Shown: positions 1-38,112 of the stretch, piece after piece
Numbering within the stretch: the first letter of the stretch is position 1
Layout of the letters: the number at the start of each line of letters is the position of its first letter
Source of the DNA: a virus
IMG/VR virus record: IMGVR_UViG_3300020119_000109
Span: 1 to 38,112 of that record
Length of the DNA: 38,112 nucleotides
Reading direction: 5' to 3' (one strand)
Translations under genes and position numbers: made by a program
Notes under the pieces: generated by a model
What the model saw: only the letters and a program-made list of their open reading frames with translations
Databases searched by the model: none
Told to the model about the DNA's origin: nothing

Positions 1-127
1 GCCAGAGTCCCGTTGACCTTGATGGTGAAATCGGCGCTTCCAGGGCGCTTGCCGTAGTAGATCAGGGCCCGGCTTTGGAACGACGGCACAATGATGGTCA
101 GCAAGCTGGTAGCGTCTGCGGGCCGCA
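1..127. repeat. Left copy of the 127-bp exact terminal repeat
   Basis: Bases 1-127 are identical to bases 37986-38112. The repeat lies inside the tailspike coding sequence and the reading frame continues correctly across it. The simplest reading is that the contig is a circle opened at an arbitrary point with an assembly overlap, not that this is a functional phage terminus. A 127-base overlap is typical of a de Bruijn assembly k-mer length (inference). Confidence 0.95.
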
Positions 128-956
128 TCGCCATGCCGGCTGGGTAGTCGGCGGCACCGGCGTCAGTCGCCGAATCGACACTGCCCCACGCGGCGCCGGT
201 AAAGCTGCAGCTGTGCACGTCCGTGGTCGTGGTCGCGCCAGCGCCCAGCGTCAGGAAATTGACGAAGCCGTAGCTGCTCGCGCCGACGTCGGCATTGAAG
301 CAGCGCGCCAGGACGCGCACCCAGCCGTGCAGGAAGGTATTGAGCGAGAAAGCCCCGTGCGAGATTGAGTCGCCCAGGATTGTCACGTTGCGATTGAGCA
401 CGGCGCCCAGGTTCGGGATGGCCGCCGTCGGCTCTGCAGCGCTCAGTTCGCGAACGCGTGCCTGGACCGTGGTTGCGACAGCGTCGGCCGCGACCTCGAT
501 GTAGCCGACGACCGAACCGCCGGTCGGCGCCCTCACGCTGTCATCGAACGCGTCCAGGGTATCCAGGGCGCTCTGGACCGTGCCGGATGGGCTGACGCCA
601 ATCTGCGACGCACCCGCCGGCGTCGCCAAATTGGCGATAGCGTTAATGATGATCGCGGTGGTGCTGAAGTCGTCCGAGTTGCGGCCGTAGAAAACCTGAC
701 GCCGCTTCGAATCTTGCACGATCTCTGAATAGGAACCGCCGACATAAACGTTGGCCGGCGTGCCGGCGCGAACGATATAGCCGCTCTCGGTGCGTAGCGG
801 CTGCGCCGCCGGCTGAGTGCCTGCTGCATCCCAGTAGACCGTCAGTGGATTGGTCATTGGATTCTGGTTCGCCACACCAAAATACACGTAGCCGTTGTTC
901 AACGGCTTGCCGTCACGGCCGGTATAGACTTTGAATGGTTGCTCGACTGGGAACAT
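1..956 (-). CDS. Tailspike, 5' part (head-binding domain and SGNH block I); continues at 38112
   Basis: This is the N-terminal part of a 657-residue protein cut by the contig end; the rest lies at 36968-38112. The ATG at 954-956 has GAGG a few bases upstream and follows the stop of the gp16-like gene by 12 bases. Residues 1 to about 95 resemble the P22-type tailspike head-binding domain (PFKVYTGRDGKPLNNGYVYF, then a YWDAAGTQP stretch). Residues 192-201 contain GDSISHG, block I of SGNH/GDSL hydrolases, with the nucleophile at Ser197. The protein probably attaches to the tail and removes acyl groups from, or otherwise hydrolyses, host surface polysaccharide. The substrate is unknown. Confidence 0.88.
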   Translation of the reverse strand, partial: MFPVEQPFKVYTGRDGKPLNNGYVYFGVANQNPMTNPLTVYWDAAGTQPAAQPLRTESGYIVRAGTPANVYVGGSYSEIVQDSKRRQVFYGRNSDDFSTTAIIINAIANLATPAGASQIGVSPSGTVQSALDTLDAFDDSVRAPTGGSVVGYIEVAADAVATTVQARVRELSAAEPTAAIPNLGAVLNRNVTILGDSISHGAFSLNTFLHGWVRVLARCFNADVGASSYGFVNFLTLGAGATTTTDVHSCSFTGAAWGSVDSATDAGAADYPAGMAMRPADATSLLTIIVPSFQSRALIYYGKRPGSADFTIKVNGTL

Positions 957-968
957 AGTGGCCTCGGT

Positions 969-3641
969 TTAATGAAGAATGCGCGGCTCTGCTGCTGGGG
1001 CCGGTGGCGGTGGGGCGTTGGTAGTGCTGCGGCCGGCCAGCGCCGCGTCAATGCGCTTGCGCAGCTTGTTGTTCTTGACCTGCACCGAGATCATCCGGAG
1101 GGCCGAAAGCACCGGAACAGGGAGGCCTGTCATGGAACCGTTGACGCCTGCCTCGGTGAGGGCGGCGAGCAGTACGCTGGCGGTATTCGAATGGTTCACG
1201 ACGCCCGGCGGCGCCGTGTAGATCACCTTGGCCAGGTCGTTGATGTCGCGCATATGCTGGGCGCCTTGTTTCCCGAAAATGAAGTCGAGCTTGCCGTCGG
1301 CGTCCAGCTTCTTGACCGCCTTTTCCAGTTTCGGCACCGACAGGATCACGTTGCCACGCGCGTCGGTGGCGGTGTTCGAGAAGGCCTGTTCCTTCACCCA
1401 GTTGACGGTGGCGCCCTGCAGCTCTCGCCACGCCTGCTGGCCGCTCTCACCACCGGTCTGCAAGATTCGGCGAATATGGCTGACATCCGCGCGCGTGCTA
1501 TCCAGGATCGAGTGTTTGAAGACGTCCTCGATCGCAACTTTGCGGTCGGCCATGCCGCGCTTGTTGTTCAGCAGCGAAGCGACCACGCCCCGGTTTTCGT
1601 ACTTGTTGGCCAAGTTCTCGCGCAGGCGCCGGGCGTTACGGTACAGCGGCCCGGCCACTGGTTCGGTGGCTGCGTCGACCGCGCCCTTGATGATTGCCGA
1701 GTTGCGCATATTGGTCGGCTCGTAATCGGTGGCGGCGCCGACGGCACGGCGGAACAACTCGGCGTTCTTGACGGTCGTCTGGAGCGGTGCCAGGGTGCCA
1801 TCGGCTGCCTCTTGGGCGATCCCTAGCTTCAGGGCACGCGCGCGCGCTGCGGCCAGAAGCGGCGAAACAACCTGGTCGGGAGCGCTGTCATTGAGGAACT
1901 GCACCGCGTCGTCCAGTGTGACAGCGGCGCCGGCCTCCGGTGATGTGTCGGCCTTCTGGTACCCAACGCGCACCGCATTCTTGTCCTTGGCCAGCTCCTT
2001 TCGCAGGGCGGCGTCGACCGCGCGGCCGGTGCCCATGACGTCGGCCGCCTCGGCGCCGGTCATGTCGACCAGGTTGTCGAAATGCTGGTAGACCTTCTCG
2101 TTCTGGTCCGAGTAGCGTTCAATGAACTTGGAGCCCAACGGGCCCTTCGCAGTTTCGAGTTCGAAGCGCAGCTGCTGCGGGTCGCGCGTGAGCTGTCCGA
2201 TGGTCGGCTCGATTCCAACCTTCGCAGCCAGCTCGCGGCGCTGGGCGATCATGTCGGTACCGCCGGCGCCGGCGCTGCCCTGGGTGCCGGGCGTGGGAAT
2301 CGGACCGTTCGGCGCCGCATCTGCCATTTCCTGCGCGGCGCGCTGGGCCTGCAGCGTCTCCATTTCTGCACGTTCGGCGGCCGTGAGGCCCCGAGGCGCT
2401 GAGCCAGGCAACTCCAGTGGAGTGCCGTCGGCAGCCGTGACCCGGCGGCTCGGCGCGCCGCGCGTCTGGGCGTGCAGCTGGGCCAGACGGGCAGCCTGTT
2501 CCTCAGTGAGAGGAGCAGCAGCCTCAGCCGCCGGCGCCGCGCCCGGCAGACGCGAAAGGGTGCGTTCGACGCGGGCTGCGATGCCGGGCGCGACGGCGCG
2601 CAGGCGCTGCGTGGCAGCCTGAGTGGCACCGGCAGCAACATCTGCGCCGGCGCGGCCGGCATTTGCAGCTACGCGCCCGAGCGCGCCCATCTCGGCGGTC
2701 AATGGCAGAGCAGGGAGGACGGCGCCCATGGCCTCGCCGGCGTTGCCGGCGTATTCCTGACCGGCCTGCGTGCGCGGCTGATAGGTCAAGCTGTTCATGC
2801 CCTCCGCTGCTGCCTGCTCGACTTTACGAGCACCCTCCTGGGTGCCGAATTCGCCGGATACGATCGAATTGGCCAGGCCGCCGACTGTGCCGCCGATCAT
2901 TCCCAGCGTGCCGCCGGTGGCACCGGACGCCAAGGTGAGCGCCGTTTCTCCCGCGCCGAGAGCTTTCTGCACCAGGGTCGGGTCTGCCGGTGGCTCTGGT
3001 CGCGGCGCCGGCACGGTGCCGTCCTTGTTGAACGCGATCGCAGCATCCATGCCGTGTTCTTCTGCGATCTGGGAGTACTGCTTGTTCTTGAGGAACTCGG
3101 CAAAGCCCATGGCCAAGGGGTCGTCGGCAGAAGCTGGCGCCGCGGGCGCGCCGGGGCCGACTGGCCGTCGATCACCAGGGGGAACAGCCGGGTTGTCAGC
3201 CATGAACTTGGCGAAGCCAGCACTCATCGCATCCATCTTGACGCTGCCCTGGGCAGCCAGCACGCGCTTGGCATAGGCATTGTTCACCGGGCCCCAGTTC
3301 GCCGGATCGGTACCACCGTGGTATTCGCGCACCGCCGTCTCGACGTCGCCGCCATTGCGCTTCAATGATTCCTGCAGCAGCAGGCCGGCGCCCTCGGACG
3401 CGTTCTCAGGGCTGAGCAGCACGTCGATTCCGTATTTGTCGAGGATGGCCTTCCGGGTGGGCGGCGTGAACTGGTAGGGCGAAGACGTGCCGAACTTGTT
3501 GGTCGCGCTGGCGTTCGAGCGCTCTCCGGCCGTGCGGATTGACGACAGCAGGCCCACCGGCAGTTCGAGCTTCTTCTCGTTGCCGGCGTCAAGCGATGCA
3601 TACAGAGGATCGGCGAACGATTCAGGAAATTTGCCGGCCAT
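969..3641 (-). CDS. Large ejection protein with N-terminal lytic transglycosylase-like domain (P22 gp16 position)
   Basis: 890 residues, last of three ejection-protein genes and directly before the tailspike, the position of P22 gene 16. Residues about 28-130 resemble a soluble lytic transglycosylase. The candidate catalytic glutamate is Glu40 in TAGERSN, followed by GTSSPYQFTPPTR, a spacing typical of that fold. The centre is rich in Ala and Gly with helical and coiled stretches; the C-terminal half has no recognised family. The protein likely leaves the capsid with the DNA and opens peptidoglycan. The ATG at 3641 overlaps the upstream stop (TGATG); a GTG at 3644 is an alternative. It is longer than P22 gp16 (609 residues). 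Confidence 0.8.
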   Translation of the reverse strand: MAGKFPESFADPLYASLDAGNEKKLELPVGLLSSIRTAGERSNASATNKFGTSSPYQFTPPTRKAILDKYGIDVLLSPENASEGAGLLLQESLKRNGGDVETAVREYHGGTDPANWGPVNNAYAKRVLAAQGSVKMDAMSAGFAKFMADNPAVPPGDRRPVGPGAPAAPASADDPLAMGFAEFLKNKQYSQIAEEHGMDAAIAFNKDGTVPAPRPEPPADPTLVQKALGAGETALTLASGATGGTLGMIGGTVGGLANSIVSGEFGTQEGARKVEQAAAEGMNSLTYQPRTQAGQEYAGNAGEAMGAVLPALPLTAEMGALGRVAANAGRAGADVAAGATQAATQRLRAVAPGIAARVERTLSRLPGAAPAAEAAAPLTEEQAARLAQLHAQTRGAPSRRVTAADGTPLELPGSAPRGLTAAERAEMETLQAQRAAQEMADAAPNGPIPTPGTQGSAGAGGTDMIAQRRELAAKVGIEPTIGQLTRDPQQLRFELETAKGPLGSKFIERYSDQNEKVYQHFDNLVDMTGAEAADVMGTGRAVDAALRKELAKDKNAVRVGYQKADTSPEAGAAVTLDDAVQFLNDSAPDQVVSPLLAAARARALKLGIAQEAADGTLAPLQTTVKNAELFRRAVGAATDYEPTNMRNSAIIKGAVDAATEPVAGPLYRNARRLRENLANKYENRGVVASLLNNKRGMADRKVAIEDVFKHSILDSTRADVSHIRRILQTGGESGQQAWRELQGATVNWVKEQAFSNTATDARGNVILSVPKLEKAVKKLDADGKLDFIFGKQGAQHMRDINDLAKVIYTAPPGVVNHSNTASVLLAALTEAGVNGSMTGLPVPVLSALRMISVQVKNNKLRKRIDAALAGRSTTNAPPPPAPAAEPRILH

Positions 3642-4978
3642 CACTTGCCCCCGGCAGTCTTGTTCAAGTATTCGATCACCTGGTCGCGGGTGGCACCCGG
3701 GAACTGCTTCATCAGGCGATTGATGTCGCCCTCGTGCACCGGGCCGAGGGTAGGGTGGTTCACCACCAGGCCGCCGCCCTGAACCGGAACCGCCTTGCTG
3801 GCGAGCCCCTTCTGCAGGCCCTTCTGCATGTATCGCTCGACCACGCCCAGCGCATTCTGGAAGGCCTTGGGGCTCATGTCCGCGTCGAGTGCAGCGACGG
3901 CGGCCGTCAGCTTTTCGCCCTCGGCGTTCGACAGCGCGCCCATGCCCTTGACCTGCTGCACAGCCGGCAGGAAAACCTGTGATTTCAACGATTCGAGCTG
4001 CCCACGGAAATCCTTGTTCTCGGTGCCGGGCACGGCGCCCAAGATCTTGCCCAGGGTCGTGCCCATGCCGGCAATCCAGTTGCCCTTCGTGTCCTTCATC
4101 AATGGATCCGCGCGCAGGCTCGTGATGGTGTCGAGGGCGTGCTGTGAGCTGTCGATCTGTGCTTGTGCGGTGTCACCCTTCTCGGTGCCCTGTTTTGCCT
4201 GCTCAGCCACCAGCTTGTCGCGCTCGAGCACCAGCTGGCCGCGCTTCGTCTCGCTGTCGGCCTGGCCAATCTGCACGTTCAGCTCGTCGATTCGGCGCTT
4301 GGCCTGTGCAGACAGGTTTTCCTCGGTGACCTTCTGGATCTGGCCTGGCACGGTGCCGGCAGCCACATCCGCATCCGCCGCCGCTTTCTTGGCGTCGGCC
4401 TGCTTCTTGGCCAAGTCGGCCGGGGCCTCTGCCTGGGCGCGCTGCTCGTCGCCGACAGCGCCGTACGCTGCAGCAAATTTTTCTGGCCCGACTGCCGAGG
4501 ACAGGATCAAACCTGCGCTCGTCTTCGCCATTTCTGGATGGTCGCGAACCATCGAGATCATCGTCTCCGCCGCGCGAGCATCCTTCTCGTTGCCGACGTT
4601 GCGCGATGCCTCGGCCTGCTTCGTCAGCAGATCGATCGCGATGTCGGGCTTATTGTTGTTGATCGCCGCGTAGACCTGCGACGCGTGTTCGAGCTTCGCC
4701 TGCCGCTGGCCCGGGTCAAGCATGTCGAAGCTGCGTTTGAAGTTCTCGCTCAGTTGCGGGTACTTCAATGACATGCGGCCGATGGCCTCCGTAGTCGGGT
4801 TTTGGCTCAGCTCGTGGAGATCAGCGTTCATCTGATCCTTGGCGAGGGCGGCCTTTTGCGCGTCGATGCGTGCTTGTTGCTGGTCGTGCATCACGCCACC
4901 GATTTTCAGGCCCTCGAGCATCGCGTTCTGGGGCGAAGGAATATTCGCGAAAGCGCTGGTGTAGTCGATTGGTTCCAT
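3641..4978 (-). CDS. Ejection (pilot) protein, P22 gp20-like
   Basis: 445 residues, strongly helical, with an Ala/Gln/Lys/Asp-rich central section (about residues 185-275) likely to form coiled coils. It sits between the gp7-like and gp16-like genes, as P22 gene 20 does, and has similar length (gp20 is 471). The C-terminus (QFPGATRDQVIEYLNKTAGG) looks like a short helical module. GGGAGGG lies upstream of the ATG, and the ATG overlaps the previous stop as TAATG, suggesting coupled translation. Its role is DNA delivery across the cell envelope, inferred from position and composition rather than from a diagnostic motif. Confidence 0.75.
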   Translation of the reverse strand: MEPIDYTSAFANIPSPQNAMLEGLKIGGVMHDQQQARIDAQKAALAKDQMNADLHELSQNPTTEAIGRMSLKYPQLSENFKRSFDMLDPGQRQAKLEHASQVYAAINNNKPDIAIDLLTKQAEASRNVGNEKDARAAETMISMVRDHPEMAKTSAGLILSSAVGPEKFAAAYGAVGDEQRAQAEAPADLAKKQADAKKAAADADVAAGTVPGQIQKVTEENLSAQAKRRIDELNVQIGQADSETKRGQLVLERDKLVAEQAKQGTEKGDTAQAQIDSSQHALDTITSLRADPLMKDTKGNWIAGMGTTLGKILGAVPGTENKDFRGQLESLKSQVFLPAVQQVKGMGALSNAEGEKLTAAVAALDADMSPKAFQNALGVVERYMQKGLQKGLASKAVPVQGGGLVVNHPTLGPVHEGDINRLMKQFPGATRDQVIEYLNKTAGGK

Positions 4979-5610
4979 TAGAATTTCCCTCCCAGGTATT
5001 GCCCGAATGCGCCGGATACGCTGTTTGCCAGGCCGGCGTTCGCTGCGCCGTTGGCGAGCAGTCCGCCAGCCTGGGCCGCGCCTTGTTGCTGCAATAGTTT
5101 GGAAATGGCATCGCCGCTTTGCTGGCCAGCGGCGCCTACGCCGGCGGCCGACGCTTGCCCGATTTGCGTCAATCCGCCCAGGCGCTGGTATTGCTGGTCG
5201 ATCAGCTGGTTCAGCAGCTGCGGTCGGAACTGCGCCAGCGCACCTTGCGTGTTCCCGCCGCGCAGGCCGCCGGTTGCCGATGCGTTTTGAAGAATGGCGT
5301 CCTCGCCCTGTTGGGCCATCGCGCCGAACATCGGGGATGACTGAATGCCGTTGATTGCGGTCTGCTGGGCCGGCGCGCCATTCAGTCCAAGCAGGTCTTG
5401 TTGCCCCGCGATGCCCTTGTTCCCGCCTTCGACGTACGGCGAAAGAAGCTTTTGGATTGCGTCGAATCGACGCTGCTGCTCCGCAATCGCTTTATCGTCG
5501 GACTCGGTTTGTGCGTTCGCTGCACCCTGAGCCGCCTTCTTTTTCTGATTGGCCGCTACTGCTCCGCCAACTACCGTAATTGCCGCACCAGCGACCATCG
5601 CCCATGCCAT
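4978..5610 (-). CDS. Ejection protein, P22 gp7-like DNA transfer protein
   Basis: 210 residues. The N-terminus is a hydrophobic Gly/Ala segment (residues 2-20), followed by a Gln/Ala-rich helical region. A segment RFDAIQKLLSPYVEGGNKG and a later GGLRGGNTQGALAQFRPQ are typical of short phage DNA-transfer proteins of the gp7 class. P22 gp7 is 229 residues and occupies the same place before genes 20 and 16. An AAGGAG site precedes the ATG at 5610. The protein is predicted to be packaged in the head and ejected first; function is by family and synteny. Confidence 0.78.
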   Translation of the reverse strand: MAWAMVAGAAITVVGGAVAANQKKKAAQGAANAQTESDDKAIAEQQRRFDAIQKLLSPYVEGGNKGIAGQQDLLGLNGAPAQQTAINGIQSSPMFGAMAQQGEDAILQNASATGGLRGGNTQGALAQFRPQLLNQLIDQQYQRLGGLTQIGQASAAGVGAAGQQSGDAISKLLQQQGAAQAGGLLANGAANAGLANSVSGAFGQYLGGKF

Positions 5611-5612
5611 TT

Positions 5613-6047
5613 CTATTCTCCTTGCGCTGGCGCCGGCAGGGCAGGCGCGACGATGAGTTCGGCTTCGAGCTTGTCGAGGTCGGTCTCGTTGGTGATGTGG
5701 ATGTTCACGCAGACGGTGTCGGTGTGGGCATAGCCGGCGCGTTTCATGCCCGGCTTGCAGATCGCCTGGTAAGGCGCTTGGACCCGGATCACGCCTTCGT
5801 CAGTAGTGATCGAAATGTCACCCTGCGTGACCATGAAAATGTGCTCTGTGGCGTGCACCTTGCCGACTAGGACGGTGCCTGCCGGGATCAGTACTGAGCG
5901 GGCATAGAAGCCAGGGCAGAAGTCGTTCTGCACCAGCAGTTCGATTTGCGGAACAGCGCCGACGTCAGCTTCAAGCTGGTCAATTTGATCTCGGGTGGGA
6001 ATTTTTGCCAGCGTTGTGGCGGGTGAATCCAGAGTTTCCAGCAGCAT
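5613..6047 (-). CDS. Cupin-fold protein in the virion operon
   Basis: 144 residues. Residues about 50-120 have the cupin pattern: PAGTVLVGKVHATEHIF with His65, Glu68 and His69, then QGDISITTDEG, and a second half with KPGMKRAGYAH (His108). These residues could bind a metal. The gene is first after a strong candidate promoter at 6122-6151 and directly precedes the gp7-like ejection gene. No enzyme activity can be assigned. Such small cupins occur in other phage structural operons, where their role is not known to me. The ATG at 6047 is preferred over the GTG at 6050 because GGGAG is better spaced from it. Confidence 0.75.
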   Translation of the reverse strand: MLLETLDSPATTLAKIPTRDQIDQLEADVGAVPQIELLVQNDFCPGFYARSVLIPAGTVLVGKVHATEHIFMVTQGDISITTDEGVIRVQAPYQAICKPGMKRAGYAHTDTVCVNIHITNETDLDKLEAELIVAPALPAPAQGE

Positions 6048-6096
6048 CACATCTCCCGTGAGGGGTAGGTGGCCGCTGGAACCAAGGACTCAGCTG

Positions 6097-6115
6097 GTGC
6101 TCAATTGCTGAGCAC
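6097..6115. other. Perfect 6-bp inverted repeat in the cupin leader
   Basis: GTGCTC, seven bases, then GAGCAC. It lies just downstream of the -10 at 6122-6127, so it would form near the 5' end of the leftward transcript. There is no T-run, so it does not look like a terminator. It may be an operator or an mRNA 5' stabilising hairpin; nothing in the sequence decides between them. Confidence 0.4.
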
Positions 6116-6121
6116 TGCCGA

Positions 6122-6151
6122 ATTATAGGTATTTTCTATCGGAAATGTAAA
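6122..6151 (-). promoter_or_regulatory. Candidate sigma70 promoter for the cupin and ejection genes
   Basis: On the minus strand there is TTTACA (6146-6151), an 18-base spacer and a perfect TATAAT (6122-6127). It lies in the only sizeable gap between 5.6 and 13.3 kb and points to the cupin gene. CTATCG (6136-6141) and TGATAG (6153-6158) flank or overlap the -35. These half-sites recur at the other two late-region gaps. Confidence 0.6.
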
Positions 6152-6162
6152 GTGATAGCTTT

Positions 6163-6498
6163 TTACGATGTGTATTCGCGGCCGCTGGCGCGGATCGAAA
6201 TCGAGGCGGCGGCATCGGCTAGTGTCGAGATCGAACCGCCTGACTCCAGAATGTGGGCGACGACATCCGGGAATGGCCAGCTTTTTCCTGGCGCAATAGT
6301 CGCTGGTGGCAACTGGTTGGCCACGCCGACTGCGCCACTTGGTGGTACAAGGTTGACTGTCAGGATTCGATTGGCTCCAGTCACATTTGTGGCAGTGAAT
6401 TTGTCAATCGAGGTTTTGCAATTGACCGCAGTGTATTGGGTCGTTTGTACGGCCTCGGCAAGTTTCGATTCGATCAGGACTTTCGGGGTGGTGGTCAT
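6163..6498 (-). CDS. Small virion-operon protein of unknown function
   Basis: 111 residues with no signal peptide or membrane segment. The sequence alternates hydrophobic and Thr/Ser/Asn residues (TNVTGANRILTVNLVPP) and reads as a small beta-rich domain, as in head decoration or tail accessory proteins. GAGGACC lies upstream of the ATG. It follows the candidate needle gene and ends where the next promoter region begins, so it is the last gene of the coat-to-needle block. I do not recognise a family. Confidence 0.65.
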   Translation of the reverse strand: MTTTPKVLIESKLAEAVQTTQYTAVNCKTSIDKFTATNVTGANRILTVNLVPPSGAVGVANQLPPATIAPGKSWPFPDVVAHILESGGSISTLADAAASISIRASGREYTS

Positions 6499-6516
6499 GG
6501 TGGTCCTCTTAAATTA

Positions 6517-7401
6517 TTACCAGGCAGGGATATACCTGATGGTGCCGTTGTCATTAATGCCGATCCATTTGGTCGGATTGCCTGCGGCTGGGGCATTGGC
6601 AATCGTTCCTGCGCCCGCGCCCGCGCCATTGGTGAGTGCGGTGCTGGTGGTGAGGAACTGAGCGCCGCCGGCCACTGTCACGGATGTGAATTTTCCGGTG
6701 CTTGGAGTGGTCGCGCCGATGGCTCCTGGCGAAACCCAGTTAAACCCCAGCAGCAGGCTGGAATTCAGGCCGGGGACGTTGGTGAAGGATGCAACAACGA
6801 AAGGCGGCGTACCCGTGGCCACCGTGCTCGTGATCTGGCCAGACGCTGAAACGGTTGTAAAGGAGGCCGGTCCAGGTGTTACGCCGCCAATGGCGCCTGG
6901 CGCCGTCCAGTCGGTTCCGTCCAATAAATCGACGTTCAAATTGGCCACTTTGGTGGTACTGGTGACGGCCAGCGGAGCGGTGCCGGAGGCCAGGGTGCTG
7001 GTGATCTGTCCGGATGCCGAAATTGAAGTGAATGCGCCGGTGCTCGCCGCTGCTGCTCCGATGGGGGTCCCGTCGATCGCGCCGCCGGTGATCGTGACCG
7101 AGTCGGCGTTTTGCTGGGCAAGCGTACCAAGAGCCAGGGCCGGCGCGAAGTCATCGACAGCGGGCGCCGGCACCTCAGCGGGCGCGGTACCGAGTTGCTC
7201 GACCAGGGCGGAGACGCCGGAGATCAGCGAGAGCGCCAGATTGCCGAGTGCGGCGGCCGTGCCGGCAATGGCCGCGACTTCCTCGATGGAGGCGGGGGTC
7301 GACTCGACCGAGTCGAACACCTTCTCGAACGCGCGAATCGCCTCGGCGTTGTTTTGGAAGAAGCGGGCTAGCTGCTGCCGGTCGAGGCCGAGCTTAGGCA
7401 T
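6517..7401 (-). CDS. Repeat-containing tail protein at the tail-needle (gp26) position
   Basis: 294 residues. Residues 1-35 (LARFFQNNAEAIRAFEKVFD) form a helix seen at the start of many phage tail proteins. Residues about 36-75 are helical. Residues 114-170 and 171-228 are two imperfect 57-residue repeats (shared ASGQITST and PGAIG), with a third partial copy from about 229. The end, WIGINDNGTIRYIPAW, is typical of Burkholderiales phage tail proteins. The gene lies directly after gp10 with an 8-base overlap, where P22 has the gene 26 needle, but I see no gp26 N-terminal motif. It could be a needle replacement or a thin fibre. Confidence 0.65.
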   Translation of the reverse strand: MPKLGLDRQQLARFFQNNAEAIRAFEKVFDSVESTPASIEEVAAIAGTAAALGNLALSLISGVSALVEQLGTAPAEVPAPAVDDFAPALALGTLAQQNADSVTITGGAIDGTPIGAAAASTGAFTSISASGQITSTLASGTAPLAVTSTTKVANLNVDLLDGTDWTAPGAIGGVTPGPASFTTVSASGQITSTVATGTPPFVVASFTNVPGLNSSLLLGFNWVSPGAIGATTPSTGKFTSVTVAGGAQFLTTSTALTNGAGAGAGTIANAPAAGNPTKWIGINDNGTIRYIPAW

Positions 7402-8794
7402 TGAGGGCCTCGATTTCGATCTCCAGGCGTGCCACTGCCATGTGCGCGTCGCTGGTGCCGCGGAAGCGCTGAATACGCCAGTTCTCCATGTCGCCGTTAT
7501 CCAGCCAAGTCAGGCGGCGCAGGCGGTCCCCCTGCTTGCCGGCGCTGCATGACTGTTCCATGCTCCAGGTCTCGCCATCGAGCGAATACGATGTCCAGAC
7601 AACCGGATCCGCGCCGAGCGCCACGCGGCCAGGCAGGCAGACGAGTTCCATTTGCGAGAAAATGGCGCCGCGGCTGGCGTTGTAGATGATGCTGGTGCCG
7701 AAGTCCCAGCCGATCACCGCACCGTAGTGAGTCGAGACGGTTTGCACCAGCTGGCCAAGGGAGCTGCTGGTCGGATCAGCGCACAACCACTTGTCATAGC
7801 ACCAGACCAAGTTGCGCGCGCGGTAGGTTGCCTTCTCGACTAGGCCAGAATCGAGCGGAAACCAGACAGGTTCTCCAACTGCCTGGGAGGCTGTCCCGTC
7901 GTACACCAGGCACTGGTCCGGCAGGTGAATCAGCAGATGCTGGTGGTTCTTGTCGACGCGCACCTCGACGACCACCAGGGCCAGCTGCTCCTCGGTATAT
8001 TGCTGCAGGATCATGTCGACCTCGCGAGTAGAGATCTTGATCGTGCTGCTGTTGACGCCGAGCCATACAGCTGGGGACTCATTCCTGGCTCCGCCGAGAA
8101 ACGCGATCTGCTCCATGAACACGGCAGCAGCGAAAGTGCCGATCACGCCGCGCTGGATTTGGGCGCCGCTGTTGCGCGCGAAAGGAAACTGGTTCCCGCC
8201 AACGTTGTCGAACACCTCGATGGTGAAGCGTCCGAGCGCGTACGGCTCATTGCGCAACTTCAACAGGCCCATGATCCGATCGGGATCGGCTTCGGCGCTG
8301 CCGTACTTCAGCGGGTTTACGGAATACGCGTCGTTCAGATCGGTGACGATGAGCGACACGCCATCGGTAGTCATCGTGTAGCTGTCCACCCAGATGTGGT
8401 CGATGACCGTGCCCAGGTCAGCGTCGATGACTTGGGTGAGAGCGGTGCCGTCCCAGTAGTAAAGGTTCCCGCCACCGGAGATGCTCATGCGATCGAAGCC
8501 ATAATCCAACGTGCACTGTCCCGTTCCCGCGATGGTTCCAAGGCTTACCACTGTGCCATCGGCATTGACGCGCACCAGCTGCGTGCCCATCACGCGGTAG
8601 TTGATGCCGTTCCAAACAACGCAGCCCCTATCGATCCCTGGCCCAGTGCCGAACAGCAGAATGCCATCGGCGGGGCGCAGGTATCCCTTAGAGATACCCT
8701 GGTCCTTCGGCACAGGCACCATGTTACGCGGATAGGACGTGCGGAAGTCGGGGCCTTCGTCCGTGTAGATTCCGCTCAGGATTGGGACCTGCAT
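7394..8794 (-). CDS. Packaged-DNA stabilisation protein, tail hub, P22 gp10-like
   Basis: 466 residues against 472 in P22. It matches the gp10 family along its length: N-terminal PILSGIYTDEGPDFRTSYPR, the NMVPVPK segment, RGVIGTFAAAVFMEQIAFLGG in the middle, HQHLLIHLPDQCLVYDGTAS, and a C-terminal series ending in RLRRLTWL. P22 gp10 closes the head below gp4 and carries the needle and tailspikes. The ATG at 8794 overlaps the upstream TAA as TAATG. A longer in-frame extension exists upstream but lacks a ribosome site and would overlap the preceding gene entirely. Confidence 0.92.
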   Translation of the reverse strand: MQVPILSGIYTDEGPDFRTSYPRNMVPVPKDQGISKGYLRPADGILLFGTGPGIDRGCVVWNGINYRVMGTQLVRVNADGTVVSLGTIAGTGQCTLDYGFDRMSISGGGNLYYWDGTALTQVIDADLGTVIDHIWVDSYTMTTDGVSLIVTDLNDAYSVNPLKYGSAEADPDRIMGLLKLRNEPYALGRFTIEVFDNVGGNQFPFARNSGAQIQRGVIGTFAAAVFMEQIAFLGGARNESPAVWLGVNSSTIKISTREVDMILQQYTEEQLALVVVEVRVDKNHQHLLIHLPDQCLVYDGTASQAVGEPVWFPLDSGLVEKATYRARNLVWCYDKWLCADPTSSSLGQLVQTVSTHYGAVIGWDFGTSIIYNASRGAIFSQMELVCLPGRVALGADPVVWTSYSLDGETWSMEQSCSAGKQGDRLRRLTWLDNGDMENWRIQRFRGTSDAHMAVARLEIEIEALNA

Positions 8795-9093
8795 TAGATT
8801 CCGCCTTCCCCGGGCTGGATATGCAACGTGGTGCCAGCAGCAGAAATGTGTGCCACCGTGTCTTCGCCATCGCCCTTCGATACGATGATTTCCGAGCCAG
8901 CACGCACTGGTAGATCGGCGGTTGTCGCGGTCTGGGCGCCGGCGCCAATGCGAACATGACAAATGCCGGCGCCGGAATTGACCAGGCGGACGGACTTACA
9001 TTGCGCGTTGATGGAGACGCTGGCGGACGCGGCGCCAGGGGTGGCAACCAGGTTGGCGCCGCGTTGCGGCTGGAATGGTGCGTGAATGGCCAT
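8794..9093 (-). CDS. Small virion-operon protein, probably beta-rich
   Basis: 99 residues from the ATG at 9093, which has GGGTAGG upstream overlapping the previous stop; an upstream ATG at 9120 would overlap that gene. The sequence (HAPFQPQRGANLVATPGAAS, then CKSVRLVNSGAGICHVRIG) looks like a compact beta-sandwich with Gly turns. It lies between gp4 and gp10 with one other small gene, an insertion relative to P22. Possibly a decoration protein or head-tail accessory protein; the family is not recognised. Confidence 0.68.
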   Translation of the reverse strand: MAIHAPFQPQRGANLVATPGAASASVSINAQCKSVRLVNSGAGICHVRIGAGAQTATTADLPVRAGSEIIVSKGDGEDTVAHISAAGTTLHIQPGEGGI

Positions 9094-9101
9094 GATTTTG
9101 C

Positions 9102-9566
9102 CTACCCTATGCGATACCACGATTGGAAGATGCCGTCATAGCGAAGGCGGAAGAAGCTGTTTGCGGTCAGCGTCGTCGGCGCGCCGTTCGCCGCCGTGGC
9201 GCCGTTCTTGTTGACGGTGAGGGTCGTTACGGCTTGGGTTGAGCTGACCAGCACCTCTTGACCGTCCACGCACTCGGCCAGCGCCGGCAGTACGATGGTG
9301 CCGGCGGCGTAGCCGGCCACCGGGGTGAGCAGTAGGTAGACGCTGCCGCCGTCGGTGGTCGGGTTGATCGTCACGCTGAAACCGGTCGCGGCCGGCGCCG
9401 AGTACTGGGTTTCCAGCGTGCCGGACGTCGACATGAGCGTTTGGATCAGGGCTGAGATAACTGTCATCGAGGCCTTGCGAGCGTCACCGTTCGCACTTGA
9501 GTAGATCGGCACCAAGTCGGCGGCGACAACCGTATCGACGGCAGTAAGTTCATTGATGGTGGACAT
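9102..9566 (-). CDS. Small virion-operon protein of unknown function
   Basis: 154 residues. The N-terminus (STINELTAVDTVVAADLVPI) resembles a short motif common at the start of phage tail or head accessory proteins. The remainder alternates Thr/Val/Ala strands with no long helices, and ends in FFRLRYDGIFQSWYRIG. GGAG lies upstream of the ATG at 9566. It is between the gp4 connector and gp10, a place where P22 has no equivalent. A structural role is inferred from context only. Confidence 0.68.
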   Translation of the reverse strand: MSTINELTAVDTVVAADLVPIYSSANGDARKASMTVISALIQTLMSTSGTLETQYSAPAATGFSVTINPTTDGGSVYLLLTPVAGYAAGTIVLPALAECVDGQEVLVSSTQAVTTLTVNKNGATAANGAPTTLTANSFFRLRYDGIFQSWYRIG

Positions 9567-9579
9567 GCATTAGCTCCGG

Positions 9580-10062
9580 TTAATCGAATTCGATCTGGTC
9601 GCCACCCTGTTCGGCCAGAAGCGGGTCGGTCGGCTGTGGCATGAATGGCTGGTTGTAGCGCCATGGCTTGTTGCCGGCTCCGCGCGGCAGCGTGCTTGGC
9701 AGTTGCTGTTGGGGCGGGTAGGCGGCGCGCGCAAGCAGGCCTTCGTAGCCGTCGCGCGCGGTGTTGCGTGTGTCCTGCGATACCGTCTTGCCGCGGCCTG
9801 GCGCGATCCGGATAGCCAGGCTGGCGATCACGGTCTCGCAGGCGGTGTCAGGCAAACCAGATTCATCGTCGAGATTATCGCCGTCTGCACTGGAGCTCAT
9901 TGCGTAGCCAAGCCGGATTCCCTTGCCGTCCCAAGTGCCCATCATGTCATCTAGGCGGCTAAGCGCGCGTTGCAGCTGGTCTGGGCCAACGTTGAAGGTA
10001 GTGACGGGCAGGCCGATTTCGGCAAACGCCGCCTCCACCAGTTCGCGCTTGGTGCGGCTCAT
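9580..10062 (-). CDS. Head-tail connector / DNA stabilisation protein, P22 gp4-like
   Basis: 160 residues (P22 gp4 is 166). Matches the gp4 family: an N-terminal helix TKRELVEAAFAEIGL, then LQRALSRLDDMMGTWDGKGI, then YAMSS, then ETVIASLAIRIAPGRGK, and a Pro-rich C-terminus with LPRGAGNKP. gp4 binds the portal ring from below and recruits gp10. It lies downstream of the coat protein as in P22, but separated from it by two extra genes. Family assignment is strong from sequence and position. Confidence 0.88.
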   Translation of the reverse strand: MSRTKRELVEAAFAEIGLPVTTFNVGPDQLQRALSRLDDMMGTWDGKGIRLGYAMSSSADGDNLDDESGLPDTACETVIASLAIRIAPGRGKTVSQDTRNTARDGYEGLLARAAYPPQQQLPSTLPRGAGNKPWRYNQPFMPQPTDPLLAEQGGDQIEFD

Positions 10063-10066
10063 GGTG

Positions 10067-10405
10067 TCAGCCCGCAGCCAGCGCGGCGTCGAGTAGCTCG
10101 GCCAGCTTGATGTTGCTGATGTTGTGCGGGTAGGTCAGACCAAGATCGTCGGCCTTGCGCTTCATCTCGTCACGGGAAAGCAAAGGGGCTGGGGCGTCCT
10201 GTGCGAGTGGCACCGGCGTCGCTGCTGGTGCTGGCGCAGGCACTGGCACTGGCACTGGCGCCAGCGCCTCGGGCAACGTGGCATGCCAGCCCGCAGCCAG
10301 CGCGGCGTCGAGATCACCGTGGTCGACCACGCTCAAGTGCGCGTAGGTTCCACCCTGGCACTGATTCGGACCGGGCGAGCGAAATACTAATTTTGGGAAT
10401 TCCAT
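10067..10405 (-). CDS. Small protein with Pro/Ala linker and C-terminal helical (HeH/LEM-like) module
   Basis: 112 residues. Residues 1-45 form a small folded part (PGPNQCQGGTYAHLSVVD), residues about 46-75 are a Pro/Val/Ala linker, and residues about 78-112 (SRDEMKRKADDLGLTYPHN, then KLAELLDAAL) resemble a helix-extension-helix module of the HeH/LEM type. AGGAGGAC precedes the ATG. The gene sits between the coat block and gp4. A virion or assembly accessory role is likely by context; the family is tentative. Confidence 0.65.
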   Translation of the reverse strand: MEFPKLVFRSPGPNQCQGGTYAHLSVVDHGDLDAALAAGWHATLPEALAPVPVPVPAPAPAATPVPLAQDAPAPLLSRDEMKRKADDLGLTYPHNISNIKLAELLDAALAAG

Positions 10406-10450
10406 GTGTCCTCCTGAGCGCGGACCCGGGAAACCAGGTCCGCGCGGTTA

Positions 10451-11068
10451 CTACGAAGCGCGGTAGGTTACGAAGGTATTTGCCGCGGTCTTGCGCGTAC
10501 GGAAGCGGCCAGAGGTCGCCGTGACAACTGCGGCAGCGCCGACGATGGTGTGACCAGTCGCGGCCGTGACGGTGAACGTATTGGGGCCGGTGTTAATGAC
10601 GGACCACTCAAACGAATCGTTCACGGCGAACTCGGACGCGGCATCCATCACCGTGCCGGTCGGGATCGTGCCCGCCACCGCCGCGGCCGTCGAGGAGGTC
10701 ACGATCCCGGTCAGCATCGCGGCCGCCGACACGGCGCCAGTCACATCCACGGCCACTGGTGTCGGCTGAATGTCCTGGATGTTGTAGCCATATTGGACGA
10801 TCGGCGCGACACCGGTTTCGTAGAATGCCTCGGCCGCGCCAGGCTCGATGATGATCGTAGCGCCAGTAGTGTACGGGCCGTACACCGCGTGCGCGCCGCC
10901 GACTGCCGAACCGAGCACGGGGGTGAGCACAGAAATGGCGTCGGGGTGGTTCGGGCTGCCGACCTTGCGCGATACGGCAACATCGCCCTTGGAGTAGACG
11001 GCCACGCTTTCATTGGCAGCGATCGTGAGTTCGACGCGGCCCTGTGGATACACAATATAGGATGACAT
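10451..11068 (-). CDS. Probable capsid-associated protein following the coat gene
   Basis: 205 residues, immediately downstream of the coat gene and with its own GAAAGGA ribosome site. The sequence is rich in Val, Thr and Ala with an Ig-like rhythm. The C-terminal 60 residues (FTVTAATGHTIVG, then TSGRFRTRKTAANTFVTYR) resemble modules found at the end of phage capsid-surface or fibre proteins. It may be a decoration protein. It has no counterpart at this place in P22. No catalytic motif is seen. Confidence 0.65.
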   Translation of the reverse strand: MSSYIVYPQGRVELTIAANESVAVYSKGDVAVSRKVGSPNHPDAISVLTPVLGSAVGGAHAVYGPYTTGATIIIEPGAAEAFYETGVAPIVQYGYNIQDIQPTPVAVDVTGAVSAAAMLTGIVTSSTAAAVAGTIPTGTVMDAASEFAVNDSFEWSVINTGPNTFTVTAATGHTIVGAAAVVTATSGRFRTRKTAANTFVTYRAS

Positions 11069-11120
11069 GGTAAATCCTTTCGAGATTGTGGAAAATGGGG
11101 GCCGAAGCCCCCGTCATCCT

Positions 11121-12389
11121 TTAGGTTTGCGAGAACAGCATGATGCCGCTCATTTCGGGCTGCTTGTTGCACACGCCAAAGGTGGTATCCCAGCGGTACT
11201 TGACCTTCATCGTGTTGATGTCGAAGAACTTCGTCATCACGATCTCGAGACCCTGCTCGGTGCTGGCGCGCATAACCTGCGCACCGGCATTATCAGGAAC
11301 TTCGTAGCGGCCCGGCAGGATCTCGATGGCGTCTTTGTGCCAGAAAGGATTCACTGCCGCCGTGACGGTGTTCAGGAACACGATGGCCGAGTTCGATGCC
11401 TTGGTATTGATCACGCAGTTCTGGTACTGCAGTTCGGCATCGGTACCGCCCTGGGCCGTGATCATCGGCGGGCTGATAACCAGCGTGGTCGACGACGGAA
11501 CCGAGATCACGCGGAAGGTCTTGAGCTGGCCCGTGTCGCCCTTGGTGATGTGGTGCACGGCATCCAGTGCGGCCACGGTGAAGCAGTCGCCGGCGGCCAC
11601 CGAAGTGGTGCTCGACACCGTGATGGTCTGGTAGCGATTGTCGACGTTGGCCGATTCGCCGGACGAAGAGACGGAACGGGCAACCGGGGTGTAGTAGTTG
11701 CCGCCCGTATCGCGCGTGTCCATCGTGAGGCCGGCGCCGCCGGCTGCGGCCGTCAGGCGGTTGGCATAGTCGAGCTTGTAGGTTTCGAACGAGGCCACCA
11801 TGCCGACGTAGGCCTTCTCGTAGGCGGTGACTGGCTTGCCCTGCATCGTGCCGCGGCCGGCCAGGTTCGAGGCCATGCCGTTGTAGTCGCGCGTCGACAG
11901 GGCGGCGTAGCGTTCGAACTGGCCGATACCCTGCTCGTTGAAGATCGCTTCGCACTGCGCCAGGTCATCGAAGCCGGATGCGGCGCTTGTCCGCTTGACC
12001 ACGAGTGTGCCCTGGTTGGCGGCCACGTTCATCACGGCCACGTTGATATCGGAGGACAGCTTTTGCTGTGCCGCTTTGCCCAGGCGCTTCTCCTGCAGCA
12101 AATCACGGAGCTGCTTCGCGGTCAGGATGGCGGTCGAGTGCTTGGCAAAGCCGATCGTCGCCGGCACCGACAGCTGGGTGGCGTCGTCGAAGTTGTTGGT
12201 GGCATCGGTGCCATCGTGCGACTGCGCAATGTAGGGTTGAGGGCGCCAAATCGTATCGTTGGCGCGCTCCATGGTGACCTGATCGGTTTCGTACATCGAG
12301 ACGTTTCGCGAGAGGATGAGGGCGTCTTCGAAGCCCTCCATGACTTCCTCGAATGCGACGATCTCTTCCTTGCTGAATGCATTTGACAT
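11121..12389 (-). CDS. Major capsid (coat) protein, P22 gp5-like
   Basis: 422 residues (P22 coat is 430). Shared features with the P22 coat family include the start (EEIVAFEEVMEGFEDAL), NDTIWRPQPYIAQS, AVMNVAANQGTLVV, and the long match in the C-terminal third with VDNRYQTITVSSTTSVAAGD followed by HITKGDTGQLKTFRVI. It therefore has the HK97-type fold with the P22 insertion domain. The gene follows the scaffold by 30 bases, with GAGG upstream of the ATG. It is the main structural protein of the T=7-type head expected for this phage class. Confidence 0.93.
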   Translation of the reverse strand: MSNAFSKEEIVAFEEVMEGFEDALILSRNVSMYETDQVTMERANDTIWRPQPYIAQSHDGTDATNNFDDATQLSVPATIGFAKHSTAILTAKQLRDLLQEKRLGKAAQQKLSSDINVAVMNVAANQGTLVVKRTSAASGFDDLAQCEAIFNEQGIGQFERYAALSTRDYNGMASNLAGRGTMQGKPVTAYEKAYVGMVASFETYKLDYANRLTAAAGGAGLTMDTRDTGGNYYTPVARSVSSSGESANVDNRYQTITVSSTTSVAAGDCFTVAALDAVHHITKGDTGQLKTFRVISVPSSTTLVISPPMITAQGGTDAELQYQNCVINTKASNSAIVFLNTVTAAVNPFWHKDAIEILPGRYEVPDNAGAQVMRASTEQGLEIVMTKFFDINTMKVKYRWDTTFGVCNKQPEMSGIMLFSQT

Positions 12390-12419
12390 TGTGTAACCTC
12401 GATGAGTTTGGGTGTGCTT

Positions 12420-13283
12420 TTACGCCGCCCGCTTCTTCTGCTTGTAGGCGATGACCTTCGACAGGTCGCCAGTTTTCGCAGCTTCTTCGCGCAGACGCTC
12501 CAGGGTGTTATCTCCGCCGCCCAGGACTGGCGCGCTTCCGCGCACGTGACGTTCTGGTGGTGGCGGTGCCTTGCGTGGCGTCACTTTCAATTGGGTCTCC
12601 AGTTTTGCGATCGCGAAGGCGAACTTCACGGGGTCTTTGATCGAAGCGAGTTCCTTGGCCTTGGCCGGATTCTTCCCGAGGGCGTAAATCACGACAGCCG
12701 AGTTATCGGCGCCGCTGACGATGATCGACTGCTGGGTGACGCTTAGGACCTCGGCGGCCGTGGCCTCCGCGTCTTCGTAGTCGCTCACCTTGAGCGCGGC
12801 TTTCGCCTTGCCGTGGGTGGCCAGCTTCGCCTGCCAGGCGTCCTGCTCTGCCTTCTGGCGGTTTGCCTGCTCAGCCTCCGCCGCCTTCAGCTTGGCTTGA
12901 TTCTCGTGCCAGGCCGTCAGCTTGGATTCGTAGGCGTCTTCGTCGTAGTCGCAACCGGCCAGCGTAGGTTTCTCCACCTTGGCGATCTCAGCTGGTGCGC
13001 TGGCTGCCGGTTTCGCGACCTTGGCTCGCAGTTCGCGAAGCTCTCGTTCTTTCTCACGGTTCAACTTGCGAAGCTTGTTGACCAAGCCAGGCGCGTCGGC
13101 GTCTTCTTCGTCCGAGGGTGGCGCTTCCTCGCCGATGGTGACGACAACCTGCTCGTCGTCAGTGGTGTCGCCAGTCTCGTCGCCTTCGGATTCGGTCTGC
13201 AGCGTCGCGCCGTCAGCCTCGTCGTCAACTACTTCGTCGCTGGTTTCAACCTGGTCCTGCCCATCGTTGTCTGCCACTTGCAT
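12420..13283 (-). CDS. Scaffolding protein
   Basis: 287 residues from the ATG at 13283; a GTG three bases upstream is possible, but AAGGGGA is well spaced from the ATG. Residues 1-65 are very acidic. Residues 65-95 are basic and helical (LRKLNREKERELRELRAK). A long Ala/Glu/Lys/Gln helix follows. The C-terminus is basic (KVIAYKQKKRAA), as in P22 gp8, whose basic C-terminal helix binds the coat. The location between portal and coat is that of P22 gene 8 (303 residues). Function is by composition and synteny. Confidence 0.85.
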   Translation of the reverse strand: MQVADNDGQDQVETSDEVVDDEADGATLQTESEGDETGDTTDDEQVVVTIGEEAPPSDEEDADAPGLVNKLRKLNREKERELRELRAKVAKPAASAPAEIAKVEKPTLAGCDYDEDAYESKLTAWHENQAKLKAAEAEQANRQKAEQDAWQAKLATHGKAKAALKVSDYEDAEATAAEVLSVTQQSIIVSGADNSAVVIYALGKNPAKAKELASIKDPVKFAFAIAKLETQLKVTPRKAPPPPERHVRGSAPVLGGGDNTLERLREEAAKTGDLSKVIAYKQKKRAA

Positions 13284-13336
13284 CACGTTTCCCCTTCAAA
13301 CTCACCGATTCAGGCCGGTGGATACCGATGAGCGTG

Positions 13337-13391
13337 ATGATAGGCTGAAACTATCGTCAATGCAATAACGATAGATGGAATTAATTGTCAA
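13337..13391 (-). promoter_or_regulatory. Candidate promoter region for scaffold and coat genes
   Basis: In the 191-base gap between portal and scaffold. On the minus strand TTGCAT (13360-13365), 17 bases and TATCAT (13337-13342) form one candidate. A TTGACA (13386-13391) upstream has only weak -10 partners. The motif TGATAG-N7-CTATCG covers 13338-13356, and a further CGATAG is at 13369-13374. The same motif covers the candidate portal promoter with the -10 in the same place. No gene is supported in the rest of the gap. Confidence 0.45.
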
Positions 13392-13474
13392 GTGGAATCG
13401 ATCGGGCAGCGGTTGAGCAGGATCCACCCTGCCCAAGATGCGGCCAGCACGCTGATGGTGTGGACCACCACGGC

Positions 13475-15544
13475 TTATCCGGGCATGGCCGATTGCGGCT
13501 CGGGCGCGGCCGGCGCCGGAGCTGGCGGCGGCGCGTTGAGCTGTGCATCCAGCGCCATCGCGTCTGCCAGCCGGGCCGACTCGACGCCGGCCAGCGTCTC
13601 GATGGTCTGGGCGTGCGTGAGCGCCACCTTCGCGTGCGACAGCTGGCCGTCCTGCTCGGCTTTCTTGGCGGCCGCCTCCAGGTACGCTGCATTTGGATCG
13701 GGCTGGGCGTTCTTCTGCGCCTGCTCCAGCTCCTGCTTTTCTTCGTCGTTCGGCTTGATGACGCCCATGCGCACCAGCTTCTTGTGGAAGAAATCGTGCA
13801 GGTCGCTCAGGCCTTCGCCTTCCATGTTCATGATGATCATCGAGTCGAGCACGGCTTGCGTTTCAGGATCTTGCGTCACGGTGCGCAGGCCCATCAGCGC
13901 GCGTACGGTGGCGGCGCGCCGGCTGCTGCTGCTCGGGCCGACGTCGACGTTCACATCGAATTTGGCGCGGCTCAGGTCGTTGTCGAGCACGCGCGCGCCG
14001 GTCTTCTTGTCGATGGTCGGCTTGTACAGCTCGACCGTGCCGCTGGTCTTGCCGTCGGCGCCCACGGTCTTCATCTTCCGCCCGTCTTCGACGTAGACCT
14101 CCTTGGCCATGGACAGCCAGACCTCGCCGACGCGCTGCACGAATTTGGAGAAGTTGCTCATGTAGATGAAGGTCTGCATGTCCAGTTTGTTCTGGATCAG
14201 CTCGACGGCCTTGGCACTGACGTTCGCCTGCAACTGCTCACCGGCTTGCTGGTTGCCCAGCAGGTCCTGCAGCGACTGCTCGGCGATCTGCATCAGCGCG
14301 GCCATCGCCGGCGGCATGTTCGGCGCCTTCGTGTACGCCACAGGACCGGTGGCCAGCTTCTGGCCGCTGGCGTCGGTGATCGGGTTGATCAGTAGGTACG
14401 GATACTTGGCGATGTTGTCTTCGGCCCACATCTGCGCGTGGCCGGCGATCTGCTCGGGTGTCAAGATCGGCTTCTCGATGTCAAAGCGAGCGGCCATCTC
14501 AGCCAGCCATGACATCAGCATGTTGGTCAGCATCTGCGCGTCGCGCGCCAGGCGCACGTGGCCCATGCATCGCTCGATGCCGTCGACCACCCAGCGCTTG
14601 CCGTAGAACGGCACGACAGGGATGCATGAGCCAGCGATCAGGCCCTCGTCGTCCAACACGCACGAACCTGACAGCTGGTACTTGTGCACCCGCGTGCGCA
14701 TGATGCGCTTGCGGCGCACCTCGCGGAAGCCGGTGGCGGTCAGTTCCTCGAGCCGGCCTTCTTCGGCCAGCTTCACATCGGTCACCTTGATTTCGTTGGG
14801 CTCGTCGTCGTTGAGCGCGATGCCGCGGAACACATGGATCATTTCGGGCTTCTGCTCGACCTCGTAGTACTCGCCCACGTAGACCACATCGGGCGTGGCC
14901 CAGTCGAATTCGCACTGGTGGATCGATTTCGGCCAGCTTGACGGGTCGTCGCCGTATTCTTCCTTGTACGCCTCGCGGCTCATGCCCGTTAGAACGATGG
15001 CCCACTTGGCGTCGGCTTTGTCCTGGCGCTTTGCATCCGGATCGAAGAAGACGCAGCTGTCGGCGTCGGTGATGGCCACGATGTCGATGCGTTGGCGCGT
15101 GTCGTCTTCGTCTTCTTCATCCTCGTACCGGGTGCGCAGGCGTGCCGCGCCGAATCCGCCACCGGTGCCTTCCTCGAAGGTGTTGTCGAAGGCCTCCTGG
15201 GCGCCGCTATCCTTCTCGTCAGCACGGTACAAGCCGTCGCAGGTGTCGGCCAGCGTGTCGTCGGTCGAGCCGTCCTTGCTGGTGTAGTCGACCGTGATGC
15301 GGTTGTTCCGGTATTCGTTGATGATCCTGATCACCGCCAGGTGGACCTTGTTCATTTCGAACTTGGGCTTGTTCTCGAACTGCTCACCGAGCGGGCCCTC
15401 CCACTGCGCACCTGCGATCGAGTAGAAGCGGCGGTCCTGGAGACACTGCAGTCGCTCGTCCCGGTAGAGGACTTGGACGGCGTCAACGCGGCTAATTGCG
15501 CGGGCGTGAACGTCGCGCAGGCGCTGGGAGTCACGGGTTGTCAT
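13475..15544 (-). CDS. Portal protein, P22 gp1-like
   Basis: 689 residues (P22 gp1 is 725). Clear family features include the N-terminal helix and ALQCLQDRRFYSI-type region, VDYTSKDGSTDDTLADT, the acidic loop EEDEDDTRQR, EFDWATPDVVYVGEYYEVEQ, and RRKRIMRTRVHKYQLSGSCV followed by IPVVPFYGKRW. A PEQIAGHAQMW segment and an Ala/Gln-rich C-terminal tail also match; the tail would form the coiled barrel. It forms the dodecameric DNA channel in the head and the docking point for terminase. It starts after a terminator and a candidate promoter, so it opens the structural operon. Confidence 0.93.
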   Translation of the reverse strand: MTTRDSQRLRDVHARAISRVDAVQVLYRDERLQCLQDRRFYSIAGAQWEGPLGEQFENKPKFEMNKVHLAVIRIINEYRNNRITVDYTSKDGSTDDTLADTCDGLYRADEKDSGAQEAFDNTFEEGTGGGFGAARLRTRYEDEEDEDDTRQRIDIVAITDADSCVFFDPDAKRQDKADAKWAIVLTGMSREAYKEEYGDDPSSWPKSIHQCEFDWATPDVVYVGEYYEVEQKPEMIHVFRGIALNDDEPNEIKVTDVKLAEEGRLEELTATGFREVRRKRIMRTRVHKYQLSGSCVLDDEGLIAGSCIPVVPFYGKRWVVDGIERCMGHVRLARDAQMLTNMLMSWLAEMAARFDIEKPILTPEQIAGHAQMWAEDNIAKYPYLLINPITDASGQKLATGPVAYTKAPNMPPAMAALMQIAEQSLQDLLGNQQAGEQLQANVSAKAVELIQNKLDMQTFIYMSNFSKFVQRVGEVWLSMAKEVYVEDGRKMKTVGADGKTSGTVELYKPTIDKKTGARVLDNDLSRAKFDVNVDVGPSSSSRRAATVRALMGLRTVTQDPETQAVLDSMIIMNMEGEGLSDLHDFFHKKLVRMGVIKPNDEEKQELEQAQKNAQPDPNAAYLEAAAKKAEQDGQLSHAKVALTHAQTIETLAGVESARLADAMALDAQLNAPPPAPAPAAPEPQSAMPG

Positions 15545-15571
15545 AGCTAAAGCCTTTCAAGTCAGCGATTT

Positions 15572-15599
15572 GTGATAGTCTACATCTATCGCTTGCCAA
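15572..15599 (-). promoter_or_regulatory. Candidate promoter upstream of the portal gene
   Basis: On the minus strand TTGGCA (15594-15599), 16 bases, and TATCAC (15572-15577), ending 28 bases before the portal ATG. The motif TGATAG-N7-CTATCG covers 15573-15591, giving inverted GATAG/CTATC arms inside the promoter spacer. It lies directly after the terL terminator, which would make a fresh start useful. Sigma70 match is moderate. Confidence 0.5.
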
Positions 15600-15629
15600 A
15601 CTGAAATGGTTTGTGCTACGGCCAATGAA

Positions 15630-15653
15630 AAAGCCCGGTGCGAACCGGGCTTT
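15630..15653 (-). terminator. Rho-independent terminator after terL
   Basis: AAAGCCCGG, six bases, CCGGGCTTT: a 9-bp stem. On the minus strand the stem is followed by a run of five T, fitting transcription arriving from the terminase genes. The gap between the terL stop (15727) and the portal ATG (15544) holds this hairpin and the candidate promoter and no supportable gene. Confidence 0.8.
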
Positions 15654-15726
15654 ACCCAGGATCGACCTGGGGCGCATCAGGCAGGATGCCCGCCGGCATT
15701 TGCGGGAGCTGCTTGCGGCAATGGTA

Positions 15727-17169
15727 TCACTTCCTCCAGGCTGACTTCATCGGGATGGGCTCGACCACCATCACCTTCTTCTGCGGCATCAGGGCCAGGT
15801 GCTCGCCGGTGCTCAGCATCAGGTACTGCCCGGCCTCGCACGGGTGTGAATACTTGTTCTTGTCGGGCACGTCGCGGTACCGCTCGTCGCCGGCCACCTT
15901 GATCCGCTTGAACATGTAGCCGCCTTGCATGCCCTTGCGGGTGATCTGGCAGTCCGGATGGATCAGGAAGCCGGGCTCGCCGTCGATGAGGCGGCGCAGC
16001 GGCGCGGCCACGGCCTCGGTGCGCAGCGCGAAGTCGTTTGTGGGTGCTGGCACCGCGGCGATGCCCTCCTTGGCCAGCAGCTGGAAGACCGTCCGCTCCT
16101 CGCTGTCGCCACCCTGGCGCTGATCGCCGGCCGGGTCGCCCGTGATCGACTGGATCGGCCAGCCCGGGAAGTGCGTTCCCAGGAACAGCTTGACCTCCCC
16201 GGCGAAGCGGATGATCCCGGTGTCCTCGGTCACCAGCTCGCGGCGCCAGCGCCACTGACCGTTGACCATGCGCTGGCCAAAGACAGCCGCCGGCGTCAGC
16301 CCGAAATCCATGCCGATGTGCAGGCCCAGCTCCTTGGTCAGCTCGAACTGGCGGCAGTGCGTGCTGTCACGGTAGTCGGGCCAAACCGGCTTGCCGTCCT
16401 TGACGAAGCCGTACTCGTTGGCCAGGTTGACCAGGATCCACGCCTCGTCCTTGCCCTGCGCGCCCTTGAGGTAGTAGCCGGCCGGTAGGTTCTGGATGTT
16501 CTCGGCCAGCGGGTTCTCGCGCCATTCGCCGTCTTTGCCATCGCGGATCAGGCCGCCCGGCTGCTTGAGGAAGGTCCAGCCCTCGGGGCGCTGCTCTTCC
16601 GCCAGTCGGTAGTACCAGTGATCGGTGTCGGGCGCGTTGGTGTCGCCGTAGATGCCGTACCAGGTTGGGCGCGTGTCCTGGGGGTAGCGGCCGACACGCA
16701 AGTCGAGCATCTGCACGACAGCGAAGGGCAGCTCCTTGACCTCATTCAGCCAGGCGGCCGTGAGCTGCAGGCCGCGCAGCTTGCGCACGTGCTCTTCGCG
16801 ATCAAGCGCGAGGAAGATCATCTCCGCCTCGACCTTGGTGCCGTCGGGCAGGTCGAAACGCAGGCGATGCGTTGGCGGCTCCATGCCGGCGCCCTTGAAC
16901 GTGCCCAGGTCGTCGAACATCTCGAGCCAGTCCTTGACCGTCGTGCCCATCAGGTCCGGATAAGTGTTTCGGATCGCGGCCAGGCGCGTCTTGCGTACGC
17001 CGTTCTGGTCGGGGGCCTGGTCGAGCATGACGCGGAAGGACTTCCAGCAGCTGGCGTTCGTCTTCGATGAGCCGAGCGGGCCGCAGATGAAGGCCCGCTG
17101 CTCGCGGTCGAGCAGGTACCGCTCGAGCGTTGGCCCCTGCGGCCGGTAAGAAAATTCAATCTGTGCCAT
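15727..17169 (-). CDS. terL: Terminase large subunit
   Basis: 480 residues, the usual length. The N-terminal ATPase has a Walker A motif GPLGSSKT (residues 30-37) and a Walker B-type segment AAWLNEVKE with Glu143. The C-terminal nuclease has Asp288 in GMDFG, Asp345 in GDPAGDQ, and SHPCEAGQY with Glu445 in the place where many families have Asp. The motor pumps DNA into the prohead and cuts it; headful cutting is expected for a P22-like phage. The ATG overlaps the end of the small-subunit gene by 14 bases. Confidence 0.93.
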   Translation of the reverse strand: MAQIEFSYRPQGPTLERYLLDREQRAFICGPLGSSKTNASCWKSFRVMLDQAPDQNGVRKTRLAAIRNTYPDLMGTTVKDWLEMFDDLGTFKGAGMEPPTHRLRFDLPDGTKVEAEMIFLALDREEHVRKLRGLQLTAAWLNEVKELPFAVVQMLDLRVGRYPQDTRPTWYGIYGDTNAPDTDHWYYRLAEEQRPEGWTFLKQPGGLIRDGKDGEWRENPLAENIQNLPAGYYLKGAQGKDEAWILVNLANEYGFVKDGKPVWPDYRDSTHCRQFELTKELGLHIGMDFGLTPAAVFGQRMVNGQWRWRRELVTEDTGIIRFAGEVKLFLGTHFPGWPIQSITGDPAGDQRQGGDSEERTVFQLLAKEGIAAVPAPTNDFALRTEAVAAPLRRLIDGEPGFLIHPDCQITRKGMQGGYMFKRIKVAGDERYRDVPDKNKYSHPCEAGQYLMLSTGEHLALMPQKKVMVVEPIPMKSAWRK

Positions 17170-17554
17170 CTGGCTTCCGTCCGGTGTAGTCCTTGATGAT
17201 CGCGACGATCGGGCCGCCGCCTTCGCCCATGTGTTGCAGCTTCACGCCGTACTTCTTCGGCTTCATCTTCTGTGCCTGCTCGACGCGTGCGTAGATGCGC
17301 AGCTTGGCCTTGCGGATCGAATCGGCGTCGGGCTTGCAGTTGTCGGCGATCTCGACGATCTCGTCGACCATGGTGTCAGCGCGCTCGTCCGTGGCAATCT
17401 CGTACATCTTGACGAACTCTGGATATTCGCGCAGCCAGCGGAACACGGTGGCCTTACTGGGCATGCCGGGCTTTTTGCACACCTTGCGGATGCTGCTGCC
17501 GTCTGCGAGGGCCGCGCAGAACTCGGCTGCCTTCTCGTCGGTGTAGGTGGTCAT
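17156..17554 (-). CDS. terS: Terminase small subunit
   Basis: 132 residues. Residues 5-50 form a helix-turn-helix typical of small terminases (AAEFCAALADGSSIRKVC, then SKATVFRWLREYPEFVKMYE). Next is a helical oligomerisation region with RADTMVDEIVEIAD, and then AKLRIYARVEQAQKMKPKKY. It would recognise the pac site and hand DNA to the large subunit. The ATG overlaps the upstream stop as ATGA. Position immediately before terL supports the call. Confidence 0.88.
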   Translation of the reverse strand: MTTYTDEKAAEFCAALADGSSIRKVCKKPGMPSKATVFRWLREYPEFVKMYEIATDERADTMVDEIVEIADNCKPDADSIRKAKLRIYARVEQAQKMKPKKYGVKLQHMGEGGGPIVAIIKDYTGRKPDGTD

Positions 17555-18135
17555 TTCTCTACCTTCTTGATGAATCCGTGCTTCACATTATGGCGGTACT
17601 GGTCATCCTTCGACATGGCGATGGCCGTATTCGATATCCACGTTCCATCCGGCGCGAACGAACCATATGCCACACCGATCCGGAGAGCTGGCTCGAAATC
17701 CACATGCAGCTCCAGCATGTCGATGCCATTGCCGCAGTTCATATCTAGCGCGCTGGCCACCTCGACGGCGCGGCGCGCGTCATAGCCCAGGTACATCGCA
17801 GCGCTGGCAAACGGCGAGCCGCTGCCGACGGCATAGAACTTTTCCTCGACGGGGATGCCGAATGGTTCTTGCGAGAAGTGCACGATCTTCCCATCCGGAT
17901 GAATCACGAGCAGGCTGCCGCACTTGTCGTCATTGCGCTGCGATACAGGATAGTCTTCTGGGATACAGCCTTTCTCGAACCAGTTGAGCATCGCGCGCCC
18001 AAGCGCAGATCCGCCGGCGAAGCCAACCAGGCAGCCCCGAATTTTGGTGATCTTCGTGACGGTAGCGTGCTCCGCGCCGAAGCCCATGCGTTTGTCGGCG
18101 GCCATGGTCTTGCCGTCCCATGCGATGACAGTCAC
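17551..18135 (-). CDS. Proteasome-like Ntn-hydrolase family protein
   Basis: 194 residues from a GTG overlapping the upstream stop (GTGA). The N-terminus (TVIAWDGKTMAADKR) places Thr2 where removal of Met would expose an N-terminal nucleophile. Asp14 and Lys28 are candidate active-site partners. CLVGFAGG and FYAVGSGSPFASAAM, followed by a helix, are typical of beta-subunit-like proteins (HslV/proteasome fold). The fold usually ends near residue 142; the last 50 residues or so are an added tail. There is no partner ATPase in the window. It lies between a small membrane gene and terS. Family call is from motif pattern; protease activity is unproven. Confidence 0.72.
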   Translation of the reverse strand: MTVIAWDGKTMAADKRMGFGAEHATVTKITKIRGCLVGFAGGSALGRAMLNWFEKGCIPEDYPVSQRNDDKCGSLLVIHPDGKIVHFSQEPFGIPVEEKFYAVGSGSPFASAAMYLGYDARRAVEVASALDMNCGNGIDMLELHVDFEPALRIGVAYGSFAPDGTWISNTAIAMSKDDQYRHNVKHGFIKKVEK

Positions 18136-18290
18136 AGCCGCTCCTCGTCAAAGTCGACCAGGTCGCGCGCTGGCGTCGGCGGTGGATCTTCCGCGCGCGG
18201 CTCGGCGGCCAGGGTGACGACGCACAGCGCGGCGACGATCAGGAAAGGGCTGGCGATCAACGCGACCAGCAAGAATTCGGATGTGGTCAC
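18132..18290 (-). CDS. Small membrane protein
   Basis: 52 residues. The GTG start overlaps the RusA stop (GTGA), and its own stop overlaps the GTG of the Ntn-hydrolase gene (GTGA), so it fits exactly into the coupled operon. Residues 6-28 (FLLVALIASPFLIVAALCVV) form one clear membrane segment. The tail is Pro-rich then acidic (EDPPPTPARDLVDFDEERL) and would face the cytoplasm if the N-terminus is outside. The function is not recognised. Confidence 0.65.
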   Translation of the reverse strand: MTTSEFLLVALIASPFLIVAALCVVTLAAEPRAEDPPPTPARDLVDFDEERL

Positions 18291-18754
18291 ACGAGCTCCA
18301 TCTGCGGTTGGACGGTCGGGATCGCGGTCACGGTGACGACCACGCGCGCGGCGCCGGCATCAGGCTCCATGCGCTCGCCTATCTCGCGCCGGACCCATTT
18401 ATCGTCGTCCATCACCACGCCCTTGAGCGAGTCGTAGAGCACCTTGCGTGCGTTGTCCAGGTCGATGCACTGGACTGTGTCGTCCCACGCGGCGCCGAGC
18501 TGACGCTGGCGCTTCTGCCAGTCCAGCGGCCGGTGCGGGAAAAGCTTGATGTCGACCTGCACGCGGCCGGTGATGGGCGCGGTGACGCCGGCGGCGCGAG
18601 CGAGCTGCTCCACCTCGGCCTTGAACGCCTTCGCCTCGCTGGTCACGTAGGTCAGCGCCATGGCCTTGCGCGCGCCCTTGGCCGGCACCGTGCGTGTCGC
18701 CCAGTAGCGGTTCGCGCTGATCGGATAGGGCAGGGTCAGGGTGATCGTGTTCAT
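18287..18754 (-). CDS. rusA: RusA-type Holliday junction resolvase
   Basis: 155 residues. Contains the RusA signature DLDNARKVLYDSLKGVVMDD: Asp98 and Asp100 with Lys104, then Asp117/118, matching the metal-binding acidic residues and lysine of E. coli RusA. The N-terminus (LTLPYPISANRYW) is the usual first strand and loop. Such enzymes resolve branched intermediates before packaging. It sits between replication genes and terminase in a leftward operon, which suits that job. The start at 18754 has only a weak ribosome site. Confidence 0.9.
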   Translation of the reverse strand: MNTITLTLPYPISANRYWATRTVPAKGARKAMALTYVTSEAKAFKAEVEQLARAAGVTAPITGRVQVDIKLFPHRPLDWQKRQRQLGAAWDDTVQCIDLDNARKVLYDSLKGVVMDDDKWVRREIGERMEPDAGAARVVVTVTAIPTVQPQMELV

Positions 18755-18793
18755 GTCGTCTTTCGTGGCCCGGCGCGCGGCCGGGCGTTGTGG

Positions 18794-19171
18794 TTACGGC
18801 TGGTCGGCGTCAGAACCGACTTCGGACGCGATCAGGGCGCTATCGAGCCGCGCCTTGAGCAGGTAGCCTTCGAGCGGCCAGATTTTCTGCTTCGCGTTGT
18901 CGCGCGCGATCTTGGCGCCGATCTCCGCGTTGAAGTTTTCTGGGCTGGCGCAGGCGCTCTCGCCGGTCACCGTGAAGCCGTTCTCCAGCTTGATGACGCA
19001 CATGGTCAGCAGGTCGAAAGCCGGATCAGTGGGGTGGCCGAGTGCGCGCAGCGCCTCGCCAACGGTGAACGTGTGCTCGTGCGCGATGACGCTCTCGATG
19101 TGGTCTGGCGTGACGCGCGGCGCGGTCAGGCCTTTGGCTTGGATCTCTTGTTCGATTGCTTGGTCGTTCAT
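18794..19171 (-). CDS. N4 gp49 / Sf6 gp66 family protein
   Basis: 125 residues from the ATG at 19171, which has AGGAGC upstream; a start at 19195 lacks a site. It has the family core: PRVTPDHIESVIAHEHTFTV, then CVIKLENGFTVTGESACASP, ENFNAEIGAKIARDNAKQKI and WPLEGYLL. This family is widespread in phage early operons and no biochemical role is known to me. It lies between the replication genes and rusA. Confidence 0.85.
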   Translation of the reverse strand: MNDQAIEQEIQAKGLTAPRVTPDHIESVIAHEHTFTVGEALRALGHPTDPAFDLLTMCVIKLENGFTVTGESACASPENFNAEIGAKIARDNAKQKIWPLEGYLLKARLDSALIASEVGSDADQP

Positions 19172-19222
19172 GTGTTGCTCCTGGTGATGCTGCATTGGCG
19201 CTCGCGCGCGAAGTGGTCTCGG

Positions 19223-19930
19223 TCAGGCGTCTTGCGGCGCGCCCATTGCCTCTCGTGCAAACTTCACTTGCAAGAGTGATAACCGCTTGTCCCCGAGCTT
19301 TTCGCGTTCGAGGATGCGGCGCGCCCATGCGCGGTGGTCGATTGCGCTGGCGGCCTGCTTCGTCACGACAGTGGCCTTGAGCTTGCGGAGCAGCTGGTCA
19401 GCGGACTCGCGCGACAGCTTCTCGGCGCCGGGCATGCCGAGCTGCAGCATCGGGCGCGGGATCTCGGCCCATTCACCTCGCTCAAGCTGGGCGTGCAGCG
19501 CGGCTTCCCAGCGCGGCTTGATCTGGCTGTAGGTCTGGCTGCCCAGGTCGAATGCCAGCGGCATGGCCGCCCAGTAGACGGCTGGATGCGACCACTTCCC
19601 TGGCTCGCCGGCGGCGCGGGCCTGCACACCGGCCACGGCCTCGTAGTAGGCGACCAGGCTGTCGATCGGGCTACGGCAGAGCTTCTTGAACTCGGGCAGG
19701 GTGGGCGGCCAGTCGCGCGTGCTCAGCGCGTCCAGTCCGCGCTTGAGCTCGGCGGCGGTGTAGCTGGCCAGTTCCTGCGACCAGAAGGCGATCAGCGCGT
19801 CGGTGTCGGCAGCGCCCCACTGGTCGGCGAATTTCTTGCCGTAGGTGAGCAGCATCCGCTGGAACAGGCGCTCGACCCAGCTCTCAGGCAGGGCGGTCGT
19901 TGATGTCGATGATTCGGTCGTCAGGTTCAT
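19223..19930 (-). CDS. Replication protein P-like (helicase loader)
   Basis: 235 residues, like lambda P (233). The N-terminal half matches the family pattern: WVERLFQRMLLTYGKKFADQ, then ALIAFWSQELASYTAAELKRG, and RDWPPTLPEFKKLC. The C-terminal half is basic and helical. Lambda P brings the host replicative helicase to O at the origin. The ATG at 19930 overlaps the end of the O-like gene by 47 bases; longer in-frame extensions run deeper into that gene. Position after O supports the role. Confidence 0.75.
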   Translation of the reverse strand: MNLTTESSTSTTALPESWVERLFQRMLLTYGKKFADQWGAADTDALIAFWSQELASYTAAELKRGLDALSTRDWPPTLPEFKKLCRSPIDSLVAYYEAVAGVQARAAGEPGKWSHPAVYWAAMPLAFDLGSQTYSQIKPRWEAALHAQLERGEWAEIPRPMLQLGMPGAEKLSRESADQLLRKLKATVVTKQAASAIDHRAWARRILEREKLGDKRLSLLQVKFAREAMGAPQDA

Positions 19931-20900
19931 GGCTGGACTTTCGTTGGATACGGTCGGTGAGCTTCTGGGCGTTGGCCTGCAGGGCTTGGCGTGGGGATGC
20001 GCGTGGCTGAGCAGCACCGGTGGCCTTGACGGCAGCCGCTTCACGGGCCCAGCGTTCGAGGATTGCGATCACGAGACCAGGCGGGATTCGTTCGCCGGGC
20101 TTCGCGCGCTTTGCTTCCTCGCAGGCGGCGGTGACTGTTTCTGGCTGCACGCCCTGGTCGGCCAATGCCATGACGCGAGGGTCGGCGGGCTGGGCCATCA
20201 CGCCACTGGCTCGCATGGCGATGCAGAGCGCGCCCACCGCGCTTGGGGTGGGTGAGTCGTCAGGGGCGGGGTTGGAGCCTTTAGGTTCTAAAGAATCTAA
20301 CTTATCCCTTATAAAGTATCCCTTGCGATCGGGGGGCGATGCATTCGGATCATCGGGGGGCGATTCGGGGGGCGATGGGTTTTGATCGGGGGGCGATCCT
20401 GCCGCGATGATTAGAACGGCCTTCTTCTTCAACGTTTTTGATTGAGGCGCGAGCGCGCGCAGCATGTCGCAGGCAGCGATTACACGCTCCCGAATCCCGG
20501 CTGTTTCGATCTCGATGCCCCAGCGCTTGGCATTGCCAGCGGAGCCGGACAGACTGAACGCCAGCTTCTCGATCCAGGCTTCGAGTACCTTCTCGGCGAC
20601 CACCGGGTGATAGAGGCGGCCGTCGCTGGCCTCGACCCAGCCGCGCAGCGCGTGCGCGCGGACCTTCTTCCAGGCCTTCGACTGCGACAGGTGCGCCAGC
20701 ATGCGGTCGTCGGTTGGTACGCTGCCGGCCGGAACCTGGCGCCAGCTTTCGAGCCAGAGCGTCATCGCGGCGGCACGTTCGTCGCCGGTACCGAGAACCC
20801 AGGTCTCGGACGCCAGCAGGCGTGCCACATCCATCGGCATGAACTGGAAGTCCCGCAGGTTGCAGTCTGCTGGGGTCAGCGGTGCCGGAAGCTCTGTCAC
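19884..20900 (-). CDS. Replication initiator, lambda O-like in architecture (DUF1376-type N-terminus)
   Basis: 338 residues from a GTG overlapping the upstream stop (GTGA). Residues 15-105 (FQFMPMDVARLLASE, then LWLESWRQVPAGSVPTDDRM, then AHALRGWVEASDGRLYHPVV) fit the DUF1376 type found in phage initiators. Residues about 165-200 are a Ser/Pro/Asp linker encoded by DNA repeats that look like an origin. Residues 245-338 form a second helical domain, possibly for contact with the P-like protein. The plan of DNA-binding domain, iteron-coding linker and partner domain is that of lambda O. Confidence 0.8.
   Translation of the reverse strand: MTELPAPLTPADCNLRDFQFMPMDVARLLASETWVLGTGDERAAAMTLWLESWRQVPAGSVPTDDRMLAHLSQSKAWKKVRAHALRGWVEASDGRLYHPVVAEKVLEAWIEKLAFSLSGSAGNAKRWGIEIETAGIRERVIAACDMLRALAPQSKTLKKKAVLIIAAGSPPDQNPSPPESPPDDPNASPPDRKGYFIRDKLDSLEPKGSNPAPDDSPTPSAVGALCIAMRASGVMAQPADPRVMALADQGVQPETVTAACEEAKRAKPGERIPPGLVIAILERWAREAAAVKATGAAQPRASPRQALQANAQKLTDRIQRKSSHEPDDRIIDINDRPA
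20279..20397. other. Candidate replication origin: four iterons plus AT-rich stretch
   Basis: Four exact copies of TCGGGGGGCGAT lie at 20329-20340, 20353-20364, 20365-20376 and 20386-20397, all in one orientation. Next to them, 20279-20322 is markedly AT-rich in an otherwise GC-rich genome. Both are inside the initiator gene. In lambda the origin is likewise inside O, with four iterons followed by an AT-rich unwinding region. In gene direction the order here is the same. Confidence 0.75.
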
Positions 20901-21121
20901 GCTGCCACCACCTGATACTGCTCAATGCGCGCGCGCCGATGCGGGGCAATATGGGATTCTGGGGAGGCCTGCGCGGCGGCCAGGCGGTCGTATTCTTCGA
21001 GCCAGGTGTGGCGCGCTGGCGCGCGGTCCTTCATCGTGCACGAGTCGCGCGATTCGCCGCGCTCAAACGCCTGCCGGGCCTTCATACGGATTCGGTCCTT
21101 CGAAATGATCGGCTCATCCAT
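20897..21121 (-). CDS. Small early protein of unknown function
   Basis: 74 residues, charged and mostly helical, with Arg-rich stretches (SKDRIRMKARQAFERGESRD) and LEEYDRLAAAQ in the second half. No membrane segment or Cys cluster. It starts two bases after the stop of the preceding gene and its stop overlaps the GTG of the initiator gene. Basic charge suggests nucleic-acid contact, but I recognise no family. Confidence 0.6.
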   Translation of the reverse strand: MDEPIISKDRIRMKARQAFERGESRDSCTMKDRAPARHTWLEEYDRLAAAQASPESHIAPHRRARIEQYQVVAA

Positions 21122-21123
21122 GG

Positions 21124-21300
21124 TCAGTGCTCCCCGGCCTGGTCGATCACCTTGCGCAGGTCCTGGCGCGCGGCGAATTCGGCGCGCTGCTTATTCACGT
21201 CGCGCTTGTCAGCGATCGCGACCTGGTCGCGGTGCCGCCACACCTTGGCGGTGCTGGCGATGCGCTGGTCGGGCGTCCCCTTTTTGCTTTCTTGGTGCAT
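21124..21300 (-). CDS. Very small basic early protein
   Basis: 58 residues: ATG at 21300 with AAGGGA upstream, TGA at 21124-21126, two bases before the next start. Composition is highly charged (ASTAKVWRHRDQVAIADKRD, then RAEFAARQDLRKVIDQAG) and helical. It fills the space between two better supported genes without overlap, in the operon's strand, which is the main evidence that it is real. Function unknown. Confidence 0.55.
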   Translation of the reverse strand: MHQESKKGTPDQRIASTAKVWRHRDQVAIADKRDVNKQRAEFAARQDLRKVIDQAGEH

Positions 21301-21361
21301 TCGTTTTTCCCTTCGTGTTCTTCGTTACATCGCCTGTTTTTCGTGCCGCAGCCGAAAGCCC

Positions 21362-21607
21362 TTAAACCTGCCTCCGCATGCTTGCCGGGCGCATGGCACG
21401 GCTGGAGACCCGGCCGATACCCGGGCATGGCCGGGATTCCCTCACCGGCGGCCCGCCCGTAAGATGGGCACGTGCTTCCTTGTTCAGTAGGTGCCGGAAC
21501 AGAGGGCTGGCGGCCATGCCGGTCAGTCGGCAGATCAGATCCAGCGTCACTTCCTCGGCGTCGTTGAGCAGGACTTCTTTGCAGATGGTTCGGGTCTTCG
21601 GGTTCAT
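21362..21607 (-). CDS. Small early protein downstream of cro
   Basis: 81 residues, starting 49 bases after the Cro-like gene with AAGGAG seven bases upstream of the ATG. Residues 1-45 (KEVLLNDAEEVTLDLICRLT, then SPLFRHLLNKEA) are helical and could form a small regulatory or DNA-binding fold. The C-terminal part is Arg/Pro-rich and probably loose. It is the second gene of the PL transcript. I do not recognise a family. Confidence 0.6.
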   Translation of the reverse strand: MNPKTRTICKEVLLNDAEEVTLDLICRLTGMAASPLFRHLLNKEARAHLTGGPPVRESRPCPGIGRVSSRAMRPASMRRQV

Positions 21608-21656
21608 CGTGTTTCTCCTTGTGGTGGGGTGGGGCAGGACTTCGGGGTGGTGCGGA

Positions 21657-21890
21657 TTACTGCGGCGGCTGCTGTTCGGCCAGCTCGGGCCAGATATCGG
21701 CCCAGTCGTCCGGGAAAAGGTCCCGGCGCGTGGCAATCCCTTCGCGCTCGAGCACCGGCGCCAGGCGGATCAGCTTGTCCGCTGGGATACCGCCGGCGCG
21801 CCAGCCATGCACTGAAGGGGGCTTGATGTTCAAAATCTTCGCTACGGCGGTGGTTCCGCCGAGCGCGTCGATCATTTCGCTGGAAGTCAT
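21657..21890 (-). CDS. cro: Cro-like regulator (YdaS/Cro helix-turn-helix family)
   Basis: 77 residues from the ATG at 21890. Residues 5-35 (EMIDALGGTTAVAKILNIKP, then PSVHGWRAGGIP) form a helix-turn-helix of the YdaS/Cro group. The segment KPPSVHGW (residues 23-30) is identical to residues 28-35 of the divergent CI-like repressor, so both should read the same operators. It is the first gene from PL. Upstream ATGs extend into the operators and have no ribosome site. Its job would be to shut off repressor synthesis and commit to lysis. Confidence 0.85.
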   Translation of the reverse strand: MTSSEMIDALGGTTAVAKILNIKPPSVHGWRAGGIPADKLIRLAPVLEREGIATRRDLFPDDWADIWPELAEQQPPQ

Positions 21891-21921
21891 GGCTGTCTTT
21901 AAAAGTTGATGGATTACACGA

Positions 21922-21950
21922 ATATTAGGAGACGCTAACTGGAAAGTCAA
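21922..21950 (-). promoter_or_regulatory. Leftward early promoter PL (drives cro and replication genes)
   Basis: On the minus strand: TTGACT (21945-21950), a 17-base spacer and TAATAT (21922-21927), 32 bases before the cro-like ATG. The spacer ends in GTTAGCGTCTCC, so the operator TTAGCGTCTCCTAA overlaps the -10. This layout is nearly the same as the rightward promoter at 23403-23431. Confidence 0.85.
21925..21938. promoter_or_regulatory. Operator OL1
   Basis: TTAG-N6-CTAA inverted repeat; minus-strand sequence TTAGCGTCTCCTAA. It differs from the corresponding PR operator by one base and covers the spacer and -10 of PL. Confidence 0.75.
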
Positions 21951-21963
21951 TAGCCACTCCTAA
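21950..21963. promoter_or_regulatory. Operator OL2
   Basis: Minus-strand sequence TTAGGAGTGGCTAT, one base off TTAG-N6-CTAA. Its centre is exactly 25 bp from OL1 and it touches the PL -35. The corresponding PR site, TTAGGAGTTCCTAT, is 12 of 14 bases identical. Confidence 0.65.
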
Positions 21964-21974
21964 TCCATTCTCTA

Positions 21975-21988
21975 TTAGGATTGACTAA
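21975..21988. promoter_or_regulatory. Operator OL3 overlapping the repressor start codon
   Basis: TTAGGATTGACTAA, a perfect TTAG-N6-CTAA, again exactly 25 bp from the previous centre. It ends on the A of the repressor ATG and contains the only plausible ribosome site (AGGA). Occupation should block repressor expression. I see no clear -35/-10 pair for the rightward repressor transcript. Confidence 0.65.
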
Positions 21989-22689
21989 TGACACTTTCAG
22001 AACGAATCCGTACGGCAATGGCGGAGCGAAATATTTCGCAGGTTGACCTTGCGCGCGCGTGCAATGTGAAGCCGCCATCTGTGCACGGTTGGCTGACTGG
22101 GAAGGCCAAGTTTCTACGTGGCGAAAATTTGCTGCTGGCGGCCCGTGCGCTAGGCGTCAGCCAGGAATGGCTTGCCACCGGTGCCGGTGATATGCACGGG
22201 GTCGACGCAGTTGCACCAGGTGCAAATATCGGTCTTTTCGGTGTTCACGCGGCCGATAAGGACGATCCAGACTTCGTTCAGATTCCAATGGTGAGGTTGC
22301 GACTGCAGGCTGGCGTGACTGGGTTCCAGACGGAGCCGGACAGGCGCGATGGCGGAACTATGGGAATGCGGCGCCAGTGGCTCGAGCGCACAGGTTTCGA
22401 CCCGACCACACTGATCGCTATCCAGGTAAAGGGCGAGAGCATGGAGCCGTCGCTCTACGAAGATGACATCGTGGTCTTAAACACTGCCGACAAAAAGCTG
22501 GTCGACGGGCAGGTCTACGCCTTCAATTACGAGGGTGAGGCCGTGGTCAAGCGGTTGTCCCGCGACGCGGGGGAGTGGTGGCTCACCTCGGATAATCTCG
22601 ACCAGCGCAAGCACTCAAGAAAAATCTGCCGCGGCGACGCGTGCATCGTAATTGGGCGCGTGGTGCGCAAGGAAAGCGACAGGATTTAG
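21988..22689 (+). CDS. cI: CI-like phage repressor with S24 peptidase domain
   Basis: 233 residues. Residues 3-40 are a helix-turn-helix (NISQVDLARACNVKPPSVHG). A linker region follows, with the candidate self-cleavage bond Ala108-Gly109 in RLQAGVTG. The C-terminal LexA/CI-type peptidase has nucleophile Ser151 in KGESMEPSL and general base Lys188 in EAVVKRL. RecA-stimulated cleavage and SOS induction are therefore expected. It holds PL and PR off in the lysogen. Divergent from cro over a 97-base operator region. Confidence 0.92.
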   Translation: MTLSERIRTAMAERNISQVDLARACNVKPPSVHGWLTGKAKFLRGENLLLAARALGVSQEWLATGAGDMHGVDAVAPGANIGLFGVHAADKDDPDFVQIPMVRLRLQAGVTGFQTEPDRRDGGTMGMRRQWLERTGFDPTTLIAIQVKGESMEPSLYEDDIVVLNTADKKLVDGQVYAFNYEGEAVVKRLSRDAGEWWLTSDNLDQRKHSRKICRGDACIVIGRVVRKESDRI

Positions 22690-22700
22690 AGGAGAAATCG

Positions 22701-22868
22701 GTGTTTGTATTCGGCTTTTTTGTTGCGCTGATCGCGGCATTCGTTATTTATAACCGGCTTGAGGAACGTATCCGTAAGTTGGAAGAGCGAGTGTCGTTTC
22801 TGGAGGATCGTTCGCCACAAGCAAAGCATGTGCGCGATCTCGAAGATGAGCACCGAGGATGGAAATAA
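22701..22868 (+). CDS. Small membrane protein with coiled coil, cotranscribed with the repressor
   Basis: 55 residues from a GTG at 22701, with AGAGGAG six bases upstream, 11 bases after the repressor stop. Residues 1-17 (FVFGFFVALIAAFVIYN) are one membrane segment and residues 18-50 (RLEERIRKLEERVSFLEDR) are a coiled coil. Because it follows cI without a terminator it may be made in the lysogen. A superinfection or defence role is possible but not shown. Confidence 0.65.
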   Translation: MFVFGFFVALIAAFVIYNRLEERIRKLEERVSFLEDRSPQAKHVRDLEDEHRGWK

Positions 22869-22908
22869 GGCGCAACGGCACGCCAGGATGCCGCACCCGA
22901 GGAGACTC

Positions 22909-23292
22909 ATGATTTCCAGATATATTCTTTTGGCCACTGGATTGCTAGGCGCCGGCACAAGCCTTGCCGCCGACGCAGTGAAGGTCATACCACCGGCGCA
23001 TAAGTCCCTTTCGACTGAGGGCGGCCGATTCGTCTTTGGCCAGATCAGCGAGTACCAAAGGGACCAATTCCTGCTAGATACGGTAACCGGCCGGGTCTGG
23101 CGTGTCGTGTCATATACGCCCACTGATGCACAAGGGAATCCACTTCCCGGCGCGCAAAAGCGCGATGTGCTGCAATCGCTTCTTTTCCTTGACCGACAGG
23201 AAAACACTTCGGAATATCCGATCAGCGAGCCACGGCAACAAGAGCTGGACAAAGAATTTGGCGAATGGCTGAAAAAACAAAAGAGCAAATGA
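22909..23292 (+). CDS. Secreted protein with signal peptide, lysogeny-expressed candidate
   Basis: 127 residues from the ATG at 22909, preceded by GAGGAG. Residues 1-20 (MISRYILLATGLLGAGTSLA) are a signal peptide with a likely cut after Ala20. The mature part is about 107 residues, with RFVFGQISEYQRDQFLLDT, then GRVWRVVSYTPTDAQGNPLP, and a charged helical end (EFGEWLKKQKSK). It lies between the repressor and a strong terminator, so it is probably made from the repressor transcript and exported to the periplasm. No family recognised; lysogenic conversion is an inference. Confidence 0.75.
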   Translation: MISRYILLATGLLGAGTSLAADAVKVIPPAHKSLSTEGGRFVFGQISEYQRDQFLLDTVTGRVWRVVSYTPTDAQGNPLPGAQKRDVLQSLLFLDRQENTSEYPISEPRQQELDKEFGEWLKKQKSK

Positions 23293-23310
23293 TGTAACGA
23301 CCGATCGTCT

Positions 23311-23338
23311 AAAAAACCCGCCGTGAGCGGGTTTTTTT
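23311..23338 (+). terminator. Strong terminator after the repressor operon
   Basis: AAAAAACCCGC, five bases, GCGGGTTTTTT: an 11-bp stem with a long T-run on the plus strand and an A-run before it, so it can work both ways. It separates repressor-operon transcription from PR, which starts 65 bases downstream. Confidence 0.9.
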
Positions 23339-23357
23339 ACGTCTATACAACACCGAA

Positions 23358-23371
23358 TACGGAGTTCCTAA
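23358..23371. promoter_or_regulatory. Weak upstream operator OR3 candidate
   Basis: TACGGAGTTCCTAA: one perfect CTAA half and a degenerate left half. Its N6 (GAGTTC) is identical to that of the next site. Spacing to OR2 is 32 bp rather than 25, so this is the least certain site. Confidence 0.4.
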
Positions 23372-23389
23372 AAAAATTTAAGCAAAAAA

Positions 23390-23403
23390 TTAGGAGTTCC
23401 TAT
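23390..23403. promoter_or_regulatory. Operator OR2
   Basis: TTAGGAGTTCCTAT, one base off TTAG-N6-CTAA, centred exactly 25 bp from OR1 and abutting the PR -35. It is the counterpart of OL2. Confidence 0.7.
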
Positions 23404-23431
23404 TGACATGTTAATTAGCGTGTCCTAATAT
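23403..23431 (+). promoter_or_regulatory. Rightward early promoter PR
   Basis: Perfect TTGACA (23403-23408), 17-base spacer and TAATAT (23426-23431). It starts the long rightward operon that runs to the integrase. The first gene begins 51 bases after the -10. Repression by CI/Cro at the spacer operator is strongly suggested by the layout. Confidence 0.9.
23415..23428. promoter_or_regulatory. Operator OR1
   Basis: TTAGCGTGTCCTAA, a perfect TTAG-N6-CTAA lying in the spacer of PR and running into the -10. It differs from OL1 by a single base. Confidence 0.78.
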
Positions 23432-23482
23432 TCGTTTCAAGGAAAGCGCACCACAAACCACCCGAAACCACCGGAGACCACC

Positions 23483-23752
23483 ATGAATTCGACCAAGTTC
23501 CAGATCAAGGCCTACGACCACGCTGGCATCGCCCTGAACGTCACCGGTGAGCGCGACGAGGACGAAACGACGATCACGCGCGTGACGGCGGCCGACAGCC
23601 AGATCGACATCTTCGACCTGTTCCAGCCGAGCGAGCTGGCGCGCATGGCGGACAAGATCGACGCGCAGCTGGCGCGCGAGGCGCGGGCCCAGAACGCGGA
23701 AGCGCGCGCCGAGCGGCACCGGTGGGAAAAAGAGTTTGCGATCACCGCCTGA
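23483..23752 (+). CDS. First gene of the PR operon, small acidic protein
   Basis: 89 residues. Residues 1-45 look like strands (KFQIKAYDHAGIALNVTGER) with many acidic residues. Residues 48-85 are a long charged helix (PSELARMADKIDAQLAREAR). GGAGA lies upstream of the ATG. As the first product from PR it could be an early takeover or anti-host factor, but no family is recognised. Confidence 0.68.
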   Translation: MNSTKFQIKAYDHAGIALNVTGERDEDETTITRVTAADSQIDIFDLFQPSELARMADKIDAQLAREARAQNAEARAERHRWEKEFAITA

Positions 23753-23919
23753 TTTCAGGAGAGCGCGGCGCCCTCCAGGTGATGCGCCGCTTGCCCGGCC
23801 CGGGTCAGAAACAGGGCGGTCTGCTCGACCAGAGCCGCGACTCGCGATACCAGCCGATCCGACGCCACCCTTGAGGTGGCTTTGGTGGTGCAAGCACCCA
23901 CCCAAAACTGGAGAAAAGA
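23753..23919 (+). other. 167-base gap in the PR operon
   Basis: I see no supportable gene. A 30-codon ATG frame (23782-23874) has no good ribosome site and low-complexity content. A short hairpin, GCCACC-CTTGA-GGTGGC (23864-23880), lies about 40 bases before the next ATG. There is no T-run, so it is not a convincing terminator. Confidence 0.4.
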
Positions 23920-24462
23920 ATGTTGAACCTGAACGAAGAAGAAGTGCAAAAGGCCATCGTTGAAAAAGTCGCGGATGACATTTTGAATCGCGACCACGAC
24001 CTGGGCGCAATGGTCCGCGACGAAGTCAAAAAGCGCATGGACAAGATCTTCGCCGACAAAGCGCAAGCGCAGATCGAACTCGCGATCAGCGAGGCTGTTC
24101 AGGGAAGCTTCGATCGCGAGTATCAGCGAGTCACTGCATGGGGCGAAGCTGATGGCCCGAAGACCACTATTCGCGCCGAACTGCTCAAGACCGTCGACGG
24201 GTACTGGGCGGCGCGTGTTAATGCCAGAAACGGCACGTTGAGCACCAGCAGCTATGACTCTGTTTCGCGTGCCGAGTACGTCATGACTCAGGTGTGTGCC
24301 AAAGAGTTCACCGAGACGATGCGCGAAAGCGCGTTGCAGGTTACGGGCGCCTTGAAGGACGGATTCCGCGGCCAGATGGCGAAGCACATGGATGAACTCC
24401 TCGACAGCCTGTTCAAGATCAAGAGCCTGCAGGATCAGGGCAAAGTTCAGAAGCCATATTAA
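23920..24462 (+). CDS. Helical early protein of unknown function
   Basis: 180 residues with GGAGA upstream of the ATG. Mostly helical and charged: NEEEVQKAIVEKVADDILNR at the start, DEVKKRMDKIFADKAQAQIE, a central beta-like part with DGYWAARVNARNGTLSTSSY, and a helical end. No Cys cluster, membrane segment or nucleotide-binding motif. It precedes the RecT/exonuclease block by three small genes. I do not recognise a family. Confidence 0.68.
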   Translation: MLNLNEEEVQKAIVEKVADDILNRDHDLGAMVRDEVKKRMDKIFADKAQAQIELAISEAVQGSFDREYQRVTAWGEADGPKTTIRAELLKTVDGYWAARVNARNGTLSTSSYDSVSRAEYVMTQVCAKEFTETMRESALQVTGALKDGFRGQMAKHMDELLDSLFKIKSLQDQGKVQKPY

Positions 24463-24464
24463 TC

Positions 24465-24689
24465 ATGAGCCACGCCCGCCGCCTCCTGCGCGCCGTGACG
24501 CGCCCCATCAAGCGCCTGGCCCGGCCGCTGCGCCTGCGCTGGATCGACTACCAGCGCGTGCGTTCTGGCCGCGAGGTTGAGCGCCTTTGCGAAATGACCG
24601 AGGACCTGCAGCGCCTCGTGCGCACTGAGCACTTCCACCAGGTGCAGCTTGAGGTGCGCCGTCAGCAGATCGAGCGGGGTGCAGCGTGA
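24465..24689 (+). CDS. Small basic early protein
   Basis: 74 residues and strongly basic, with Arg-rich N-terminus (RRLLRAVTRPIKRLARPLRL) followed by a helix (REVERLCEMTEDLQRLVR). It starts two bases after the previous stop and its TGA overlaps the next GTG. It may bind nucleic acid or the membrane surface. No family recognised. Confidence 0.58.
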   Translation: MSHARRLLRAVTRPIKRLARPLRLRWIDYQRVRSGREVERLCEMTEDLQRLVRTEHFHQVQLEVRRQQIERGAA

Positions 24690-24790
24690 TTCGCTTCCTC
24701 ATCAACCAGTACCGCCTCTCCCGCCGCGTGGGCTTCACCGGCCCGAAGGCGATCCAGCGCGCGGTGCGTGCTTACCGATTCGGCTTCTAA
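24686..24790 (+). CDS. 34-residue basic peptide before recT
   Basis: GTG at 24686 overlaps the stop of the previous gene (GTGA) and TAA ends at 24790, 16 bases before the RecT start. The peptide is basic and aromatic (IRFLINQYRLSRRVGFTGPK) with a helical end. The exact GTGA junction and neat fit are the only evidence that it is translated; it may mainly couple translation into recT. Confidence 0.45.
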   Translation: MIRFLINQYRLSRRVGFTGPKAIQRAVRAYRFGF

Positions 24791-24806
24791 CTTCAAGGAT
24801 TCACCC

Positions 24807-25814
24807 ATGAGCAACGCACTTTCCATCATCACCGGCGCGATCAACGAAGCGCGCGACGACTTTTCGCGCGTGCTGGTCGACCGCAGTATCAGCTTCGAGC
24901 GCGAGTCGGGATTCGCCATCCAGATCCTGCAGAACAACGACTTCGCCATGAAGATCGCCATGGGCTCGAAGCAGTCGCTCCTCGCCGCCGTGACCAACAT
25001 TGCCGCCATCGGCATCAGCCTGAACCCGGCGCGCAAGCAGGCCTACTTGGTGCCGCGCGGCGGCAAGATCTGCCTCGACATCAGCTACATCGGGTTGCTG
25101 GATATCGCCATTGCCTCCGGTTCGATCATGTGGGGCCAGGCCGAGCTGGTGCGCGAGAACGACGCATTCCGCAAGGTCGGCATGGACAAGCAGCCAATCC
25201 ACGAGTTCGAAGAGTTCAGCAAGAACCGCGGCGAAATCGTCGGCGTCTACGTCGTGGTGAAGCTGCACAACGGCGACTACCTGACCACCACCATGTCAAT
25301 TGACGAGGTACACGACATCCGGGACCGCTCGGAATCGTGGAAGCGCAATGGTGGCGGCCCCTGGAAGACCGATGAAGGCGAGATGATCAAGAAGACGGTC
25401 ATTCGTCGTGCGTACAAACTGTGGCCGAAAACCGACCGCCTGGACAACGCAATGAACCAGCTCAGCGCGAATGGCGAGCGCCTGACGGACATCAACGACA
25501 AGCCGGCCAATTGGGTGGATGTGGCGCCGATGATCGCCGAGGCCATGGCAACCACCACCGACGCCGCCGCGCTGGCGTACTGGAAAGAGAACAACGGCCG
25601 CGTCGCCAGCCAGCCGAACGATCACAAGCGCCTCAAGGAAGCAATCGCGAGCCACCGGGCAAAGCTCGTCGCCAGCGCGGCGGCCGCAGCCGCAGCCGAT
25701 GCGGCTCGCACCATTGATGTGAAGGCCACTCCGGTGCAGGAAGCTGAACCGCGCCCGATGACGGACGAAGAAATCGAAGCCGCCGATTTGGCGCGCACGG
25801 GGAGCCAGCCATGA
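24807..25814 (+). CDS. recT: RecT-family single-strand annealing protein
   Basis: 335 residues from the ATG at 24807, with AAGGA upstream. The core matches the RecT family: LLAAVTNIAAIGISLNPARK, AYLVPRGGKICLDISYIGLL, DIAIASGSIMWGQAELVREN, and KKTVIRRAYKLWP. The C-terminal 100 residues are an Ala-rich, variable tail. It anneals complementary single strands during phage recombination, working with the exonuclease gene that follows with an ATGA overlap. Closer to the RecT/Redbeta superfamily than to Erf or Sak by motif. Confidence 0.9.
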   Translation: MSNALSIITGAINEARDDFSRVLVDRSISFERESGFAIQILQNNDFAMKIAMGSKQSLLAAVTNIAAIGISLNPARKQAYLVPRGGKICLDISYIGLLDIAIASGSIMWGQAELVRENDAFRKVGMDKQPIHEFEEFSKNRGEIVGVYVVVKLHNGDYLTTTMSIDEVHDIRDRSESWKRNGGGPWKTDEGEMIKKTVIRRAYKLWPKTDRLDNAMNQLSANGERLTDINDKPANWVDVAPMIAEAMATTTDAAALAYWKENNGRVASQPNDHKRLKEAIASHRAKLVASAAAAAAADAARTIDVKATPVQEAEPRPMTDEEIEAADLARTGSQP

Positions 25815-27004
25815 AGTTCATTGAAGTCCCGCAGGGGACGCCCGATTGGATGCTCGCTCGAGTCGGCCGCATCACTGCTTCCTGCTTCGCTGACGCGGTC
25901 TCCACGGTAGGCGGTCTGACCGAGCAGCAGGAAAAGTACGTGCATGCGGTAATGCGCGGCGGGGCCACGGAAAAGGAGGCGATAGCGTTCGCTGGTTACA
26001 AGGCTGCCCCCACCGCCGAGTGCGTCAAGCGCGCGCTGGCCGGCGAGCGCACCGAGGAATTCTCGGACACTGCCAAACGTTACGCCGCCGACCTGTCGCT
26101 GGAGCGCATCAGCCGTCAGCCGCACGGCGAACCGGTCAAGACCTGGGTGCTGGAGCGCGGTCATACGATGGAAGCCGCGGCGCGCCGTATCTATGAGGGC
26201 CGGACCGGTGCGTTTGTCACCGAGGCCGGTATCTGCCTGACGGACGACGACCTTTTCGGCTACAGCACCGACGGCCTGGTCGACGACGACGGCCTCATCG
26301 AGATCAAGGCCCCAATCGACAGTATCAAGATCATGGAAATGTGGAAGACCGGCGACACGTCTGAATATGACCACCAGATGCAGGGCGGCATGTGGATCAC
26401 CGGCCGTCAGTGGTGCGACTTCATCATGTACGTGCCTGACCTGGCGCCGGTGGGCAAGGACCTGTTCGTCAAGCGCGTGATGCGGGACGACGCTTTCATC
26501 GACAAGATGGTTGCCCAGCTGGTCGAGTTCGAACAGTTGGTCAGCGCCAATGAGGCGGTCTGGCGTGAGGGTTATGTGCCACCGGCACCGGCGGCGGTCG
26601 ACGATTCGGACGTGGTAGACGCCACTTTCGATCCAGACTTCCAGGAAGTGACGGCCGCGCCCGCCGCCCAGCCCGCCCCGTTTGACGCCAGCACCACTGG
26701 CAGCAGCGAGGCCTCAATGGCGGAGCGTCCGTTGGGTGTGCTGGCACCGGCCGCTGGCTGGCCGTTCCCAACCGAACGTCCGCCGGCTCCGGCGCCCGCC
26801 GCGACAATGCCGCCAACCCTGCGCCTGGGCGTGATCAGCGAGCGCCTGGGCTTTGCCTTGACCGCCGATTTTCTGCGCGGCCTTGGTTTCGAGCCGGCCG
26901 CGCGCGACAAGACGGCCTGCCTGTACCACGAGCACGACTTCGTTCACATCTGCGCCGCGCTGCACCGTCACATCAGTGCCGTTTGCGAGAAGCAGGCCGC
27001 CTGA
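25811..27004 (+). CDS. YqaJ/lambda-exo-type exonuclease with insertion and C-terminal extension
   Basis: 397 residues, longer than the usual 200-300. Nuclease core: WMLARVGRITAS near the start, LERGHTMEAAARRIYE with acidic residues 115-121, GYSTDGLVDDDGLIEIKAP with Asp154, Glu164 and Lys166, then HQMQGGMWITG. Residues about 36-82 (LTEQQEKYVHAVMRGGATEK, then EAIAFAGYK) are an insertion resembling the N-terminal helices of small terminases. After a Pro/Ala linker, residues about 330-397 form an added module (LRLGVISERLGFALTADFLR, then FVHICAALHRHI). It resects DNA ends for RecT. Confidence 0.85.
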   Translation: MKFIEVPQGTPDWMLARVGRITASCFADAVSTVGGLTEQQEKYVHAVMRGGATEKEAIAFAGYKAAPTAECVKRALAGERTEEFSDTAKRYAADLSLERISRQPHGEPVKTWVLERGHTMEAAARRIYEGRTGAFVTEAGICLTDDDLFGYSTDGLVDDDGLIEIKAPIDSIKIMEMWKTGDTSEYDHQMQGGMWITGRQWCDFIMYVPDLAPVGKDLFVKRVMRDDAFIDKMVAQLVEFEQLVSANEAVWREGYVPPAPAAVDDSDVVDATFDPDFQEVTAAPAAQPAPFDASTTGSSEASMAERPLGVLAPAAGWPFPTERPPAPAPAATMPPTLRLGVISERLGFALTADFLRGLGFEPAARDKTACLYHEHDFVHICAALHRHISAVCEKQAA

Positions 27005-27006
27005 CC

Positions 27007-27237
27007 ATGCCCATCACGCGCCTCTCCGCCTGGGTAGCCCTGCGCTGTAAGGAAGAGCTGTTCCAGCGCTTCCTCGGCGTGCAGGACGAGCAGACCGCCA
27101 TCGACACCGTGCGCACCAAGTGCGGCGTCAAATCCCGGGCCGAGTTCGACCAAGACCCGGTGGCAAAGGCGCGGTTCGACGAGATCATCCGTCGACCATT
27201 TATCGATTTTTCCCACCGCAAGGAGACCGCATCGTGA
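27007..27237 (+). CDS. Small early protein following the exonuclease
   Basis: 76 residues from the ATG at 27007, two bases after the exonuclease stop. Helical and charged: WVALRCKEELFQRFLGVQDE, then TAIDTVRTKCGVKSRAEFDQ, ending RRPFIDFSHRKETAS. An AARFDEII-type segment suggests a compact helical fold. Similar short proteins often accompany phage recombination genes, but I cannot name a family. Confidence 0.62.
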   Translation: MPITRLSAWVALRCKEELFQRFLGVQDEQTAIDTVRTKCGVKSRAEFDQDPVAKARFDEIIRRPFIDFSHRKETAS

Positions 27238-27698
27238 TGAGCAGCAATCATGTAATGACGCGGCGCGAGAAGTTCGAAGCTCTGTTCACGGTCACGCCTG
27301 GTTGCTGGAATTGGCAGGGCTGGCGCAACCGGCAGGCGTATGGGGAATTTATTGGCTTTGGTGAAAGGCTGGCACATCGCGTCGCCTACGTTCTTTACGT
27401 CGGACCGATTCCAGAAGGGCTTTGCATCCTCCATAGCTGCGACAACCCAAGCTGCGTGAATCCTGCGCACCTCTCGCCAGGCACACGTACGAAAAATTTG
27501 GCCGATATGACGCGCCGTGGACGACGGGCGCGCGGTGCAAAGCATGGCATGGCCAAGTTGAACGAATCACAGGTTCTGCAGATTTTGAAAGACCCCAGGC
27601 GCTCAAGCGATGTCGCATTGGAGTACGGAGTTTCGCGTCGCAGCATTTCATTAATCCGGGCTGGTATCAACTGGTCCCACCTCACCCAAGGAAAATAA
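27237..27698 (+). CDS. HNH endonuclease (HNH_3 type) with C-terminal HTH
   Basis: 153 residues from the ATG at 27237; a GTG at 27234 would overlap the previous stop. AAGGAGA lies upstream. The HNH core is LAHRVAYVLY, then LHSCDNPSCVNPAHLSPGTR, with paired His and Asn residues and two Cys. The end (SSDVALEYGVSRRSISLI) is a helix-turn-helix typical of homing-type HNH proteins. It probably nicks or cuts DNA and may be a selfish insertion in the operon. Confidence 0.82.
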   Translation: MSSNHVMTRREKFEALFTVTPGCWNWQGWRNRQAYGEFIGFGERLAHRVAYVLYVGPIPEGLCILHSCDNPSCVNPAHLSPGTRTKNLADMTRRGRRARGAKHGMAKLNESQVLQILKDPRRSSDVALEYGVSRRSISLIRAGINWSHLTQGK

Positions 27699-27699
27699 T

Positions 27700-28233
27700 A
27701 TGTTCGAAATCCCCGTAAAGCAGCAGGTCAAGCTCATCAAGGCGAGCACCCCGATGGAAAACCACGGCAAGGACTTCGTCCTGGCTGTCGTGCTCACCGT
27801 GGAAGCGGCCATCACCAGCACCAGCCTGCGCCAGTTTGACGCGGCGCTGTGCGATTCGCTGTACCGCGAGGCCGATCAGGAAGACACCACCGATCTGGTC
27901 ACCGAGCCGACTGGCCCGACCGTGCGGCGCTTCCCGAAGATGTCGGCCTTCGACTGGGAATACGAGGGCGCCGGCTACAACCTGGTGGTCGATTACGGCC
28001 TGGGCGGGGACAGCGATATCGAGCTCGTCGACGCGAAGGTGAACAGCTTCACCATCACCCCGCTCGAAGGCGGTACCGTCAACGTCAAGTTCAACGTGGT
28101 CGTGCACCCGGAAGCGCTGGACGTTGGCCGCCTCTGTGAAATGCAGAAGCGGAACATCGACATCACGCTGACGGCGCCGGAGCCGGAGACCCTGGGCGAG
28201 CTGTTCGGCGACGACGAGCGCGAGGCAGCCTGA
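27700..28233 (+). CDS. Conserved-looking early protein of unknown function
   Basis: 177 residues with AAGGAAA upstream. Beta-rich and acidic: FEIPVKQQVKLIKASTPMEN, then LRQFDAALCDSLY, then AFDWEYEGAGYNLVVDYGLG, and a C-terminal stretch with TVNVKFNVVVHPEALDVGRL. The pattern suggests a beta-barrel or sandwich that may assemble into rings, but this is impression only. Its place among recombination genes hints at a DNA-metabolism role. Confidence 0.65.
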   Translation: MFEIPVKQQVKLIKASTPMENHGKDFVLAVVLTVEAAITSTSLRQFDAALCDSLYREADQEDTTDLVTEPTGPTVRRFPKMSAFDWEYEGAGYNLVVDYGLGGDSDIELVDAKVNSFTITPLEGGTVNVKFNVVVHPEALDVGRLCEMQKRNIDITLTAPEPETLGELFGDDEREAA

Positions 28234-28235
28234 CC

Positions 28236-28616
28236 ATGGCGCACAACGGTCAAACCTTCAAGTCGCCGCGTAGCGCCGAGGTGATGCAGGTGATCAGCAT
28301 GACGCTGGCGGCGCGCGGGATGGCCACGGTGGTGGAGCTGGCCAAGGTCGTCGGCGTGACGCCCATCACGGTCGGCGCCTACTTGGCGCACATGCAGACG
28401 CTTGGCACTGCGCACATCGCTGTGCCGGCTCAAAAAATACAGCGCGGTTCGGTACCGGCGCAGTGGGCCGCCGGGCGCGGCAGCGATGCGACGAAGGCTT
28501 TGACCGGCGTGCGCCGCCGCGTCATCGTGCGCAAGGAGTGGACGCCGAACCACGCGCGCAGCGCGATGGACTGCCTGCTGTTCGGCACGCCGGCAATCTT
28601 GAGGGCCACGCCATGA
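28236..28616 (+). CDS. Winged or simple HTH DNA-binding protein
   Basis: 126 residues. Residues 17-55 (VISMTLAARGMATVVELAKV, then VGVTPITVGAYLAHMQTLG) form a helix-turn-helix, probably winged. The C-terminal part is basic (GVRRRVIVRKEWTPNHARSA). It starts two bases after the previous gene and its stop overlaps the next ATG. It could regulate the early operon or act with the HNH protein downstream. Targets are unknown. Confidence 0.68.
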   Translation: MAHNGQTFKSPRSAEVMQVISMTLAARGMATVVELAKVVGVTPITVGAYLAHMQTLGTAHIAVPAQKIQRGSVPAQWAAGRGSDATKALTGVRRRVIVRKEWTPNHARSAMDCLLFGTPAILRATP

Positions 28617-29284
28617 CCAAGTCGCGGGGCATTCTGGCGCCGCGCGCGGTCTGGACCGAGGAGCAGCTGGGTATGCTGCGCAGCCTTTTCCCGAACCACA
28701 AAACGGCGGACGTGGCCACGATGATCGGCCTGTCGCCTGCAGTGGTGAACGGCAAGGCCAAGCGCATGGGCATCAAGAAGACCGCCGAGTACTTGGCGAG
28801 CCCGGCAGCATGCCGTCTCCGGAAGGGCGATGGCGTCGGCGCAGGCACCCGCTTCCAAAAGGGGCACTCGACTTGGAACAAAGGCACCAAGGGCGTGCAC
28901 ACCGGCGGCGAAGAGACGCAATTCAAGCCCGGGCGGACGCCGCACAACACGCTTCCGATCGGAGCCTACCGGCTCGACAAGGACGGCGTACTGCAGCGGA
29001 AGATCAGCAACGACAAGGGAAGCAACAGCGTGCGCTGGCGCGGCGTGCACGAGCTGGTCTGGGTGGCAGCGAACGGTCCGCTCCCGCCGAAGCACATCGT
29101 GATTTTCAAGCCAGGCATGCGCACCACGGTGCTGGAGGAAATCACGCTGGATCGCGTGGAGTGCATCAGCCTGGCCGAGAACATGCGGCGCAATACCGTT
29201 CACAACATGCCGCCCGTGCTGGTCGACCTCGTCAGGCTGCGCGGCGCCCTGAACCGTCAAATCAACAAGAGGAGCAGCACATGA
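28613..29284 (+). CDS. HTH-HNH-like phage endonuclease family protein
   Basis: 223 residues. Residues 13-60 are a SANT/Myb-like helix-turn-helix (WTEEQLGMLRSLFPNHKTAD, then MIGLSPAVVNGKAKRMG). The C-terminal 110 residues have the HNH-like pattern: GVHELVWVAANGPLPPKHIV, TLDRVECISLAENMRRN, and a basic end. His/Asn spacing is consistent with HNH but no zinc-type Cys pairs are present. ATGA overlaps join it to both neighbours. A homing or DNA-processing nuclease is the best reading; activity is not certain. Confidence 0.72.
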   Translation: MTKSRGILAPRAVWTEEQLGMLRSLFPNHKTADVATMIGLSPAVVNGKAKRMGIKKTAEYLASPAACRLRKGDGVGAGTRFQKGHSTWNKGTKGVHTGGEETQFKPGRTPHNTLPIGAYRLDKDGVLQRKISNDKGSNSVRWRGVHELVWVAANGPLPPKHIVIFKPGMRTTVLEEITLDRVECISLAENMRRNTVHNMPPVLVDLVRLRGALNRQINKRSST

Positions 29285-29523
29285 GCAATTCCATAACCGA
29301 TCTGCGCACCCACCTTTTCGACGCTTTGAAGGGCGTCAAGGATGGCAGCATGGACATCGAGACCGCTAAGGCCGTCTCCGGCATCGCCCAGGTCATCGTG
29401 AATTCGGCCAAAGTCGAGGTCGACTTCGTCAAGGCCAGCGGCTCGAAGGGCAGCGGCTTCCTCGAACAGCCGGCACAGCTCCCGCCAGGTATCACCGGCA
29501 TCACCCAGCACAGGATGAAATGA
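29281..29523 (+). CDS. Small early protein
   Basis: 80 residues: helical N-terminus ([20 protein letters not shown], then METAK-like [18 protein letters not shown]) and a Gly/Pro-rich end. This type of short protein is common in phage early regions of proteobacteria; its role is not known to me. ATGA overlaps at both ends. Confidence 0.68.
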
Positions 29524-29723
29524 TCATGCGCCTCCAGATCAAAGACGCCGGATCGTGGCGCAACTTGGTGGTCTTCACGCGCGCCGAGGAGGTCGATGTG
29601 CTGAAGGCGGCCGCCGAGCTGCTGCGCTCGCTGAAACAGCCAAAAACCGTGCTGCGCGTGGCCGAGGGCGACACGCCACTGCTGTTCTGCCGCGCGCCGG
29701 AATTCGTTTGGAGTCCGGCATGA
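29520..29723 (+). CDS. Small early protein
   Basis: 67 residues; a second in-frame ATG at 29526 is an alternative start. Short strand-helix-strand pattern: [20 protein letters not shown], then [18 protein letters not shown], then [14 protein letters not shown]. The stop overlaps the next ATG (ATGA). No family recognised. Confidence 0.62.
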
Positions 29724-30391
29724 AAGCGCGCCCCATTCTGTTCAGCGGCGCCATGGTGCGCGCGCTGCTCGACGGCAGCAAGACGCAGACGCGGCGGGTG
29801 TGCAAGAAGCAGCCGTATCCGAATGGCACGTGAAACACGCACATGCAGGATTTTCAATGCCACAACGACTATTTGCCGCCGAGCGCGATGCTGATGGACG
29901 CTGGCGGCAAGGGGCTCTACACAACGTCGAACCTGGAAGGCTGGGAATCGGAATGCCCGTATGGCCAGCCCGGCGACCGCCTGTGGGTGCGCGAAGCGTG
30001 GCGCAGCGGCAGGCTGGCCGACCCATTCCCGCCGCGCGACATGACACCGCACGTCGTCTGGTACGAGGCTGATGGCGCGGCGCCAGAAGCGACGAACGGC
30101 AAGCTCCGGCCAAGCATGTTCATGCCGCGCTGGGCCAGCCGGATCGAGCTGGAGATCGTGTCGGTGCGCGTCGAGCGGCTGAACGACTGCAGCGAAGCGG
30201 ATGCAAAGGCCGAGGGTTGTTCTTCCAGCGGCTGGCAGCCCAGCTACAGCAATCCGGACAATGCAGGCGGCGACGAGAGCATTTCGGCCAAGGACGCATT
30301 TGCCGACCTGTGGGAATCGATCAACGGCGCCGGCAGCTGGGCGGCCAACCCGTGGGTCTGGGTCGTCGAATTTAAGAGGGTAATGCCATGA
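29720..30391 (+). pseudogene. Phage early protein gene broken by one in-frame TGA
   Basis: One 224-codon frame interrupted only by TGA at 29831-29833 (codon 38). The first part ([20 protein letters not shown], then TQTRRV) and the second part (CPYGQPGDRLWVREAWRSG, then MFMPRWASRIELEIVSVRVE, and AFADLWESING) belong together in a protein type I associate with many phage early regions. The downstream part could restart at ATG 29843 but has no ribosome site. The second part shows no other stop or frameshift over 186 codons. So this is a recent nonsense change, a sequencing error, or readthrough. Confidence 0.7.
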
Positions 30392-30801
30392 AAAAAGGAA
30401 ACTGCGTTCATTTCACCGGAATTCAGCAAGATTGCTGCAGGGCCGGCGTGAACTATATTGATCTGGTCGGCGGCGAACGCTTCTGCATGGCCTTGCGGCT
30501 GCCCTGCTGGACGTCGACCTTGCCGAGCGCGCAGCGCGTGGAAAAGGTCGCGTGCGCAAAATATGCCGACCCGAGCGACGCCCAAATCGCAGCTCGCCGC
30601 GCCGAGATTGACGACACCATGGAGCGTATGCGGAAAGTGGTGCCGGTGGTGAAGGTCTGGCGCGAGCAAGCGCCGCGCGGCAAGCAGGAAGTAATCGAGT
30701 GCCCTGCATGCGCTGGACGCCTGCACCTGTCCCAGTCATCCTACAACGGCCACGTGCATGGCCATTGCGAGACCGATGGCTGCGTAAGGTGGATGGAATG
30801 A
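30388..30801 (+). CDS. Cys-rich early protein, paralogue of the next gene at its N-terminus
   Basis: 137 residues. Residues 1-40 (CVHFTGIQQDCCRAGVNYID, then RFCMALRLPCW) share a pattern with the next gene: C-x-HF, CC-x-AGV-x-Y, then LRLPC. A helical middle follows (AARRAEIDDTMERMRKVVPV). The C-terminus has CPACAGRLHLSQSSYNGHVH and then HCETDGC, a zinc-ribbon-like arrangement. ATGA overlaps at both ends. Zinc or nucleic-acid binding is likely; no family name is certain. Confidence 0.68.
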   Translation: MKKGNCVHFTGIQQDCCRAGVNYIDLVGGERFCMALRLPCWTSTLPSAQRVEKVACAKYADPSDAQIAARRAEIDDTMERMRKVVPVVKVWREQAPRGKQEVIECPACAGRLHLSQSSYNGHVHGHCETDGCVRWME

Positions 30802-30986
30802 CCTGCGCCCACTTCACCGACCTGGGCGCGCGCTGCTGCGCCGCCGGCGTGAGCTACCAGCAGCTGGCCGGCGGCGGCACCTTCACCCTAGTGCTGCGCC
30901 TGCCGTGCCTGCCGATTACCAACCGCCGCGGCGAAGACGCGCGGCCGTGCAAGCTGTACCAGGAACCAACCGGAGAACTGAAATGA
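30798..30986 (+). CDS. Short Cys-rich paralogue
   Basis: 62 residues. Carries the same N-terminal motif as the previous gene (CAHFTDLGARCCAAGVSYQQ, then LVLRLPCLP) plus a final Cys in RPCKLYQ. It lacks the helical and zinc-ribbon parts. The five-Cys one-His set could bind a metal. Joined by ATGA overlaps to both neighbours. It likely arose by duplication; function unknown. Confidence 0.65.
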   Translation: MTCAHFTDLGARCCAAGVSYQQLAGGGTFTLVLRLPCLPITNRRGEDARPCKLYQEPTGELK

Positions 30987-32326
30987 TGAAATGCCCTCAA
31001 TGTGGCGAGCCGCACACGCTGGACGAGTGCCCGCGCTGGCGCGTGCCGGTCGGCTACCGACTGCTGCCCGAAAAGCTGACGCCGGCGCTCGCCGACGCCA
31101 TCGTCGAATGCGGCCACTTCATGCCGAACACTCTGTGGGACGCGGTCATCGCGCGCCACGACCTGATTGCCGCTCCCGCAGCTATTCAACCAGCGGGCGA
31201 GATGCCGAAGTCCAACGACGGCAAGGAACAAGATGCGTTCGAGACATGGGCCAATGGGGAGCGCTACGACATGGCAACCCATCCGATGCACTGGCTGTTC
31301 CTGAATGAGAAAACTTACGCAGCGCGTCAAGGTTGGAAAGCGGCGTTGGAGTATGTCAATAAAGCAATCGCCGCCCCTGTATCGGCTCCTGTACCCGAGG
31401 CATGCCAGCACTCGTTCCAGAAATGGGAGGGGCCAGAAGGCGAGACCGCGTGTGAAAAGTGCAAGGCCATCGCTCCTGTACCCGAGGCGGGAGTTCGAGA
31501 GCGCCTCAATCAGTTGAGCGACTGGCTTGCAAATACCGGGGCACTGCCGCAGGGCAGCTCATGGGTTGGGGAATTAGAGGCGATTGTAGCCGGTCGCGGC
31601 GAGCCTGTACCCGAGGCGAAAGCCGAGCAGGTGGGCGATGCTGTGCTCGTGGCGCACGAATTCTTGAAGTGGAATCGCTCGCTCGACAAGCCAGTCGTAG
31701 AGATCGGCAAAGAGCTTTACGTGGCGCGCAAGGTGCTCGAACTGGCCGGCGCCGCGCCAGCAGTCAAGCACGAGGCGAGCGAGCTGCCGCCGCTGCCGAA
31801 CCATCCTGAGCCGCACATGGTTTGGACCAACGCCGAACGCCAAGCCATCACTGCCTACGTGCTGGCTGACCGTGCCGCCCGCCAGTCCACTCCTATCGCT
31901 GTGCCATCCATCGCCCACTGGCACGACGGAAGTGCCCCGGTGGACTGGACGCCCGAGAAGGTCGCCGAGCTGCACGCGGTGCTGGACGAATACCCGCCAG
32001 AGCCACGCAAGGCCGCTGTGCAGGGCAGCATCGGCGATGAGCGGGAGATATTTGACGCTGCGATGCGGGAACACGGCTTCGGCAAAGCACATGCGAGTTA
32101 TGAGCATTGCTGGGAGATGTGGCAGGCCGCCCGCTCGCCCGTTGCAGCGCCCGACAGCGCGAGGGATGCGGCGCTGGAAGAGGCGGCGGACACTTGCGAT
32201 GAAGTCATGCGCAGCTTGGAAAGCGACCCCGCCCAGGAAATGGGCGCGTACCAATGCGTCAAAGCCATCCGCGTCCTCAAGTCGGCCACCGCTGCAAGTA
32301 GCGGTGAGAAGGGGGCGGCATCGTGA
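30983..32326 (+). CDS. Modular Ea22-like early protein with repeated linkers
   Basis: 447 residues. An N-terminal CPQCGEPHTLDECPRW segment (Cys4, Cys7, Cys16) looks like a zinc knuckle. Blocks follow that resemble separate phage accessory modules: TYAARQGWKAALEYV; CQHSFQKWEGPEGETACEKC; RERLNQLSDWLANTGALPQG; EIFDAAMREHGFGKAHASYE followed by CWEMWQAARSP. Three are introduced by the same PVPEA linker, encoded by a 14-bp DNA repeat. Such proteins vary by cassette exchange in Ea22/Ead-type families. Starts with an ATGA overlap. Biochemical role unknown. Confidence 0.7.
   Translation: MMKCPQCGEPHTLDECPRWRVPVGYRLLPEKLTPALADAIVECGHFMPNTLWDAVIARHDLIAAPAAIQPAGEMPKSNDGKEQDAFETWANGERYDMATHPMHWLFLNEKTYAARQGWKAALEYVNKAIAAPVSAPVPEACQHSFQKWEGPEGETACEKCKAIAPVPEAGVRERLNQLSDWLANTGALPQGSSWVGELEAIVAGRGEPVPEAKAEQVGDAVLVAHEFLKWNRSLDKPVVEIGKELYVARKVLELAGAAPAVKHEASELPPLPNHPEPHMVWTNAERQAITAYVLADRAARQSTPIAVPSIAHWHDGSAPVDWTPEKVAELHAVLDEYPPEPRKAAVQGSIGDEREIFDAAMREHGFGKAHASYEHCWEMWQAARSPVAAPDSARDAALEEAADTCDEVMRSLESDPAQEMGAYQCVKAIRVLKSATAASSGEKGAAS
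31388..31401 (+). repeat. Linker repeat, copy 1
   Basis: CCTGTACCCGAGGC, encoding the PVPEA linker. An extended 17-base version (with GCT before it) is shared exactly with copy 2. Confidence 0.8.
31475..31488 (+). repeat. Linker repeat, copy 2
   Basis: Exact 14-base copy, in the same reading frame as copy 1. It separates the Cys-rich block from the next helical block. Confidence 0.8.
31604..31617 (+). repeat. Linker repeat, copy 3
   Basis: Exact 14-base copy, again in frame and again at a change of block. The codons are the same in all three copies although other codons could encode the same residues. Confidence 0.8.
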
Positions 32327-32583
32327 GCGACGACGAGAAGAAGGGCTACGCCCGGGGCTATATCGCCGGGCGCAAGCGTATGCAGAAGGACATAGCGACC
32401 GAGCAGCGCCAGGCCGAGCGTCAGGCTTTCCTCGAGCGCGCTTTCCTGGCGGCGCTGCCAGCGTGCGTCGACGCACAGGGATGGTCGCGCGGCACCGCGC
32501 CGATCGCCAGCATGGACGCCCGGGTGCAACTGGCCTGGGACTTTGCAACGCAGGCCCTGAAACAACGGAGGTTCGCGCCATGA
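32323..32583 (+). CDS. Small charged early protein
   Basis: 86 residues from a GTG overlapping the previous stop (GTGA); stop overlaps the next ATG (ATGA). The N-terminal helix is highly charged (DDEKKGYARGYIAGRKRMQK). The second half contains VQLAWDFATQALKQRRF, another helix. No Cys pairs or membrane segments. No family recognised. Confidence 0.62.
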   Translation: MSDDEKKGYARGYIAGRKRMQKDIATEQRQAERQAFLERAFLAALPACVDAQGWSRGTAPIASMDARVQLAWDFATQALKQRRFAP

Positions 32584-33143
32584 CCAACACCCCACAGCGC
32601 GACATTGAGCGCGAACTGTTCGAGCATTGGATGACCCACGAGGCAAAATGCGTCATTGGCGGAACCCACCCATACAGCCGTGGTCTTGAGCGAGACTACT
32701 GGAAAGTCTGGCGTGCCGCATGGCAAGCCCGAGCCGCGCAGGCTACCGCCGAGCCCGTGGCATTTATGTGTCCGAACGATCCTGATGCCGCGTCGGCGTT
32801 CGGATGGGCCAAGGGTCGCGCGACCCCCAAATGCAAATGCGGCGCTGGCTGCATCCCGTTGATCGTAGCCCCTGATCGCGCACCCAGCGCTCAGCTCATT
32901 GCCATCGGCGCGAAGATGGCCAACGTGCTGTTCAATCTCGCACAGCAGGAAGGATGCACGTTGACGGCGGACTACTGCGCAAGAATGGATAAGCTCCGCA
33001 AGGATTGGGACGCTGCGCGCGCGGCCGAGCACGCGGCGGTCGACCAGTTGGCCAACAGCGACCCGGCGCCACAAGATCCTGATGCGATGGCAGAGGTTGA
33101 AATTGACGAGAAAGGAACCGAAGATGGAATCCCGAAACAGTGA
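32580..33143 (+). CDS. Ea22-like accessory protein with W-x-AA-type module and Cys cluster
   Basis: 187 residues. Residues 8-50 (DIERELFEHWMTHEAKCVIG, then LERDYWKVWRAAWQARAAQA) are the same kind of Trp-rich module seen in the gene two before. CMCPND-like residues near position 60 and KCKCGAGC in the middle form a small Cys cluster. The C-terminal half is helical, then acidic. Its end overlaps the DUF4224 gene by 20 bases. Role unknown. Confidence 0.65.
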   Translation: MTNTPQRDIERELFEHWMTHEAKCVIGGTHPYSRGLERDYWKVWRAAWQARAAQATAEPVAFMCPNDPDAASAFGWAKGRATPKCKCGAGCIPLIVAPDRAPSAQLIAIGAKMANVLFNLAQQEGCTLTADYCARMDKLRKDWDAARAAEHAAVDQLANSDPAPQDPDAMAEVEIDEKGTEDGIPKQ

Positions 33144-33351
33144 CCTGGTGCTGACACCGGACGAGATCATTGCCATCACGCACCGCAAGCGCGGTGCCGA
33201 GCAGCTGCGCGACCTCAAGGCCATGGGCATCCCCGCCACGCGGCGCGTGGACAATACAATCTGCGTGCTGCGCATGTACGTGACCGTGCCGACGGCAGCA
33301 GCGACGCCGGCCGCGAACGACGGGCCGCAACTGAAATCATCGAGAAAATGA
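33124..33351 (+). CDS. DUF4224 family protein, possible excisionase
   Basis: 75 residues from the ATG at 33124, preceded by GAAAGGA. LTPDEIIAITHRKRGAEQLR, then LKAMGIPATRRVDNTICVLR is the DUF4224 pattern. These proteins are regularly found next to phage integrases and have an HTH-like fold, so a recombination directionality role is plausible, but not demonstrated to my knowledge. The stop overlaps the integrase ATG (ATGA). Confidence 0.8.
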   Translation: MESRNSDLVLTPDEIIAITHRKRGAEQLRDLKAMGIPATRRVDNTICVLRMYVTVPTAAATPAANDGPQLKSSRK

Positions 33352-34502
33352 ATCGTCAACGGAAATCGAATCGCGGCCTGCCCGCACGGGTGTACGTCAC
33401 GGACGGGGCATATCGCTACAAGGCGGCCGAAAAGATACGCGACCCGAAGGACGGCGTGCCGAAGTTCTGGATCCGCCTGGCCGACTTTGTCGAGGGAGGC
33501 AAGAACGAGCCGGCCATGCTGTCGGCGCTGGCTAAGCTGCGCGGCACCCAGATGGCCACCATCGGCTCGATGGCGCACCTGTGCACCGAATACAAGGCCG
33601 AGAAGCTGGGCAAGTACGGTGACGAGACGCGCAAGCAATATGCTCAGTACCTGGACGTGATCAGCAACGATTTCGAGGCCTTCGCCGTCGCTCAGGTGAC
33701 GACCCGCGCGTGCGCGGAATTCCTGCGCAACAATTTCAAGGACAAGCCGAACACCGCTCGCAAGTACGGGGCGCTGATGGCGCGCCTGTTCCGGTATGCA
33801 ATCTCAGGCCTGGGCCTGCGCGAGGACAACCCGATGGATCAGATCGATCTGGACGAGTTCGAAGTTAGCCGGCGGGAGACGCTGGCCAGCCATGATCAGG
33901 TGCAGGCGATCCGGACGGCCGGGTTCATCGGCGCGGACGGGCGCAAGACCCAGAGCGGCCCCATGTTCGCGTGCATCATCGACCTGACCTACTTGCTGTG
34001 GGCGCGCGCGATCGACATCCGCATGCTCAAGGAAGCGCAGATTGACGAGCCTGTTGGTGCGCCAGGATACATTCGGCTCAAGCCGGGGAAGACGCGGCGC
34101 AGCAGCGGCCTGTCCGTGGACATCCTGATCACGCCGGCTATCAAGGAGGTGATCGAGCGCGCGCGCGCGGTGAAGCGCAGCTATCAGGTGATTAGCCCCT
34201 ACCTGCTTCCATCGAAGAAAGGTACGCCATATGCCAAGACTGGTCTGACGTCGATGTGGGACCGGGCCCGGGAGCGCGCGGTGCGCACCGAAGCGAAGCA
34301 GGGGAGGGAGTTCGGCGAGATGATCCAGTTCAAGGACCTGCGCGCGCTGGGCGCCACGGACGCGGCCAAACGGCGCGAGAACCGGAGCGACATCCAGAAT
34401 AGACTGGTGCACACCAGCAGCAAGACGACCGACATCTACATCAAGGAATCGGTACCGGCGACCAGCAATATCGACATGGATTTGCCCTGGAAATCCCTGT
34501 AA
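33348..34502 (+). CDS. int: Tyrosine integrase
   Basis: 384 residues. Residues about 75-160 form the core-binding domain (SMAHLCTEYKAEKLGKYGDE, then LMARLFRYAISGLGL). The catalytic domain has Arg220 in LLWARAIDIRML, a Lys near 245-248 in RLKPGKT, Arg332 in FKDLRALGATDAA (Lys329 where many have His), His355 in LVHTSSKTTD, and the nucleophile Tyr364. It integrates the phage at attB. It lies 120 bases from a tRNA-Pro fragment that is the likely attP core. The stop codon lies inside an arm-type repeat. Confidence 0.93.
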   Translation: MNRQRKSNRGLPARVYVTDGAYRYKAAEKIRDPKDGVPKFWIRLADFVEGGKNEPAMLSALAKLRGTQMATIGSMAHLCTEYKAEKLGKYGDETRKQYAQYLDVISNDFEAFAVAQVTTRACAEFLRNNFKDKPNTARKYGALMARLFRYAISGLGLREDNPMDQIDLDEFEVSRRETLASHDQVQAIRTAGFIGADGRKTQSGPMFACIIDLTYLLWARAIDIRMLKEAQIDEPVGAPGYIRLKPGKTRRSSGLSVDILITPAIKEVIERARAVKRSYQVISPYLLPSKKGTPYAKTGLTSMWDRARERAVRTEAKQGREFGEMIQFKDLRALGATDAAKRRENRSDIQNRLVHTSSKTTDIYIKESVPATSNIDMDLPWKSL

Positions 34503-34508
34503 TACTCG
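34496..34508 (+). repeat. Candidate integrase arm-type site P1
   Basis: CCTGTAATACTCG, an exact 13-base direct repeat with 34728-34740. Its CTGTAATA core is the reverse complement of TATTACAG in the other repeat pair. Confidence 0.6.
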
Positions 34509-34554
34509 GCTCGAAAATCCGCAGTTCCCGGGCATGGGACCGGATAAAATCAGA

Positions 34555-34568
34555 ACTGTATATTACAG
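34555..34568 (-). repeat. Candidate integrase arm-type site P2
   Basis: ACTGTATATTACAG, an exact 14-base direct repeat with 34711-34724. Read on the minus strand it contains CTGTAATA. Confidence 0.6.
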
Positions 34569-34622
34569 GTACTCTTTCATAAAGCCTTCAACCACGGGGA
34601 TTTGTGCCTTTTGCGTTCCCGT

Positions 34623-34667
34623 ATGGGGTGCAAGGGGTCGGAAGTTCGAATCTTCTCGCCCCGACCA
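34623..34667 (+). other. Candidate attP core: 3' part of a tRNA-Pro(GGG) gene
   Basis: 45 bases read as the tRNA from the anticodon loop onward. The loop is ATGGGGT with anticodon GGG, then stem strand GCAAG and a variable loop. A T-arm GGAAG-TTCGAAT-CTTCT follows, then acceptor strand CGCCCCG, discriminator A and CCA. The 5' half of the tRNA is absent, and the bases before the loop do not pair with GCAAG. That is what is expected of an attP core that restores the host tRNA on integration. Confidence 0.85.
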
Positions 34668-34710
34668 ATAGAATCAAGGACTTACGGCGCAAGCTGTATA
34701 TAAGCCCACC

Positions 34711-34724
34711 ACTGTATATTACAG
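34711..34724 (-). repeat. Candidate integrase arm-type site P'1
   Basis: ACTGTATATTACAG, exact copy of 34555-34568, on the other side of the attP core. Confidence 0.6.
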
Positions 34725-34727
34725 ACT

Positions 34728-34740
34728 CCTGTAATACTCG
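34728..34740 (+). repeat. Candidate integrase arm-type site P'2
   Basis: CCTGTAATACTCG, exact copy of 34496-34508. With the copy at 34711 it forms the inner hairpin. Confidence 0.6.
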
Positions 34741-34820
34741 CTGGTGGGCTTTGTCTTTCCGGAATCGTGTGGCACGGCCGAGCAGGCGCTGTTAGATTCG
34801 GGTTTTCCGTCGGAGGACCT

Positions 34821-34994
34821 ATGGAACAGCACCAGCGCGCCGACCGCGCCACCGAGCAGCAGATCAGGGAAGCCCAGATGATGCAGCGGGCATTTGGGGA
34901 GGAGGCCGCCTGGGCATTCCTCGAAATCAGGAAGGTCGACCCGGTAGTCGCGCGCCGCGTGCTCGAGCATCCGGAGCAGCGGCGCCAGTTTTAG
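34821..34994 (+). CDS. Small helical protein downstream of attP
   Basis: 57 residues from the ATG at 34821, with GGAGGA six bases upstream. Charged helices: MEQHQRADRATEQQIREAQM, then MQRAFGEEAAWAFLEIRKVD, ending RRVLEHPEQRRQF. Its TAG shares bases with the TAA of the convergent gene (TTAG at 34991-34994). In a prophage it would lie at the end beyond attR/attL. Function unknown. Confidence 0.62.
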   Translation: MEQHQRADRATEQQIREAQMMQRAFGEEAAWAFLEIRKVDPVVARRVLEHPEQRRQF

Positions 34995-35341
34995 CCGTTC
35001 GGTCTGTGGGACGACTCGGCTAATTCGGCCGGCGGCGCCACCATCACCTGCACGGCCCATTCCTGTTTGATCATCGCGGCATTGGGATCGGCCTGGTTCC
35101 CCACCCGCTCGTAGCCCTGGAACAGCATCCGGTCCGCGTTCATGGCGGTTATCTTGGCGCGCCACAGCTCGGGAAACATGGGCGTTTTGCGGGCGTCGTC
35201 GCCAGCGGCGTGGACTTTTGCCACGGTGGTGGTCTCGACGCGGCAGATGGTCATATGGCCGACGATGCCGAGATCCGCCTGGATCTCGCGGTCGTGGATT
35301 CGTTCGCCACCGCGGCGAAGACGTTTGATTTTGCAGTACAT
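34991..35341 (-). CDS. Small protein at the end of the lysis operon
   Basis: 116 residues. Basic N-terminus (YCKIKRLRRGGERIHDREIQ), a middle with TICRVETTTVAKVHAA, and KQEWAVQVMVAPPAELAES near the end. No membrane segment. No clear ribosome site, but TATACT lies about 10 bases before the ATG on the minus strand. It follows Rz/Rz1 by 21 bases. It looks like a conserved phage protein of unknown role; I cannot name the family. Confidence 0.62.
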   Translation of the reverse strand: MYCKIKRLRRGGERIHDREIQADLGIVGHMTICRVETTTVAKVHAAGDDARKTPMFPELWRAKITAMNADRMLFQGYERVGNQADPNAAMIKQEWAVQVMVAPPAELAESSHRPNG

Positions 35342-35362
35342 GCAAAAAAGTATAGCAGGCGG

Positions 35363-35851
35363 CTATGGCACCAGGCCGTTCTCCCGGACGAAAGCCTGGC
35401 AGGCGCGTCCGGTCGCTAGATCTTGCTCCACCGCTTCTTTCAGCGCTCTAAGATCTCGCTCAACGTCTTCGCGAACCAGCCGGCCGGGTGGATCGGCGCG
35501 GTCGCCGCCGGCGGGGCCTTCGGTTTGGGCGGGGGAGGAAGGTCCACAGACTCCGGTACCGACGCGCACGCGGTCAACATAGATGCGACGAACAACAGGG
35601 GCAAGTTCTTCATTTTTTGCTTTCGTGATGATGATGTTGCTGGCGTCCTGTTTGGCGCCAGTGGCCAAGTTCTCCCGCAGCCTGGCGGTGGTGGCATTGG
35701 CGTCCCGCGCGGCGCGCAGGTCAACCGCATCCCGGAACCCGGCCGCTCGGGCGGCGTGCACCTGGTGGATATGCGCAGCGGCAAGCAGCGCGATCGCGGC
35801 GGCCGCGGCTCCAATTTTCCAGGGCAGCGGGATAATGTCGGGCAGGTTCAT
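35363..35851 (-). CDS. Rz: Rz-like inner-membrane spanin
   Basis: 162 residues. Membrane anchor at residues about 12-27 (IGAAAAAIALLAAAHI), then a periplasmic helical region (ARDANATTARLRENLATGAK) and a C-terminal charged helix (REDVERDLRALKEAVEQDLA). This is the type II membrane i-spanin plan. It contains the Rz1 gene in another frame, the classic arrangement. The ATG overlaps the holin stop (ATGA). With Rz1 it fuses the inner and outer membranes at lysis. Confidence 0.85.
   Translation of the reverse strand: MNLPDIIPLPWKIGAAAAAIALLAAAHIHQVHAARAAGFRDAVDLRAARDANATTARLRENLATGAKQDASNIIITKAKNEELAPVVRRIYVDRVRVGTGVCGPSSPAQTEGPAGGDRADPPGRLVREDVERDLRALKEAVEQDLATGRACQAFVRENGLVP
35440..35613 (-). CDS. 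Rz1: Rz1-like outer-membrane spanin lipoprotein, embedded in Rz
   Basis: 57 residues wholly inside Rz in a different frame. Signal peptide KNLPLLFVASM followed by the lipobox LTAC with Cys16 as the lipid-bearing residue. The mature part is Pro-rich (SVDLPPPPKPKAPPAATAP), typical of o-spanins. The ATG is at 35613. The embedded position, lipobox and proline run together make this call firm despite its small size. Confidence 0.9.
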   Translation of the reverse strand: MKNLPLLFVASMLTACASVPESVDLPPPPKPKAPPAATAPIHPAGWFAKTLSEILER

Positions 35852-36198
35852 GGCGTAGTTTTCTCCGTCGTTTCCAACTTGGTCGTGATCGTCGTACCCG
35901 GCGTTGCGTCATTTTTGTTGAACACCACCTTTGCCACAAGCGACGCCACCCACATGGCACCGTAGGTTGTCAGGTAGCCCTCGGTCATCTTGTCCTTGAG
36001 CTGCAGGTCGATCAGGATCCAGGTGGTCACCGCGAAGGCGGCCATGAAGGTGAAGGCTATCTTGCTGACCTTCCCGTTCTCCATCACCAGATCGAAGGCG
36101 TTGAAGTCGAAGCCGGGTTTGTTGTGCGCGCGCCAGAACGAGAACACCACGAACAAGCCAGCGCCGGCCAGAACGATCAGCATCCAGTCTGGCTTCAT
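35848..36198 (-). CDS. Holin-like protein with about three membrane segments
   Basis: 116 residues from the ATG at 36198, overlapping the endolysin stop (ATGA). Likely membrane segments are residues 5-22 (WMLIVLAGAGLFVVFSFW), about 47-65 (IAFTFMAAFAVTTWILIDL) and 78-94 (YGAMWVASLVAKVVF). The tail is polar with Lys and Thr. It lies between endolysin and Rz, so it is the best holin candidate. It releases endolysin by forming inner-membrane holes. The other small membrane gene before the endolysin could be the holin or an antiholin. Confidence 0.72.
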   Translation of the reverse strand: MKPDWMLIVLAGAGLFVVFSFWRAHNKPGFDFNAFDLVMENGKVSKIAFTFMAAFAVTTWILIDLQLKDKMTEGYLTTYGAMWVASLVAKVVFNKNDATPGTTITTKLETTEKTTP

Positions 36199-36662
36199 GC
36201 CGCCTCCAGCGAATCGAATCTGGTCAGGTTGCGGCTGCGGATCACGCCTAGCAGCTTTTCGGCGTATTTTGGATCGGTGGCATAGCCGGCGGCGGCCACC
36301 GCGCGACACCAGCCCTCGCCGGTGGTCTCCTTGAAGCAGGCGGAATAGCGCTTGTTCCGTTTGAAGAATTCCACCCGGTCGGCCAGGCAGGCGTCCCAGG
36401 TCGGGTAGAGGCGCCACAGGGCTGTGACCATGACGCGCTGCCCATTCTCATACTCGGCCGTCGGCATGGCCAGCGTGGGGCCTTTCCAGGCCTTGTCGGC
36501 CTTGACGCCGAACAGGTTGTGCCCGGACTGGGCGAGCTTCGACGCGCCCCAGCTGGATTCAAGCGCTGCCTGCGCCAGGGTGAAGCTGGCCGGGATGCAG
36601 CTGGCGCGGTGCGATGCGCGCGCCGCCGGCGCGATGGCGTCGAGGAAGTCGTTCGGGCTCAT
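36195..36662 (-). CDS. Endolysin, FlgJ/GH73-type glucosaminidase
   Basis: 155 residues from the ATG at 36662, which overlaps the upstream stop (ATGA); a longer frame to 36698 overlaps that gene. SFTLAQAALESSWGASKLAQ with Glu35, then GHNLFGVKA, and FKRNKRYSACF, followed by GYATDPKYAEKLL, is the GH73/FlgJ muramidase-glucosaminidase pattern. No signal peptide, so it needs a holin. It cuts peptidoglycan glycan strands at lysis. It consists of the catalytic domain only. Confidence 0.9.
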   Translation of the reverse strand: MSPNDFLDAIAPAARASHRASCIPASFTLAQAALESSWGASKLAQSGHNLFGVKADKAWKGPTLAMPTAEYENGQRVMVTALWRLYPTWDACLADRVEFFKRNKRYSACFKETTGEGWCRAVAAAGYATDPKYAEKLLGVIRSRNLTRFDSLEAA

Positions 36663-36952
36663 TTCCAATGCTCCTGCGCCAGATGCCACAGTTCCCACGT
36701 GCCCTTGCCGACGGCGCCCAGGAGCGTGATGATTGCCCAGCCGCCGACCTGAGCCTTGATCTTCTCGTGCCGCTCGCGCTTGCGCTTCATCTCCGCAATC
36801 ATTTCCCCAATCAGTGTGTGATGCTCGCGGTGAATGTCCTCGGGCATGATCTGGGAGGCCACTTCGGCGCGCACGGCGACGATTACTGCCTGCACCAGGT
36901 CCTCGTTGCGATCAGCTTTTCGGCGCTCGTGGCCGTCGTAAGAATCGTGCAT
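36659..36952 (-). CDS. Small membrane protein at the head of the lysis cassette
   Basis: 97 residues with GAGGAAA upstream. Residues 1-70 are charged and helical (ERRKADRNEDLVQAVIVAVR, then EMIAEMKRKRERHEKIKAQV). Residues 72-88 (GWAIITLLGAVGKGTWELW) form one membrane segment near the C-terminus. This cytoplasmic-helix plus tail-anchor plan fits single-span holins or holin partners. The gene is the first of the lysis set, 15 bases after the tailspike stop. Confidence 0.68.
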   Translation of the reverse strand: MHDSYDGHERRKADRNEDLVQAVIVAVRAEVASQIMPEDIHREHHTLIGEMIAEMKRKRERHEKIKAQVGGWAIITLLGAVGKGTWELWHLAQEHWK

Positions 36953-36967
36953 GTGTTTCCTCGTGGG

Positions 36968-38112
36968 TTACGCCGCTGGCATTGAAAGGGTGAAGTCTTG
37001 GTAATTGATCCAGGTCCCATCGGTCACCTTCAGGGTGAACTGGCCGCTGGCGTTGGCGAAAACACTGCTGACCACGGCGCCCGTGTCGCTGCGCAGCACG
37101 GCCTGGCCCGAGTAGCCCTGATAGGTCGCCAGCTCGGAGATCGTGCGCCACGCATCTTGGAACACGTACGAGCCGGCCGGGAAGGACGCAGCGGGCGACT
37201 GGTGCACAAACATGCGGACCACGATTTCGGAACCGTTGCGGCGATAGCTCGACACGGAGGCGGGGGCGGTGAAGTAGTTGTAGACCCCGGTGGCCACCTT
37301 GAGCGACAGCGGCATCCACCAATCGAAGCGGCTAAGCGCCGTCGCCTTCGACGAGCAGGCCAGGCCCATGCGCTTGGCGATCGTCTCGGCGATCCACTGG
37401 TGGCCGTACTTGTTCGGGTGGCTGCCATCAACCCACATCTTGTAGGTGTTGATCAGGTAGTTGTAGCGGTCGGAGCCGGCCGCGATCGATTCCCGGTTCT
37501 TGAACAACTCGCCCGGCAGGTCGATGTAGATGCCGCCGGTGTCGGCAGCCAGCTGGCGCAGCGCCAGGCGCGTGCGGCTCGACTTGGCCGCGCTCCAGCA
37601 GAAGTCCGGCACGATCAGGCGCACGCCGTACTGCTTCGCGTACGTGGTCAGCCAGGTGATGCGCTGCATGAAGGCGGCGTAGTAGGTGTTGTCCGCGTCG
37701 GCGTCAGCTTGGTCGTTGTGGCCCAGCGCGACGATCATCGACGCCGATTCCTGCATCATGGCGATGATCAGATTTTGCCCGAGGTAGCGCAGCCGGCGCC
37801 CGCTGGTCGAATAGTTGTTCACCGCCGGCTCGAGCACGGACGACAGATAGCTGATGCCGATGATGTCGGGCTGCACGGCGCCGGCGACGGACTGAATCGC
37901 GATCGTGTTGTCGCCGTAGCCGTTGTCGACCATGACGACTTCCTGCGTCGTCCAGCCGGCCACTCCGTTGGTGCTGACCGTGGCCGCCAGAGTCCCGTTG
38001 ACCTTGATGGTGAAATCGGCGCTTCCAGGGCGCTTGCCGTAGTAGATCAGGGCCCGGCTTTGGAACGACGGCACAATGATGGTCAGCAAGCTGGTAGCGT
38101 CTGCGGGCCGCA
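36968..38112 (-). CDS. Tailspike, 3' part (SGNH esterase domain); continues from base 128
   Basis: C-terminal part of the tailspike that starts at 956. Counting through the junction, residues about 285-375 look like a beta-rich insertion between SGNH blocks I and III. GHND supplies block III Asn409, and DGSHPNKYGH supplies block V Asp505 and His508, completing a Ser197/Asp505/His508 set. The last 100 residues or so are a separate C-terminal domain without a recognised family. The stop at 36968-36970 is 15 bases from the first lysis gene. Phage tailspikes with SGNH domains commonly deacetylate O-antigen or capsule; that specific activity is inferred here. Confidence 0.87.
   Translation of the reverse strand, partial: RPADATSLLTIIVPSFQSRALIYYGKRPGSADFTIKVNGTLAATVSTNGVAGWTTQEVVMVDNGYGDNTIAIQSVAGAVQPDIIGISYLSSVLEPAVNNYSTSGRRLRYLGQNLIIAMMQESASMIVALGHNDQADADADNTYYAAFMQRITWLTTYAKQYGVRLIVPDFCWSAAKSSRTRLALRQLAADTGGIYIDLPGELFKNRESIAAGSDRYNYLINTYKMWVDGSHPNKYGHQWIAETIAKRMGLACSSKATALSRFDWWMPLSLKVATGVYNYFTAPASVSSYRRNGSEIVVRMFVHQSPAASFPAGSYVFQDAWRTISELATYQGYSGQAVLRSDTGAVVSSVFANASGQFTLKVTDGTWINYQDFTLSMPAA
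37986..38112. repeat. Right copy of the 127-bp exact terminal repeat
   Basis: Exact copy of bases 1-127. Joining base 38112 to base 128 restores one uninterrupted minus-strand tailspike frame of 657 codons plus stop. That makes the genome about 37,985 bp and circular or circularly permuted, as expected for a headful-packaging P22-type phage. Confidence 0.95.

What the first reader, a model, noticed from the sequence alone, without database searches (positions are those of the whole stretch)
20279..20397. Iteron origin inside the initiator gene, lambda-like layout with unrelated sequence
Four exact 12-bp G-rich repeats plus a sharp AT-rich patch lie inside the coding sequence for a Ser/Pro/Asp linker. 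The order of iterons then AT-rich DNA along the gene copies lambda ori, although the DUF1376-type initiator is not an obvious O homologue. The run of six G in each iteron is unusual.
Basis: partly seen in the sequence, partly recalled or inferred. Interest (0 to 1): 0.68.

Follow-up and report, generated by a model that had tools for sequence, protein, structure and literature searches.

The report
Phage replication origin inside initiator gene
A temperate phage very probably carries its DNA-replication start site inside the gene for the protein that recognises it, as phage lambda does but with an unrelated DNA-binding domain of 'unknown function', and dozens of related phages show that the binding sites are kept as DNA signals whatever amino acids they happen to encode.

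Summary
Four exact copies of TCGGGGGGCGAT (coding strand ATCGCCCCCCGA) lie at 20329-20397 and a 29%-GC patch at 20280-20324, inside a minus-strand DUF1376 gene (19884-20900) followed by a lambda P-like helicase-loader gene. Comparison supports an in-gene origin. (1) A paired copy of the 12-mer occurs in 38 IMG/VR contigs, all in initiator-like genes; a reversed-sequence control pair hit once. (2) It is read in all three codon phases and both orientations, so it is selected as DNA, not peptide: 98 exact copies inside initiator genes, none in 490 kb of flanks. (3) The iteron type follows the ~55-residue arm after the DUF1376 winged helix, not the helix itself or the C-terminal domain. L006 and L007 keep this phage's C-domain and loader but have other N-domains and repeats. 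(4) After the repeats most relatives have a purine-rich short tandem, commonly (GGGACA/GGGAGA)n; this window has an AT-rich patch there. Layout matches ori-lambda/O-P and the pSK41 RepA_N plasmid origin, but the protein is not an O-family member. Binding and replication are untested. New variant of a known kind; confidence about 0.85.

The parts
19884..20900 (-). Initiator gene, 338 aa, GTG start: DUF1376 winged helix + arm + disordered linker + helical C-domain
   Evidence: ORF; Pfam DUF1376 6e-9; PHROGs 'replication protein' 2e-34 and 'primosomal protein' 8e-27; AF2 model mean pLDDT 86
20589..20843 (-). DUF1376 domain (residues 20-104), winged-helix-like
20397..20576 (-). Arm (residues about 109-168) with GNAKRW and APQSKTLKKK motifs; inferred iteron-specificity determinant
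   Evidence: iteron type tracks this segment; predicted helices at high pLDDT
20386..20397 (-). Iteron 1, ATCGCCCCCCGA on coding strand
20365..20376 (-). Iteron 2
20353..20364 (-). Iteron 3, head to tail with iteron 2
20329..20340 (-). Iteron 4, followed by the GATCGCAA block shared with many relatives
20280..20324 (-). AT-rich patch, inferred strand-opening element; holds two AAGGGATA copies; sits where relatives carry purine-rich short tandems
   Evidence: 29% GC; position of tracts in relatives
19935..20243 (-). C-terminal helical domain (residues about 220-322), inferred contact to the helicase loader
   Evidence: 58% identical in L006/L007, which also share the loader gene (52%)
19223..19930 (-). 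Lambda P-like helicase loader, probable ATG start at 19930
   Evidence: phrog_109 'P-like helicase loader' 5e-15; lambda P itself hits phrog_109 at 2e-98

Best explanation
The stretch 20280-20397 is the phage's theta-type replication origin, built into the coding sequence of its own initiator. The initiator's N-terminal part (DUF1376 winged helix plus the GNAKRW arm) binds the four 12-bp iterons, whose ends are dyad-symmetric (ATCG...CGA[T]) around a C-run. The assembly opens the adjacent AT-rich patch. The C-terminal domain then hands over to the lambda P-like loader encoded by the next gene, which brings host DnaB. The disordered SPPD linker exists because the DNA that encodes it must serve as origin. 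Shown here: the anatomy, DNA-level selection on the repeats, their confinement to initiator genes, co-inheritance with the N-terminal arm, and the loader gene next door. Inferred: binding, melting, loader recruitment, and that replication starts here.
For: (a) Codon-level null: 0 of 20,000 synonymous redraws give any 12-mer four times. (b) The 12-mer pair searched blind in IMG/VR gives 38 contigs, against 1 for a reversed-sequence control. The DUF1376 N-domain was found beside the repeats in 31 of them by tblastn; L024, L035, L042 and L047 are cut by the edge of held sequence but keep the same linker, and L022, L023 and L049 are other initiator-like genes with the same iteron-then-tandem order. 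(c) In 85 distinct genes, 100 exact copies fall in codon phases 0/1/2 = 27/4/56 plus 13 in reverse orientation, encoding IAPR, RPP, SPPD/E or SGGD. (d) 98 copies inside initiator genes, 0 outside in 490,510 bases of flanks. (e) At matched winged-helix identity of 60-75%, partners with a similar arm share the iteron in 96% of pairs and partners without it in 0 of 569. (f) L006 and L007 share C-domain and P-like loader (52%) with the window but have different N-domains and different repeats. (g) All 41 carriers have lower GC just after the last iteron than in the whole gene; the gene-wide purine maximum lies in the linker in 78 of 85. [quoted passage not shown]
Against: No binding, melting or replication data. 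The arm and the iterons are adjacent on the DNA, so part of their association could be simple linkage. The AT-rich patch is not conserved as AT-rich DNA in relatives. Foldseek found no significant solved structure for the initiator, so the DNA-binding role of the N-domain is inferred. One P. aeruginosa relative (L076) keeps only one 1-mismatch copy in the linker, so the array is not always present. Cumulative GC skew shows no turn at 20.3 kb.
Confidence: 0.85

Rival explanations
1. The repeats are binding sites of the initiator but serve autoregulation, copy control or blocking of transcription; the replication start lies elsewhere.
For: Sites for an initiator inside its own operon could equally repress it, and sequence alone shows binding-site-like conservation, not origin activity.
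Against: The array is mid-gene, 500 bp downstream of the start codon, not at a promoter; it is followed by a lower-GC or purine-rich tract in all 41 carriers; no larger repeat cluster exists elsewhere in the window; the layout equals the proven lambda and pSK41 origins.
Confidence: 0.08
2. Low-complexity protein repeat: the SPPD/E motif is a linker peptide and the DNA repeat is a by-product of recent duplication or slippage.
For: In the window all four copies are in one codon phase; linkers are often repetitive; the purine tandem does vary in copy number between close relatives (L075, L008 and L076).
Against: Relatives keep the same 12-mer in other phases and on the other strand, giving IAPR, RPP or SGGD; codon null rejected; copies stay exact across genes whose N-domains differ by 25-50%.
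Confidence: 0.02
3. A host-directed motif (Chi-like, packaging or uptake signal) that happens to be clustered here.
For: Short exact GC-rich repeats are typical of such signals (general knowledge).
Against: No copies elsewhere in the 38-kb window or in 490 kb of flanks of relatives. In bacterial genomes the pair is rare: 12 loci in 84,980 species, 5 in prophage initiator genes and 7 in unrelated GC tandem repeats.
Confidence: 0.02

Closest known systems
ori-lambda inside gene O, with the O and P proteins (lambdoid phages)
   Same: Four iterons in the middle of the initiator gene (spacing 20-24 bp in lambda); opening tract directly downstream in the gene; order DNA-binding N-domain, linker, C-domain; next gene a P-family helicase loader; strand-asymmetric purine-rich tract after the last iteron (PMC7466680)
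   Different: Initiator is DUF1376, not Phage_rep_O; iterons are 12 bp with a C/G-run instead of about 18 bp; tandem iterons at 12-bp spacing; in relatives iterons can be reversed or mixed in orientation, and the tract is often a GGGACA-type tandem rather than AT-rich
RepA_N plasmids (pSK41) and the chimeric pPR9 initiator
   Same: Origin boxes centrally in rep; linker dispensable as protein; in pPR9 the N-domain and origin region were exchanged together for a phage-type helix-turn-helix (PMC5703833), the same kind of cassette exchange seen here
   Different: No RepA_N domain in the window protein; plasmids of staphylococci and other Firmicutes
Rac prophage YdaU/YdaV of E. coli K-12 (racR-ydaS-ydaT-ydaU-ydaV)
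   Same: DUF1376 protein followed by a loader gene; a YdaS/Cro-like gene upstream as in the window; iteron-like repeats (about CAGATGTTCAAA, spacing 33, 33, 12) and a purine-rich tract in the ydaU linker; Rac has an active origin, oriJ (PMC3945230)
   Different: Repeat sequence and arm unrelated; loader is DnaC-like; that oriJ lies in ydaU is my inference, not a result found in the literature searched
Burkholderia phage BgManors32 and Pseudomonas phages Alize, Ostro, CF60a
   Same: N-domain 65-69% identical and the same iteron in the linker; annotated only as hypothetical or primosomal protein
   Different: Different C-domains and, in Ostro and CF60a, a primase or primase/helicase gene next door instead of a P-like loader

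Membership tests
Lambda-type origin/initiator module (ori-lambda, O, P) | Iterons inside the initiator's own coding sequence | tested here: met
Lambda-type origin/initiator module (ori-lambda, O, P) | AT-rich opening tract next to the iterons | tested here: met
   29% GC at 20280-20324; relatives have a purine-rich tandem there instead
Lambda-type origin/initiator module (ori-lambda, O, P) | P-family helicase loader encoded next to the initiator | tested here: met
   phrog_109 E=5e-15, same PHROG as lambda P
Lambda-type origin/initiator module (ori-lambda, O, P) | Initiator binds iterons, unwinds DNA, recruits the loader | not testable with these tools
   needs biochemistry
Lambda O protein family (PF04492 / O-like PHROGs) | Phage_rep_O sequence profile | tested here: not met
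   window protein reaches the Pfam cut-off for DUF1376 only and no O-like PHROG; hhalign of the 7-sequence N-domain profile with O: probability 0.1%; lambda O hits PF04492 at 6e-36
Lambda O protein family (PF04492 / O-like PHROGs) | Same N-domain fold as lambda O | tested here: inconclusive
   no significant PDB match; one 'lambda O N-terminal domain' BFVD hit at E=0.7
DUF1376 (PF07120) | Profile score above the curated cut-off | tested here: met
   36.5 bits against 30.1
RepA_N plasmid initiators | RepA_N domain | tested here: not met
   no Pfam RepA_N hit at E up to 0.1
Iteron-type origin | Direct repeats conserved as DNA and co-varying with the initiator's DNA-binding region | tested here: met
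Iteron-type origin | Supports autonomous replication with its initiator | not testable with these tools
   needs a mini-replicon experiment

The most novel reading that the evidence does not exclude
Iteron specificity in this large group of phage initiators is carried by a short transferable arm (GNxKRW type) rather than by the winged helix. The unit 'arm + iterons + purine tandem' moves as one origin cassette between unrelated winged-helix families (DUF1376, DUF6291 and others), and the purine tandem (GGGACA/GGGAGA and 5-mers) is a distinct kind of strand-opening or primosome-loading element, not an AT-rich one.
Probability: 0.35. Interest if true: 0.65.

Novelty: new variant of a known kind. 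Interest (0 to 1): 0.52.

Why it matters
DUF1376 is a 'domain of unknown function', and its phage members are mostly annotated as hypothetical or primosomal proteins. This comparison assigns many of them a concrete job, initiator with a built-in origin, and gives a rule to locate the origin in a genome: look in the linker between arm and C-domain. It shows how phages could change origin specificity without changing loader compatibility, by swapping the N-domain plus iterons as one piece, and gives a testable code linking arm sequence to iteron sequence. It also makes a precise prediction for a long-known origin, oriJ of the E. coli Rac prophage.

Tried and rejected
Peptide-repeat explanation: rejected by codon phases, orientation and codon null. 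Motif of the whole genome: rejected, no copies elsewhere. Lambda O homology of the N-domain: not found by Pfam, PHROGs or hhalign; fold search inconclusive, with no significant PDB match and a list of low-Z helical bundles. My first idea that the (GGGACA)n tandem is read in all three frames came partly from a mis-framed gene (phage D14L). Correctly framed it is read mainly as QG/EG and, in phi297-like genes, as TG, with 5-bp tandems in L017, L020 and L123, so only the weaker statement is kept. A link between C-domain type and downstream gene type across all loci was not clean because the automatic downstream ORF choice was poor; only L006, L007 and L055 are used. The search for related loci in genome contigs with the single protein found nothing. 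Cumulative GC skew gives no origin signal. No paper in the held library links DUF1376 to replication initiation, and no held paper gave a map position for oriJ. A direct hhalign of the N-domain profile with YdaU was weak, so their kinship rests on the shared Pfam family and shared PHROG.

Full report
WHAT IS IN THE SEQUENCE. On the minus strand, ORF 20900-19884 encodes a 338-residue protein. Inside it lie four exact 12-mers, ATCGCCCCCCGA on the coding strand, at 20386-20397, 20365-20376, 20353-20364 and 20329-20340. They are followed in the gene's direction by a 29%-GC stretch, 20280-20324, in a 63%-GC genome. There is no exact or one-mismatch copy elsewhere in the window.

CHANCE. A whole-window shuffle is a poor null because the repeats are coding. 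I therefore kept the protein and redrew codons from this phage's own usage: in 20,000 draws no 12-mer in the linker occurred four times (38 draws reached three) and the iteron itself never exceeded one copy. The chance that all four SPP motifs use TCG-CCC-CCC is about 3e-8.

THE GENES. The protein has DUF1376 (PF07120, E=6e-9, above the cut-off) and matches PHROG families named replication protein and primosomal protein. The AlphaFold2 model (43 sequences, mean pLDDT 86) shows a confident N-terminal unit of residues 1-168 (winged-helix-like part, then helices that I call the arm), a poorly predicted linker at about 170-220, and a confident helical C-domain at about 220-322. The arm ends at base 20397, exactly where the first iteron begins; the iterons and the AT patch encode the linker. 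The next gene (19223-19930) belongs to phrog_109, the lambda P helicase-loader family. A gp49/66-family gene and RusA follow, and a YdaS/Cro-like gene lies upstream. Other genes (portal, coat, RecT, integrase) make the window a temperate tailed phage; it is an IMG/VR record.

RELATIVES: THE REPEAT IS CONSERVED AS DNA. Searching IMG/VR with the bare DNA pattern of two iterons within 30 bp gave 38 contigs; the same pattern with the 12-mer written backwards gave one, not an initiator gene. Of the 38, 31 have the DUF1376 N-domain beside the repeats by tblastn. L024, L035, L042 and L047 are cut by the edge of held sequence but keep the same linker. L022, L023 and L049 are other initiator-like genes in which the same iterons are again followed by a short tandem; Pfam names L023/L143 DUF6291 and L049 DUF1376, and gives no informative family for L022. 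Collecting the family by profile gave 128 loci and 85 distinct usable genes, of which 43 carry this iteron. The 12-mer occurs in codon phases 0, 1 and 2 (27, 4 and 56 exact copies) and reversed (13 copies, for example L033, L048, L051, L090 and L093), so it encodes IAPR, RPP, SPPD/E or SGGD as the frame dictates. In a slightly stricter gene set, exact copies number 98 inside initiator genes and none in 490,510 bases of flanks. In 84,980 bacterial and archaeal genomes the pair occurs at 12 loci, 5 of them prophage initiator genes and 7 unrelated GC tandem repeats, so the pair is strongly, not absolutely, diagnostic outside viruses.

WHAT THE ITERON GOES WITH. Relatives with other arms have other repeats in the same place: TCCCGNYGGGA-like (L107, L118, L135, L017), TGTAGACG-like (L124, L125, L128, L131, L132), TGTCAC(A/G)-like (L015, L122, L126, L130, L136, L137) and others. 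Taking genes with the window's iteron and binning partners by winged-helix identity, partners with a similar arm (60 bits or more) share the iteron in 96-98% of pairs; partners without a similar arm (under 45 bits) share it in 0 of 569 pairs at 60-75% helix identity and 0 of 714 at 45-60%. L093 (helix 51%, arm 85 bits) has it; L094 (helix 72%, arm unrelated) does not. A blind search with a second iteron, ATCCCGGTGGGA, found two contigs, both DUF1376 initiators with the SSxAGNAKRW arm. The pairs are not independent, and arm and iterons are adjacent, so linkage contributes; but the absence of the window's iteron beside an unrelated arm argues for functional coupling. The C-domain does not track the iteron: the C-cluster of the window, L033 and L055 also holds L128 with another iteron. 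L006 and L007 have the window's C-domain (58%) and a 52%-identical P-like loader but quite different N-domains and repeats. This is the same cassette logic described for plasmid pPR9, where N-domain plus origin were replaced together (PMC5703833).

THE TRACT AFTER THE ITERONS. In many relatives the last iteron runs into GATCGCAA and then a purine-rich short tandem on the coding strand, mostly (GGGACA)n or (GGGAGA)n, sometimes 5-bp units. The gene-wide purine maximum lies in the linker region in 78 of 85 genes (the interval is 41% of gene length), and in all 41 iteron carriers the 60 bases after the last iteron have lower GC than the gene. The window replaces the tandem by AT-rich DNA that still holds AAGGGATA twice. 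Lambda shows a comparable purine-rich, AT-rich tract after its iterons. I infer a strand-opening or loading element; nothing here shows it.

HOW IT WORKS, MOST LIKELY. The initiator's N-terminal unit binds the iterons (dyad-symmetric ends ATCG/CGAT, consistent with tolerance for both orientations), the neighbouring tract opens, and the C-domain passes the site to the P-like loader, which delivers DnaB. This is the lambda scheme with a different DNA-binding module. Binding, opening and start-site use are inferred.

IS IT LAMBDA O? By layout and partner gene it works like ori-lambda with O and P; by sequence it is not a Phage_rep_O protein, and the fold comparison was inconclusive. In-gene origins are established for lambdoid phages (PMC7466680) and pSK41 plasmids (PMC5703833), so the finding is a new variant of a known kind. 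I found no paper linking DUF1376 to replication initiation in the held library.

E. COLI RAC. ydaU, the DUF1376 gene of the Rac prophage, has iteron-like repeats (spacing 33, 33, 12) and a purine-rich tract in its linker, followed by a DnaC-like loader gene; in some relatives the sequence after that tract switches. Rac has an active origin, oriJ (PMC3945230). That oriJ is this linker is a prediction.

Noticed in passing
E. coli K-12 NC_000913.3 about 1421470-1421620 (L138:5472-5620): Linker of Rac ydaU (DUF1376) holds repeats CAGATGTTCAAA-like at spacing 33, 33 and 12, then a purine-rich tract; a candidate location for oriJ.
   Followed up: partly
L001 start / L010 end (Burkholderia phage BgManors32, OK665842.1): The circular record is broken inside this initiator gene and about 70-78 bp of the gene is duplicated at the junction, so the gene is not annotated; probably an assembly artefact.
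   Followed up: partly
window 17551-18135 (-): HslV/proteasome-subunit-like peptidase gene (phrog_1040 E=2e-35, Pfam Proteasome E=1e-5) just downstream of the replication genes.
   Followed up: no
L076 versus L008 and L075 (Pseudomonas phages): A deletion between direct repeats removed most of the iteron array in L076; (CAGGGA)n copy number also varies between close relatives.
   Followed up: no
L107, L118, L117, L135, L134, L017, L234: A second arm subtype (SSxAGNAKRW) goes with palindromic TCCCGNYGGGA iterons, spacing 21-22 bp where measured.
   Followed up: partly
L098, L100, L101, L119, L127, L129: A short arm (SKKGNSKRWG) goes with GATCCCTAAAGGA-like sequences and then GGGACAGGGAGAGGGACAG directly; the array is much shortened.
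   Followed up: no
relatives with (GGGACA)4 or more, e.g. L103, L094, L108: The coding strand has four or more GGG runs 3 bases apart, a canonical G-quadruplex motif, next to the putative origin.
   Followed up: no
L142, L145, L146, L147, L149: Same GC-run 12-mer in unrelated bacterial tandem repeats (12- to 42-bp units); no link to replication seen.
   Followed up: no
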